Source of the DNA: Henricia sp. BOLD:AAB3569
Taxonomy: Eukaryota; Echinodermata; Asteroidea; Spinulosida; Echinasteridae
Reading direction: 5' to 3'
NCBI GenBank assembly: GCA_037783545.1
Contig: JBBELK010000001.1
Span: forward strand, 496,001 to 560,000
Length of the DNA: 64,000 nt
Every line of letters starts with the position of its first letter. Position 1 is the stretch's first letter. The notes under the pieces are model-generated. The model was not told where the DNA came from. It saw only the letters and a list, made by a program, of their open reading frames with translations, and ran no database searches. Both the position numbers and the translations under genes were made by a program. Positions 1-64,000 of this stretch are shown one piece after another.

Positions 1-463
1 ACAGGTAATTACAGAAGATAAGTTTTGTTTTTGAGGAGCGTGTTCAGAAAAATGGATTTTGTTTTACCCTAACAATTGTATACGGATGTATGCACTCTGT
101 GGCTCGCGTCATACTGGTTGTGTGCGAGACCAGTCTAGTGCACATGCACAGTGTAGCCTAACTATGGAAAGTGTGCGAAGCCTGAATCGTGCAGCCTGTA
201 CACAGCGCCCATTTCGGACCGCCCAAAATTATACTATTGGACAGTTGCTACCAATTCAATCTTTACAAATTACATTGAGGAAGGTTGTCCTAGTCAACTT
301 ATTTATTAATATTTTGGGTCATTGCAAATGATACAGTAGGCTTAATATTTTTTGTTTTTTTTTTACTTTTGCATATTTTAGTGTACTCGTTTACAACTGC
401 TTGTATTAGGGTGCCAAAGTTTGGCTGGTATTTGAATAATTTTCCGTCTTTCAATTTGGTCAG

Positions 464-2842
464 GTTCTGCAGTTAAGTGACAAGGAGGTTGATTCCTGGG
501 ACATTGTACAAGGAGCTAAAGGCCGAATTAAGACGCAACTGGAACAGCTGAGGTTTGTAATATTCACAGAGATAATAATACTAATAATTGAGACATTTAT
601 ATCATGCACATCCATCCCAAGAATGCTCAAGGCACTGTCACGTTATTACCCCACTACAGTACCCCACTATTTGTCGGGTACCGTGGCCGAGTGGTTTGGG
701 CCACTGACTTGCAACATTCGGGTGAAAACTTGGGGTTGCAGGTTCGATACCTGGCCGTGGTACCTGTGCCCTTGAGCAAGGCAATTAAACACTCTTGCTC
801 CATCCTTCGGAAGGGATGTAAAGCTAACTGCTTAAAAGATCCCAGGGGCACTCTTTTGTGAAGTGTAAGGGGATTATCCGGTGTCTCTGGCCGTCGGCTG
901 CCAATGGCGCCACCCACCTATGAATCTCGATGTTATCTCGACCTGAGAGTGGATTTAAATTAATCCTTGGAGATGCATCCGCTCTAATGCACGGAGGCTC
1001 CAAGAGGAGACTCCGGAAGGCACTTTGTATAACGCCTAATTACCACAGTTTGGCAGGCACAATCCTTTCTCTAATGGCCTAAATAGATGAATGGAGGTCT
1101 CCTCCAGACACAGCTGTTTACTGGGTCTGCAGTAGGGTGATTGATAGCTGCTTTTACGCTCGGCGGCAAAAGGGCCTTACTCGAACAACATATATAAAAA
1201 CATATGTTTGTACACAAATCAATGGGCCTGGGCTTGAGGCCAAGATTTCCAAGGGTGGACCTGACCGGTAAGTGAACTCAACATTAAAGGCGACTCCTGG
1301 GGCACAGACTAGACTAATCAATTGAGGATTATATGAAGTTTGAGCGTAATAGGGCCAAAGGTTTTTAGTAATTAAAAAGATATAAAAATGAGGGTTAAAA
1401 ATTGTCTCCAAATTTGTTGTCTCTATTGTTACCAACTCTCAGGCAAACAGGCCAGAGTGGGTTGAACGGCATGTCCCAGCTACTAAGCCACACGCCACCC
1501 CCATCTTACTACTACCATCATGGCCAGCTGTATCCACCATACAGCACCGCCGTGCTGTCACAGTTCCTAATGCAGCAACAAGGCGCAGGGGAGGGTACGG
1601 GTTCTGAAGGGTCTAGCTCACCATCAAGTCCTAGGGAAAGTTCAGATGAAAATGAAAGGGGTAAGATGGTTGGACTTTGTTTTTTGCACGTGTGCATTTT
1701 TGTACAAAGCATTTTAAGTATTATTCTCTCACAAAAAACGGATGCAATTTTCTTTCATATCAATTGATCGAATGAGAGATGACGTCAACAATGTAAACAA
1801 AACCACGTCGCGCACAGGTTTATGGGATTGTTTGGAGTACTCTGAAGAAATGGCCTATGGGGTATTAGCGATGGTCCGTGATTTTTAAGTCGTGGGTGCT
1901 GCGCTACTGTAAAAGTTTGTTATCAAAAATACTCCAGAGACTCTTGTGACTCTTCGGATGTGGTTCTAGTGCTGGGGTTTAACTGCACTCAGTTAAAGAG
2001 CGCAGTTTAATGTACTCAACACAAACACAATGAGCGGCAGTTCGGCGAGTATTCCATTTTAGCCCATCATGTTTTGCACAGAGAGGTATTGTTAGTCATT
2101 TCCTTGCAGGCTATTCTTAACCCTAACTCCATAGGGTGTATGTAAAATCCTATTTATTTTGGAGGATTGAGGACGGCAACTCGGGTACATTGACCTTGCA
2201 ACTGGAAGCAACTGGTTGCTGTCGATGTGCGCCTAACGTATTCAGACATACTTGTTCAACTGACGGCTGTACATGTAGTTGCAAGTACGCGTACATCGAT
2301 AAAACTGACCGCAACTTGATACAACTAGTTGCCAGAAAGTAGAACATGAGCAACTCGTGGCAACTTACGTGCATCGACCTTTTTAAACAACTGATCAGTT
2401 GCTCCCAGTTGCCACGAGTTGCTTCCAGTTGCCGGAAACATCAGCTGCCACTAGTTGCTTCCAGTTGCAATGTTGATGTACATTTGTACCCCAATGCAAG
2501 CCAAATTGCTGGTACTAATTTATGCGCCTAGTTAGAGAGAGACAATGTGGAGTAATGTGTCTTGTCTAAGGACACAACGCGACGGCAGTGACCAGACCTC
2601 AAACCATGGACCTATCACCGGAAAATCTGACGCACTATTCACTGAAACGCTGCGCCCCCGGCTATCTGTGAGATTGACTAAAACTTTGTTCTTTGTCTGC
2701 AGAATCTGAGGGGAGTGAAGGGTCTGTGCTGTCATCGCCTGATATTCGATCCAGAGCTGTTTCCAATAAAGAGGTTGTTGGGCAACAGCAGCAACAGCAA
2801 CAGCAGCAAAAACAGCATCAGCAACAGCGCCAACCAACACAA

Positions 2843-2886
<44 letters not shown>

Positions 2887-2890
2887 GCAG

Positions 2891-2955
<65 letters not shown>

Positions 2956-5560
2956 GCAGCAGCAGCAGCAGCAACTTTCCACCCAAAATGTCAGCAGCAC
3001 ACAAACCCGGACACAAATGGTCAACCCCCCCTACACACCAACCCAAATGGCGCTTCCGCAGGCAGCTCCTCTTCCAGGAAACACCCAGCTCTCCCAGCCG
3101 GCCATTCAAGGCCCCAATCCACCCGCTAACAACTACTACAACTATAATGCTGTCTGTCCTCAAAACACGGATCAGGTTTCGGGCAGGCCGGTGGATCTAA
3201 GGCGACTCATGGACTCAAATCAACGACAACTGGATAATCGCGTTAATCCCGTACCAATGATGGATATGAGTAATCAGTTAGGCAAAGCCGGAAACGGTGG
3301 CGGTGGTGGGATCAATGGGTCAGGCCTCAATGTACCAGTAGCAAGGCAGCAGATGCAAATGATGACCCACGTTGGTGATCCCAACTTGATGACTGTACCC
3401 CCACCAAACATTCCCCCTCCTCTGCTGCCTGCCCTTAACCAAATGGACGTCGGGTCGAACATTCCGCCGCAGGTTCTTAACATGAAGCAGCAGCAGCTAC
3501 AGCAACTTCCAGCACAACCCCAGCTGCAGCAACCAAGCATACCAGGACTTCAGTACTCTGTGGAGTGCCCCGACTCAGCCATATACAAAATGTCGTCTAT
3601 TGCTGTACCAGACGTCATCCCGACATCGACCGCTTCCTCAAGTTTGTCCATTCCATCGTCCCTTCCGTTGACTCCCAGGAACGAGGTGTTAACCCCAACC
3701 CTGTCCGGAGCCAGCAGCCCGCGGCTTCTCTCAAGTCCAGTCAACCCCAACTTCCCAGGCTCAAGAACAATTAGCTTTGCGCCGCCTAACGTCCCCGGGA
3801 CTTACACCATGCGGCCCGGCGGGGAACACTACCAAGACTTAACGTCAGTGACTTACGTAACCAGCATGGCGCAAACGCCATCGGTGAATCTGTCCAACAG
3901 TAGCGTGTACGAAAACAACCCTAATATGATGTATAACAATACCACCCACAGTGGTTACCCAATGGCGGCTAACCCAGGTTGTACATCATGTGGTTGTAAC
4001 GGACAATGTGGGAACGATGGGCCACACCACGGATCACTCCATCATTATCCCTTACACAATGCCTACCCATCCACCCAAGTCGCATACCAAAACCTCCCCA
4101 GTTTCTTCCCCGGTAACCTTCCTGGACTGCCCCCAACTAACAACCTCATCACCTCTCCCCTACCGGGAAATCGCCGCTTTCCCATGTTGCCTTTCCAAAA
4201 CGTCCCTAGCGAGATGCATTACGGAGGTAACGGGCAGCTAGGCTTCATGCCTCATGGACATTTGTACCTGAGTGGGATGGGGTATGGACACAGGGCCAAC
4301 CATGGGTCCCACGGTGGCAACAAGAAACTGACCTGCTATAACTGTGGTGGAGTCGGACATCGCTACGCTGATTGCAGGGAGCCCTCTATGGACAGTCAGA
4401 GTAAGTCGGTCTTGGAATTTTGGGAATAAGATTAGAGTGGAAACGAGCATTTTAAGAAACTAGCAGGAATTTTATCAACAATACTGGAGACTCTTTTGGG
4501 GTACCATAGCCCAGTGGTTTGGGTCACTGACTCGCAACACTCGGGTTAAAACGTGGGGTTGCGGGTTCGATACCCAGCTGTGGTACCTGTGCCATAGCTG
4601 CCAACTTCCCATATTTTGGAGAAGAAACCTGGAAAATAGGTTGACCTCCCGACTTCAGACACATCTAAAAATCTCTGAGGTTGTTAATTGACAATCCAGG
4701 AGGGTATTTTATCTGTGATAGGAGTCCCGCAATAGGTAATTTTAGAGGAATTTTTTTGAAAAATGCGGGAGGGTTGGCAGCTCTGCTGTGCCCATGAGCA
4801 AGGCACTTAAACACACTTGCTCCATCCTTCGGAAGGGATGTAAAGCCGTTGGCCCAATGTGTTGTGTAATGCATTTACACATCTTTCGTGAAGAGTAAGG
4901 GGATTCCCCGGTGTCTCTGGCCGTCCGCTGCCAATACCACCCACCAATGTATCTCGATGTTTAGGTGGAATTGCATAAAGCTTCATGCAATTCAGCCTAC
5001 GGGCAGCGAATTGAAATTCATTAAACCCAATTTTAAAAAATATCTGTACATTGGCTTGTATTTTCTCTCAAAATAAAAGAAATACAGTCGAGCCTCGTTA
5101 ATAAGATATTTATTTATTTTATTTATTTATTTATTCACCACATCCAACAGCGGAAGGACCGCCAATTACAGGAATGGGATCAATTAACATAGATATTCGA
5201 ATAACTATCAACTTCTAAGTTGAATTAGATCCTTAAGACAACAAGTCCTTTATTGAAAACACTGGCCAGCTTGGTGGTCGAGTGGTTAAGCCGTCTGCCT
5301 AGTATGCAGGAGGTCGTGGGTTCAAGTCCCACTCGTGCATGCTATGAAGTTTTTCTCATGGTGTCTCATCGGGGAAGCACTGAGTATACAGTGCTGATCA
5401 AGTTACGTAGGGTTGGGCAAAACAAACCCCTTATTAATATTCATTTTCTCCGACGCAAGCCAAATTGCATTTTCTTAACCCCTGATTGGGCAAAAAATTA
5501 TCTATTGCAGGTTACCGGTTGGACTACAAACCAGCTACTGAATCCAACACCAACAGCTAA
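464..5560 (+). CDS. ZCCHC14: ZCCHC14/ZCCHC2-family zinc-knuckle protein, 3' part (4 exons)
   Basis: Exons 464-552, 1443-1660, 2703-4400 and 5511-5560 have AG acceptors and GT donors (GTTTGT, GTAAGA, GTAAGT) and join in phase to 684 residues plus the TAA at 5558-5560. Exon 1 (VLQLSDKEVDSW, then GAKGRIKTQLEQL) resembles the last helices of a SAM domain. Exon 3 carries a long Gln-rich stretch, Pro/Ser/Asn-rich low-complexity sequence, a Cys-rich motif (CTSCGCNGQC) and near its end the CCHC knuckle CYNCGGVGHRYADC (C-X2-C-X4-H-X4-C). The last exon adds SYRLDYKPATES, matching the 'YRLKYAP..ES' tail of vertebrate ZCCHC14. In mammals ZCCHC14 uses its SAM domain to bind CNGG-type RNA loops and recruits TENT4 poly(A) polymerases; the same role here is inference. 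ZCCHC2 is the alternative relative. The start and most of the SAM domain lie upstream of the window. The open frame continuing past 4400 is intron read-through. Confidence 0.85.
553..1442 (+). other. intron 1 of the visible part of the zinc-knuckle gene
   Basis: It has a GT donor at 553 and an AG acceptor at 1441-1442 preceded by a pyrimidine-rich tract. It contains the tRNA-derived SINE at about 674-935. Nothing else coding was seen. Confidence 0.8.
674..935 (+). mobile_element. tRNA-derived SINE (family S1), copy 1
   Basis: The head has pol III promoter-like boxes: an A box around GTGGCCGAGTGG and a B box GGTTCGATACC. The extra-long variable region suggests a class II (Leu/Ser-like) tRNA ancestor. 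The body includes CCATCCTTCGGAAGGGATGTAAAG and ends near GGTGTCTCTGGCCGTCGGC. The same head and body recur at 4499-4963 and, on the other strand, at 32374-33075, which shows dispersal. It sits in an intron in gene sense orientation. Confidence 0.85.
1661..2702 (+). other. intron 2 of the visible part, with a GTTGC-rich repeat
   Basis: It has a GTAAG donor at 1661 and a TCTGCAG acceptor ending at 2702. At about 2190-2480 the motif AGTTGC, or its complement GCAACT, recurs many times in both orientations (for example CAGTTGCCACGAGTTGC). A piece of the same repeat lies at 6675-6717 (CAGTTGAGTTGCTTCCAGTT), so this is probably a dispersed palindromic element. No exon was seen. Confidence 0.7.
2782..2974 (+). 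repeat. CAG/CAA polyglutamine tract inside the zinc-knuckle gene
   Basis: This is a trinucleotide-type repeat within exon 3. A short Gln run broken by K, H, R and P leads into an uninterrupted run of 45 Gln codons at 2840-2974. CAG and CAA are mixed, with a stretch of pure CAA around 2923-2952 and pure CAG at the 3' end. The mixture should make it more stable than a pure CAG repeat. Length variation between individuals is likely. The minus strand and the other frames read as poly-Leu, poly-Cys or poly-Ser/Asn and are not genes. Confidence 0.95.
4499..4963 (+). mobile_element. tRNA-derived SINE (family S1), copy 2, interrupted by a small DNA element
   Basis: The tRNA-like head is at 4499-4587, with B box GGTTCGATACC. 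The body resumes at 4786 with the conserved CCATCCTTCGGAAGGGATG and ends near GTGTCTCTGGCCGTC. The middle is displaced by the insertion at 4594-4785. Compared with copy 1 it also has an extra segment around 4850-4885. Confidence 0.85.
4594..4785. mobile_element. hAT-like non-autonomous element nested in a SINE
   Basis: The ends are inverted: AGCTGCCAACTTCCC on the left, and GGGAGGGTTGGCAGCTCTG on the right, which read in reverse begins CAGAGCTGCCAAC, a hAT-style CAGRG start. The SINE sequence CTGTGCC is present on both sides (4587-4593 and 4786-4792), a 7-8 bp target duplication. Copy 1 of the SINE serves as the empty site. There is no coding capacity. Confidence 0.75.
5263..5341 (+). repeat. 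tRNA-like sequence, probably a SINE head
   Basis: It has an A-box-like TGGTCGAGTGG, an anticodon-stem-like CTGC/GCAG with loop CTAGTAT (anticodon position AGT) and a good T arm, GTGGG-TTCAAGT-CCCAC. The flanks do not pair as a 7-bp acceptor stem, so a functional tRNA-Thr is unlikely. It lies in the last intron of the zinc-knuckle gene. Confidence 0.6.
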
Positions 5561-7669
5561 TACACAACCTTATTGCCAACTTTGGCAACCACTGCTGTAT
5601 ATTAAACAGAAAATGGACGAATGGACAACATGTTGGAGGTGCATTTCTGAGATAACCCTTTGCGTATGCTGCTAGGTAATGAATAACTGATGATGCCAAG
5701 GTAATGAATAATTCATTAAGTGACTGATTTGACCAATCATCTGTTAGAGTGAACAGAGCAAATCAGTGATGTTGCATAATTCATGTGGCTGTGTTTTATA
5801 CAACCACGTTGTAAAATTCTTTGTAATAAGTGATATTTTGCATTTGGAAGACAAATCAAGAGAAATATGTTGATCAGTTTGTTATGATTTTGATTTTTGA
5901 ACCGCAGTATTCAAAATTTGTTGCCGTAATGACAACAAAGAGGCTGTTTTATTTAATGCTTGGGAAAATCACTCAAGTTGTAGACTTGAACTTGGTTGCA
6001 GCGACGGCTTTGATATGTGTAAATAGTTGTTTGTTTGTTTGTTTGTTTGTTTGTTTGTTTGAGTCAAGATTTAGAGGGGAAAAAATGATCAAGATTTAGA
6101 AAAAGAAAAATAATCCATGATCAGGCATGGTTTTCAAGAAAGAAAATTGAAGAAAAGTTAATTTTATTGTATAGATTTATAATAGTTAAACAGCCTTGCC
6201 TCCCTAAAGTTTGACCATTGGTAATTAGGTTGTCTCTAATGCAGTATAATGTTACTGTATTTTACAATTTTGTTTTTGCTTTCTCAGGCATTGTTTTCCA
6301 TGAGGAGTTTTTAAACTGCCGATCTAAATCATGGCCCTCCTAGGGGCCATTCAAAATAATCAATGTTAAAAAAATTTCTGGTTTTTAAAAAAAATTGTTT
6401 TGACCCACACACCCACCCCGAACGCATCTCGAACGCCCCTAGTATATCGGCACTGCATGCGATGACCGAGAAACATGCGCAGCGCATGATTGGTCAGTTG
6501 CGATCACCGTCACTGGCTAATCAATATTCATATATATTCCTCAATACAGCCGAGCTGAACTCGTTTCAGCAAGGTCTTGGCAAACTAGGTACGTGTGCAG
6601 AAAAGACCGTTGCCAAAGGAAGATGTGTCGAAGTGCGCGCTCTCGAAATGTAGACATGGCTGGATGCTCCCAGTTGTCGCTGATCAGTTGAGTTGCTTCC
6701 AGTTACAATGTCGATGTAGGCTAAATGAAGGCTTAAACAAATTTTTTGAGTGATTGGTTCTAGAGCCATGATTAAGCCCAAATTGACTTTTCAATGCGAA
6801 TAGCAATATGCATAGAATTCCAGTTTCTTAAAGAGAGAGGAGGCTAAACTATTTTGAGTCAATGTAATACTATGAAAAGTGAATTTAAAAATCAGTGTAA
6901 TAGAAAACTTTATTTAAATTCCTTTATTTACCTGCCTCCCTGCAACCCCTCCATACCCTGCCCCCATCAATTCCCCCTTTATGCCCGCCCCTTTATACCC
7001 TGCCAAATAAAAATATAGATTTAATGTATGGTTTCAAACTGTTAGTCAATGACTTAAATGTGCAGAACATTGAAAAAAAACTGTATTGAGATTTCTGATA
7101 CGTTGTTGTCTTTTCACTTTACACAGCCATTGTATTACGTTGTCGTTATACGTCTTTTTATTTGCAAATTTTGTTACAAAAGAAAGCTCTGAGACCCTTG
7201 TTTTCAACGACAATTTGAAATTCCTTAATTAGGCACACAGAATATTCTGTCCAAAGTATTCATTTATATTGCGTTCATTTGCAAACATAAATCCCAAAAC
7301 ATAAATCCCAAAAAATGGAAGATAGAAGTGGTTCCAACTGTCCAATGCAATGATTCCGCTCGAGATGGTATTTTTTATAAGAAAACAATAATTAAAGATA
7401 AATTCATGTAGATGTGTGTGCACACACATTTGTTTACAAGGGTGCCCTTGCTGGAAAGAAACTGGGCCCCTGACTTCCATAGTATTATGACTGTTGTCTG
7501 TGTAGTATTACCACGAAACCAGGACACTGTTTTTCATTGTTTTCTCGGAACGGAAAGTAGATGAGGTACTGAGCTGACTCGCACAGGTTGGTTTTTAAGT
7601 ACACATCCTTAATCACATGTAGGGATATAAACACCATTTGTAAAATTTTTCCAATCATGTAATCCGTCT
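5561..7669 (+). other. 3' UTR and downstream sequence of the zinc-knuckle gene
   Basis: The 3' UTR starts after the TAA at 5560 but its end could not be fixed. An ATTAAA lies about 40 bases after the stop and an AATAAA near 7004. There is a (GTTT)n microsatellite at 6026-6060 and a fragment of the intron-2 GTTGC repeat at 6675-6717. No supported gene was seen. Confidence 0.45.
6026..6060 (+). repeat. (GTTT)n microsatellite
   Basis: About eight uninterrupted GTTT units. Confidence 0.95.
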
Positions 7670-8231
7670 TTAAAAGGCCAATGATTAGGGATTTTTATCA
7701 ATGACATATATGCTATGAAACTACTCTACTCAATTAAAGTCGTAAAACAAAACTTGTTTTGGGGGTTAAAACAAAGGTTTTTAGCTTTTATGCTAATGTA
7801 TATGCATATTCATGACCAAGGTTGCGATGTCACAAGAGGCAAACACTGTAGGCCTACAGTTGAATGTAGGCCTACACAAAAGATTCCCCTTTTTCTCAAA
7901 CTTGCTGAAACTTTTGTAATCCATGGCCGTTTGAGTTTGTTTTACATGTTGCCTGTTGTAAGCCTTGAAAAAAAATGGAGGTGGAAACTGCAGCAATTTG
8001 CCATAACTCCAACTTGAAGTCTTATGTTTTTTCTTTACTTTTCCCTTGTGTCTTCCTGAAGTGATGCACTCCAAACAGTGTCCTCTTTTTGTGATTTAGT
8101 ACAATGAAATCTTCAAAGTTGAAAAGGCTACTTTACATCAAAACGAACAATAGTAATGTCTTGCTGAACAAGTAATCAATCATATAAAGCAAAGACTATG
8201 CGTAAAGTTGTTTAGCATGTCATGGGCTCCT
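7670..8231. mobile_element. TTAA-type non-autonomous DNA element (family T3), copy 1
   Basis: It shares ATTTTTATCAATGA, the following AAAACAAGTTGGG-type block, CATGTTGC and the TGCTGAAACTTTTG segments with 21474-21946 (opposite strand) and 47203-47700 (same strand). Its outer ends are more decayed than those of the 21.5-kb copy. There is no coding capacity. Boundaries are approximate. Confidence 0.65.
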
Positions 8232-8402
8232 GGTATGTGCATTTACGTGAACTACCCATGTTGCATTGCATTTGCCCCCTCCCTCAACATAAAATCTAGA
8301 ATGATTAAGTTCTCTTCAGAGTAAATTTTTCTTTTTAATATTTCAGTAAGATAGATGTCGTACCAGTACTCCCAAAGTAATTTATATATTCCATGAGCTA
8401 CT

Positions 8403-8741
8403 TTATTTTACGTTTAGTTGAACAGGACATGTTAATTCACTTGTATCTTGTGCTAGGCGCAGTAGAGTTGATCTTTGCAAATTTTCTAAATCTAGTCCCA
8501 CAAGTTTTGTCCGTCTCTTTTTAGTTTTTAGTACCTCATAAAAGCAATTTGAGAAATTGTTTGTGTTCAAATTGGGCAATGCAATGTCTTGCCTTTCATT
8601 TATTCTGAATACCACAGTTTTATTTTGACATGTTTCTGAGGGTTTTAACTTAGCCATTGCGGCCACATCAGGTATTGTTAATACATTAATATCAGATCCT
8701 CGGCAACTGGTTGTAAATAGTGAAGTCAGGCTTTTTAAGGT
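8403..8741 (-). other. open frame of about 109 codons, unrecognised
   Basis: The minus strand is open from just after a TAA near 8741 to a stop at 8403-8405. Its composition is more protein-like than other chance frames here: charged and polar, with KTKKRRTKLVGLDLENLQR inside and few low-complexity runs. An internal ATG is present, but no splice context or known domain was recognised. It could be a remnant of a mobile-element protein, a single exon, or chance. Confidence 0.2.
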
Positions 8742-8956
8742 TTAAGTATAAGACTCGTTGTGCAAATAGCTTTTTTTTTTTTTTGAATTTCTTGTCGTAC
8801 ATGTACTTTAAAATATTGTTTCATTTAATGTTTGTATTTTGTTTGCGCTAGGCATTCCCTGTTAAAGCCCCTGTCACATACGTCGCAGGATATCTTTCAT
8901 CGTACAAAATTCTTGGGCCACGATGTTGGGGTGTGCTCTTACGATGCTAGAAGCAT

Positions 8957-9146
8957 CTTAAGCTGGCCGTACACCTTGCGTTTCATCTGTGATTCCATCA
9001 CGATAGCGCATGTTGTGCAGTCGCATCACAAGGTGTACGGGTTTTGCGATGCGAAACGCAATCGCAGAATTTCAAGCATGCTCGAAATTTGGCCTGTCTG
9101 TGCAATCAAAACAGAGTCGGAATGCAATGTGTACGGTCGGCTTTAG
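8957..9146. mobile_element. short inverted-repeat element (family P1), copy 1
   Basis: The left end CTTAAGCTGGCCGTACACC and the right end GGTGTACG..GTACGGTCGGCTTTAG are inverted relatives. The same sequence in reverse orientation occurs at about 38400-38772, where it is split by another insertion. It abuts the 9160-9968 element. Confidence 0.7.
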
Positions 9147-9159
9147 GCTACAATCTTAA

Positions 9160-9968
9160 AGGAACACGTTGCCTTCAGATTTCACGAAATCTCACGTTTG
9201 AGGGTGTTCCTTATACTTATTAAGAGTTGTTCTTGCAATAAAACACATTTAATGTGTTATAATTAGTGAATGGTAATTTAAAAACAAACACTGACCTCTG
9301 ACCCCCACTACATGTCCCGCGAAATGTATACGTATTTCAAGCCGTCAATACTATCGTCCAGGTAGTGGGCAAAATGCAGCGACGAACAGGAGTTAGGCTG
9401 GCGCCGTAGCCAGTGGTCAGGTAAACCTATCAGATGAACGCAAGGTACCATACCATTCTCCGCCTCCCGAGACATGTGTGAAATGTAAACACACGTACAC
9501 ACACACACACCGACTGGCTGTCAAAAAATGGATCGTCAAGAGAACACAGCAGACGCGTCAAAAAAGAAAAAACGAAAACCTCGCCAATCAGGGTAAGAAT
9601 ATTGTCATGGGACAAACCGATAGAAAGGACTTGGATGATTTATACCCAATGGTTATTGTAGACACAAATTTAAAAAACAGGCACAGCACACGCAACGGAG
9701 GAAGGAAAAATAATTTCTTTCTCCAGGCTGGAAATAAGACTAATATAATTTCTCCGCCATTTATGGGAGTCAAGATTTTGACTCCCATAAATGGCGGAGC
9801 GTGCTGCTTCGAGAAATTACGCAAAATTGAAGCATTTCTAAGGCACGTTTGTGTGGATCATTATATTCTACTTTTTAAACATCTTTCAGATCGTGCTCAT
9901 TATACTTCAAACGCTTGTAATAGCCCAAAAACGCCCAATAAAGCGCAACCCGAAGGCAACGTGTCCCT
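9160..9968. mobile_element. TTAA-flanked non-autonomous DNA transposon (family T1), 809 bp
   Basis: The termini are AGGAACACGTTGCCTTC and, inverted, GAAGGCAACGTGTCCCT, directly flanked by TTAA at 9156-9159 and 9969-9972. TTAA target duplication with RR...YY ends fits Kolobok-type elements. piggyBac also targets TTAA but usually begins with CCC or CCY. The interior contains a (CA)n tract and a perfect hairpin at 9752-9799. No transposase is encoded. Confidence 0.8.
9752..9799. repeat. perfect inverted repeat, 22-bp arms, 4-base spacer
   Basis: Arms 9752-9773 and 9778-9799 are exact reverse complements (CTCCGCCATTTATGGGAGTC... against ...GACTCCCATAAATGGCGGAG) with spacer GATT. It lies inside the TTAA element at 9160-9968. 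Confidence 0.97.
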
Positions 9969-10100
9969 TTAAGTGAATATCTTAACCTGGACACAGTGGT
10001 ACACGTACCAAGTTATGTGCCCTGTGCATTATTGTTAGACATGTGTTTCCCCATGACACCATTCCACACATACAGTGTTCCATTTTATCCTGGGTTTATT

Positions 10101-10374
10101 ATGCACCTATCAGTTGTTCCCCCACCCCCCCCCCCCCCCCAACCCCCCCCCCCCCCCAACCCCCCACCCACCCCCCCCCCCCCACCCCCCCCCCAGTTAC
10201 CCGACCATTATGTAGGGATTTGGTCACATTTTTCATGCCCCAAGGCGGGGAAATCGACATGTAGAAATCCAATTTTTAATGCACCTGGGAGCAGAATGTG
10301 CATTTTGGTTTTGCCCCGGGTGGGAATTATGTAACCAACACAGGGGTGGAGATTTTGTGACAAAAAATGACAAT
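10101..10374. mobile_element. poly-C-ended non-autonomous element (family C1), copy 1, right end missing
   Basis: It starts ATGCACCTATCAGTTGTTCC followed by a C-rich tract at about 10123-10196. It then shares the 'CATGCCCC..GGGG' and GGGGTGGAGATTTTGT blocks with the complete copy at 33302-33618. The inverted right end seen in that copy is absent. Proline-rich frames across the C tract are artefacts. Confidence 0.65.
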
Positions 10375-11241
10375 CAAGTCACATCCTTAATAATGAGATT
10401 GCTTAATTTAGTCTTAACTCTGTGCTGCACTAATATACTGTTTTGACCAATCCCCTTTTTTAAAACTTACTTTTTCGGCCACACGTTTTCAAACTCCACC
10501 TTTTTTTTCAGAAAGGGCAGGCCCCCATGTATATGGATTTTCGCTCAGTGTAGAACAAGGTTAAAGAAGCGCATTCAGGAAAATGGATTTTGTTTTAACC
10601 TAACAATTAACTAAATTACCTCCCTAAAATACTGTCCATGGTAAGAAAACTGGAAAATTGCAATCTCCAATTTGGATGTGGAAGCAAAAAGGTTGGTGTA
10701 ATTACTGCACTGCTTTATGGAACCGGATAAATTAGTTTACAAAACATCGGTGGTTTTTCGACGATATCCTTAAAAATATATGGATTGATTGCGCAAAATT
10801 CCAGAATGGTAATGAGAAAAATTGATGTGGCAATCAAAATCTCAACACCCATGGGAAAAGGACTGGGTCAAAATGTGATCTGGTCACGTTTCTTTAAGTA
10901 TATACGTCATTACCGAAATATTTTAATTTTGTCATGTTGTCTCGTATATTTTTTTCTCTTAAATAATTTTCTGAGATATTTTGACACTTCCTGGACAATT
11001 TTTCGGCTAGTGCCTTCCTTAAACCATATTTGTACATGTACATAGTACGTGTAGTTCTTGTATAGTAAAAAGCATTACACAAGTGTTTTTCGTGCCCTGT
11101 TATTTATTCCAAGATAAGTGTGCATTACATTTCGGTTAAAAGATTTAATCTCAAGGTTATATGACGGGGCCTGTGTCCGAGTTAAATACATAGAGTTTTT
11201 TTTATAGCTCTTTGTTGTGAAATATTTTCAACTAGAGTGGC
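10375..11241. other. intergenic sequence, no gene seen
   Basis: A segment at about 10566-10612 (AAAATGGATTTTGTTTTAAC) repeats the sequence at 50-78, so it is a dispersed repeat fragment. Nothing else was recognised. Confidence 0.4.
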
Positions 11242-11677
11242 AATGCATAGTTCCGACCTGTCAAACAACCGAACCCGCCGACCAATCACAACAGGGTTAG
11301 CAGACAGCGCCCACATAGGTCAAAGTGCATTGCCTCACAAACCAACACCACGCGATTTTCTGCCCATACGTTGTATGTGGTGTTCGGGGTCAATTTTTGG
11401 TTTTAAGGCCGGGCAATTCGCTGTTCAAAGGTAAGAAAGCGAATTGTTATGAATATATGACATCTCTGTATCACTGGCCTTTTACTAAGTGGGTGCTACA
11501 GTAACTGTCGACCCTGAAAAATGAATACCTTTGAGTTTTCTCCAATGAATCTGTGCTTTCCGTTGAAAGTCTCATCGGTTTGTGCAGTGTGTGTGGACAT
11601 TTTGACGATAGCGTGTGAGGCATCTCAACAATATCCAAGGGGGCGGGGTTAATTGGGCAATCTCGGAACCATGCATT
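11242..11677. mobile_element. AATGCATAG inverted-repeat element (family A1), copy 1
   Basis: It begins AATGCATAGTTCCGACCTGT and ends TCTCGGAACCATGCATT, an inverted match of about 15 bases. Four full-length copies exist in the window (also 20535-20951, 34288-34722 and 39690-40133) in the same orientation. It is non-coding; short frames starting MHSSDLS are shared because the repeat is shared. Confidence 0.85.
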
Positions 11678-11819
11678 GACCATTGTCTGTATAAGAAGGA
11701 AACTGTTTTGTTCCTCTAGATGTATTATGGGGGAACAGTCCATACATTTTTATCGGCCTCTACAATTAATTAGCCTTTTGAATGTTTCGCATGAATAGTG
11801 TATTGATGTACTTCCTTTT

Positions 11820-11965
11820 ACATGCACACTCAGTATACACTTGACCAGACTAATTTTGTGTTGCTATGTGATGCACGCAGCAGGTACAGAATAAATACCT
11901 TGTTCATCGTAGGAGAAAATGGCATTTATAAAGCAACCAGACTGTTGGTTGCTAGGCAATGGCGT
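11820..11965. repeat. dispersed repeat R1, copy 1
   Basis: It shares 'CATGCACA.TNAGTAT', a GACCAG block, 'GCACGC.GCAGGT' and TAGGAGAAAATGGC with 25388-25510. Its ends were not resolved. Confidence 0.6.
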
Positions 11966-12718
11966 GCACCACGTAGCAACAACAGCATAGTATGTGAAAA
12001 AGGCTAATTGTTTGGTCGTGTCTTGAAATTATGCACATGAATCTATGGAAAGTAAGCAAGCCGGCTACATTGCGTTTTCAATTGACTGTGTGTAGCTTCA
12101 AGCCACAGCCAATAATTCAGACACAATCTCATTCACAAGGTAGCCATTCTTAATCATATCCCCTGAATCCGTGTTATGATATGTAAGCTGCTGATCGGAG
12201 TGGTACCAGACTACATTGGAAGGCATGATTGTGGCTACGACTTGAAATTACACAGGAGTCTATGGTAGACGCTAGGTCTACGACCATACTTCAGTTTCAT
12301 CCACATCAGCAGTCATGTGGATTTGTTTAAAGTTATGGAATGCCAAAAAGGTGAAATTTATAAAGTTTTACGTCCCAAAAGATTCGAAAAAAAGTTCACT
12401 TTCCCATATGCGTGCATTTCCTGTTTACATTTACTGCAGTGTCTGGTGTGACAGGAAAAAAACTGTTCAAATTTTTTTTATATCTAAATTAATTTTTCAA
12501 TATACATGTATGTATGTGAAATTTCCCCCGATATGCAGACAATGTACACTTAATCCTATTTTATCCTACCGTGTTACACTGGAGGAACCTTACCAACTGA
12601 CCGTTAATATTAAGTTTTGTACATAATACTGTAGTTTGTGTTTACAACACCAAACTATATGATTGTTTTGCTGGCATATTACGTTGTCACCCAATTTGTC
12701 ACGGGTGGCGTTTTGCAG
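11966..12718. other. intergenic sequence, no gene seen
   Basis: AT-rich sequence with short chance frames only. There are weak internal similarities such as GACTTGAAATTA near 12018 and 12238. Confidence 0.4.
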
Positions 12719-12720
12719 TA

Positions 12721-13245
12721 GGGGCGTTCGAGATGCTTACACCGGGTAACACCAACTTACACCGGAGCGTTCTTTTAGCCATCACGTGCTACACGAGTCT
12801 GCCCCGGTGGCAGCCACCACTACCCGAGATCGCGGGCGGGTCTGTGGTGTAAAGCAAGGTGTAATGACGTCACATAGTAACCGCGAGTAGTAAAACATGG
12901 CGGACAGTTTGGAATCGCGACGCGAGTACGAAGAAAAACCACTTATTTATGACACAAAATAGGAGGGAATAGGGCTGTAAATACATTTTGCTGAATCAGT
13001 AGATGCATGTGGGCATTGACGAAGTTTATTTGGGTACTTTAGGGCTACTATTTTTGCGTGGCGCCGGCTTCATTTTTCATCCCGAGTCAAACAACGGCGT
13101 TTATAAAGACCCACCCGGCAACAACCTTTGACCACGTGTTCCCAGAATTCAAAGCGAGACCCTGTGTCGTTCGTTTTGCATCTTCTGGGGGCTTCCCCCG
13201 GTGTAAACTCTCCCGTTGCCCGGTGTAAGCGTCTCGAACGCCCCC
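12721..13245. mobile_element. TA-flanked inverted-repeat element, 525 bp
   Basis: The left end GGGGCGTTCGAGATGCTTAC and the right end GTAAGCGTCTCGAACGCCCC are inverted, continuing through ACACCGGG(T/C)AAC for more than 30 bases. TA is present on both sides (12719-12720 and 13246-13247). The interior is GC-rich relative to its surroundings. No coding capacity. Confidence 0.8.
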
Positions 13246-13247
13246 TA

Positions 13248-15565
13248 ATGTAATTTGCACGGGATGAGATGTCTGCGCATGTGATTTTGACTGATGTTAG
13301 ATAGGAAATCTGAGTACAATTAATAAGTTATCGCCCCACACAGACGCGCATGCGCTTTTACCTCAACGCACAAACATAGAAACTATGCGGTTGTTCAAAT
13401 TGAACGCCCTAACCACTCCATTTTCTTAAATACAGTATTGTTCTAAATAATATCCAGCTGAATACCTGTGCATCAAAAAAATAATTTTCTCTTTAAAACC
13501 AGAGGGCGCTGTTTAAAGATATCCAGGCGTGCTGTCTTTACAACGCCACTAAAATATGTAGTAAAGAGGGAGGTTATAATTTTATCCTTTGATGTACATA
13601 TGCGTAAAAAAGATTAAAATTAAAAAGAGAAAAATGAAAATAAAAAAGTTCAAAAGCTTTAAAAGGAAGATGTGAGATTAAATTGACTTAATTTGTGTTC
13701 CTTCTGTTTTTTTGTCTGTTTTTCTATGCTGATTTCCACACTATCCATGATGGAGATTTTTCGTGCAGTTATTTTGCGTTTACTTCGAAATCATACCCAA
13801 ATGAAAGTGCATCATTTTATTGTGTCCGCCATACTCCAACGAGGCAAATTGCTGAAGCGCAGGGAAACGTCGCTGGTTTTGTTAGTGTGGACCCAGTAAA
13901 TTTTGCAACGCACAAAGGGTGACGTTTTTACTTTATTATACCCTATGTAGGCCTACCTGTACAGCCAAAGATTGGTGCACCGAGCTCATGAATATTTTGT
14001 ATGCCCTCAACATTTGTGTGGTTAGTGTATAAATTGTGAAGTATTTGGGGTATTCTGGGTGGCCCTATTTTGCTAAGTAGCGTGTGGGACTCGCCCAAAA
14101 TACACGCTCGTCAGTTTGGCAATTTTCACCCTTCCAGGGGTAGTTTTATTTCGAGTGAAAATTGTCAAAAGTGACGGACTCCCCCTTAACAATGTGCGGA
14201 ATCGAAAAGACGAGACTTTAAGGGGTGTCTTTCTTTTCCCGAGACGATGTGAGAATTTTAAGTATTTTAATATTTAAATATTAAGCATAACATAGGTTCC
14301 AATGGTGCGATTTTATGCGCACTCTGCTAAATTGTGTTGGCCCTGGCAAAGTATCGATACTTGGTGGCAGCAGACAGCTTTTCCGTTGCCTCCAGCTCCG
14401 GGTGCACCAACTTGACGTTTAATACATGTTTGGTTCATTTCACGAGGCAATGCAAACGTATTTTGTTCAGTGGTTAGTGACCAATACATTTATGCAATTT
14501 CATTTAAAATGTTAATGCTGGCGTTTTTCCTGTTCCCCGTCTAACTTTGGTAAAACGTTTGAAAATACGAAATTTGTTAAAATTTCTAAATTAGCTGGCG
14601 ACATTTAATGCTCTTAATTCGCGACTGGTTCTCCATTATGGACATTTTGTCTCTGCGTTAAATCGATATTCATCAAAAGACACTCGTCAGATGTCAAGGT
14701 TATGACACTTACTTTGACAGTTTGGATATTTAAGCACTTAATAATTCAAGCATCGAAAAAGGAAAGATATAAAGTGATCTACGGTCACTGATAATGTATA
14801 ACACCTTGTCATTATGCTGCACCAAAGCCATCGACCTGCAGTATATTGATACAGTATTGATATTCCTGAATATGAACGGTGAAACGTGTATAGTGGCCAC
14901 CCATGGGACCGTAAAACTAGTCACAAAAACAGATGGCACCTCTATAAAGATTGCATTTGCATTATACACATGGCATTTAGGACCGAAGACTGGTGGCCAC
15001 TTTTATTTTGTTTTAAGCCCATTGTACCATTTGCAATTACCCCAAAATTTAGGGCCGTCCAAAGTTGTCAACATGTTCACGGTTTTACAAAGAGTAGGAA
15101 GGGGGAGGGTGGTCGAAGGCCGCGTAGGACTTTACATGCACTGTAAAATGTTGACACTTCGTGGTAGTGACCCTCAAAAAATTCCATTGTTGAACGGTTT
15201 AAGTAATAAAAAGTGCCCCACGAAATGGCGGCTATTCGATACGGTTTATACTCGTTGGGTAAACTGTTAAAAACGGCATGATTTCCACTGGTAATTAAAA
15301 GCATAGGTCGAGAAAACTACCTTGTATAGCAATACTTTAGAAAACCTAAAAAATCCAAGTACGGTTTTGTGCAGGAATGAATGGCTCCAAAGATCGCCTA
15401 CAGGCGATTCAAATAGTTTTGTCATTTTTCTCATGAATGGGGGCAATTTAGACAAAATAATTTCACAGGATGATTACTACCATTATCATCTTGATAACAA
15501 GTAAGCTTAAAGATAATAATTCAGAAATTGTTTTGGAGGGGAATTACCAAACAAGTAGACTACCT
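13248..15565. other. intergenic sequence with repeat fragments
   Basis: The segment at about 13782-13834 matches the right end of the G1 family (GTGTCCGCCAT). A 20-bp imperfect inverted pair, GTTTGGCAATTTTCAC and GTGAAAATTGTCAAAAGTGAC, lies at 14110-14173. The open frames are short and not convincing as exons. Confidence 0.4.
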
Positions 15566-15569
15566 TTAA

Positions 15570-16076
15570 AGATAGTATACATGATTGGTAAACTGTTACA
15601 AATAGATTTATCTCCCTGTGTGATTGAAAATATGCATGATTAAAACCAACCTGAGAAAAAACCAGCTCCGTACTTCGTCTAGCTTTTGAGAAAACATTAA
15701 ACAAAAAAAGAAGGTTTGCAGTCATTTTGCCCCAAAACTACTTCGCCCTGAACCACGGCCTGTGCACGAAGTGGTTTTGGGGCGAAGTAGCATATGGGCG
15801 ATGTAGTGTTTGGACGAAGTGATTTGGGGCAAAATGGCACTCGGGCGAAGTGGTTTGGGGCGAAATGGCACTTGGGTGAAATGGTTTTGGGGCGAATTGA
15901 ATTTTCGTCTCATAAGACGAAAAATAATTGTTTTACTCATTTCTCAAAGACTATAGCACTTCAGACAAAACCATTTCAGGGGAAGTTTTCTACGGTCATC
16001 ATGTTTATATTGTGTAAGTTAGGCGTAAATCTGTGAACATTTCTGATTTTCGTGATACCAATCATGTATACTGCCT
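15570..16076. mobile_element. TTAA-flanked non-autonomous DNA transposon (family T2), copy 1
   Basis: The ends are AGATAGTATACATGATTGGTA and, inverted, TACCAATCATGTATACTGCCT, with TTAA at 15566-15569 and 16077-16080. Between 15770 and 15895 a short motif, GGGCGAAGTGGTTTTGG, recurs about six times. A 464-bp relative at 32439-32902 has the same ends and fewer motif copies. Confidence 0.85.
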
Positions 16077-16400
16077 TTAAAACAAAGTGTTGATACCATT
16101 GGCAAAAACACCACTTGAATTTTGTTTGTCCAAGATGGTGAGGCCCTACCTGCATGTAGGAAAACATTGTGGCGCGCATTTTTAGCATCCATCCACCACA
16201 AAAAGCTATGCATGGATTTTTGTTCTAAAGCATTGCTGCATCTGTAGCTGGAACATTTTTCAGGATAGTTTACCAACATTCCTTTTTAGATATGTTATGT
16301 TTTTTAAACCGTTGCTATCAACACTCTCAGTAAGGTAATTCTTGTCCGCTCATTAAGTAAAATATTTTGGGTTGTTGCAAATGACGCAATATTAGAAGTA

Positions 16401-16637
16401 TATGGCGGAACAAAAGGAGAGGGCGAAACTTCATTTGGGTATGAATATATTCTTTTTACAATTGTATTTTTTAACAATTGTATTTCTTTCTTAAAACTTG
16501 ATTTACATGTTATAATTATAATACAGAGGCAGAATTTAAAAATAATAAAATAAATCAATGCAAAGTGAAAATGCGATAAATTTGCATTTACTTCGAATAT
16601 CCCAATTAAAGTGCGCCCTCCTATTGTGTCCGCCATT
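16401..16637. mobile_element. inverted-repeat element (family G1), copy 1
   Basis: The left end ATGGCGGAACAAAAGGAGAG and the right end GCGCCCTCCTATTGTGTCCG are imperfect inverted repeats. The interior is AT-rich and includes AATTATAATACAGAG, shared with 30892-31062. Confidence 0.75.
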
Positions 16638-17777
16638 CTTCAGGAAGTCTGATGAACCCTGAAGAAGCATTGACGAATGTGATGCCTCTTCACTGCAGTA
16701 CGATATGCAAAATCCCCATCAAAAGCTACATTTTTCTAATTATACATTCAAATCTTACACAATGAATAATGCACTACAACGGTGTTAAAAGCATGTAAGC
16801 TGTAAAGAAAAAACGCCAAAAAGAGCGATACAAATCGCTCGTGTCTGTGCATGCATGGACGAACGGATAAAAAGCTAGAATTGAAAAGCATCGCAGGATT
16901 TGGCAAATTCTATTGAATTGATGATTTCAACAAGGGAATAACATACGGTCGAGCACGGCGAGAATATTCATAGCATTAAGATGCTGTGACTGTCATTTTG
17001 CCATGGCAGTTGAACTATTGTCTCGGGTCTAAAACGGCTTGTTTTCTGTCCAACATATTTCTGGGAGAAAACTGCCTATGTTTTCAACATTTTTTGGTCG
17101 AGTCCAGCACAAGTCTTCAAAAGTCCACAAGTCACCGTGACGTCACGTTATGTATCACTATTCAGTGTATTTCAACAAATTTCTGTTCTGATCAAAAACT
17201 GATATTTTAAGAAAACCGTCCTTTATGGTAGAGCATACGTGAAGGTCAAGTTGCGCATAAAGCTCGTGATAATCCTATGATTATGGACCCTAAACCCCGA
17301 TCAAGGCACTATCATTACCCCTGATCATATGACTCCATTAAATCACTCCGTATACCATAGCAGCTCCCTGGGGAGTGTATAGCCCCGGCTGCCTATTATC
17401 AGACACTCAATGGCTAATCAAACGCGTTAACATTCACTACACTCTCAGGTATACCCCTTTTATTCCTGGGTGGAGAGAAGCAATGCCTGGCAAAGTACCT
17501 GCGTTACATCTCATCCATTTACGCTTTTACGAAGCGTTTTACAAATAATTGAATATACATGTACATGTACTTGAATTTAAAGCTGGGTGGAAATCTCCCT
17601 TCACTTTCATGGTTTTCAACACTATTCCTTTCTTTATATAGTCATTTATGTATTACTAAGAACATTTTATTCAGAATTTCATCCTGGAAAAGTCAGAAAA
17701 TTTCAGTCGTTTTCCGGGACTCTTTTCACGCGAAACTTAAAACGAAAGGTTACGTCAATCAATTCGAGCTATGTGTG
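16638..17777. other. intergenic sequence, no gene seen
   Basis: Only short chance frames. Nothing repetitive was recognised beyond single motifs. Confidence 0.35.
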
Positions 17778-18094
17778 TGACGTCATAGCGAGGAAACACA
17801 CAGAACTGCTTCACTGACTATGGTCGTGTACCTAGCTCCTCGCAGCAAACACGTACACGTTGTATGCACGCACGGAACCGCGGATTTTCCATAGAGTTGC
17901 AAGTGTTACCACCACCAAGGCACGAAGCTGGCATTTTATTGATATCAAAAATGAATTCAGTGTAACAACCACTGAGAGAATACACCGAAAACTTTGAAAA
18001 CCTTTACAGAAAAATAACGACTGTTGGTTTATGCTATGCGGAAAGCATGGAACTTGCTTTGCAAAATAGTGACTGTCTCCTCGCTATATGACGT
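17778..18094. mobile_element. possible inverted-repeat element
   Basis: TGACGTCATAGCGAGGAAAC on the left pairs imperfectly with CTCCTCGCTATATGACGTAG on the right, about 17 bases. No second copy or target duplication was seen. Confidence 0.35.
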
Positions 18095-19364
18095 AGCGGG
18101 GTCAATGCATATCATTATGACGTCATCACCCCGTTTTTCATTTTGGCATGTTGCCGGTTGACTAACACGGTCTAGTTTTTCATTTTTCTCTCTAATAAAT
18201 ATAAAGTCAGCAATAAAGATAAGAAAAACGAAACTTTATCAAGTAACATCCCTTTTATAAAATAACTGTTTTCCTCGCCAAGTAGCTTCAAGCTTTCAGC
18301 CCGGCTGAATTGCACCTTTAATACCGTGGTTCGCGTCTCATGCATTTGTTGTCCATAGCGTTTATAAGGCACAGTTATTGTCGCCATAAAATGATTTCAG
18401 ATTTTAAGAGAGCCACTGTTCATGTTCCCTATCCATTAGCTATAAATGCATCGAGTCGCTGAGAGATTTTGTATAGCACTGTGGGCAGTGTTAATGGCAA
18501 TGCGAACGGCGTTTGATGGGAAAAGCACGCGGTATATCGATGGATCTTCCGTATCCATTGCCACGTTCCTCTCTATTTCGCCTGATTTCACCATCTTAAA
18601 AAAATAAAAAGATATGGTTGCCAAGGTAACGAAAGATTATAGCCGATAACATGCACTGCATGGATCTAAAAGGGCTCCACCACGAAGTGCGCAAAATATG
18701 ACCGCCACTCGTTACACATGTAGAAGCTTTCGTCTCTGCTCGAAAATGATATTTTCGCTTGACGAAGTGCACAATTTGCCTTTATTGTGACGAATCAACG
18801 TCAAAGATCCTAAGCCTGGGGCAGTGGAGATGTTTGACAGAGACTGCAATAACAGAATGACATTAATAAGCCAATCGATATGCTATCTACTTATAAGCGG
18901 TATAGCAAGCATAGACTTTAAATGAAAAGGGAAAAGGGGGATTAGACGTTTTCATTCATTTAGTAAAATAGTCTTAGGTTTCCGTTCCAAAAGCGCGACA
19001 AAGGAAGGATAAAAAAAAACGACCGGGAAACGTTTAAAATGTACACTAAATAGTGTCCATTTAAACCTCAGGGTGGAGATGCGGGGTTTTTTGGGGTTTT
19101 TTTTGGGGGTGGGGGGGTGGGGGTGGGGGGGGGAGGGAGGGGGGGGGAGGGAGGGGGGGGAGGGAGGGGGTGGTAGAGGTGGGGGGTTGTGTTGAGCGGT
19201 GAACTGTTAATTTATAAATGTAAAAATGTTCGTAAATATTTTAAAGCTCTCGTTGCTGTTCCTAGCTTACGTGATGTCTAAGACTAGAAAAAATGAATAG
19301 TGAAATTGTAAGCACGACGCATTATAGTTCACGCGCGAAAAGGCTCGAGTTACCCTAATAGAGC
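18095..19364. other. intergenic sequence with a G-rich tract
   Basis: The block at 19084-19185 is almost pure G with T and A interruptions (runs of five to eight G) and could form a G-quadruplex. Upstream there is no supported gene. Confidence 0.5.
19084..19185 (+). repeat. G-rich low-complexity tract
   Basis: Repeated GGGGGGGAGGGA and GGGGGTGGGGG runs on the plus strand, about 100 bases long. Confidence 0.9.
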
Positions 19365-20281
19365 CATTGCACCGGCCGCCATGAAAGGGGGCAAGTGACA
19401 ATGGGTGAGGTCACAATTCTGTGTATTACGTGTTAGTGTTACAGATCTGTTAACAGATCTGTTATCTTACTTGGAATTGTGACCTCAGAACAAAGACCGT
19501 GTTAACAGGACGTGTTAAAAGTCGTGCGCAGAACCGCAAATTGCAGCGAGTGAGGGCGCAATTCCGTGTTGCGTTTTAGTGTTAGTGTAACATATCTGTT
19601 GACTCGGCATCTTGGGAAATGTCAAGTCGGTATAGGGTTCTGTACGACTTTCAACACTAACACTAACACAGCATTGCGACCTCAGGTCCGTGTTACACGA
19701 GCTAAACAACTAAGTGATTGAAATTTTAAAAATCTTCACGGAGCAAAAAAATGTCTTAATGTGGGTAGAATGTTGAAAAATGAAACTCAATTCATTGGGA
19801 ATCACGAAAGTTCTAAAATAATCAAAATTAACACTACCCACTTCGTTCAAATTAACTTAACAGATTTGTTAACAGATCTGTTATACTAACACGATCTGTA
19901 ACACGAGGTGTTGAACTAATATGAGATTTAACACTAACACGCCCTAAACACCATGTTAACATCGAGTTAACACGCTGTTTGTTCTGAGGTCACAATTCTG
20001 ATTAAGTTAACAGATCTGTTACACTAACACGCAACCCAGAGTTGTGACTTCGCCCTATGTTCAGTGCAGAGAATTAACATGGTGTTAACACCGTATTGAC
20101 AGATCTGTTAACACCGTGTTAACAGATCTGTTAACATGGTGCTAACCTGGACGTTCAGTTAGAGGTCGAGATTAATGCCGTGTTAACATATATGTTAAAC
20201 TAACACTAACACGTAACACACACAGAATTGTGACCTCATCCAATGTGACTGCCCCTTTCATGGCCGCCGCGTGCAAAGGGT
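19365..20281. mobile_element. inverted-repeat element packed with TAACAGATCTGTTA palindromes
   Basis: The left end CGGCCGCCATGAAAGGGGGC...GAGGTCACAATTCTGTGT is matched in inverted order by ACACAGAATTGTGACCTC...GCCCCTTTCATGGCCGCC on the right. The interior carries about nine full or partial copies of the palindrome TAACAGATCTGTTA, plus related GTGTTAACAC and TTAACATATATGTTAA palindromes. No transposase frame was seen. Confidence 0.75.
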
Positions 20282-20534
20282 GTATACGCCTATCGCCCCC
20301 ACTCCGAGCCCACGCTGGCCCGTGGCTTTCCGTTTAAAATCGGGGCCTGCCTACACAGAGAGATGTCTTAATAATTTCACTTGCGTAATTCACTGGAATT
20401 TCGATACTTACCTAACTGTAAATGACGTCACCGGAAACTGAACGTGGAATCCAATAATATGTATTGAAAGACAAATACCACACGACATTTTCTCGGATAG
20501 CATTTGTGTAATGTTAAATTGGCACCCTTTAGTC

Positions 20535-20951
20535 AATGCATAGTTCCGACCTGTCAATCAACCGAACCCGCCGACCAATCACAACAGAGCTAGCAGACAG
20601 CGCCCACATAGGTCAAAGTGCGTTGCCTCACAAACCAACATCACGCGATTTTCTGCCCGGGTAAATTGTTGGTTTTAAGACCTGGCAATTCGCTGTTCAA
20701 AGGTAAGAAAGCGAATTGTTATGAATATATATCATCTCTAGTATCACTGGCCTTTTACTAAGTGTGTGCTACGGTAACTGTCGACCCTGAAACATGAATA
20801 CCTTTGGGTTTTCTCCAATGAATCTGTGCTTTCCGTTGAAAGTCCCGTTGGTTTGTGCAATATGTGTGGACAATTTTGACGATAGCGTGTGAGGCATAGC
20901 AACAATATCCAAGGGGGGCGAGATTAATTGGGCAATCTCGGAACTATGCTT
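20535..20951. mobile_element. AATGCATAG inverted-repeat element (family A1), copy 2
   Basis: The start AATGCATAGTTCCGACCTGT and the end CTCGGAACTATGC are inverted. The interior matches copy 1 closely but lacks part of the 'CCATACGTTGTATG' segment. Confidence 0.85.
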
Positions 20952-21473
20952 TCCATCTTTGACGTCACAGGTGGCGAATTATGAAACAAGAACGTCAATG
21001 CATTTGTTGTTGTTTTTTGTCTTGCAGTTTATTTGCGTTTGTGTTGTTATGAATGTTTTTTTAAAAATAAAATTAAAAAAGTTATGTGGAGTATTTCTCT
21101 TGTTTGAGATCGAAAGAAAATATCCGTGTTAATAAATTTTATTCTCACCAATTAGGAATTTAAAAGGCCCTATAGACTGCAACAGTTGCCTAGGCAATGG
21201 CTCTACACTAAAAATCACTAAACCGTGTCCCTGTGCTTTTGCAATGGTGTTTAGAGCCAATTACCATGGCAACGCTTCGGCTGTCTATATAATGAGAAAC
21301 ACACAAGACCAAAAGAATAGTTAATTAAATATCTCCTTTGGTGGCATTTTTGCAAGAAATATAGAAGCCAATATAAGAAAATAAAAGGAAGTGACAAGAA
21401 AAAAACCTTGAAACGGATCAGTGGGGTACTAGTCTCAGAGTTTCGCTTCAAAATTCAGTTTAAAGGGCCCCTG

Positions 21474-21946
21474 AAATGCTCAATAACTTTATGCACAGTT
21501 TTTGCTGCATATGAAGGATTACTTGTGTAAAAAGACAATACTACTGTTCATTTTGATGCCCCATGAATAAAAAGTGGGATTTTTCAACTTTGAAAATTTC
21601 AACTTTGGAATTGTGGAAAAATGCTGCAGTTTCCAGCCTTAGTTGTTTCATGGTTTGCAACAGGCAACATGTAAAACAAACCCAAACAATCATGGGTTAC
21701 AAAAGTTTCAGCAAGTTCGATAAAATTGTGGAAACTTTTGTGCACAGTTGAATGAGATTTTCCTGTGTTTTCCTAATGTGACATCACCACTTTGCTCATG
21801 CATATGTAAATTTTCATTAGCATAAAAATCAAAAACCTTGATTTTAACCCCCCAAACAACTTCCAAGTAGAGTTTTTATGATTGTAAATTAATGGACTAG
21901 TTCCATTGCACAGATTTCATTGATAAAAACACCATTTCGGGGCCCT
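21474..21946. mobile_element. TTAA-flanked non-autonomous DNA transposon (family T3), best-preserved copy
   Basis: The ends are AGGGCCCCTGAAATG and, inverted, CATTTCGGGGCCCT, with TTAA at 21470-21473 and 21947-21950. It is in opposite orientation to the copies at 7670 and 47203. Confidence 0.8.
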
Positions 21947-21950
21947 TTAA

Positions 21951-22859
21951 AGGCTATTGTATCATTTTGCAATAACCAGACATTCAATATGAACCGACAA
22001 GAACAAACTTTACCCAGTCAAAATGTTAATAGCAATGGTAACAAACACCGCAAGACCTGATTTCTGTCAAAAATGTAAGGCCTACTTTATGTAAGAAATT
22101 ACTGAAAGTTTTTTTTAATTATTATTCTTTGTAATGCGTGCGCGCACACATTTGTTTAACCATTCATGTATGGATCTTGAAGGTTTGTAAAGCATTGATA
22201 CATCCATGTAGACATAGATAATATGCCCTCATTCCAGAAATCTGTAAAGAGTTTCATCTTACAAAATGATTGGCCTTTAACACAACTTTCGAATACATGT
22301 TGATATTCTTTGTTTTACAGTTCTGCACGCAGTGAAATATATGCTTGATTGTCAGGCAAGATTTGGCGACATGGAGTACAGGAAAACTGTATACTCGATA
22401 TGTCTGTATATGTCTCTTTGTGTATAGACACAAAAATCATGAATTAGCCATGAAACAATAAGTTAACCTTTTGAAAAACTCTTCATGTAGGACAATATAA
22501 AACCTACGTGCCACGTAAACTTTGCATAAGCTGGTTTTCGTGCTATTTATACAGGATCGTCTAGACGTCTTAAGGTAAACTTATTCACCAAGGCAGAGTG
22601 TTCATGAATTTCAATGCTGCAAATCGTCAAGGTTTGAAACTTAAGATACATGTCATTTTGCTGACCTAGGTTTGGTTTAAAGCTTGTTCCATTGTCTATG
22701 CTAACATGGAGATTATACCTGTGATTTTTCTTTTTCACCTCGGTGGCCAAAGTTCGAATCGCATCGTGGCTAAATGGTAACTGGCGTCACAAACATCCAA
22801 GGAATTATTTTCCAGGTTTCGGGGGAATTGGTTTGTTTACAAAAGGGAACGATGCCACG
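21951..22859. other. intergenic sequence, no gene seen
   Basis: AT-rich, no recognised repeat and no convincing exon. Confidence 0.35.
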
Positions 22860-23485
22860 ACTGCATACCACATATGCAGCGCGATATGTGACAAAGGGAC
22901 TCCTTGCGGCTGCCGGGTCATTTTTGGGCAAATTTTTGACAACCCAAACAATCCATATATCGGCCAGACGCGCTGCTCAGACGCCGGCCGGGCCCTGCCC
23001 GCGGCGTCCGGCCGACTTGGCGGCGCCCGGCCGGAAATCGGCCGGGGTATCGCAGTGACATAGGCAGGACATCGGACGAGTGCCTGCCGGACACCGGCCG
23101 ATAAACGGGCCAAGAAATCGACCCCATTCCGTCATGGCCGGCAGCTTGCGGAGCACTTTTAATTGTGACTGTGACCGCCCAATCGCGCGATCTTTCGCCG
23201 ACCTCTACACGCCGACCGATGCCTATAAATCGCACACGCCGCCCGGCCTCCGTTTTAATTGTGACTTTGGTATTATACCCAGCACGATATGCGGTAGAGG
23301 GATTCCCCCCTAAACGCCCCTATACCTCAACACACTCTTTCCTTTTGTTAACGCACCAATCTCCCCTAAAAACTGAAAGGAATTCCTTGGAAATTCCTTG
23401 GATGTTTGAGACACAATATTAATAGGGGAACAATCATATGGTAGGGGGAGTCCGTTTGCCACATATCGTGCTGCATATGTACAAC
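22860..23485. mobile_element. probable GC-rich inverted-repeat element
   Basis: Near 22863-22903 the sequence CACATATGCAGCGCGATATG is an imperfect inverse of ACATATCGTGCTGCATATGT near 23460-23480, extending into GGACTCC/GGAGTCC. The interior at 22970-23110 is strikingly GC-rich with repeated CGGCCGG. Frames through it are chance products of the GC bias. Confidence 0.5.
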
Positions 23486-26359
23486 TACCCTAAAACCTAA
23501 AAGGAATTCCTTTAAAATCTTTGAATATTTGGGATACAATGGTATACACTATGAGCAAAACATGTACATGTTCATTGTGACCCCATTGTTAGTAACAATG
23601 GTGTGTGCCCAATTTCCATTGTTAGATGTTCATAGTGATAGGGGGTACCCTCAGTCACGTATAGTGCTGCACTCTGTTGTTTCCAAATGCCAGAAAAGCA
23701 ACTATTCGCCAGAACCAACATGCCACGATTGTCATGTCGCCAGTACCTATACCAGCTCACCAACCGTCAACATTCCTCAACGAGTTCCGGTTGAGTTTTG
23801 CGTGCAATACATTGCCAGGAATCGGGAATTAAGATATCGAAATCGTAGTAAAACCTCTAGTAGGACCCGATAGCGGACTCTATAGGGCAGCCAGCATAGC
23901 CGCAGTGGCCTGTAGGGGCCCCTAGTGCCGCCTTGGTCAATCCTATTGAAGCCGGGACACTGCTGTTGCTTCTTGGGGCATTGGACTTGCCCTTAGACTT
24001 CCCGGCTCCCTTCTCGGCATTTCGTGGTAGAATCATTAGATCAGAAATTCATCCCGGTTTGGAGCCAAAACCGTGGTCGACCATAGCACAGAGACACCGG
24101 GATGCACCGGGGGCCAACCTGTACGCAAAACAGGAAACAATAAGGGGTTGGCATTTATACACGAATGCATCTTGTAGAATGGGGCGTGATGCACGGTAGA
24201 CAGACCGAGAAACTCCAGGAAGGCAAAACAACAGGATTAGTGACCAAAATGTTTGCATTGGACTGGTTTTGGCTGGCTTTCGAAGTGGCGTCTCCACAGA
24301 GGACCAAACGTAACCCCTCTTGGACCATGCTTGAACTAATGTCAAGGAACTGACCCCCGCTCTGTACGAACAATGGCTCGAGATGCCAAAGGCTCAGTTA
24401 AGTAGCGTCCATCCAAACTGGAGCATTTTCCGTTCCGCTGCCGTTTTTATTGCCGTTCTACTGCCGTAAAACCGCCGCAACGCACAATTTTAGACGCTCA
24501 TAAGTGCACGGTGTGGACCCGTTCATTTCACCGACAGTAGAATCAACGCCCAGAAACGACAACCAGCCGCTAGTTCCGTCGCTGTCGGTTGTCGCTTTCG
24601 TCGCAATTCACTGCAGTATGGACGTGGCATCGATGCGGCGACATATCCTGGACTACAATGCAACTGTGTGGCACTTGCAAGTTAAGAAAAACACTTTACC
24701 GGGTAAGTGCTTCATTTTTTTTATAGACTGTTTGAACGGGCGGCCATGACAGGGGGCAGTTATGATCACTGTGCGTCGTGCACGAGTAGGTATACTTTGT
24801 GGGTCTACATGTATTGTCTTCTGAAAACCTGCCAACCATGGCTGCCGGTGCAAAGCTCTATTCTGTTGGTCGCACATCCTGGCACTTTTGTGACCCGGTG
24901 TCATATACCCTTTGTATCCTACGGGCATAGCACTGTGACTGGAGTGAAAACAAACTCGTTCTTATTTTGTTTCTTCGCCTGTCGCCATGGGCACACCGTT
25001 GTTTTCATTCCAGCCCTACGGGATGTGACGTGGCACCGACCGACAGAATAGTATATATTATTTTCATTCTTCATCGTTTGTCATGTCGATGTGCGACAAC
25101 CCGGGACACCAAACTCCTATTCAATACCATGGAACAAAGTATAAGCCTTTATGGTCTTTTGTTTTGAATATTTTTCAGGGATCAGAAAACAAAGTATTGA
25201 AGAAAATGATGCTGCCCCCTATAATCACAGGCCACAGTCCATTACTGAGAATTTGTGGTCATAAGTGGTGCTTTTTGAAGCAGGGAGTGTCGTACTGGGA
25301 CACCAAACATTTTGGACCCCTAATTTTGGGAATTACCCATATATCATACGAATAGCGTTTGTTGTGCTAACACTGAATTCTTTTCACATGCACATTTAGT
25401 ATCCAGATGACCAGGCTAGATTTTCATTGCTACATGGTGCACGCGGCAGGTGTGAAATGCAGAATCAATACCGTGTTCACTGTATAGGAGAAAATGGCGT
25501 AAATGCGTACACTATAGCATTGGAACAAAAAGCACAATGTCCGAAACGTTTGTGTGTCGCCATATTCTTAAAATCGCCTTTTCGTACCAATAACCTGTTA
25601 ATAACTGTGCCAGATCGAGACGTGATGAGTAGGCCAACGTTCTTGTTAAAATCTAGCACGATAGCCCTCTAGCTAAACGGCTTTAGGCACGCGCGTAGTA
25701 TCCCGCTACGGAAACTGGGCTGACAAGGTCCGATTTGAGCGAACTGTGGGCGGCATTTAATCAGTTTGAGGCTTCCGCTCGATTGCCTCGAATAGGTACG
25801 TTCCACATCACGGCCAAACGAAATGGTCGATAATTGCCATGTAACGAGTACTTTTCGGGTTACCGTTGACGTCATGATGGAAATCCACATTTGCAAACTT
25901 CAAAATATAATTGTAAAAATTAAGACATTTCCTGGTTTTGTTTCACAAATTTGACAAGTCTTTAGTGTTATACATGTACTTTTCTATCCTTCAAAGGTAT
26001 AAGAGGGTTTCTGTATTTTAAAGACCAATTCACCGTTTATTTCAGACAAAATTGCTGCGTTTCAAATTAATGTGCATTGAAAAAATGTAAATTGTAGGTA
26101 TGATATATATGTACACCATCTTTCATGATGGGGAAATTTTCAAATATCATGACTGTGACGACACTGAACAGTCGTAGACTTTTGTTTACTAGGCCTAAGT
26201 TGGGCCTAGCCGGGCCTAGCCTATGCCTATCAGCAAGACATTTATCAGCGATTGTTTTCTGACCGAGTGCAGTTCTGACGACGTTAAAAAAAAAAATGGA
26301 ATATCAAAAGTTCAAATTTTGCGCGTGCGACGCGTTCCCGACATTGCGCGTCAAGAAGA
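23486..26359. other. intergenic sequence, no supported gene
   Basis: It contains dispersed repeat R1 copy 2 at 25388-25510 (see 11820-11965). Several open frames of 60-115 codons overlap each other on both strands and show no splice or domain support. Confidence 0.4.
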
Positions 26360-26575
26360 TTAAACCCCCAATACATCATTTGCAGTTACCCAGGAGTTAC
26401 TTCAAGAGTTGATAAGAAATTGCATACTTGCAAACAACTTGTTTACCATTCATTCAACACAAAAACCATGCATGTATTTTAAAGATTTTCTAAGATATTA
26501 TTGCATCTATGTGGCTGAAATTTCTACAAGGCAGTTTATCAACATTACCTAATTGTAAAGCTGTTGTTTCTGTTT
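26360..26575 (-). mobile_element. M1-family element, truncated copy
   Basis: In reverse orientation it carries the M1 landmarks: ATACATCATTTGCAGTTACC, ACCATGCATG, TATGTGGCTGAAATTTCTAC and AGTTTATCAACATTA. See 57986-58315 for a full copy. Confidence 0.6.
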
Positions 26576-26699
26576 TTATATTCATGTGTTCCGTTGATAT
26601 TTCTGGACGTCTGATTTATGTAGAAGTGAACTTTAGTGGGCTTTATACCACAAGATAAAAACTAATCCGGGCGTCCAAACCGCAGATGAGCCGTATAAA

Positions 26700-27060
26700 C
26701 CCAGCTTATAAGGCTATTGTAAAATGGAGAAATAGATCATTTGCAGTGACCCGAAATTTTACTTCACGAGTTGACAAGAAAAACCCGAATATAAGTGTTG
26801 ATAGCAAACACTTAACAAACACGACATGATTTTCCCCGTATAAAATGGTACCTTTGTGGGAGAAATTGCCAACTGAAGAAGCTTTTAAAAAATCGTTGAA
26901 ACGATTTTTTGTTTTACTATTTATTCAACACAAAAACCATGCATTAATTTTTCAGGTTTTCTAAAGTATTACTGTATCGATGTGGATGAAATTTGTACAA
27001 GATAGTTTATCAACATTATTATTGTATGTAATGCTGTTGTTCCTATAATTCTTTTTAATT
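26700..27060 (-). mobile_element. M1-family element, nearly full copy
   Basis: Reverse orientation. It includes ATCATTTGCAGTGACCCG, GTTGACAAGAAAAACCCG, AAATGGTACCTTTGTGGGAG and AGTTTATCAACATTATTATT. A short inverted pair, AAAAAATCG/CGATTTTTT, lies in its middle. Confidence 0.65.
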
Positions 27061-28244
27061 TTTTTTTAAAAGTAAAATAACCTTGCACTGTGAGGTACAT
27101 TAACCCTGCACTGCACTGACGTAATACTGTCTTGAACAGTCCTTTTAATTTTTAAAATTTAATCAACTCTTGTTTGTTTTCGGCCAAAATTAGTTCAAAC
27201 AAGTTTCCATTTTAAGCAGCAAAAAAAACCGTGAGTCACCTTTAAGCCCCAATGATCCAGATTTTCTAGGGCAATCCCAGCCTGTCTGGTCGGCCCATAC
27301 ATTTATGTACAATACATGTTCGCGTCCTATGTTTGTACATGTATGTATACAAAACAAAATGTCATTCAATCCAGGAGCTTTTACTGCAGATAACCAATCA
27401 TCCCGTCATTATAATGGTAAATCTATCAATTATTTTCAATGAAAAGAACTCGGACGGAATCATGCACCGAAACCTCTTTTTTCTTCCATTTTTAAAAAGG
27501 TTTTTGAGACATTGAAAATCATGTATCATACATCTACCAAGGACCCAGTTTCCACAGAGGCCACAGATTTCTGCACAAAATGTCGACTTTGTTTTAACAT
27601 CTAACCTTATAAATGGCTTGGTTAGGTCGGATTATCGTGCTTTCTATAGCATTATTTTTCCGGCTGGCGTCCCGGGTTTGCTTCGACATATGTAAATGGT
27701 TATCAGCTTCGGTACTTGACGCATGGGGGATTAGGCCTATCTCAGGTTTTTTTTCTATTTCTTTCTACGTTGTCCACCCCCTCTCTCATGTTGAGTTCAA
27801 ATAAGTTTAAGCTTGTCCTATATAGGCCTACATGTAGTTTGTGGCAAAAAGGTCCCCGAGTGCCATAAATGCTGTAAAATTAACAGCAACTCGATCCTTT
27901 GCAAATATCAAAAAGTGTTTAAAAGGTCAAAAAGACAAATTATCATTCCCATTAGATTTCAAATGTCGCGGGAGTAACCAATACAATAGGTGAACAAAAT
28001 TAATATATACCGGACAACTCAAATACAATGCCTATACGACGACCTTTTCGCATGAAAATGCTTGTGGATATGTTAACATCGTAAAGAGGCAACATTTTCA
28101 AATTAACTCAATATAAACAAATTAGAAGGATGCGTCTCAATACACTGCAGTTCGTTTGAGCAGTCCCTTTTTTTAAAAAATAGTTAATTTTAAGTTTTTC
28201 GGTCATTTTTTAAAAAAAATCCACAAGGTCCCCTTTTAGACAAA
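27061..28244. other. intergenic sequence, no gene seen
   Basis: Only short chance frames. Nothing repetitive was recognised. Confidence 0.35.
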
Positions 28245-28934
28245 GAAACGAAATACGCAGCTCCATGCATTTGCTATGGAGCTGCGTATTTGTTGCACGA
28301 ATTTGGCGCGCGCGCATTGCTGACGAGCCTGTGCCTTTAAGCCCTGGGCCCAATTTCATAGAGGTGTTTAAGCACAACAATTTGCTTAAGCACGAAAAAC
28401 ACTTGCCTAGTAGAGAACGTTATCAGTGAAATCCTCATGTAATAGAAGTAGCATATGACCAGTGTTAGAGGACTGTTTCATTACCATGACAATCTCATGA
28501 AATTTTTGCCGGTAACCTCATTTTATCAAGCACAGTTTTTCATGCTTAAGCAATTTTTCATGCTTAAGCAGCTCTATGAAATTGGGCCCTGGGCTGCGTT
28601 CCAAACACGCGAACATTGCAAACGTTTTCATCGTTCGCCAAGAACTGGTACCCGGCTTTTCATAGACGAGTGCACAAAAGTACTGTAACCAGTGGCGAAC
28701 GTTGGCAACGTTCGCGTGTTTGGAACGCAGCCCTGGTGAAAACCTGAAGATTTTCCACGATAGACCCAGACTCTCCGGCAAAACAGACCCTAATTAAAGG
28801 TACAGACTCGTCAGCAATGCGCGCGCGCCAAATTCGTGCCACGAAGTACGCAGCTCCATGCCTTTGCTATGGAGCTGCGTATTTCGTGGCACGAATTTGG
28901 CGCGCACGCATTGCTGACGAGCATGTATGTGCCT
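28244..28934. mobile_element. cluster of four short palindromic elements
   Basis: (a) 28244-28336 is the right part of a palindromic element (GCGCGCGCATTGCTGACGAG...CCT, TTAA). (b) 28345-28590 is a foldback with GGGCCCAATTTCATAG and CTATGAAATTGGGCCC ends (family F1). (c) 28593-28732 is a foldback with GCTGCGTTCCAAACACGCGA and TCGCGTGTTTGGAACGCAGC ends. (d) 28798-28934 is a full copy of the element in (a), flanked by TTAA (28794-28797 and 28935-28938), and is almost entirely a single hairpin around CTCCATGCCTTTGCTATGGAG. Confidence 0.8.
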
Positions 28935-29608
28935 TTAACAGACCCACATATATTTGTATACAAAACAAATGCCATTCATCCCAGGGAATTTTTCTTCGAA
29001 AATGAAATCATCATGCCATTGTTTAAGATAAAAAATCTCTAGTGGTATAAGCACTTTGATAAAGGATTGTGTTCGACCAACAAGATTATTAGGCCCAACT
29101 CCCATGTTCTGGTGAAAACAGTACCTTCTTGCAACGATGCATGGATTTTTGCCGAGTGCAGGATCAAAATAAACCCTTCTCACTTTCATAGAGCATTCTT
29201 GATCCACCATCGCCGGCGAGAGTATAGTACGTATTAGTGGTATTAGATTGAAAGCACGTCTGACATCTTTAGAGTTCGTTGGCTGCTCAAATGTCCTTTT
29301 TTCCCCCGGCGCGGTCGATACCCGAGACGATAGATCGGGTAACACGGATTTTCATCTTATAGTGAGACGACATGGTTATTACGGATGTCTGTTTGTCTGC
29401 CTGTTTTACCATGACTTCATTTGTGAATTTGTATCTTGCTTTTATGGCTATGAGTGTTTGTACTTGTAATTTTTTTTTTTTTTTACTTTAATAAAATCTT
29501 CCCGTTTATTATTATATTACTGATGAGAGTTTGGCTATACAAGTGACTTTTGTATACGGGACAGCCCCTCCTGATAATTTATGTCTAAAAAGTCCCATTT
29601 AATACGTC

Positions 29609-30586
29609 ATTTGGGCTATTTCACAATAAGTGTACACTTTCAGTCTCACTGGCAAATGGGGGTAAAATTTCAAACTTGTCCAACTCACAAAAACTCTGTT
29701 GATCTAAAAACTTCAGGATGTATACTAATAATTCCTATAATTCCTATATCAGAGCGTGGCATTATGATTAACATGTTTATTTTTTCCAATGAAATAATGA
29801 TTTGTAATGGGTTGTCTGGAGAGGACATTTTGTTAAACACAGAATATCACAATATAATGGCCAGACGAAATGTTGAAATGGTAATGCCATGCAATGTCCT
29901 GTTAGAAGGAATGGTACTGTTAATTTTACAAACATAACATAAAATATTTCAATCATGGTTGACATGTTATATTACAATTAACTGCTGTCCTGGAGAGGAC
30001 AAATGTTTAACGGATTTTCCACAACCCTGAATATGATCTTGATAATATTTACTCAAATCTCTCCCACGATCAAATTGTCACATTTACTCCATCAAATGTG
30101 TCCTGTAGATGATACAAACATACTTGTGAGTACATATTTCCAAACTATTCCATTGTCATGAATACTTTGTCCTGGAGAGGACATTACCATATTTTATTTA
30201 ACGGGAAATCCACTTTATTTTGAAATGTTCATAAAATTAACATTTTTCGACCGAATTACACCAACCCAAGTTTCACAATATTGTTGAACACTATATATCC
30301 ATGATTGATCACCAAATTCACCACAATAATGCATCATCAACAAATGATTCCACTTAAACTAATGTAAAACTTGAAATGAGACTCCAAAATGGTGTTAAAA
30401 GTGCATGTAAATAGAGAAATTCAAAACGAATAACTCGTAGAATTATGTAAAAATAGTTTTGTAGCTTGTCCTTCATATTACCCATCATATAAAATCACTC
30501 ATAACATGTATTTGCACTGATAAAGTTATCTAGGATGGGTTATACTGTAATTTACTCAAATGACCACTTATTGTGAAATAGCCCAT
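29609..30586. mobile_element. inverted-repeat element inserted in an M1 copy
   Basis: The ends GGCTATTTCACAATAAGTG and CACTTATTGTGAAATAGCC are inverted and flanked by CATTTG on both sides. The flanks (CATTTAATACGTCATTTG to the left, CAGATGAAACTTTG to the right) read as one interrupted M1 start. The interior repeats a small hairpin, TGTCCTGGAGAGGACA (29986-30001 and 30168-30183, plus a variant near 29812). Confidence 0.7.
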
Positions 30587-30885
30587 TTGCAGATGAAACT
30601 TTGTACGAATTCCAGGAACAGCAGCATCACATAACTAAAGAATAATGTTGATAAACTGCCTTAATTGTAGAAATTTCAGCCACATAGATACTTCAAAAAA
30701 CCTTAAAAATCCACACATGGTTTGTGTTGAATAAATGGTAAAAATAAATCGTTTGCAAACGATTTTTAAAGTACCTTCATCAGTTGGCAATTTTTCCCAT
30801 AAAGGTACCATCCTTTTCCAGTTTTTCTTCAGTTGATGAAGTTAAAATTTGGGTCACTGCAAATTACGTAATTAGCCTTTTATAT
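30587..30885 (+). mobile_element. M1-family element, remainder of the interrupted copy
   Basis: It carries GAATTCCAGGAACAGCAG, AATGTTGATAAACTGCC, TTTCAGCCACATAGATAC, AAAGGTACCATCC and GGGTCACTGCAAAT in M1 order. The start of this copy lies left of the insertion at 29609-30586. Confidence 0.7.
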
Positions 30886-30891
30886 ATAGAA

Positions 30892-31062
30892 GTATGGCGG
30901 AACAAAAGGAGAGGGCGCAATTTTATTTGGGCATGAATTTTTTAACAATTGTATTCTTTTCCAAAAATTTGATTTACATATTGTAATTATAATACAGAGA
31001 TAGATTATAAATAAAATAAATACGTGCAAATAAAGGAGCGCCCTCTATATTGTGTCCGCCAT
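30892..31062. mobile_element. inverted-repeat element (family G1), copy 2
   Basis: The ends ATGGCGGAACAAAAGGAGAG and GCGCCCTCTATATTGTGTCC are imperfect inverted repeats. The interior is shared with 16401-16637 but shorter. Confidence 0.75.
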
Positions 31063-31164
31063 ATTTCAAAAAGGCTAATAGAATTTTAACATCTGAAGAT
31101 TTAAAATAAATAAAACTAAAACTATTTAAATCAAGTACTAGTTTACAAACAAATGTCTGTTGTC

Positions 31165-31487
31165 TGAGGAGGTCTGAAAGGACCATCTCCTGAGGAGGTC
31201 TGAAAGGACCATCTCCTGAGGAGGTCTGAAAGGACCATCTCCTGAGGAGGTCTGAAAGGACCATCTCCTGGGGAGGTCTGAAAGGACCATCTCCTGGGGA
31301 GGTCTGAAAGGACCATCTCCTGGGGAGGTCTGAAAGGACCATCTCCTGGGGAGGTCTGAAAGGACCATCTCCTGGGGAGGTCTGAAAGGACCATCTCCTG
31401 GGGAGGTCTGAAAGGACCATCTCCTGGGGAGGTCTGAAAGGACCATCTCCTGGGGAGGTCTGAAAGGACCATCTCCTGGGGAGGTCT
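31165..31487. repeat. 26-bp minisatellite, about 12.4 copies
   Basis: The unit is TGRGGAGGTCTGAAAGGACC followed by ATCTCC. Copies are nearly identical. The first four units carry TGAGGAGG and the later ones TGGGGAGG, so the array grew in two blocks. On the minus strand no frame contains a stop. Because 26 is not a multiple of 3, each frame reads the same 26-residue repeat in a different register. There is no start context or conservation to suggest a real protein. Confidence 0.95.
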
Positions 31488-31784
31488 TAAAACATTCCGT
31501 TATAGAAAACATGACTTTTCACCTTTTTTGGTATTACATTCAATAATAAAATATGCTCATATGATTTTTCTTTGATCCCAAGTTTTGTTGTTTCGTTTCA
31601 ATGGTGATTAGGCACAATACCATATATTGCGTTCATCCAATAATACAGAAACTTTAACAGAGAAACTGATAAATGGTATACATGTATACTGGATACATTT
31701 GGGATACATGGGGATTAATACTGTAAAACATGTAACGTGTTTGAATGGGAGTTCGAGCCTTGTGTATTATGTTGTGTTGCCATA
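31488..31784. other. intergenic sequence, no gene seen
   Basis: AT-rich, with a CATGTATACTGGATACATTTG stretch. Nothing supported. Confidence 0.35.
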
Positions 31785-32200
31785 TTATAAGGAGTTATAG
31801 CGCGTCTGACCTTCAGGCAAGAGGTCCATGGTTCGAAGCCCGGTCATAACATGTCCTTACTCCTTAGACAAGACACTTTACTCCACGTTGTCTCTCTACA
31901 CTTAAGTGCCTGAATGGGTACCGGGAAATATTGTTTGGGAAGTCAAACCGTGATGGACTGGCATCCCATCCAGGGGAAGTAGCAATGCTCTATAGTCACT
32001 CCATTCCATGGAAACTAACGACCTGTTGGGGAAACCCAACTAACTGCTGGTGGTAAACCTGTGATGGACTGGTACCCCATCCAGGGGGAGGGGAGAGGGG
32101 GCAGCAATGCCCCTAGTCACTCCGTGTCATTGTGGATGGATGGGGCCACTGGTCGCGTGATCATCCAAGCTTGTGGAGCGACATTACCTTAACCTTTCTC
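31785..32200 (+). mobile_element. tRNA-derived SINE (second family)
   Basis: The head is GGAGTTATAGCGCGTCTGAC with B box GGTTCGAAGCC at 31830-31840. The body includes AGACAAGACACTTTACTCCA and two copies of a 'GTGATGGACTGG.ATCCCATCCAGG' segment (about 31950 and 32060), which suggests an internal duplication. The A box is partly degraded. Confidence 0.65.
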
Positions 32201-32373
32201 TGCAACCCCAAAATCAGTCCATTTCCGAAAATGGCGGCAAAAACCAATCTCGTATACTGCTTTTAGTATCATTGGGACACTGATCGTGCGTACAGCGCGC
32301 GCGGCATGTGTTCAGTGTGAATGGCTCAAACGTGGCTCGATTACACGTGGCTATTAATATGTGCAACGATGAA

Positions 32374-33075
32374 TTAGAAACGGCCAGAGACACCGGGAAT
32401 CCCCTCGCTCTTCACGAAAAATGCTCTGGGATCTTTAAAGATAGTATACATGATTGGTAAACTGTTACAAATAGTTTTATCCCCCTGTGTGATCGAAGAT
32501 ATTCATGATTAAAACCAACTTGAGCAAAAACCAGCTCCGTACTTCGTCTAACTGTTGAGAAAACAGTCAAAAAAGAGTTTGCAGTCATTTCGCCCCAAAA
32601 CCACTTCGCCCTGAACCCTTTCACCCTGAACCACGGCCTGCACACGAAGTGGTTTTAGGGCGAAGTGGCATTTGGGCGATGTATTGATTGGACGAAGTGA
32701 TTTGGGGGCGAAATAGCACTTAATTTAATTTTCGTCTCATAAGACGAAAACTAATTGTTTTACTCATTTCTCAAAGACTATATCACTTCAGACAAAACCA
32801 TTTCAGGGGAAGTTTTCTACGGTCATGTTTATATAGTGTAAGTTAGGCGTAAATCTGTGAACATTTCTGATTGTCGAGATACCAATCATGTATATACTGC
32901 CTTTAAAGTGCGTTACTCACACTTGACCAACGGCTTTACATCCCTTCCGAAGGATGAAGCAAGTGTGTTTAAGTGTCTTGCTCAAGGGCACATGTACCCC
33001 AGCCGGGTATCGAACCTGCACCCCCAAGTTTTCACCCGAGTATTGCGAGCAACCCCAAGTTTTTACTCGGTACCC
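32374..33075 (-). mobile_element. tRNA-derived SINE (family S1), copy 3, split by a DNA transposon
   Basis: In reverse orientation, the tail (CGGCCAGAGACACCGG...CTGGGATC) is at 32374-32438 and the body and head (CATCCCTTCCGAAGGATG...GGGTATCGAACCTGC) at 32903-33075. The T2 element at 32439-32902 separates them, at a TTAA where copy 1 reads TTTTAAGCAG on this strand. Confidence 0.85.
32439..32902. mobile_element. TTAA-flanked non-autonomous DNA transposon (family T2), copy 2, nested in a SINE
   Basis: The ends AGATAGTATACATGATTGGTA and ATACCAATCATG..TACTGCCT are inverted, with TTAA at 32435-32438 and 32903-32906. It shares the CGAAGTGGTTTTRGGGCG motif block with 15570-16076. Confidence 0.85.
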
Positions 33076-33301
33076 CACTACTCGTGTACGTACGCGCAAG
33101 CGACATTTCACCGTATATAGGGACTGGGAACTTTTACGGACTGTTAGAACCCTATATGTAATTTTTAAATCACTCTATAAGGTTAAAAAAAAAAGTGACT
33201 CATGAGTAATGAAAGTCCAAAGACGTTCTAACTGTCGCAGTGCAACGCTGAAAAACAGACAAGTTTCCAGTTCATACATACGGTGAACTGTCGCTCGTAT
33301 T

Positions 33302-33618
33302 ATGCACCTATCAATTGTTCCCCCCGCCCCCACCCCCCCCCCCCCCCCCCCTCCCCCGCCCCCCGCGCTGCCCCACCCCCTAGGTGGGGGTTTGGTCTTA
33401 TTTTCCATGCCCCAGGGTGGGGCATTTGGCCCATTTTCTGTGCATTTTTGTGCATTTTGCGCATGTTTTGCACCCGAGGGTGGGGATTTTTGTCACCTAA
33501 ATGTTGCCCCAGGGGTGGGGATTTTATCACGCAAAAAGTGACAATCCCCACCTCTTAGGTGGGGTAGCCCGGGGGGGGGGGGGGGGGGAGGGGTGGGGGA
33601 AACAATTGATAAGTGCAT
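33302..33618. mobile_element. poly-C-ended non-autonomous element (family C1), full copy
   Basis: The left end ATGCACCTATCAATTGTTCC is followed by a C tract. The right end is a G tract followed by GGAAACAATTGATAAGTGCAT, the inverse of the left end. The interior has CATGCCCCAGGGTGGGGC and related G/C runs. Confidence 0.8.
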
Positions 33619-34287
33619 TAGTTAGAACGTTTTGCACAAAGACTACTGAACTCGATCCAAATTTAACTGTTGATATTTACAAAGAATATAAATTTAGAAA
33701 CACTTGAAAAACACTCATGAACACTTCAGTGTGCATGCACTTGCCTATTTTGTCAGTTGGTGAATAATAAAATAGATGTAAATGTGAGAGAAAATATCTT
33801 TGTAATTAAATAAAGAACCCCCTCCCCAACCCTCCCATGCACGGGAAAATTAGCATGGTCCAGCAGCACTTTCCAAACCAAGGTTTTAAAATTATCCTCG
33901 CGACAAAATGGAAATCCATAATCAAGACAAACCTAGCCCGTAGTAGTCCCGTACATGAGTTATAAATCGCTACCGAACCTCGCTGAAAGATCGAATGCAA
34001 TTGTGATGATTGAAGCCGACACACGCGTGTAATCTCGCGTGTTTTCAGCATTTTCAGGGTCTCGATATTCACTAAAAAAAATCATTCCGCCCGGGGCAGC
34101 TAAAATAACACATTGCAGTGGATTTTCCATTTCAAGAGGAAATACAACTGGGCTTAAAGGCCCATTGTATTTTTTTACAGATGATTTTGTTTAACGAAAT
34201 CCAGGAACAGCAATTATAACCGTCCGCCATATCTTACTCTATAGCAGGAAGTGCAAGCGATCGTATGGATCGGGAGACAGTCTAGGC
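33619..34287. other. intergenic sequence with an M1 fragment
   Basis: AAAGGCCCATTGTATTTTTT...AATCCAGGAACAGC at about 34157-34213 is the left end of an M1 element. No gene was seen. Confidence 0.5.
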
Positions 34288-34722
34288 AATGCATAGTTCC
34301 GACCTGTCAATCAACCGAACCCGCCGACCAATCACAACAGAGCTAGCAGAGATCACCCACATAGGTCAAAGTGCAATGTTTGCAACAACATCACGCGATG
34401 TTCTGCCCCATACAATTTGTACAGTGTTGTATGCGATGTTCCGGGTGAATTTTTGGTTTCAAGGCCGGTCGTTTCGTTCAAAGGTACGAAAGCACGTATT
34501 TCATGATATGACATCCCTGTATTACTTTACTCGGTGTGTTCTAGGATAACTGTCGACCCTGAAACATGAATACCTTTGAGTTTTCTCCAATGAATCTGTG
34601 CTTTCCGTTGAAAGTCCCATTGCTTTGCGCGTTGTGTGTCGCCATTTTGACGATAGCGTGTGAGCCATAGCAACAATATCCAAGGAGGCGGGGTTAACTG
34701 GGCAAAATCGGAACTATGCATT
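34288..34722. mobile_element. AATGCATAG inverted-repeat element (family A1), copy 3
   Basis: The ends AATGCATAGTTCCGACCTGT and TCGGAACTATGCATT are perfect 15-base inverted repeats. The interior matches the other A1 copies. Confidence 0.85.
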
Positions 34723-36180
34723 GTTTTCTGCCCATTGTTTAGAGGTCAGTGAGACGAAGTCGCAACTCGGGCCGTCTCCGAATTTTATAGCTAAATCTTA
34801 AAATTATATATGAGTAATCAAGCCGTCTACCAATGACAGACGTAGCCTTCTAATAGACCAGAAGCATATTGACGTCATAATGACGTTTGTTTACATAGGT
34901 ACAATGCTATATTGAACATCATAAGAAACCTACCAAGATTTTTTCTTTTCTTTTTGTATGCATCTGTGTTAAAACGAAAATAATTGATTCCTAAATGTTA
35001 ATTTTACCTTTTGGTAACCCGAAATTGAGCACGACATGCTTGAGTGCCTCTCTATTTGTGAACTGCCCAATTTGACCTTTCTGCTGAAAATAGAAGAAAA
35101 CAAATCTTTATACGTTTCTTTCGAATTTCAGTATATCTTAGGGTATCAGACGGCGTATGGCCACAAGAAAATACGCATGTAAACAAACGATGTTTTGGGT
35201 CTATTCAGATGCATGCAGCCACACTTTGCTGCAGGATCAGGAACAAATGGCAGATCTGAGATATCAACGCATTGGTTAGTAACGGGCCTATCGTCGGTAC
35301 GTTTTTAATATGATGATGCCAAATGTACGTCCACAAATATGTGTTCCTTTAGTTTATATGTTGCTCGATACTGTGGGTACCTAATGGTGGGAGGTCCGCT
35401 AAATGTTTAAACCTAATGGCCAACATGCTGGCGATATTGAAGGCCACTTCTGACGCATTCATTCGCTTGTCTTCGCTTTGTCCCGCAGTAATCTCACGCA
35501 TGTACCGCAGGAGCCAAACCATCCTCGGGTCACGTTGCGTGCTGTCTTGACAATAGGGAGGGAAAAAACTCCGCAACTACTGGCATACACGGCAGTTGAA
35601 TGTTAATCACACGGACGGTTCGCCGGAGAGGGGTTTGCTTTTTTTCCCCCTTACCTCCCAGCCATTTTAATTCGATGTGTTTCCATGGATATTCCGCACG
35701 AGTGGTGCTGAATATTGTGGCCGGCCTTCTGAGCTCATGCGTGCGCAATTCGGAGTTCCTATAGCGACTGCGTGAGCAAAAAGAGCCGGTCTGTGATGGC
35801 GAAACGGTGATATCAGAGACGTGTAAAACTAGCATGACAGAGGGCATGGGTTTAAATATGCTGCTAGTATAGAAATGCATGCACATCGATTGCGGTGCTA
35901 ATGCCCGAAGTGGACATATTGAGCTATGTTCGTCGTGGTTTTAGTATTTGGCTTGTCCAAAAATATGCAAGCCGTTGTAGCAACACGTGTGTATTTTTGT
36001 CTTCCTAACACACGTGACTGGGAACACCGCGCGTGACTGTCGGCCCGCATCATAATCGAGCATGAAAGTATATAGGAAACGCAGGTCGGAATTGTTTGGA
36101 TATAAATCAGCGGTTGTAAACCATCGTAGTTCATCCGCACCCTGGCTGTGAGTTCGTGATGGCTAGATGAAGGGGATATA
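34723..36180. other. sequence upstream of the membrane-protein gene
   Basis: No repeat family was recognised. Minus-strand frames of 75-118 codons at 35349-36197 overlap each other and lack protein-like composition. The promoter of the 36181 gene should lie at its right end: TATATA at 36069-36074, about 110 bases before the ATG, is the best TATA-like match. Confidence 0.4.
36069..36074 (+). promoter_or_regulatory. possible TATA box of the membrane-protein gene
   Basis: AGTATATAGGAA lies 107 bases before the ATG, with no intervening ATG in the same frame. It is position-based only. Confidence 0.25.
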
Positions 36181-37320
36181 ATGGATCTAAACACCACAGA
36201 TGAAGCAACGGTTCCGGGGACAATAGCGTCTACAATCGCTGGCCGTGATGGGACGGGGACGCCCCATCGACCTCTCGCTACGACCCCGCAAGGGGCTGCT
36301 TGCTCGGCGGACTGGGCCTACACCATGACCGTACTGGGAGCGGGGCTAGACATCCACGTCTACGGGTTTATCGTGGTGTATTCCTTCACTGCAATCGTCT
36401 CCCTAGCTCGCCTCTACAAACTCTACACATTCCGGGCCGGTCGCCTCATGAGTGGTTTCCAGTTCAAGACGAACATGCACATGGCCACTCTCATATTCAT
36501 CCTTCTACGTATTACAGGTTTGTTACTAGACCCCTACGGTTCTCGCTGCCGAGCCCATCCACTCATCGTGGGATTGCTGTGGTCTCTTGCCTTTCCCTGC
36601 CTTGCCGTGGCGCTTAGCCTTCTACTTTTAGTCATACTCGAGACCACTAAACTCTACCCCAATTGGCCTTGTATCATTCACCGCACTTGGACTCTCGCTA
36701 CGAGCACCATGCTTTATACCACCGTGCTTGTCCTCAAGGATGTATTGCAGCACCTCCCCGTTCCCACCGCCGCCACCATCTTCAACGTTCTTTCACTGGT
36801 TATCTTTGCAATCTGGGGTCTTATCATGATGCTGGGTTATTTCTACGTTGCCCGTAAAATCCGCAACAGTTTACGAACCAGCAATAGCCCGATAGAGAGC
36901 GGGGCGCTGCGGCACTTCTCCGTGCTGCTGCTCGCCTGTGGTTCTGTGGGCCTTGTCACCATCATGATGCAGATTTTCTCTGCGGTCACCGAGTACGGAT
37001 TCAAGACCCCTCCCGAAGCAGCGCTGGCCCGGATCAATCCGTGGGTCTGGTGGTGTTTGCAGTCGGCTATCCGAGCTCTAGAATCGGCCATGTCGTGTCT
37101 TCTCATCCTGGTTGCTAGTCGTATTGACAACAAGAGGCAAGTCCAAGTGGCACCGGGAACTGTCTGGGAGTGGCCGAGGATGCACGGCTGGAGCCTGGAA
37201 GCTGTGCCCGCTAGGCCCGGCCGGCCGGTCCCACTCACGCCAAAGCGTGACAACGATCCTGAAATTCAGGCCAAGCCGACCACCGCCGAAACCCCCACGG
37301 CTCAAACACAGAGACTCTGA
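36181..37320 (+). CDS. multi-pass membrane protein, resembles the PRRT3/PRRT4 membrane domain
   Basis: Intronless frame of 379 residues, ATG at 36181 and TGA at 37318-37320. A short N-terminal region with an N-glycosylation site (NTT, residue 4) precedes about seven hydrophobic segments, near residues 58-75, 100-117, 127-152, 168-186, 197-222, 247-268 and 288-312. Key stretches are DIHVYGFIVVYSF, RITGLLLDPYGSR, AFPCLAVALSLLLLVILE and ESAMSCLLILVASR. The order 'HVYG, LLLDPYGSR, FPCL, LE(T)TK' fits my recollection of the membrane domain of vertebrate PRRT3/PRRT4 proteins, which have a much longer Pro-rich extracellular part. It lacks the DRY and NPxxY motifs of rhodopsin-type GPCRs. The tail (338-379) is Pro/Thr-rich and presumably cytoplasmic. 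The gene is clearly GC-richer than its surroundings, as expected for real coding sequence. Its function is unknown. A retrocopy or a terminal exon of a larger gene are alternatives. Confidence 0.75.
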   Translation: MDLNTTDEATVPGTIASTIAGRDGTGTPHRPLATTPQGAACSADWAYTMTVLGAGLDIHVYGFIVVYSFTAIVSLARLYKLYTFRAGRLMSGFQFKTNMHMATLIFILLRITGLLLDPYGSRCRAHPLIVGLLWSLAFPCLAVALSLLLLVILETTKLYPNWPCIIHRTWTLATSTMLYTTVLVLKDVLQHLPVPTAATIFNVLSLVIFAIWGLIMMLGYFYVARKIRNSLRTSNSPIESGALRHFSVLLLACGSVGLVTIMMQIFSAVTEYGFKTPPEAALARINPWVWWCLQSAIRALESAMSCLLILVASRIDNKRQVQVAPGTVWEWPRMHGWSLEAVPARPGRPVPLTPKRDNDPEIQAKPTTAETPTAQTQRL

Positions 37321-37820
37321 TTCGCGCAAGTTATCAGAAAATACATCCACAAAAAAACTATCTTCACGAACCACGTGATAATGACTCTACTTCGCATCTC
37401 TTGCCCACTCAACAGACAAGATTGCTCTTCACGCTACCACATCAGTGCTACCAGCTGCCATCATTATTCTGTGCATAGAACATGTACTAATAGCAGCACG
37501 TACGCAGTTAATATACAAGCCCGTTTTGATAATTTATTTGCAATTTAATTTTGAGCATTGTCTTGCACCTTTTGCCAACTAAACTTGCGTATTTATACAA
37601 TTAGGCCAAATTAATATAGGGAGGTTTACGCAAACGTAAACGCCAAATGCTTTGAGCACTGTCTTGGTCGTTACTTTAAGGAAACCTTAGGACCATCCTA
37701 GTTGCAATAGTGCCCCTTTAACGCACTCCCCTACTCGTGCGTACCGAGGCCCTGTTGAAACCGACCCCATTACGCTGGGGAACAAGCGACAGAAATCCTG
37801 TCGCTTCTCTGGACCAATCA
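37321..37820. other. 3' flank of the membrane-protein gene
   Basis: No canonical AATAAA was seen in the first 400 bases. The 3' end could not be placed. Confidence 0.4.
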
Positions 37821-38060
37821 GGGGCCAATTTCATAAAGCTGTTCAGCCAAAAAAATAGCTTAAACCAAAATTTGTTTGCTTTATAGAAATGGGTTAATAG
37901 TCAAAAGTGTGTGTCAACTTGTGTTCTTAGCAAGAATAGCAGAACACCAGTCAATTGCAGTATGCATCACATCAGATATTGACTGCTAACCCATTTTTAT
38001 AAAGCAAACAAATTTTATTTTAAGCAAATGTTTCTGCTGAACAGCTTTATGAAATTGCCG
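37821..38060. mobile_element. foldback element with GGGGCCAATTTCATAAAGCTG ends (family F1)
   Basis: The left end GGGGCCAATTTCATAAAGCT and the right end CAGCTTTATGAAATTGCC are inverted, and the interior repeats are also symmetric (AAGCAAACAAATTTT against AAAATTTGTTTGCTT). Relatives lie at 28345-28590 and 40358-40588. Confidence 0.8.
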
Positions 38061-38399
38061 GCAGTGCATTGCAGGCATTCAAATGTAATGCACGCATATT
38101 GTAAACACCGTGCACCGTGGCTGCTATTTAAAGCATATACGGGGAATCCGTTCCATTCACGTTGGTCAGCATGCATCACTGATATTAATTTGAAAAACTG
38201 CGAAGTAAATTGGATCGTCGCCGGAGTGGGACAGTCATTAGGAACAGAACCCAATACAATTCTGGAAAGTATAGAAATCGTTTCTTTTCGGCATATCGCA
38301 TAATCATGATAACATGACCAAAAGGATGCATTCAATTTCATCAAAATGACTCGGGCGTGTGTTTGCTGAACGCAACCGCCTTACTTCACAGATTTGCGT

Positions 38400-38772
38400 G
38401 TATTTTCACAGACACGCCAAATTTCGAGCGTGCGATTGCGTTGCGATGGACACGTACACAAAATCGTGACCACATCGCCATCGGAACGCATCGCAAAACC
38501 CGTACACCTTGTAAAGCCCGGTTCATACTTCATGCGAACGCGAATGCGAATTTGACGTCACAACGATTGTTTCGCGCAGCGAATTCGCAAAAAGTTGAAC
38601 TAGTTTCAACTTGCGCGAATGTTCGCCGCGAAATGTTTGACGTCACATTGACGTGAGATTCGCGTTCGCGTTTGCTTTCGCGTGAAGTATGAACCGGGCT
38701 TTATGCGACTGCACAACATGCGCTATCGTGATCGGATCACGGACGAAACGCAAGGTGTACAGCTGGCTTTAT
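38400..38772. mobile_element. P1-family element, copy 2, split by another element
   Basis: In reverse orientation it matches 8957-9146: CGCAAAACCCGTACACCTTG before the insertion, then GCGACTGCACAACATGCGCT and CGCAAGGTGTACAGCTGGCT after it. The left end is diverged and approximate. Confidence 0.65.
38513..38702. mobile_element. short palindromic element nested in the P1 copy
   Basis: The ends AAAGCCCGGTTCATACTTCA and TGAAGTATGAACCGGGCTTT are perfect inverted repeats. The interior is rich in GCGAA/TTCGC, with symmetric TTGACGTCAC and TGACGTCACA blocks. Confidence 0.8.
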
Positions 38773-39689
38773 TTAGACCTCGTAAAGATATACAGTGTGC
38801 TCAAACCAATTCGCGTTCACGTTCGCGTTTTACGTGCATCTAAACCTCCCTATAACATTGGAAGTGTATACATGACAGCTTTATTTACATGTAGGCCTAT
38901 GCTTTCCTATATGGAACCTCATTGAATCTTGCGCAGCCGCTATCTTTGGCCAAAACGCTTTGTCCTCGCGTGTCGGCCACGATTTTTATATTGTTTCTGT
39001 TATCGCATCATTTCAACAAGAAACAAACATGGCCGCCAGTGCAATGGGTCTGCAGGAAAGTTTACACATGTAGTTAACAAAACGTGACGTCATTCAAATA
39101 TTTTGAAATGAAACGAGGAAAACTAATTACAAACTAGTGTGCAGAGTATAGACCAAACGAGCTTTTGCATATTTTAAAGCGTGTGTTGGGTGAAGGCACG
39201 GCGTTGTAAAAATCCACAGTTCCTCGGTAGTTATAACCTCGAAACTGTGGACGTAATTCGTAATTTTTATGTACGGTTGTGATAATCAAATTTTGTTCCG
39301 CCAGACAATTTTGTTTTGTATATGAACACATATATTTTTGTACACATGTAATTTTATCAATCAACGACCTGTGTTTGTGTTAAGCTCAAATATAGCACTG
39401 CCACACGTGATGCGTGCTTACATTTCTTGTTCGTCCAAAATACTTAAGTTTACAATTTCGTTCTGTAAATATCAACATTTTTAAAATATATATCAAAGCC
39501 ATGGTTGTACTTTCTGTGTGAAAGAAAACTAAGTAAAATGGGTTAATTTTACCTGTAAATTCAATGGAATATTTAATGTTGCCATGGTGGCAAATGTTTT
39601 GTTTACAAAATAATTATATTGCGACAAAATGTTCCTGAGTTTGTGGTGCATGTTATATTCACTAAATTGCTTTATAAATGTTTCACATT
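38773..39689. other. intergenic sequence, no gene seen
   Basis: Nothing supported. Only short frames. Confidence 0.35.
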
Positions 39690-40133
39690 AATGCATAGTT
39701 CCGACCTGTCAATCAAGCCGAACCCGCCGACCAATCACAACAGAGCTAGCAGACAGCGCCCACATACGTCAAAGTGCATTGCATCACAAACAATCACGCG
39801 ATTTTCTGCCCATACAGTTTGTATGTTGTATGCGCCAATGACCGGGTGAATTTTGGTTTAAATGTCGGGCGATTCGCTGTTCAAAGGTAGGAAAGCGCAT
39901 TTTATGAATATGTCATCCCTGCATTACTAGCCCTTCGCTCAGCGTGTGCTACGGTAACTGACGACCCTAAAACATAAATACCTTTGAGTTTTCTCCAATG
40001 AATCTGTGCTTTCCATGCCGAGTCCCGTTGCTTTGTACGTTGTGTCGCCATTTTTTGTGCGATGGCTTGTGAGCACATAGCAACAGTATCTAAGGGGCGG
40101 GGTTAACTGAGCAATCTCGGAACTATATGCATT
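39690..40133. mobile_element. AATGCATAG inverted-repeat element (family A1), copy 4
   Basis: It starts AATGCATAGTTCCGACCTGT and ends CTCGGAACTATATGCATT, with a 2-base AT expansion in the right end. The interior matches the other copies. Confidence 0.85.
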
Positions 40134-40357
40134 CAAATAACTGACCTTTTTTTTTCTTTTTAAAGGTTTTGCACAGAAAGCTGAAGAAAAAAAACCGAAT
40201 AAGCGCACAGTATATGTTTCACTGTTAATGACAACTTTAAAGGTAAATTTTGTCCAAGTTGGGCTATAATAAGCGCCATTCAAACTGAAATGATGCATTC
40301 AAAACTAAAATAGGATGATTTCCACAAGTATCCCTTTAATTGCGTATTAGGCTACCA

Positions 40358-40588
40358 GGGGCCAATTTCATAAAGCTGTTTAGCAGAAAAATTTGCTAAA
40401 ATTTGCTATATAAAATGGGTTTTCAGTCAAAATCTTATATTTTGTGTATTACAATTGACTAGTGTTCTGCTATTCTTGCTAAAAACACAAGTTGACATAC
40501 AATTTTGATAATTTACCCATTTTTATAGAGCAAACAAATTTTAGATTAAGCAAATTTTTCTGCTAAACAGCTTTATGAAATTGGCCCC
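40358..40588. mobile_element. foldback element with GGGGCCAATTTCATAAAGCTG ends (family F1)
   Basis: The left end GGGGCCAATTTCATAAAGCT and the right end AGCTTTATGAAATTGGCCCC are perfect inverted repeats. Confidence 0.85.
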
Positions 40589-41789
40589 AGGACGTAACAA
40601 GACACATTTCTTGTTTTAATTTATCTGGATTCTTGAATACGCAAATTTTCGTCAACAGTGACCACCTTAAAAATCAGGATAAAAACAATAATTAAGGCAT
40701 AAAACCTTTACGAATATCATGTCAATATCTTCTTTGTGCCCAATTACAACTTTAAATGAAGTGCGATTAGTGACAACTAGAATGATTAAAATCAATGTGC
40801 ACTTGAAACAGCCCTTTTATTACAGTGGATCGCCACGTTTTGTTGTTGTTGAGGATTATCTCAGACAAACGCACATTGCGTGGTATTTTGGTAACTTGTA
40901 TTTCGGTAACTGAGAATTGAATAAACCGACACCTTTTTTGCAATACAATATGTGCATGTCATATTTTAGGACTAAAACCGAATGCATTTTGAATTATTGT
41001 GATAAATTTGACAAGTATATACATGCATGTGTGATGCCCAAAATAAATATCTTTTAACGATGCACTTGTGTTCCGTCCATGCACAAGATTCAGAGTAGTC
41101 CTTTGTATAAACGCAATTTGTCTCTTTTTCCTTTTACTTTTTTCAATCAGAATTTTAAAAATAACTCGGGATGCCTTTTCTTTTTTTTCATCTCTCGCGG
41201 CGTCGAGTGATATAAAAATAGATTTTATTTTGACATTTTCACACTCAAATCTAGTCATTTTCTGCTTTCTTTGACCGGGAGCATATGCGCGCGCATCTGC
41301 CAAATACTCGGATCTATATCTTGATGTAAATTCAAACGCACTCTTTGCGGGGATTTCTGACGATTTAGTATAGGCCTATGTAGATGTATAATTCAAGGAG
41401 TGCGTGGATTTTTGCATTTCCGTTTCCGCCTGTTATGAAATAAAAAGCGAAATCAGCGAAGCTGATTAATACCGAAGAGGCTATTATGAACACTCCATGA
41501 CGTCTCAAAATAGCATCCCCGGGATAATAGTGGCATAACACTTAAATCTAAGACCGTTTATCGAATTCATATTATGAATACGTAATGCGGATATTCAGTC
41601 GTATAGTATAGGCGCTTTAGCAAAACGTGTCCGGTGATGTGGTTTAACGTTGAAACTATTTCGTGAAGTTCGCTTGGGATCGAATTTCAACTGTCTGTCC
41701 CAAGAAAACCTCACATTCAGTCCGAGATACGTCGTATTTTACATGTGTGGCGACTCGAAGATACTCAAAATGAATCTATGTTGCGATAC
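40589..41789. other. intergenic sequence, no gene seen
   Basis: Frames at 40959-41303 (minus) and 41068-41274 (plus) overlap on opposite strands in AT-rich DNA and are not convincing. Confidence 0.35.
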
Positions 41790-41794
41790 TTTAT

Positions 41795-42085
41795 TTAAAG
41801 GCGCAATGTATCATTTACAAGATAAAACATTTTACGATCCCAAGAAGAATGTTAGTAAACTAGGCCTATCCTGCAGAAATTTCAGCCACACAGCTGCATA
41901 AATGCTTTAAAAAAAATCTTTAAAATCTATGTATGGTTTAAATGACTGTGCATATTTGTCATTATTCATTTCTTGGAGAAATGCACAATTTTTGACATAA
42001 ATAAGTTTACTTGATGTTCGTAACCATCGCCTCAGATCATGAAGAAAATTTTTGGATAATTGCAAATCATGATACAATGGTCCAT
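41795..42085 (+). mobile_element. M1-family element, diverged copy
   Basis: It begins AAAGGCGCAATGTATCATTT and includes AAATTTCAGCCACACAGCTG and ATCTATGTATGGTTTAAATG. The right part ends near GATACAATGGTCCATTAAT. Confidence 0.5.
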
Positions 42086-42359
42086 TAATATGTTAATACT
42101 ACCCCGATGTGCAACTCGAGTAAACTAAAGCAAACTAATGCAGGTTTATTAAAAAACACTATACCAGAACCCCCTGAAAATGTTACAAAATTCTGTACAC
42201 AAATGTATGGAGATTCCACTGCAACTGCACGTGAGGTGATATCACAGCCTTGCTAAAACAGAAAAGAAACGGAGATTAACATTTTAAATACTTGGTAATT
42301 GATAAGTGTAAGTAATTTTTGCCCATCACGCGTCACGACGCGGTATGCACTATGTACTA

Positions 42360-42660
42360 AGCAGTGTTGTGTGGTACTCGAGTCCTGGGTCCTATTTCAT
42401 AAAGCCCACTTAGAAACATTCCTAAATAAACATTCTTAACTCATGTTTTTAAAGATAGGAAAAATTAGATTTAATTGTTTCTAAATGCACTTTTAACTTT
42501 TATGAAAAAGTTTTTAACTTTTATGAAAAAGGACCCAAGACTCGGACTCGAGTCCGACTCGAGTCACAATTTTCGTAACTCGGACTCGACTCGAGTCACG
42601 TGAAAAAATGACTCGGACTCGGACTCGAACATGGTGACTCGTGACTCACGAGTCACATAT
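42360..42660. repeat. CTCGAGTC/ACTCGGACTCG simple repeat interrupted by a foldback element
   Basis: TACTCGAGTCCTG on the left and ACTCGGACTCGAGTCC... on the right belong to one ACTCG-type repeat. At 42387-42537 it is split by an inverted-repeat element with ends GGGTCCTATTTCATAAAG and TTATGAAAAAGGACCC. Confidence 0.6.
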
Positions 42661-44075
42661 TTCAAAAAATATATTCGCATGGTTAATACAGGATTTTTTG
42701 GGGGAAAAACACAGTAAGACGCGTGAATATATGCACACTGCTGCACCAGGCTGAAAAAGGGCGCACGAGCACGTCATCATTCAAATTCTGCACGTAAGTT
42801 GCACCCTCTTTGTTCGTGTGTATTTCTGACAGGGTTGCTTTGAACCATTGGTGCTCACTCATTAATGAAGGTATGCCTACATGTATACCGGATTTCTTGG
42901 TGTCATAAGAAAGAGATCAATCTGTACGAAGATACAGTGAAGTAGTGATAGTTCATGGTTGCCGTTTTCCAAATTCCTCAGTAATTAGCATTTTAATCTG
43001 GGTTTCTTTACTTTTTCCAGGACACTCTGTGTTACCTAAACAGGTTTTCATTCCACTTCTAAAACCTGCATAGTTTCGTCTTCATCATCTTACGTTCATA
43101 ATAAAGTATAGTAAAGCTAATACCGTATACAAAATGTCGTAAAATTTATAACAATCGCCACAACCTATGAACAGATGCATACAAGGAGCATATATTATTT
43201 AAATGAACTAAAAACGTGCACTTCTATGTATAGTCCTTTGATACCCACAGACCTTCACCAACACAAATTACTCCTCTATTTTGTCCTTGACTTTCAAGCT
43301 TGCATGATCTTTACAAAGAAGGAATTAGTTTACTTTGGAGCCGTGTCTGTCATTTTTAATTATTACGGATCGCGACTTCGTAATTCATTTATTTCACGAG
43401 GGTGGAATTTTGAATTATCATCCATCTGTCCCTTGGGCAGTATCAAAGAAAATGGATGGTCGCAGGGACCCAAAATAAATTTTACTTAATCTTGAAACTA
43501 CAAGAAGTAAAATTTGTTGTAAGTATGGACAATGTTTTCATTGTTTTTTTTGGAACGTAGGTGAGGCACAACTAAGATGACTTATACACAGCCTATATTA
43601 CACATCTTCAATCACGCATGGAGATCATGTTTGTAATAGTGTTCTGATCATGTATAATCTAACTTGCCCAAATCTAAATAAATTAATTTTTTTAAATTAA
43701 TCTTTCCTGATTAGCGACAGAAAACGGGTTTATCATTAAGAAGGTCCTTTTATCTCTGTAAATTCTGCCGGACTGAAGTAATTTCAATATCTCTTCTGGA
43801 ACATACGACCCTGCTAACACCGCTAGCTGATTCAAAAACATGGAGGCAATTGCCTAAAAAATGGCATACTGCATGGATGCAGCCATGCTCAAATATCACA
43901 CAGCAATTGGGAATGCACTACATCTTTAATCTTCCCTTGCAGGGTTGTTGTCGAGTCCATCACAAGCCTTCACAAGCCTTCACAAGTCCACCACAATACC
44001 CTGGGTCTTAATTCAAGTCACAAGCTATTCAAATTTGGTCCATAGGGAAAACCCGAGCGAGTATACACCAACTGT
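42661..44075. other. intergenic sequence, no gene seen
   Basis: Contains a short direct repeat, CACAAGCCTTCACAAGCCTT, near 43962-43981. No exon support. Confidence 0.35.
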
Positions 44076-44161
44076 GCCCAATAGCTCAGCTGGTAGAGCG
44101 TCTGCCTATATAATAGTGCCTATGAGTCGGGGGGGTCTCGGGTTCGAATCCCGATAAGGCC
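44076..44161 (+). repeat. tRNA-like sequence (pseudo-tRNA or SINE head)
   Basis: It has a good D arm (AGCTCAGCTGGTAGAGC) and T arm (TCGGG-TTCGAAT-CCCGA), and the acceptor strands GCCCAAT and ATAAGGC pair at five of seven positions. The anticodon region is expanded and does not fold into a normal stem and loop, so it is probably not a functional tRNA. Confidence 0.5.
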
Positions 44162-44971
44162 CTTGGCCTTATTTCATTTGGTTGTTTCATTTCAATGGTG
44201 ATCAGGCACCATACTAGATGTTGTGTAAGCTATTCAAATAAACTCCAACAAAGGCATTCTTCTGTGCGTGTTTATATTTTGCTTCTTGTTACTGCATGGA
44301 CTTGTGACGGACTTGTTGCGGGACTTGTCACAGACTTGTGATTTTATCGGCTCTGGAGTTGTGATAGACTTGTGATGGACCCGACTACAAGTTCAACCCT
44401 GTTCTCTTGACTGTTACATCACCTGATGTTGTATCTTTAATTCACAAAAGGCAACATTACAGTATACCTCTGACAAGTCATCGCACTTCTGCGAACGGTT
44501 GATTGAGCCGACAGCTGGAGATTTGTGGTATATTTTTCCCCTCGTAAAAAGGTGAACGGTAAATGGAAACGGTTTTAATTGTCAACAGTACATCTTCAAA
44601 TTTCTCCCTCTCATTAAGAGCGACGAAACTCAATCCAGTAGACACCATATTATGTCGTGTTCCCCCGGATTGTGCTTTTGTCGACTATACAAGTAATTGT
44701 TTATTGGAGGTTTCTATTACCAAAGCACTGTGTAGCACCAATGTGAATTCACTACTTAGTATATACAGTGTCCATCAAAGCTGACAATCTCTGTAAAATG
44801 CCCATGAGTGACGTCATTTTTTTGTCTACATGTAGGGTTTCCTATCGAGCTACGAACCCTTGGGTTCTCATAGAAAAGCGCACATGTAGCAACATATTAC
44901 GTCATTAGAACGTTTTTATTATTTGCACGATCCATCTAAACATTGAGATGTGTGGCGCTTCAGGACGCAGG
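44162..44971. other. intergenic sequence, no gene seen
   Basis: A stretch at about 44299-44375 repeats 'GACTTGTGAYGGAC/GACTTGTTG' imperfectly. Otherwise nothing. Confidence 0.35.
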
Positions 44972-45156
44972 CTAGCCTTTAGTCAAGGCGTCCGTGGCGA
45001 GGTTTGTTTTGTGCACTGTTTTGCTAGTGCTTGAGGAAAGACTAACATTCATACTGCAGGGCGGACAGTCCGTGCGTGCTAGTCTTTCCTCAAGCGTTGG
45101 TAAAACTGACTGCGCGCGAATATATAACTCGCCACGGCAGCCTTGACTAAAGGCTA
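44972..45156. mobile_element. foldback element with a perfect 8-bp target duplication
   Basis: The ends CTAGCCTTTAGTCAAGGC and GCCTTGACTAAAGGCTA are inverted, and an inner pair GCTTGAGGAAAGACTA/TAGTCTTTCCTCAAGC extends the fold. GACGCAGG lies at 44964-44971 and again at 45157-45164. An 8-bp duplication fits hAT or P-type elements. Confidence 0.85.
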
Positions 45157-45815
45157 GACGCAGGCCGGCAAACCATAAACACAGGGCAAAGTCCCCTTCC
45201 CTCGTCCTAGGATCTTTTAAAGGGACATACCGGCTTTGTTGGGCTATTTTGGGCTCGAAATAGACCCATACATGATTCTTCATGAAAGTCATTCCGAAAT
45301 AGACTGAAGAGAACCCGAAAAGAAACCACAAAATTTGGCAGTTTTTGAGCATTTTTCAAAAAATCAAGGTCACGTGATGTATCCGAACGAGATTCTGGTG
45401 GAATAAATCACGTGGTCTTGGAGTTAGTTTTATTTCATAGCCGTAGAAACCAGTGCGAGTTGCTTTTGTCATTCGCGGTTGGTTTCTCTTCTTGAAACCA
45501 AGTCTAGTTGTCCTACGAACACTATAGGCCTATGTATTTTCCAATTTGTACACAAATCTGCCAACATATTTCATAAGAAGGGTTTCTGGGTGTTGATATG
45601 GACGAGAGAATCTCTCAGATTTTCGCCTCTTCGCTTCGCGGCGATAAATAATATGTACAAGAAATTTATAACACATTTTACTCCCAAAAGGATTTCGTCG
45701 GTTTGAAACGTTTACGCCGCCATTTTGGATCTCCTGCCGATCGTTTCTCGTACCCGGTACCCAGCGCAAACCTCGTCCCTGCCATACATGGGAACGATGG
45801 TTGACCCAGCGCATA

Positions 45816-45983
45816 GAGTTTGATATAGAAAACTAGAGTGTGCACTGGCTGTTCAAGTCACGTATGTGGACTGTGCCGATGTGGGCGGCGCCACGTGGTC
45901 AACACAGCTTTGCCAACCGTGCACCCATAGCGTTAAGCCAAAATGGCGGCGTCCATATCGGCACAGTTTTCTATATCTAACTC
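45816..45983. mobile_element. short inverted-repeat element
   Basis: GAGTTTGATATAGAAAACT on the left and AGTTTTCTATATCTAACTC on the right are imperfect inverted repeats. The interior is GC-richer. Single copy in the window. Confidence 0.6.
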
Positions 45984-47202
45984 GATGACCCAGCGTTATC
46001 CGACAGAGAAATTTTAAATTGCCATCGAAAATGAGGGTCTCAGTGCCGCTCTTTTGTGGTACAATTTGGAAATAAAAAGGTGCGTAACGTAATACAATGG
46101 CTCAGCATCTAAAACAAGGCTGCCATTGCTAATTTGAAATTTGTCAATTAAAATCTGCTTTTACTAAGTGCATTGTTTCTGGGAATAAACCGTACTTTGT
46201 GGTAAGCAGCTTTAAAAACTTGGACACGGTCGTTTTTCTTCTTTGATCAGAAGATCCGTTGTTAGCCTACGATGTAAATGTCATGTCAGCAAGCGTGGTA
46301 CATGTAGGAGACAATGCAGGTTTAGTTTATAACCCTCGGGATGCTGTTCGAAATGTCAGCGCTTTGTTGAGAAATGAAAGGTTTATATTATATAGCCTAC
46401 ACAGTGTATCGACCTACTGTACGGTTTTCGAAATCGGGGGCTTGACGCCGACGGAAGGCCGTTTTAACACGCCAAGATTTCCCCATCGGTGTAACGGAGG
46501 AAACACGTTTAGGAAAAACTCGTTTGTTACTGCGTTTGACGTACGGTCTACAATTGCAGTAATTTCCGGGAGAAATGGCCAAATAAATTTATAACATAGC
46601 GACATTGTGGTGTACAATGACGGTGCATCGACATAACAACAATACTTCACTGCACATGGTTAATGAATTTTATCTATATTAAAACGAGGCATTTTGCAAA
46701 TGGTGTCACATTTGGAAAATCCTGCTAATTCACAGGGGAGGGGGAATAATATGGGCTTGTCGTATACATTATGATAATAACTCCTGTAGGAGTTCAATAT
46801 TCATTTAAAATAAACCGCAACATTTTGCCATGCCATCAGTTCGTTGGCATTTTAGTGATCGCGCTTATTTTAATTTCTAAAAATATTCACCCTTATATAG
46901 GCAAGGACACAAATTCTGAAAAATGTGCATGAGTGAATTAATTTTAAACGGCTATAATTTACGACACCGTTAAAAATAGGCCGCTGCGTAATACAGCCAC
47001 ACCATAATTTAATGAACCTATATATTCTTTCAGTTATAACATATCCATTGACCCATTTCCTCCACAGTTGATCATTTATTTTGATTGAAGAGCTGTCAAA
47101 AGGAATATTTTAAAGTCAATTTATTTCCAGCACTCGATTATTTGCGTTCTTTGCACTAGCAGCCTTTCGACGGAGCGAAATGAGGAATTGATTGGAGCCA
47201 TT
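45984..47202. other. intergenic sequence, no gene seen
   Basis: A plus-strand frame of 111 codons at 46259-46594 has no recognised domain and is overlapped by antisense frames. Confidence 0.35.
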
Positions 47203-47700
47203 AAAATGCTCCTGAAATGGTATTTTTATCAATGAAATCTATGCTATGCATTTACTCCATTCATTTACGGTCATAAAAGACCAACTTGGAAGTTGTTTTA
47301 GGGGTTAAAATGAAGTTTTTGATATTTATGCCAATGCGAATTTACATATTTATGAGCAAAGTGGTGATGTCACATTAGCAAACACAGGAAAATCACATTC
47401 AACTGTGCACAAAAATTCCACTATTTTCTCCAACTTGCTGAAACTTTTGTTTGTTTGGATTTGTTTTACATGTTGCATGTTGTAAGCCATGAAAAAACCA
47501 AGGCTGGAAAGTGCCGCAATTTTCCACAATTCCAGTTTGAAGTCTTATGTTTTTTCTTTGCTTTTCTGTGTGTTTCTAAAGTGACATGCCCCAAACGGCG
47601 CCATCTTTCTGTAAGTTTCTTTTCAAAAAATTCAAAATTTCCAATGGGCAAATCGACACATTGCAGCAATGTTCTATACAGTCACTTATGTAAAAATTGG
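47203..47700. mobile_element. TTAA-type element (family T3), copy 3
   Basis: It starts TTAAAATGCTCCTGAAATGG and follows the T3 order (ATTTTTATCAATGAAATC, CAACTTGCTGAAACTTTTG, TTACATGTTGCATGTTGTAA). Right boundary approximate. Confidence 0.65.
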
Positions 47701-48089
47701 TTGATTTTACCTTCACCTAACTTGTTGAATAATGGTTTGAAGCAGTTAAAGCTTCGTGTCTTATTTTCCAAAAATTCAAATTCAACAAGATTATTATGTC
47801 GTACTCCCAGTTAAAAACGAAGAAAGAAACTACAATTTTGATTCCCTCTTATAGTTTGTAGATATCCATGGAATATCCATGATGATCAGCGTCTTTCAAA
47901 AAATTAAATAAATACTAATAAAAATACCAAATAAATAAAATAAAACATTAAAAAATAAAATAGGTTAAAAAGGCCGCAGTTCCCGAGCTTTCGAAGTAGC
48001 AACTATATCAATATATGCAGTGTGTGATGTTAGCCATAAGATAAACATGTATCATTCTGTTGCTTGTAATATTATCGTGCTGGCATTGA

Positions 48090-48502
48090 TATACATTGAA
48101 GACAAATGATTGTGAAACATTTTTAAAAAGGAACAGTATTACATAACTAAAGAATGGTTAAAAAAAAATCTGCCGATATTTTTTAGGCACTTCAGCTAGC
48201 AACTCTCACTAAGGTACCATTTTACACGGTAAAGAAATCATGTGGTTTTTGTTATACCATTGCTATGCTTTTAGTTGAATTTTTCTTGTCAACTCGTGAG
48301 GTAAAATGTTAGGTGACTGCAAATGGTGTACTGTGGCCTTACAAAATCCTTCAGTTGATACTTTTTTTAAAAGTGCTATATCTTGGACAGAGACAAATTC
48401 ACGTGGTGTTTGTTACAACTGCCCTTTAACACTTTGGGTGAGGTTTTTTTTGTCAACTCATAAATTTTGTTGAGCGTTGCAAATGATATAATGGCCTTTA
48501 AA
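48090..48502 (+). mobile_element. M1-family element
   Basis: It carries AGGAACAGTATTACATAACT, AAGGTACCATTTTACACGG, CCATTGCTATGCTTTTAG and TCAACTCGTGAGGTAAAATG in M1 order. It contains an internal duplication of the TGTTGGTC-type right part (two 'TCAACTC' blocks). Confidence 0.65.
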
Positions 48503-48533
48503 GTTATTAATGTCGCGGGCGTACACTGCAAAA

Positions 48534-48752
48534 ACTGCGTTATTAAATTAACACCGGTGGTGTTGTCTTATATAGATACCAAGCCTGGTGTTGAAATTTA
48601 ACACCGTGGGTGTTAGTTATTATTCCTCAATTGGAATAAATTCGAATAAGGTGTTAAAACTAATACTTGTGGTGTCAAATTTTAACACCAGGCTTGGTAT
48701 CTATATAAGACAACACCACTGGTGTTAATTTAACACCACAGTTTTTGCAGTG
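48534..48752. mobile_element. TA-flanked foldback element with GGTGTTAA palindromes
   Basis: The ends CACTGCAAAAACTG and CAGTTTTTGCAGTG are perfect inverted repeats, with TA on both sides (48532-48533 and 48753-48754). The arms continue pairing for about 80 bases (ACACCAGGCTTGGTATCTAT and ATAGATACCAAGCCTGGTGT). The motif TTAACACC or GGTGTTAA recurs several times. No coding capacity. Confidence 0.85.
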
Positions 48753-48754
48753 TA

Positions 48755-49619
48755 ATGTCGTTTCAACAACGTTTTCTGGGTCTACAAATCTGCATAATTT
48801 GCACTTTCTCAGTAACCTCTGATTGGCGGTTTATGTTTTAGCAATATCTGGCATTCAAAGCTCATAGATTCGGCAGACTGAGAAATTTATTATTTAAGGC
48901 GATATCGTTACCTACATCAATGTGATGCATTGTTCCTTATTATTCTAGATCTTTTTCAAGGAACCTTTAAAATACAGATTGCAGAAAGATTGCGAAGTGC
49001 TATTTTCCTCCAATCTACTGCGGCCATCGCATTAAAATTTGAGCACTCTCGCCCCACGATTGACTGAGGCGAGAAGATGAAAGCTAATGGAGTACATTCA
49101 ATGTAGACGCATCCACGAAACCCCACGGGTATATTTCCAAGATGAAATGCAGGTTCTAATCGCTGTCCCGTGAGCTCTTATTAATGCCCCGTCAAATTCT
49201 TCTTGGTTTTTCTTGTCATTTTTATCTTTTTCCCCCCATCCTCGGCTCTACTATTTCCGGCAATGGAATGAAAGACATAGAACAAAACAATTAAATTGTT
49301 TACGTCACCTGACGACATGCATGGCTACGGGCTGGCATGGTTCATAATGGATCTGGGGAAAAGGCATTTTAAGCACGACGGCCATTTTAACACTTTGCCA
49401 TGAAAATGTGGGATTTTAGTACATATGTGAGGCGGTTTAAAGGCTCTATACGCTTACGGCCGTAGTAAGAAATATATGGAGGGGGGGGGGGGGGGGGGAA
49501 GAGTTTTCGTTTCAGTGGTATACCTGTCATATTTGGTATACAGTCAATATAAAATATCCGTTTCTATATGGTGCTTCATGAAGGTTCTTCAAATATAATT
49601 AATTAGAAATCCATACCAA
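48755..49619. other. intergenic sequence with a G tract
   Basis: A run of G at 49480-49498. No gene seen. Confidence 0.45.
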
Positions 49620-49990
49620 ATTCCCTGTTGTAGTGACAAAAAGGTATATTTAACAGGAACAACAACAGTAACTAAAGAATAATGTTGAATATTGTCACAA
49701 AAGGGAGTTATTCTCTTTGAAATGAATCATTTCATTGAAATTGATTGTTAACAATAAATAGTCCAATTTCCAATAATACCAAAATATATCCAATGCTGTT
49801 TAAAGTACCTTAAGTGCAGGCCTTGTAGAAATTTCAGCTTCAGATAACCCGCATGGTTTGAGTGAATGGTAAACATTTTTTTGTTTGCAAATGATTAATA
49901 AACACCTTCAGTTGGCAATTTCTCCCACGAAGGTACCATTTTACAAATAAATTGCTGTTTTCTTTTACCATTGCTATCAACCATTTTAAC
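49620..49990 (+). mobile_element. M1-family element, diverged copy
   Basis: AACAGGAACAACAACAGTAA, GTAGAAATTTCAGCTTCAG, ACCTTCAGTTGGCAATTTCT and CGAAGGTACCATTTTACA appear in M1 order. Confidence 0.6.
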
Positions 49991-50639
49991 GTATTCAGCT
50001 TTATGCCACACGTTTTCGCGCCAGTTTCCCTTTGGCGTATGATTAGCGCGGGACTAAAATGATAATGCGATCTAGTTTTGGCGCGACCCCCATCTAATTG
50101 CCAAAAATACACGTCGCTTCGGGTGGTGTTTTGACGCAACCGTCCCCAATTAGTGTCCCCTTTGGGACCTTATTGTCTCTGTGGGCAAAATGTGTTATAA
50201 ACGGCGTCGGGTTGGCGTAGTCTGTGGTTCTTATCCCCGCCTTTCATCTCTGGCGTCCCGGGCGGCGATTCCGGGGCGTGTATGTGGATTGGGTTTGCAG
50301 TTCCTATTTGACAGTGTGGGTTTTCCTCCCACTTCTAAAACTGCATCTCCTTCTTCGTCATCTCAAGTTGATAATAAAAGCTAAAGCTAAAACCATATTG
50401 CCGAATATGCCATAAAATTAACAACGGTATTGTGATTATTACGGATACATGTACATGTATATTGCATACACCGCTTGACTAACACTGTCATCGTACTATC
50501 TACTATTACTACGTACGAAATTCCCATGTGAGACGAAAACAAGAGCAAATTGGCTGACCATTTATCGTTCCGTGGGTGGCAAAAGATTTCCCATTAGCCA
50601 TCACGACGAAATATCATGTTATGCATAACGACCAAAGCT

Positions 50640-51340
50640 TGTATAAACTTTGCAACATCATTCGTTTTGCTGTAACCCAATAGCAATTATGGTAACAAAC
50701 ACCACATTATTTTTTCCGTGTAAAATGGTACCTGTGGGCAGGGTAAAATTGCCATCTGAAGGTTTTTTACACTATTTTATTTAACACAAAATCTATACAA
50801 TCATGATTTTTAAGGCTTTTCGAAATATTATACTGCATCTATTTGGTTGAAATTTTTACAAGGCATTTTACCAACATATTGTTCCTTAAGCGGGCCTCCC
50901 ACTGAGCGATTTTGGCTACGAATTAGGTACGATCGGGTACGATTTGATACGATTGTGTGTAGAGTCTATAGGCAGTCTCCGATAATCGTACCAATTCGTA
51001 GGAAATTCGTAGCAAAAATCGCACAGTGGGAGGCCCGCTTTAAGCAGGCCTCCCACTGTGCGATTTTGGCCACGAATTAGGTACGATTGGCTACGATTTG
51101 GTACGATTGTGTACCAAATGTATAGTGTATAGAGCGGGCCTCCCACTGTGCGATTTTTGCCACGAATTTCGTACGATTGGGTACGATCGAGTACGATTGT
51201 GTGTAGAGTCTATAAACATTCTCTGGTAATCGTATACCAATTCGTGGAAAATTCGTGGCCAAAATCGCACAGTGGGAGCTGGCCCGCTTTATAATGCTGT
51301 TGTTCCTTGAATTCGTAACAGAGTTTTTAGATTTTGGACT
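50640..51340 (-). mobile_element. M1-family element (reverse) split by two related foldback elements
   Basis: The M1 landmarks AAATGGTACCTGTGGGC, TTTGGTTGAAATTTTTAC and ACCAACATATTGTTCC lie at 50700-50887, and AATGCTGTTGTTCCTTGAATTC lies at 51292-51313. Between them is the 50889-51290 insertion. Confidence 0.7.
50889..51290. mobile_element. tandem or nested pair of foldback elements with GCGGGCCTCCCACTG ends
   Basis: The first unit runs AAGCGGGCCTCCCACTGAGC ... AGTGGGAGGCCCGCTT (50889-51041). A second GCAGGCCTCCCACTGTGCG start follows at once, and a third GCGGGCCTCCCACTGTGCG start comes at 51134. A single right end closes at about 51290 (CAGTGGGAGCTGGCCCGC). Inside, GGTACGATT and its variants repeat. 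Confidence 0.75.
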
Positions 51341-52220
51341 ATAAACAAGTGTTCCTCAAATACGCATACATGTACCAACAAAGTAAAATACTCAAATAAA
51401 TAAAAGAAACGCATAATATTTTGCAAATTAGCTACCGCATGCAGCGAAATTTGAGTTTCACACCATTCATGAGAAGCATTGTAAATGTCATCATCAGCAC
51501 CGATTGTCCAGGCTTGTGACCCTGTTGGGTCTATACTAGATATGTGTTACGTAACTTTTACTATAATAAGATTTCAAATGACAGTATAGGTGTGCGTTTT
51601 GAGTAGGCCTATACATGTATAGGCCTAATACGCTGACACAAACAAGACTACCATTTGTCCAAATTGCTTTGCGTATTTTACGCGTATTCCGGAACTAATC
51701 AGGATCCATACTGTTATGAAATATATTTATTTCATAACATTAGGAAAACAAAATAACAAAAATACAGTACAAGGCGTAAGCATATTTCCCAAGTGAATTG
51801 GCCGTTGATGAACATCTCAATATTACTCAACCTTTACAGTTTTCATGCCTTTTAATAATTGGCCTCTGTTGGCCATATGCGTAAGTACGCAGAATGTTTC
51901 AAAAGGTCATCTTTGGTCTCTTGAAGTTCGGGAGTAAATCTGACGACACCGTGACATTTTCTGCGGTGAGGCAATAGAACAAATTTATCATAATCTACTG
52001 GGACGGTGCCGGCGAAACCTATTGCTGGATTCAATGATTGCACCTAATCGAGCCAAGCAGCGACAGATGTTTGTGTTAATTTGTCATGGCATGGTTGTTG
52101 GTTTTGCGCTGTTTTGTGTGAGCTTGCAGCTGCCAATACCTGCGCTATGGACGCGAGAATATTCTCTGAAGACAAACAACGGACGACATGAACAATCTGA
52201 ACAAAATATTCGCATAATGT
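51341..52220. other. intergenic sequence, no gene seen
   Basis: Nothing supported. ATATATTTATTTCATAAC surrounds a short inverted pair (TTATGAAATA/TATTTCATAA) near 51714-51738. Confidence 0.35.
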
Positions 52221-52454
52221 TATAAGTCAGAAGTTTACATACATGTACATAATACCACTACCATCATCACCCAAAATGGTAAACACTGACTACCCGAACC
52301 ATTGCAAGGTGTGCAAGCTATGTTTTAAGTACTGCAAGCACGTGAGGAATTCCACAACATCACGACTTTAGTAAAGACTGTTACAAAAATGGTGAACGCA
52401 TGTTTAAGCGCACCAGTTTTAACACAGCTGTATGTAAACTTCTGACTTCAACTG
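52221..52454. mobile_element. Tc1/Sleeping Beauty-ended short element, copy 1
   Basis: The right end GTAAACTTCTGACTTCAACTG followed by TA is the inverse of the Sleeping Beauty-type end CAGTTGAAGTCGGAAGTTTAC. The left end is shortened (TAAGTCAGAAGTTTACATAC). The interior is over 90% alike by eye to 59816-60048. No transposase. Confidence 0.8.
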
Positions 52455-52616
52455 TATATCCAAAATAACATGGATCTGCATTTTGTGAGTACACTCTAAA
52501 AACAGATTGGTTGAATTAACCAATATATTGGTCAAATTCAACCAATGTGGTTGGTAGATATGTGTCCAACCAATCTATTGGTTAAAATAACCAATCTGAT
52601 ATGGTTTACTTTTTCA

Positions 52617-53215
52617 ACCAATCCATATTGGTTAGAATACTAACCAACCAATCCATATCGGTTAGAATACTAACCAACATGTCTTGGTTGTTTAGTTGAC
52701 CAATCCATATTGGTTACGATATTAACCAACATCCCTTGGTTGTATATTTAACCAATCCATATTGGTTAGAATACTAACCAACAAGTCTTGGTTGAGTTGA
52801 CCAATCCATATTGGTGGAAATATTAACCAACATTTCTTGGTTGTTTATTTAACCAATCCATATTGGTTAGAATATTAACCAACATGTCTTGGTTGTTTAG
52901 TTGACCAATCCATATTGGTTAGAATACTAACCAACAAGTATTGGTTGTTTAGTTGACCAATCCATATTGGTTGGTATATTAACCAACATGTCTTGGTTGT
53001 TTATTTAACCAATCCATATTGGTTAGAATACTAACCAACATGTCTTGGTTGTTTAGTTGACCAATCCATATTGGTTGGAATATTAACCAACATGTCTTGG
53101 TTGTTTATTTAACCAATCCATATCGGTTAAAATATTAACCAACATATCTTGGTTGTTTATTTAACCAATCTAGATCGGTTAACGTTTTAACCAATCCATA
53201 ACCAATCTTGATTGG
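52617..53215. repeat. 52-bp minisatellite, left arm of the foldback element
   Basis: The unit is CCAATCCATATTGGTTAGAA, then TATTAACCAACATGTCTTGG and TTGTTTATTTAA. Starts at 52700, 52752, 52801, 52853, 52905, 52957 and 53009 show a 52-bp period (one 49). About eleven units. Each unit holds two palindromic pairs. Confidence 0.95.
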
Positions 53216-53836
53216 TTAAATTCCCAGCCAATACATATTGGTTAGAATACTAACCATTTCATATTGGTCAAGACAACCAATATATTTGTTAAAGATAACC
53301 AAATATATTGCTTCAAAAGACCAAAAAATGGTCAACATTAACCAATTATAATGGCTGGAATGACCAATATTATTGGTTAAAGTTGCCAGGCAAGTGGTTT
53401 GGTTTAATTTGTTTACAGAACAACATGATTTAATATAGACCAACATAATTGCTGGGGTTCATCCTGTACATGTTTTATTTTAAAGAATGTCGCTGCATAT
53501 ACATTTAAAATGGACACCGAGCATGGATTCACATACTATACAGTACAGCTGCAGAGTTGAAAAGATGATTATTTTTTATCTCTGTACTGCATGCATGGAG
53601 TGGACATTTAATTTAATATTACAATTTTTAAAAAGACGCAAGCGTCTGGAGCGTCACTGCTGTTACATGCATATTTGATCGGCGCTAGCTGTGTTTGTAA
53701 ACAAACGTTATTGCGTCACTTTGTTTTTTTATATTAATTTGTTGTATCCTGTTCCTTAAGAAATAGTAATAGGCAAACATGATGATGGCTTTTCTTGCCT
53801 TCACAAGATAATTCACTTTATAGATAACCTGACTGT

Positions 53837-55726
53837 TTAATACAAACAAACAATTCCTTGGCATCCAGCATTGTGTTTCCTAAGAATGAGGACCTGTAGC
53901 TGCCTAGTCACTTCCCGATTTCTGCATTCCTCGTCCCTCACCTGGATATAGCCAGCAAAGTCGGCTCCACGCTGAAAAGCAAGGTTCATATATGTTAGCA
54001 AATTTGAAACTCGGAATTGTTAAACTGTTGACATAGGTGTAAGTTTTCAGTCGGCAGGCTCACACAATGTAAAATATCACAAACTTGCAAAGCATTAACT
54101 GCTATAATTGGGTCCTCTTTTCCTTACATCTGGACTATCAGATACAGTATCCTACCGCAAGTTTTCAATGCAGATTGATGTGTGTGACTGCCAACCCTGT
54201 CTATGCTAACTGGCGGCATTTAACATGTCGCATACATTTTGTTTCCAAAACCTCAAAAACCAAAGTATCTTCAATGATACCAATTACCTTCAGTGCAATG
54301 AAGGCTCTCCGTTTTTCCACTATGCTTGGCTAGCTTCCACCTTTTTTCCTTCGAGGTAGACTCTGTTCTTTGTGTTACACATGTAGTATAATGTCCTCTG
54401 CAAAGAAGCAATCAAGGAATAATAAATAGGAGTGCATTAATAACATATCATAGATATTGGTCACACCAAAATAAATGGCGAATTTCCTTAAAGCAATGTC
54501 TGGCAAGTGCACTGCTGTAGTACCTCTCGAGAGACCCCTCTCCTGAGAAGTTCCAGTCTAATATAAAACATACAACCTGGGCTTCTAAATCAGTCTTTTC
54601 TGTGTAATGTCAACTCTGACCAATTCTTATGAATCCACTGGCGCTAGGATGGTCACCTACCGAAGGTGCACAGTGAATGTCAACATTATTTTTAAAAATC
54701 GAACCACCTCTGTCATATTTAAAAAAATACTGTGCAAAAAAATTAAGCTTAATAAAGAGAGCAAAACTAACCTGGGAATAGGGAGTAGTCGGCATATCCT
54801 CTTCTGCATCATCATTCTGTTCCATGTTGTTTATTCAAATCGGCTACAAGACGCACAGCTGTGTCATTTAATACAGCGGTCTAGCTCATGGAAGTCCATT
54901 ATCTGCTACATGTACCTCGAGTGTCAGCCTGTTCCCCGAAAAGAGATCGAAGTCCACGTCAATCTGAGATACGCAATAATTATGAAATAAACAACAACAA
55001 CAAAAACACGTTAAAATATGCAGGGAAGATTGCTTCACAGGCATATAGTGTAAACTGTCTCATGACATTACTGTGGAAGTTGATACACAAATACTGCAGT
55101 TTGCACTGCTATAAAATTCAAGGCTAACCAGGACCCCATGCCAAGAACTGGTCATGAGCCTCCACACAGCATGCACACGGTGGCCGTCCTTGGAGGGGAT
55201 TGGACTGACCACTGTACATATACCCATGCATATACCATGGAGGAATATACAAAGTGCGTACTGTGGACGTCCCATATTATAATGTATTTACATGTACTTT
55301 GTAAATGCCATGCAACTTTGAAAAAGTCAGAACTGTCCTCAAAGTAAAAACTTACTAAATTACAACTTAACATCGCTTATCTTTCTCAAATATTCATTTA
55401 TGTGGGATGAATATACCAACAGCTTCTCCCATTATTCTATCGGTTTCGTGCTCTCATTTCAAAACCTCTACAAAACGGTGAATTTTAGACCACACCATGC
55501 ATTCGGAAGATCAATAACTACTTTTGTCCAAGTTGATACAAAATAAAATGTAAACATATATCCTACCTGAAAAGCGGGTGAAAAGCAGAGGAAACTGACA
55601 ACGGATGCAAGAAAGCAGCGGATTGTAGAGGATCGAAGGTAACAGTTTGACTAGTGTTTGACCGTTTGAAACTACTGCATGCCGTAAAAATGCTGACCAC
55701 AGCATGAAGCGCTCCTCGTGGCTCAT
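53837..55726 (-). CDS. candidate six-exon gene in the foldback element core, unknown product
   Basis: On the minus strand six segments can be joined in phase: 55726-55567 (ATG, MSHEERFMLWSAFLRHAVVS), 55211-55129, 54963-54916 (IDVDFDLFSGNRLTLE), 54816-54772 (ends TTPYSQ), 54397-54341 (YYMCNTKNRVYLEGKK) and 53971-53837 (DEECRNREVTRQLQVLILRK, then TAA). They total 528 bases, 175 residues. Good sites are the donor TTTTCAG|GTAGGA, the acceptors CTCAG|ATT, TTTGCAG|AGG and TTTTCAG|CGT, and the donor CCCAG|GTTAGT. Weak points are the acceptor before 54816 and the donor GTGGAA after exon 5. The stronger donor GTAATT at 54287 would shift the last exon out of frame. The last exon looks helical and charged. 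No family recognised. Confidence 0.3.
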
Positions 55727-56379
55727 GGTAATTCCACTTTCATACAGGGTTATTCCAAATGCATTAAGAAATGAGTATAAATAAAGGCTATAATGCTTAA
55801 AATCTTTGACAAAATAATAGGACTGAAATTTCAATAATTTCAATTCCTTGATATTGCATGACAAAGTTTGAATATACAATTATGTTCTACTTCTCTTTGG
55901 AATGGATCATCTTGCACCAGTGACCTCCCCCAAAATAGTGGAATCGGTCCTACTGTAGGCAACCAACAAGGATTGGTTGAAAGTTAAACCAATATGTGAT
56001 TGGTTACCGGACAATCAGCCTAACAGAGCTCTGCACCAATTAGGTATTGGTTGAAACCAATTGAAGATTGGCTCATGTGTGAACCAATTACCAATATAAC
56101 GATGGTTAATATCTGAACCAATGTGATTGTGCCACAATTCTAATGTCAACCATTGGAGATTGGTTAATTGCTGAAAGGCTGCTTGATATCTGATAATGAA
56201 TCTAGCCTAGTTGGTCACAAATTGTGAATAATGTGACTGGTTGTTTGACAACCAATCACAAAAGTTTAAATCAATGGTTAATGACTAAAACAATGATTGA
56301 CTGCCGGATAACCAACATTAATTGGTCACCGTCATTTCGCCTATGTATTAAACAAATTGCTCATCATTGCTCAACAACC

Positions 56380-57800
56380 AATATATTGGTCACTAATATA
56401 TTGGTTAAAGGATTGATTTATCGCTCAACCAATTTGATTGGTTGCTGGACAGCCAACATATTGGTCGTATTGACCAATGTATTGGTTAAAGGATTGGTTT
56501 ATTACTCAACCAATGTGATTGGTTGTTGGACAACCAACATATTGGTCACAATTGACCAATGTATTGGTTAAAGGATTGGTTTATTACTCAACCAATGTGA
56601 CTGGTTGCTGGACAACCAACATATTGGTCACTATATTGACCAATGTATTGGTTAAAGGATTGGTTTATTACTCAACCAATGTGACTGGTTGCTGGACAAC
56701 CAACATATTGGTCACTATTGACCAATGTATTGGTTAAAGGATTGGTTTATTACTCAACCAATGTGAGTGGTTGTTGGACAACCAACATATTGGTCACTAT
56801 TGACCAATGTATTGGTTAAAGGATTGGTTTATTACTCAACCAATGTGATTGGTTGTTGGACAACCAACATATTGGTAACTATTGACCAATGTATTGGTTA
56901 AAGGATTGGTTTATTACTCAACCAATGTGACTGGTTGCTAGACAACCAACATATTGGTCACTATTGACCAATGTATTGGTTAAAGAATTGGTTTATTACT
57001 CAACCAATGTGATTGGTTGCTGGACAACCAACATATTGGTCGTTATTGACCAATGTATTGGTTAAAGGATTGGTTTATTACTCAACCAATGTGACTGGTT
57101 GCTGGACAACCAACATATTGGTCACTATTGACCAATGTATTGGTTAAAGAATTGGTTTATTACTCAACCAATGTGACTGGTTGCTGGACAACCAACATAT
57201 TGGTCGTTATTGACCAATGTATTGGTTAAAGGATTGGTTTATTACTCAACCAATGTGATTGGTTGTTGGACAACCAACATATTGGTCACAATTGACCAAT
57301 GTATTGGTTAAAGGATTGGTTTATTGCTCAACCAATGTGATTGGTTGCTGGACAACCAACATATTGGTCGTTATTAACCAATGTATTGGTTAAAGGATTG
57401 GTTTATTACTCAACCAATGTGACTGGTTGCTGGACAACCAACATATTGGTCACTATTGACCAATGTATTGGTTAAAGAATTGGTTTATTACTCAACCAAT
57501 GTGACTGGTTGCTGGACAACCAACATATTGGTCGTTATTGACCAATGTATTGGTTAAAGGATTGGTTTATTACTCAACCAATGCCATTGGTTGCTTGACA
57601 ACCAACATATTGGTCAGATTATTGACCAATGTATTGGTTAAAGGATTGGTTTATTGATCAACCAATGTGACTGGTTGCTGGACAACCAACATATTGGTCA
57701 GAATTGACCAATGTATTGGTTAAAGGATTGGTTTATTACTCAACCAATGTCATTGGTTGCTAAACAACCAACGTATTGGTCACTAGTTAACCAATATATT
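56380..57800. repeat. 82-bp minisatellite, right arm of the foldback element
   Basis: The unit begins GACCAATGTATTGGTTAAAG and continues GATTGGTTTATTACTCAACC. Starts at 56472, 56554, 56638, 56720 and 56802 give an 82-bp period (one 84). About 17 units, with two alternating variants (GTGACTGGTTGCTGG and GTGATTGGTTGTTGG). Confidence 0.95.
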
Positions 57801-57985
57801 GGTTGGAAACAACCAATATGGGGTCAACCAATTAGATTGGTAGTTTTTTTAACCAATCTGTTTTTAGAGTGTAGGAACATTTTGCGTTTTTATTGGTATA
57901 ATTATAGACGCCATCTTGACGAGCCCAAAAAGTCTGAAGGTTCCGGCTTCAGTGTTGTTCCGGTTGGCTATTTTTACAACATTAA

Positions 57986-58315
57986 AGGCCATTATACATT
58001 TCCAGATTATCTTTTTACGAATTCCAGGAACAACATCACTACATCACTAAAGAATAATGTTGATAAACTGCCTTGCAAAAATTTCAGCCACAAGATGCAG
58101 TAAATACTTCAGAAAACCTTTCCATAACACAAGCATCATGGTCTTTGTGTTGAATAAAACACCCTTTGTTGGCAATTTCACCCACAATAATGGTACCATT
58201 TTACAATAGAAAATCATGTGGTGTTATACTTATAGTTACCATTGCTATTACATTTTTAGTCGGGTTTTCCCTCATGAAGTAAAATTTTTGGTCACTGCAA
58301 ATGATGTATTGAGCT
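57986..58315 (+). mobile_element. M1-family element, full reference copy, TTAA-flanked
   Basis: It starts AGGCCATTATACATTTCC and ends AATGATGTATTGAGCT, with TTAA at 57982-57985 and 58316-58319. Internal landmarks are GAATTCCAGGAACAAC, AATGTTGATAAACTGCC, AATTTCAGCCACAAG, GGTACCATTTTAC and TTTTTGGTCACTGC. It is non-coding and is the most abundant family in the window, with at least eight copies or pieces. Confidence 0.75.
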
Positions 58316-58743
58316 TTAAATTCTAAGATCAGTCTTAGTTTAAGCATGGAGGAAGAAACAATGGTTTAAGGCCATCAGGATATTGCAAGCAGTCTCAGCG
58401 GGTGCATGCATGTTGGCCACTAAAGAGTATGAGCCCGGTTTTACATCGCTTATTGCACTCCAACAGGGATCGAATGACGCACGGGGAATCAGGTTGGCGT
58501 AGCGGTTCTTTCCTCCCCGTCTGGATCTGAATTGTCAGTCCCTGCTTGAGTTCGTGTTCTCCCATACGTTCATGGATGGAGGTTTCTTCCCATAATGAGC
58601 CATAGGCTAGGCGTAGGGGACGGGGGACAAGGGGGGATGATGCACCCCACCCCCACTTTCAAAAGTAGGTGGGGGTGGGCAAAGATGTCAATCCCCCCCC
58701 CCCCCCCCCCCCCCCCCCCCACCCCCCTACTTTTTTGCCTCCC
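58316..58743. other. intergenic sequence with a poly-C tract
   Basis: A C run at about 58693-58720 precedes the 58744 element. It is preceded by an inverted pair, CCCACTTTCAAAAGTAGGTGGG. No gene. Confidence 0.5.
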
Positions 58744-59031
58744 ATATGTGACCCGCTCTGCAAAAAAGGGTCTTAAGTCGCGCTGGCTAGTATTCTTTTT
58801 GCGACCATCAAAAGAAATCCGCGGCAAATCCGCGCTCAATAAAATACCAAAACACAGTGGAAATTCCTGGCGGTGCCCAGATACCGCCTGGAATGTCTGC
58901 GTTACGCCTGGAATTTCTTTTGTGTTTAGGTATTTTAATGTGTAGAAATGCCACAGATTTATTTTTATGGTCGCAAAAAGAATACTAGCCAGCGCGACTT
59001 AAGACCTTTTTTTGCAGAGCGGGTCACATAT
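58744..59031. mobile_element. 288-bp element with about 65-bp terminal inverted repeats
   Basis: The left end ATATGTGACCCGCTCTGCAA ... TAGTATTCTTTTTGCGACC is matched by GTCGCAAAAAGAATACTAGC ... TTGCAGAGCGGGTCACATAT on the right, with only one or two differences. The near-identity of the arms suggests a recent insertion. Confidence 0.9.
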
Positions 59032-59815
59032 ATGATATAATTAATATTTTGTCGGCAAAGTCATAGTACTGTCGGCCAAAATAAAACAAAGTTAATGAAA
59101 CTAATATAACACGCCACGGCTGTTGCGTGAGGGCGCTGACCCGCTCACTGAGCACACCGCCCCCCCCCCCCCCCACCCCCACGCCCACTGAGCCACACTG
59201 GAGCGACCTGCTGTGCAACCCCCCCCCCCCCTCCCCCCTCCCCCCACCAGACTTTTTCAGAGCTTGCTACGCCTATATGTGAGCATTTCGTCATGTTATC
59301 TCGCACTTCGTGCCCCTGCTGAACAATCTCCTATATATAGCTGCAGGGCATGCAACGACAAATTCCTTTATGAGATCATACGAAAGAAGAGACGGACGAC
59401 CAAAGCTAATCACTGGTTAAAGAAGTGAACTATGTCACGACATGTTTCTGGCCATGACAGCCAAAATACGATCCATCCTGCAAACATGTGTGAACCCACG
59501 CAGATCCGAGAATAAACAACGTGGGTGCTGCAGACAATGTTGACAGCAGATTGAATGGTTTGGCGGGATCGATTCATTCGGTGCCACAAAGCTCCAAATG
59601 ATGAAGTGGGGATTACGATTTACGACATGCAAAACCAATGAAGAAAACGTTGAGCATCACCGTCGTCAGTCTGTATCCAAACTTTTGAAATCGTGTCGTG
59701 TATTTTAAAGTTTCCTCTCTATTTTGTTGTGAGATCCAACTATACACAACCGAATACTGGTTGAGGAAAGCATTTTGTTAGCTATACAGTAGTATACAAA
59801 ATAAAATTATATATA
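59032..59815. other. intergenic sequence with C tracts
   Basis: C-rich runs at about 59158-59183 and 59217-59248. No gene seen. Confidence 0.45.
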
Positions 59816-60048
59816 CAGTTGAAGTCGGAAGTTTACATACATGTACACCACTACCATCATCACCCAAAATGGTAAACAGGACTACCCGAACCATTGCAAG
59901 GTGTGCAAGCTATGTTTTAAGTACTGCAAGCACGTGAGGAATTCCACAAAATCACGACTTTAGTAAAGACTGTTACAAAAATGGCGACAACGCAAGTTTA
60001 AGCACACCTGTTTTAACACAGTTGTGTGTAAACTTCTGACTACAACTG
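59816..60048. mobile_element. Tc1/Sleeping Beauty-ended short element, copy 2 (full)
   Basis: It is 233 bp long, flanked by TA (59814-59815 and 60049-60050). The left end CAGTTGAAGTCGGAAGTTTA continues CATACATG. The right end is GTGTAAACTTCTGACTACAA then CTG. The left end matches the known terminal sequence of Sleeping Beauty-type Tc1 elements. No transposase. Confidence 0.9.
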
Positions 60049-60231
60049 TAGCTGGAAGTCGCTTTTAAGTGGACAAACTATTTGCCATATAAAAATTTAA
60101 AGATAGATTACAGGATTTGAAAACTGCATGTAACGTTGCAAACGGTGTTATCATCAGGTGTTGGGGACGTGTAAGATAAAAACCAACCTGGTATCCGAGA
60201 AAACAATACGAAATACGGTGTCTTATCCGTA

Positions 60232-63200
60232 AAAACTAAAACTAGACCTGTGTTCGTTCTTGACAACGAACACATGGCTGTTCCCCTCCTTTTTATAAAC
60301 ATATATGGTGTTCGGGATGACCTTTGTTAGTGATCGTATATGAAGAAATCACGATCGTATGTCAAACGGTCGAGTTTTTATCGATTTTTAAATATCGAAT
60401 TTTATTACATGCCCCTTTAATCTGACATGTAGGGAAGGTCAAAGGTGTTGATATATGTTTGGATACCCCACCCTAGTCGAAGTGTAACACAGTTGACCCC
60501 ATCGTGATATATTGTACCCCTTTCAAATGGAAAGGCAAAATCTGTTTGACCAATAGGAAACGAGGTCAAAGGTCAAGCCATGTGCGCATCTTAAAGACAT
60601 TTGTTAGTGATCGTATATGCAGAAGGAATCAATTTCGAAGGTCAAACGGTAGATTTTGTATTGATTTTTAAATATTTAATTACGTAATCATCTTGTCGCT
60701 AGAGGGCGCTATTTCGTACGATGACGTCATCTCTTATATTTTTGGAAAGCTTAAGGGCCTCTGATAATAACACCATTGACCCTATCTCAATACCTCCTAC
60801 CACTTTCAAACTAAGGGCCACTTCCGGTTTCGACCGGAAATGAGCAAGGTCAAAGGTCACGACCATATTTTTTGGATACACCACCCTAGGTCTAAGTGTA
60901 ATACAGTTGACCACATCCAGATATCTTGTACCACTTTCAAATGGCAAGGCAAAATCTGTTTGACCAATAGGAAACGAGGTCCAAGGTCAAGGGGTGTGCG
61001 CATCTCAAAGACCCTTGTTAATCATCGTATATGGCGAAGTAATCAAGATCGTAGGTCAAACGGTTGATTTTGTATTGATTTTCCAATATTTCATTACGTA
61101 ATCATCTTGTCGCTAGAGGGCGCTATTTCGTACGATGACGTCATCTCTTATATTTTTGGAAAGCTTAAGGGCCTCTGATAATAACACCATTGACCCTATC
61201 TCAATACCTCCTACCACTTTCAAACTAAGGGCCACTTCCGGTTTCGACCGGAAATGAGCAAGGTCAAAGGTCACGACCATATTTTTTGGATACACCACCC
61301 TAGGTCTAAGTGTAATACAGTTGACCACATCCATATATCTTGTACCACTTTCAAATGGCAAGGCAAAATCTGTTTGACCAATAGGAAACGAGGTCCAAGG
61401 TCAAGGGGTGTGCGCATCTCAAAGACCCTTGTTAATCATCGTATATGGCGAAGTAATCAAGATCGTAGGTCAAACGGTTGATTTTGTATTGATTTTCCAA
61501 TATTTCATTACGTAATCATCTTGTCGCTAGAGGGCGCTATTTCGTACGATGACGTCATCTCTTATATTTTTGGAAAGCTTAAGGGCCTCTGATAATAACA
61601 CCATTGACCCTATCTCAATACCTCCTACCACTTTCAAACTAAGGGCCACTTCCGGTTTCGACCGGAAGTGAGCAAGGTCAAAGGTCACCAACATATTTTT
61701 TACATACCCCACCCTAGTCGAAGTGTAACACAAGTGACTTTGTCCAAATATCTTGCACCACTTTCAAATGGCAAGGCAAAATCTGTTTGACCAATAGGAA
61801 ACGAGGTCAAAGGTCAAGGCGTGTGCGCATCTTAAAGACTTTTGTTAGTCATCGTATATGGCGAAGGAATCAAGATCGTAGGTCAAACGGTTGAATTTTT
61901 ATTGATTTTTGAATATTTAATTTATTAAACTTCATACCCCTTTAATCTGACACGTGATGACGTCATCATGACGTCATTAGTACTGTGCACAACTTCACAT
62001 AGTGACCAATGTCCATGTGAAGTTTGAAGTCAATCATCAATGTGCAAGTGTCCGAAATAGCGTCTGAAAAAAATGGAAGAAGTAAAAGAATAAAAACTAG
62101 ACCTGTGTTCGTTCTTGACAACGAACACATGGCTGTTCCCCTCCTTTTTATAAACATATATGGTGTTCGGGATGACCTTTGTTAGTGATCGTATATGAAG
62201 AAATCACGATCGTATGTCAAACGGTCGAGTTTTTATCGATTTTTAAATATCGAATTTTATTACATGCCCCTTTAATCTGACATGTAGGGAAGGTCAAAGG
62301 TGTTGATATATGTTTGGATACCCCACCCTAGTCGAAGTGTAACACAGTTGACCCCATCGTGATATATTGTACCCCTTTCAAATGGCAAGGCAAAATCTGT
62401 TTGACGAACAGGAAACGAGGTCAAAGGTCAAGCCGTGTGCGCATCTTAAAGACATTTGTTAGTGATCGTATATGCAGAAGGAATCAATTTCGTAGGTCAA
62501 ACGGTAGATTTTGTATTGATTTTTAAATATTTAATTACGTAATCATCTTGTCGCTAGAGGGCGCTATTTCGTACGATGACGTCATCTCTTATATTTTTGG
62601 AAAGCTTAAGGGCCTCTGATAATAACACCATTGACCCTATCTCAATACCTCCTACCACTTTCAAACTAAGGGCCACTTCCGGTTTCGACCGGAAATGAGC
62701 AAGGTCAAAGGTCACGACCATATTTTTTGGATACACCACCCTAGGTCTAAGTGTAATACAGTTGACCACATCCAGATATCTTGTACCACTTTCAAATGGC
62801 AAGGCAAAATCTGTTTGACCAATAGGAAACGAGGTCCAAGGTCAAGGGGTGTGCGCATCTCAAAGACCCTTGTTAATCATCGTATATGGCGAAGGAATCA
62901 AGATCGTAGGTCAAACGGTTGATTTTGTATTGATTTTCCAATATTTCATTACGTAATCATCTTGTCGCTAGAGGGCGCTATTTCGTACGATGACGTCATC
63001 ACTTATATTTTTGGAAAGCTTAAGGGCCTCTGGTAATAACACCATTGACCCCATCTCAATACCTCCTACCACTTTCAAACTAAGGGCCACTTCCGGTTTC
63101 GACCGGAAGTGAGCAAGGTCAAAGGTCACCAACATATTTTTTACATACCCCACCCTAGTCGAAGTGTAACACAAGTGACTTTGTCCAAATATCTTGCACC

Positions 63201-64000
63201 ACTTTCAAATGGCAAGGCAAAATCTGTTTGACCAATAGGAAACGAGGTCAAAGGTCAAGGCGTGTGCGCATCTTAAAGACTTTTGTTAGTCATCGTATAT
63301 GGCGAAGGAATCAAGATCGTAGGTCAAACGGTTGAATTTTTATTGATTTTTGAATATTTAATTTATTAAACTTCATACCCCTTTAATCTGACACGTGATG
63401 ACGTCATCATGACGTCATTAGTACTGTGCACAACTTCACATAGTGACCAATGTCCATGTGAAGTTTGAAGTCAATCATCAATGTGCAAGTGTCCGAAATA
63501 GCGTCTGAAAAAAGTGGAAGAAGTAAAAGAATAAAAAACTAGAAATGTGTCCGTTGAAAACGAACACATGGCTGTTCCCCTCCTTTTTATAAACATATAT
63601 GGTGTTCGGGATGACCTTTGTTAGTGATCGTATATGAATAAATCACGATCGTAGGTCAAACGGTTGAGTTTTTATCTATTTTTAAATATTGAATATTATT
63701 ACATGCCCCTTTAATCTGACATGTAGGGAAAGTCAAAGGTGTTGCTATATGTTTGGATACCCCACCCTAGTCGAAGTGTAACACAGTTGACCCCATCGTG
63801 GTATATTGTACCCCTTTCAAATGGCAAGGCAAAATCTGTTTGACCAATAGGAAACGAGGTCAAAGGTCAAGCCATGTGCGCATCTTAAAGACATTTGTTA
63901 ATGATCGTATATGCAGAAGGAATCAAATTCGTAGGTCAAACGGTAGATTTTATATTGATTTTTGAATATTTAATTACGTAATCATCTTGTCGCTAGAGGG
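60232..64000. repeat. satellite array with higher-order repeat, continues past the window
   Basis: The anchor TTGTTAGTGATCGTATATG or its variant recurs at 60324, 60601, 61015, 61429, 61842, 62179, 62456, 62870, 63283, 63618 and 63895. Spacings are 277, 414, 414, 413, 337, then 277, 414, 413, 335, then 277. The higher-order unit is 1855 bp the first time and 1439 bp the second, which lacks one 414-bp subunit. Every unit carries AGGTCAAAGGTCA or AGGTCCAAGGTCA. The 414-bp subunits carry TTCCGGT-TTCG-ACCGGAA hairpins, CGCTAGAGGGCGCTA and TGACGTCA. Recurring frames of 75-82 codons here are shadows of the repeat. Confidence 0.95.

Follow-up and report, generated by a model that had tools for sequence, protein, structure and literature searches.

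The feature at positions 52492–57871 of the window (the whole stretch of 64,000 nucleotides that was analysed) is confirmed as a real, complete DNA transposon, 5,380 bp long. It represents a new family built to a design already known, and not a novel kind of element. We found nothing in print on this family or its motif in the literature searched, which agrees with the sequence-only reading, and the string of its terminal inverted repeat (TIR) was absent among the matches listed in a literature string search. We consider it probable that this is a non-autonomous cut-and-paste transposon, CACTA/EnSpm-like (CMC-clade), which would be served by a transposase in trans and would carry putative binding-site motifs, slipping arrays and a decayed-gene core.

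Ends, target sites and spread of the family

The perfect TIRs, TA flanks, two arrays (52 bp left, 82 bp right) and non-repetitive core that the sequence-only reading had described were all measured in the window (Table 1). The TIRs agree at 21 of 21 positions, and a mismatch first appears at position 22. With up to 3 mismatches allowed, the 23-mer of TA plus TIR occurs twice in the window and not once in 100 dinucleotide shuffles. Its exact form was found in 118 + 109 copies in the genome (0 + 0 for a reversed-pattern control). No exact TIR was present on viral contigs. Such genome copy numbers are lower bounds, given for the best places listed.

Table 1. Features of the element and its flanks, in window coordinates
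Feature	Positions	Strand	Remarks
Left target-site duplication (TA)	52490..52491	.	single TA at the empty site in C888
Left 21-bp TIR CACTCTAAAAACAGATTGGTT, array motif at its end	52492..52512	+	perfect inverted copy of the right TIR
Left motif-rich zone, ATTGGTT/AACCAAT in both orientations	52505..53387 (approx.)	.	
Left tandem array, 52-bp unit x 10.4	52646..53181	.	87% matches
Core (2.6 kb), non-repetitive, without long open frame or Pfam domain above cut-off	53390..55960	.	
Decayed exon of a putatively spliced gene, frameshift-broken	53796..53977	-	kin to open frames elsewhere in the genome
Right motif-rich zone	55962..57850 (approx.)	.	
Right tandem array, 82-bp unit x 17.1	56395..57804	.	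93% matches
Right 21-bp TIR	57851..57871	-	perfect inverted copy of the left TIR
Right target-site duplication (TA)	57872..57873	.	single TA at the C888 empty site

The claim held up that this is a dispersed family of mobile elements whose termini are internally repetitive, and the ends are indeed paired around the same core elsewhere. Among the 40 best left ends, 35 had a right end on the same strand 4.3–11.8 kb off and 36 had the core. We fetched 20 further long copies, namely 20 of the next 21 left ends by rank (a tandem neighbour in C396 was skipped); left array and core were present in all of them, the core only partially in L011. Arrays existing as ordinary satellites without the ends were not seen among the array matches listed, each of which lay on a contig also bearing the right end, and this check is a weak one, with the best 40 of 239 candidates scored.

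The family is young, dispersed and recently mobile. The 22 cores compared lie 0.6–1.8% from their majority sequence, and those of L026 and L028, at different insertion sites, differ by 0.04%. Full-length copies, empty sites and array-length variation, all of which the sequence-only reading had proposed to look for, were found. The empty site of the window copy lies in C888, where 143 bp of the joined flanks match at 99% and TA is present once. For other copies, six joined flanks out of 27 prepared were searched in the genome; five match across the junction, four of them at 100%, and one (L010) had no empty counterpart there. Comparison of 37 joined flanks with sequences already read gave seven matches across the junction (L017, L019, L023, L026, L031, L040 and L047), that of L031 with a gap exactly at the junction. 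Matches of the L032, L038 and window flanks to the elements themselves were half-sites and were dropped.

Both perfect ends and identical 2-bp flanks were observed in 17 of the 20 fetched copies, with TA in 15 and TG in two (L023 and L028). Since TG reads differently on the other strand, its pairs demonstrate a duplication; additionally, an empty site of L023 with a single TG lies inside the window itself (15771–15968, 96%). These comparisons indicate precise insertion with a 2-bp duplication.

The arrays, their motif and the short relatives

Counts of TTGGTT/AACCAA are 49 for the left zone, 2 for the core and 91 for the right zone, where simple shuffles average 0.5, 1.7 and 1.3. The motif-rich zones extend beyond both arrays, a small correction to the first description, and the first ATTGGTT/AACCAAT site sits within the TIR itself. 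This 7-letter motif, reiterated subterminally in both orientations as in CACTA/EnSpm elements, is the sole likeness between the 52-bp and 82-bp arrays.

Column variation was taken from 200 left and 257 right units (window copy plus 20 copies), counts that are inflated by concerted evolution inside the arrays. Non-consensus letters make up 1.4% (left) and 1.5% (right) of the motif columns and 10.5% and 10.9% of the spacers, a roughly 7-fold excess. None of the 50 left or 81 right rotated motif masks matched the observed difference, the left control being thin (0.0902 observed, 0.0880 for the best rotation). The period-52 array was present in all 20 fetched copies with 4.4–13.4 units, and the right array had 8.1–21.1 units in 19 of them; in the twentieth, L011, the fetched stretch ends before the right end, which is 10.9 kb away. 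L009 and L015 have cores only 0.24% apart, yet their right arrays count 10.9 and 9.9 units. On this sequence basis, motif columns vary less than spacers and arrays change in length, and the sites are most likely landing pads, as yet putative, for a mobilising enzyme.

The arrays had been said to fold on themselves or against each other. Each of four array pieces gave a better fold than any of its 200 shuffles (z -5.4 to -5.9), in line with the former; three core pieces gave z values of -2.1, 0.2 and -3.0, and one of the three also beat all 200 shuffles. Folding of one side against the other stood for short pieces only, of 46 nt (78%), 40 nt (73%), 31 nt (90%, including the TIR) and 18 nt (94%). 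Both arrays were read in 19 fetched copies, and in no case was one array the inverse of the other. When the outermost 110 bases of the two ends were aligned with generous gaps, 59 of 70 letters past the TIR paired.

Short relatives of 171–743 bp share the TIR and, with inverted arms in all 18 that were read, have the makeup of foldback MITEs. Their motif recurs about every 22 bp, a third period besides 52 and 82, and two of them at the same site (L032 and L038) differ in length by 22 bp. Their TA flanks prove nothing, because the selection pattern held TA on both sides.

Another TA-flanked short element in the window has the TIR CACTGCAAAAACTG(T/C)G, the motif GGTGTTA and the same design. The genome contains 219 + 234 copies of its end.

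The core and the search for a transposase

The core had been described as spliced, and splicing is predicted: the sequence of its minus strand shows a splice-acceptor-like site and a decayed exon. The core is probably what is left of a spliced gene after decay, whether a former accessory gene of the transposon or a captured host gene. Relatives of the exon at C229, C129, C6, C111, C8 and C303 show 34–43% identity in open frames of 104–152 aa; none is near a Transposase_21 locus, and they were rejected as neighbours of such loci. A gene at C489 has the exon as well, as does one at C6. A copy that might have had a different core (L048, C99:4110767) turned out to carry the family's core in an older state (93% by substitutions), and no exon-like conservation pattern was found between its core and that of the family.

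The profile search suggested for a DNA transposase gave nothing: pieces of translated core frames had no match over the Pfam cut-off, and a single weak match (E 0.033) was dropped as below its own cut-off. Among the stop-to-stop frames read within the elements, none exceeds 162 aa. On these two results, a transposase encoded in the core was rejected.

The genome has 23 Transposase_21 matches, 22 of them without an inner stop; no element with this TIR carrying a transposase was found. No TIR lay within 600 kb of the Transposase_21 loci on C8, C95, C96, C245 and C254 (5 of the 23 loci) among the ends listed (100 of the 227 exact ones). Only five of the TIRs listed continue differently, and these are on contigs without Transposase_21 or DUF1258 matches. 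The 6 kb around a 758-aa Transposase_21 frame (L073) held three loose, unpaired TIR matches (3–4 mismatches) and one loose CACT pair (3 mismatches) with flanks that do not match.

Single ends numbered 38 among the 100 exact ends listed, and 35 were read for 440–800 bases. They were rejected as autonomous elements, a second end within 5 errors being found in 29 of the 35 (those of L075, L078 and some others are doubtful). In L050, L057, L058, L067, L079 and L089 the second end was absent from the 440–800 bases read and the motif was lost inward; translations of the short stretch read in the first four, inspected by eye, revealed no transposase. An 11.8-kb copy (C245:2137391) was also discarded as autonomous: 4.3 kb of the stretch read in it are unlike the family and contain no frame above 85 aa.

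Placement, alternatives and known systems

The CACTA/EnSpm-like placement is based on the CACT start, the 2-bp duplication and the palindromic asymmetric subterminal repeats. The Transposase_21 matches in the genome speak for it too, as does the second short element of the window with its like design. The CACTC...GAGTG ends follow the 5'-CAC...GTG-3' pattern; a start with CACTC rather than CACTA/G, the fifth base not being A/G as in CACTA/CACTG, speaks against it. Plant CACTA elements make a 3-bp duplication; the 2 bp seen here in flanks and empty sites fit the animal TRC variant only and not the 3-bp plant/fungal one. According to the accessible parts of the sources, animal CACTA relatives have a 2-bp duplication (PMC1636069), the CMCT clade has 5'-CA..TG-3' termini and duplications of 2–5 bp (PMC12730594), and palindromic asymmetric subterminal repeats are bound by TNPA-like proteins (PMC2613891).

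We infer the superfamily, the transposase in trans, the motif as binding site and the mode of array change. A transposase made elsewhere in the genome would recognise the CACTCTAAAAACAG end, excise the element and reinsert it at TA, or sometimes at TG, duplicating 2 bp of the target. The ATTGGTT/AACCAAT sites would most likely bind this transposase or a TNPA-like helper that gathers and pairs both ends. Being tandem, the arrays would lengthen and shorten by slippage or unequal exchange, and retention of the sites with drift of the spacers would lead to unrelated units of 52 and 82 bp on the two sides.

The label Foldback-type, given by the sequence-only reading, was not supported. It is very improbable that a classical element of this kind moves or rearranges here through its self-complementary ends: the array strands do fold well, and inverted arms do occur in the short relatives that share the TIR, but Foldback elements have long inverted termini, whereas the perfectly inverted part of the long element spans 21 bp (plus short, weaker pieces) and it inserts precisely, leaving the kind of short duplication that a transposase would make. 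Its two arrays are unlike in unit, period and length and share just a 7-mer; neither is a copy of the other, which is why the long element does not qualify as a strict foldback. Amplification of the subterminal repeats of a CACTA/EnSpm-like element, an architecture already known from soybean Tgmt* (PMC2613891), would be the better frame. A Tc1/mariner-like origin is scarcely credible. The TA flanks in 15 of the 17 fetched copies with both ends would suit it; Tc1/mariner elements are, however, not known to insert other than at TA, and L023 and L028 have TG on both sides, with a single TG in the empty counterpart of L023.

Mirage-like elements are a TA-duplicating group, and the element could be a non-autonomous member of some other TA-duplicating superfamily (PHIS/ISL2EU-, ESTA- or Mirage-like), with an otherwise identical mechanism and a coincidental CACT start. 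We regard this as rather unlikely: no transposase was tied to this TIR in the genome searches for Transposase_21 and DUF1258, and PHISTA and ESTA are both reported to duplicate TA (accessible text of PMC12730594), but CACT...AGTG termini with palindromic asymmetric subterminal repeats match CACTA elements, and the second CACT element of the window has the same plan. Less likely still, the arrays could be ordinary, roleless minisatellites grown inside the element, their motif kept only by array youth and homogenisation. The units are very similar, on the left the best rotation comes near the observed difference, and TIR tandem repeats expand and contract in Galileo F copies (accessible text of PMC3573991); this would not account for variation concentrated in the spacers, or for the recurrence of one 7-mer in the TIR, in two arrays with unrelated spacers and in MITEs whose period is about 22 bp.

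The family suggests a route from one putative binding site to two unrelated minisatellites in a transposon. It also means that a single genome harbours two CACT-type families whose subterminal motifs differ. Tens of near-identical copies with a differing site number per end, plus miniatures, form a natural series that lets one ask whether more putative binding sites bring more transposition. As a tentative idea, possible rather than expected, each CACT-type family of this genome would own a private 7-mer (ATTGGTT; GGTGTTA), subterminal minisatellites would be selected amplifiers of transposition, and copies would compete by multiplying the motif in tandem; motif and binding protein would co-evolve within each family while spacers are free, hence the different periods.

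Galileo, of the P superfamily, makes a 7-bp duplication. The accessible text of PMC3573991, which mentions 7-bp flanks, describes tandem repeats near its ends with copy number changing independently per side, as here, and secondary transposase sites in GalileoG; Galileo differs in its long inverted termini and P-type transposase. Tetris/DAIBAM is likewise non-autonomous, with terminal tandem repeats, a short relative with common ends and no autonomous partner found, but has ~220-bp units in long TIRs, 8–10 bp duplications and a Mutator assignment (PMC4079207, in part). Animal TRC elements, represented by SmTRC1, share the 2-bp duplication and an internal tandem-repeat region; SmTRC1 has a CCC start, a 54-bp TIR and a Transposase_21 protein, whereas ours starts with CACTC and no transposase was found (PMC1636069, in part). 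With soybean Tgmt* and plant CACTA (En/Spm) elements, as portrayed in the accessible text of PMC2613891, our element shares a short TIR of CACT type, subterminal repeats that are asymmetric and palindromic and contain a 7-bp submotif (in Tgmt*, 4 left and 24 right) and motifs that differ between families of one genome, and it departs from them in a 2-bp instead of a 3-bp duplication and in CACTC instead of CACTA. It also differs from them in that no working gene was seen here and the subterminal repeats form two long minisatellites of different periods.

Architecture and dispersal of the element

The window element carries a perfect 21-bp inverted repeat, CACTCTAAAAACAGATTGGTT, at both ends, with TA outside either of them. 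Inward of these terminal inverted repeats (TIRs), each side holds a zone rich in the motif ATTGGTT/AACCAAT in both orientations, a motif that also forms the inner part of the TIR. Matches to TTGGTT/AACCAA number 49 in the left zone, 2 in the core and 91 in the right zone. Apart from the motif, we saw nothing common to the repeat units of the two tandem arrays. These results confirm what the sequence-only reading had described, namely an element with TIRs, TA flanks and two motif arrays of different period.

Features of the window element and of the surrounding window
Feature	Position	Size or unit	Remarks
Whole element	52492-57871	5,380 bp	
Left tandem array		52-bp unit	10.4 copies
Right tandem array		82-bp unit	17.1 copies
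Exon-like stretch	53977-53796, minus strand		preceded by splice-acceptor-like AG; frameshifted
Second short element, other family (MITE)	48522-48754	233 bp	TA flanks; TIR CACTGCAAAAACTG(T/C)G
Tc1-like short inverted repeat	about 52222-52456		~35 bp left of the element
Tandem repeat	60458-63363	414-bp unit	two blocks
Minisatellite	31164-31491	26-bp unit	12.6 copies, 99% matches
Long open frames	2678-4429 and 36160-37320		one a polyQ protein with a zf-CCHC knuckle, the other 386 aa (Pfam search at E 0.01: no match)

The element belongs to a dispersed, mobile family. In the genome searched (740.7 Mb, 2,104 contigs), the exact 23-mer of TA plus TIR has 118 + 109 copies (reversed control, 0 + 0). 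From the 21 left ends that came next in the genome search we fetched 20, with 10 kb each; in 17 of these 20 copies the right TIR is perfect and the two 2-bp flanks agree (TA in 15, TG in 2), the right end of L021 is diverged and lies ~5 kb off, and that of L011 falls outside the fetched span. All 20 contain sequence that aligns to the core, which in L011 covers 1.4 kb. Among the 40 best left ends, a same-strand right end lies 4.3-11.8 kb off in 35 and the core is present in 36; contig C972, scored as a miss, has both ends in the fetched sequence L020. The last of the 20 fetched copies, L016 (C396:683799-696285), is one of two whole elements in tandem, head to tail; at their junction the right TIR of one copy, without its last bases, directly adjoins the left TIR of the other, which is intact.

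Insertion is both precise and recent. Joined flanks, each with a single 2-bp flank, were prepared for 27 pairs, and six were searched in the genome. Five had genomic matches spanning the junction, at 100% in four cases and at 95% for L018; L010 had none. L023, a TG copy, has a 96% empty counterpart inside the window. A 99% match to the joined flanks of the window copy, with TA present once, lies in contig C888; therefore the assembly also contains this site unoccupied, either in the other haplotype or in a duplicate segment. The 22 cores lie 0.6-1.8% from their majority, with a median pairwise difference of 2.1%, and those of L026 and L028, at different sites, are 0.04% apart.

The ends of the neighboring Tc1-like repeat are presumably of Tc1 type. 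The C888 match starts just past the end of this repeat, a weak hint, from a query that held only nine of its bases, that the repeat is absent there.

Variation within the arrays

The arrays change in length. The period-52 array has 4.4-13.4 units in 20 of 20 fetched copies, and the period-82 array 8.1-21.1 units in 19. The right arrays of L009 and L015 have 10.9 and 9.9 units with cores 0.24% apart, while two short copies at one identical site (L032 and L038) differ in length by 22 bp. The attraction of the family lies in this natural series of site numbers.

The motif is less variable than the spacers. Across 200 left and 257 right units, non-consensus letters make up 1.4% (left) and 1.5% (right) of the motif columns versus 10.5% and 10.9% of the spacers. 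None of 50 left or 81 right rotations of the motif mask attained the observed difference, the margin on the left being small (0.0902 versus 0.0880 for the best rotation).

Short relatives and the origin of the core

The sequence-only reading had also proposed a foldback-type element. Single array strands fold far better than shuffles (4 of 4 pieces, z -5.4 to -5.9); core pieces gave z of -2.1, 0.2 and -3.0, one of the three also exceeding all 200 shuffles. Of the 100 listed exact ends, 38 are single; the others make up 21 short pairs of 171-743 bp and 10 long ones of 4.3-5.4 kb. For 29 of 35 single ends examined, a second, altered end lay within the sequence read. In the 18 of 21 short pairs examined, the arms are inverted copies of each other, 90-99% identical over 90 bases with gaps cheap, and in every case the right arm resembles the long element's left end more closely than the long element's right end. 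The foldback idea therefore suits these short relatives, which are MITEs, not the long element; of the earlier interpretation, the dispersed mobile family with arrays stands.

Interiors of the short elements vary: the middle is unrelated sequence in L037, L041 and L046, it is doubled in L043, and period-22 repeats are common in the others. The same flanks, with differing interiors, occur in two places for L037 and L043, and likewise for L034 and L042, which are 208 and 253 bp long.

No transposase was found in the core by open frames or Pfam, and no Pfam match rose above its cut-off. Outside the listed core copies, the exon-like stretch and its preceding intron-like sequence match contigs C489 (77% over 348 bases, with a 72-aa stretch still open) and C6 (74% over 264 bases). 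Six more loci resemble its second half (34-43%, open frames of 104-152 aa). From these likenesses we infer that the core derives from a spliced gene belonging to a small family in this genome; that gene may have been the transposon's own accessory gene or one captured from the host.

Comparison with CACTA-type elements

The 48522-48754 MITE follows the same plan as the window element with another motif, GGTGTTA/TAACACC, of which it has seven; in the genome, exact copies of its end number 219 + 234 (control, 0 + 0). Within L048, at element positions about 1893-2103, we noted by eye a nested inverted repeat with ends near CACTCTAAGAAAT and GGTGCA-type motifs; this may be a third family of CACT type, again with a motif of its own.

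The genome has 23 matches to the CACTA-type profile Transposase_21. An incomplete search of these and the 100 listed exact ends tied no transposase gene to this TIR, and the TIR departs from the CACTA type at its fifth base; CACTA membership is not proven. Six contigs (C8, C560, C899, C1324, C1368 and C1776) carry the same Transposase_21 stretch at nearly equal score, and their frames stay open for 613-758 aa, so this genome may have an active CACTA-type transposase. The fetched sequence L073 (C8:339600-345599) surrounds one Transposase_21 frame.

TNPA of En/Spm binds subterminal repeats that act as cis-determinants for excision; soybean Tgmt* carries 4 such repeats on the left and 24 on the right, which form palindromes and have a 7-bp submotif inside (PMC2613891). 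Animal CACTA relatives are described with 2-bp duplications (PMC1636069), and CA...TG ends as mostly common to the wider clade (PMC12730594). By analogy, the window element looks built like a CACTA-type element, with a 2-bp duplication and palindromic-type subterminal repeats. The family is new and recently active, and its structure is a variant of a known design.
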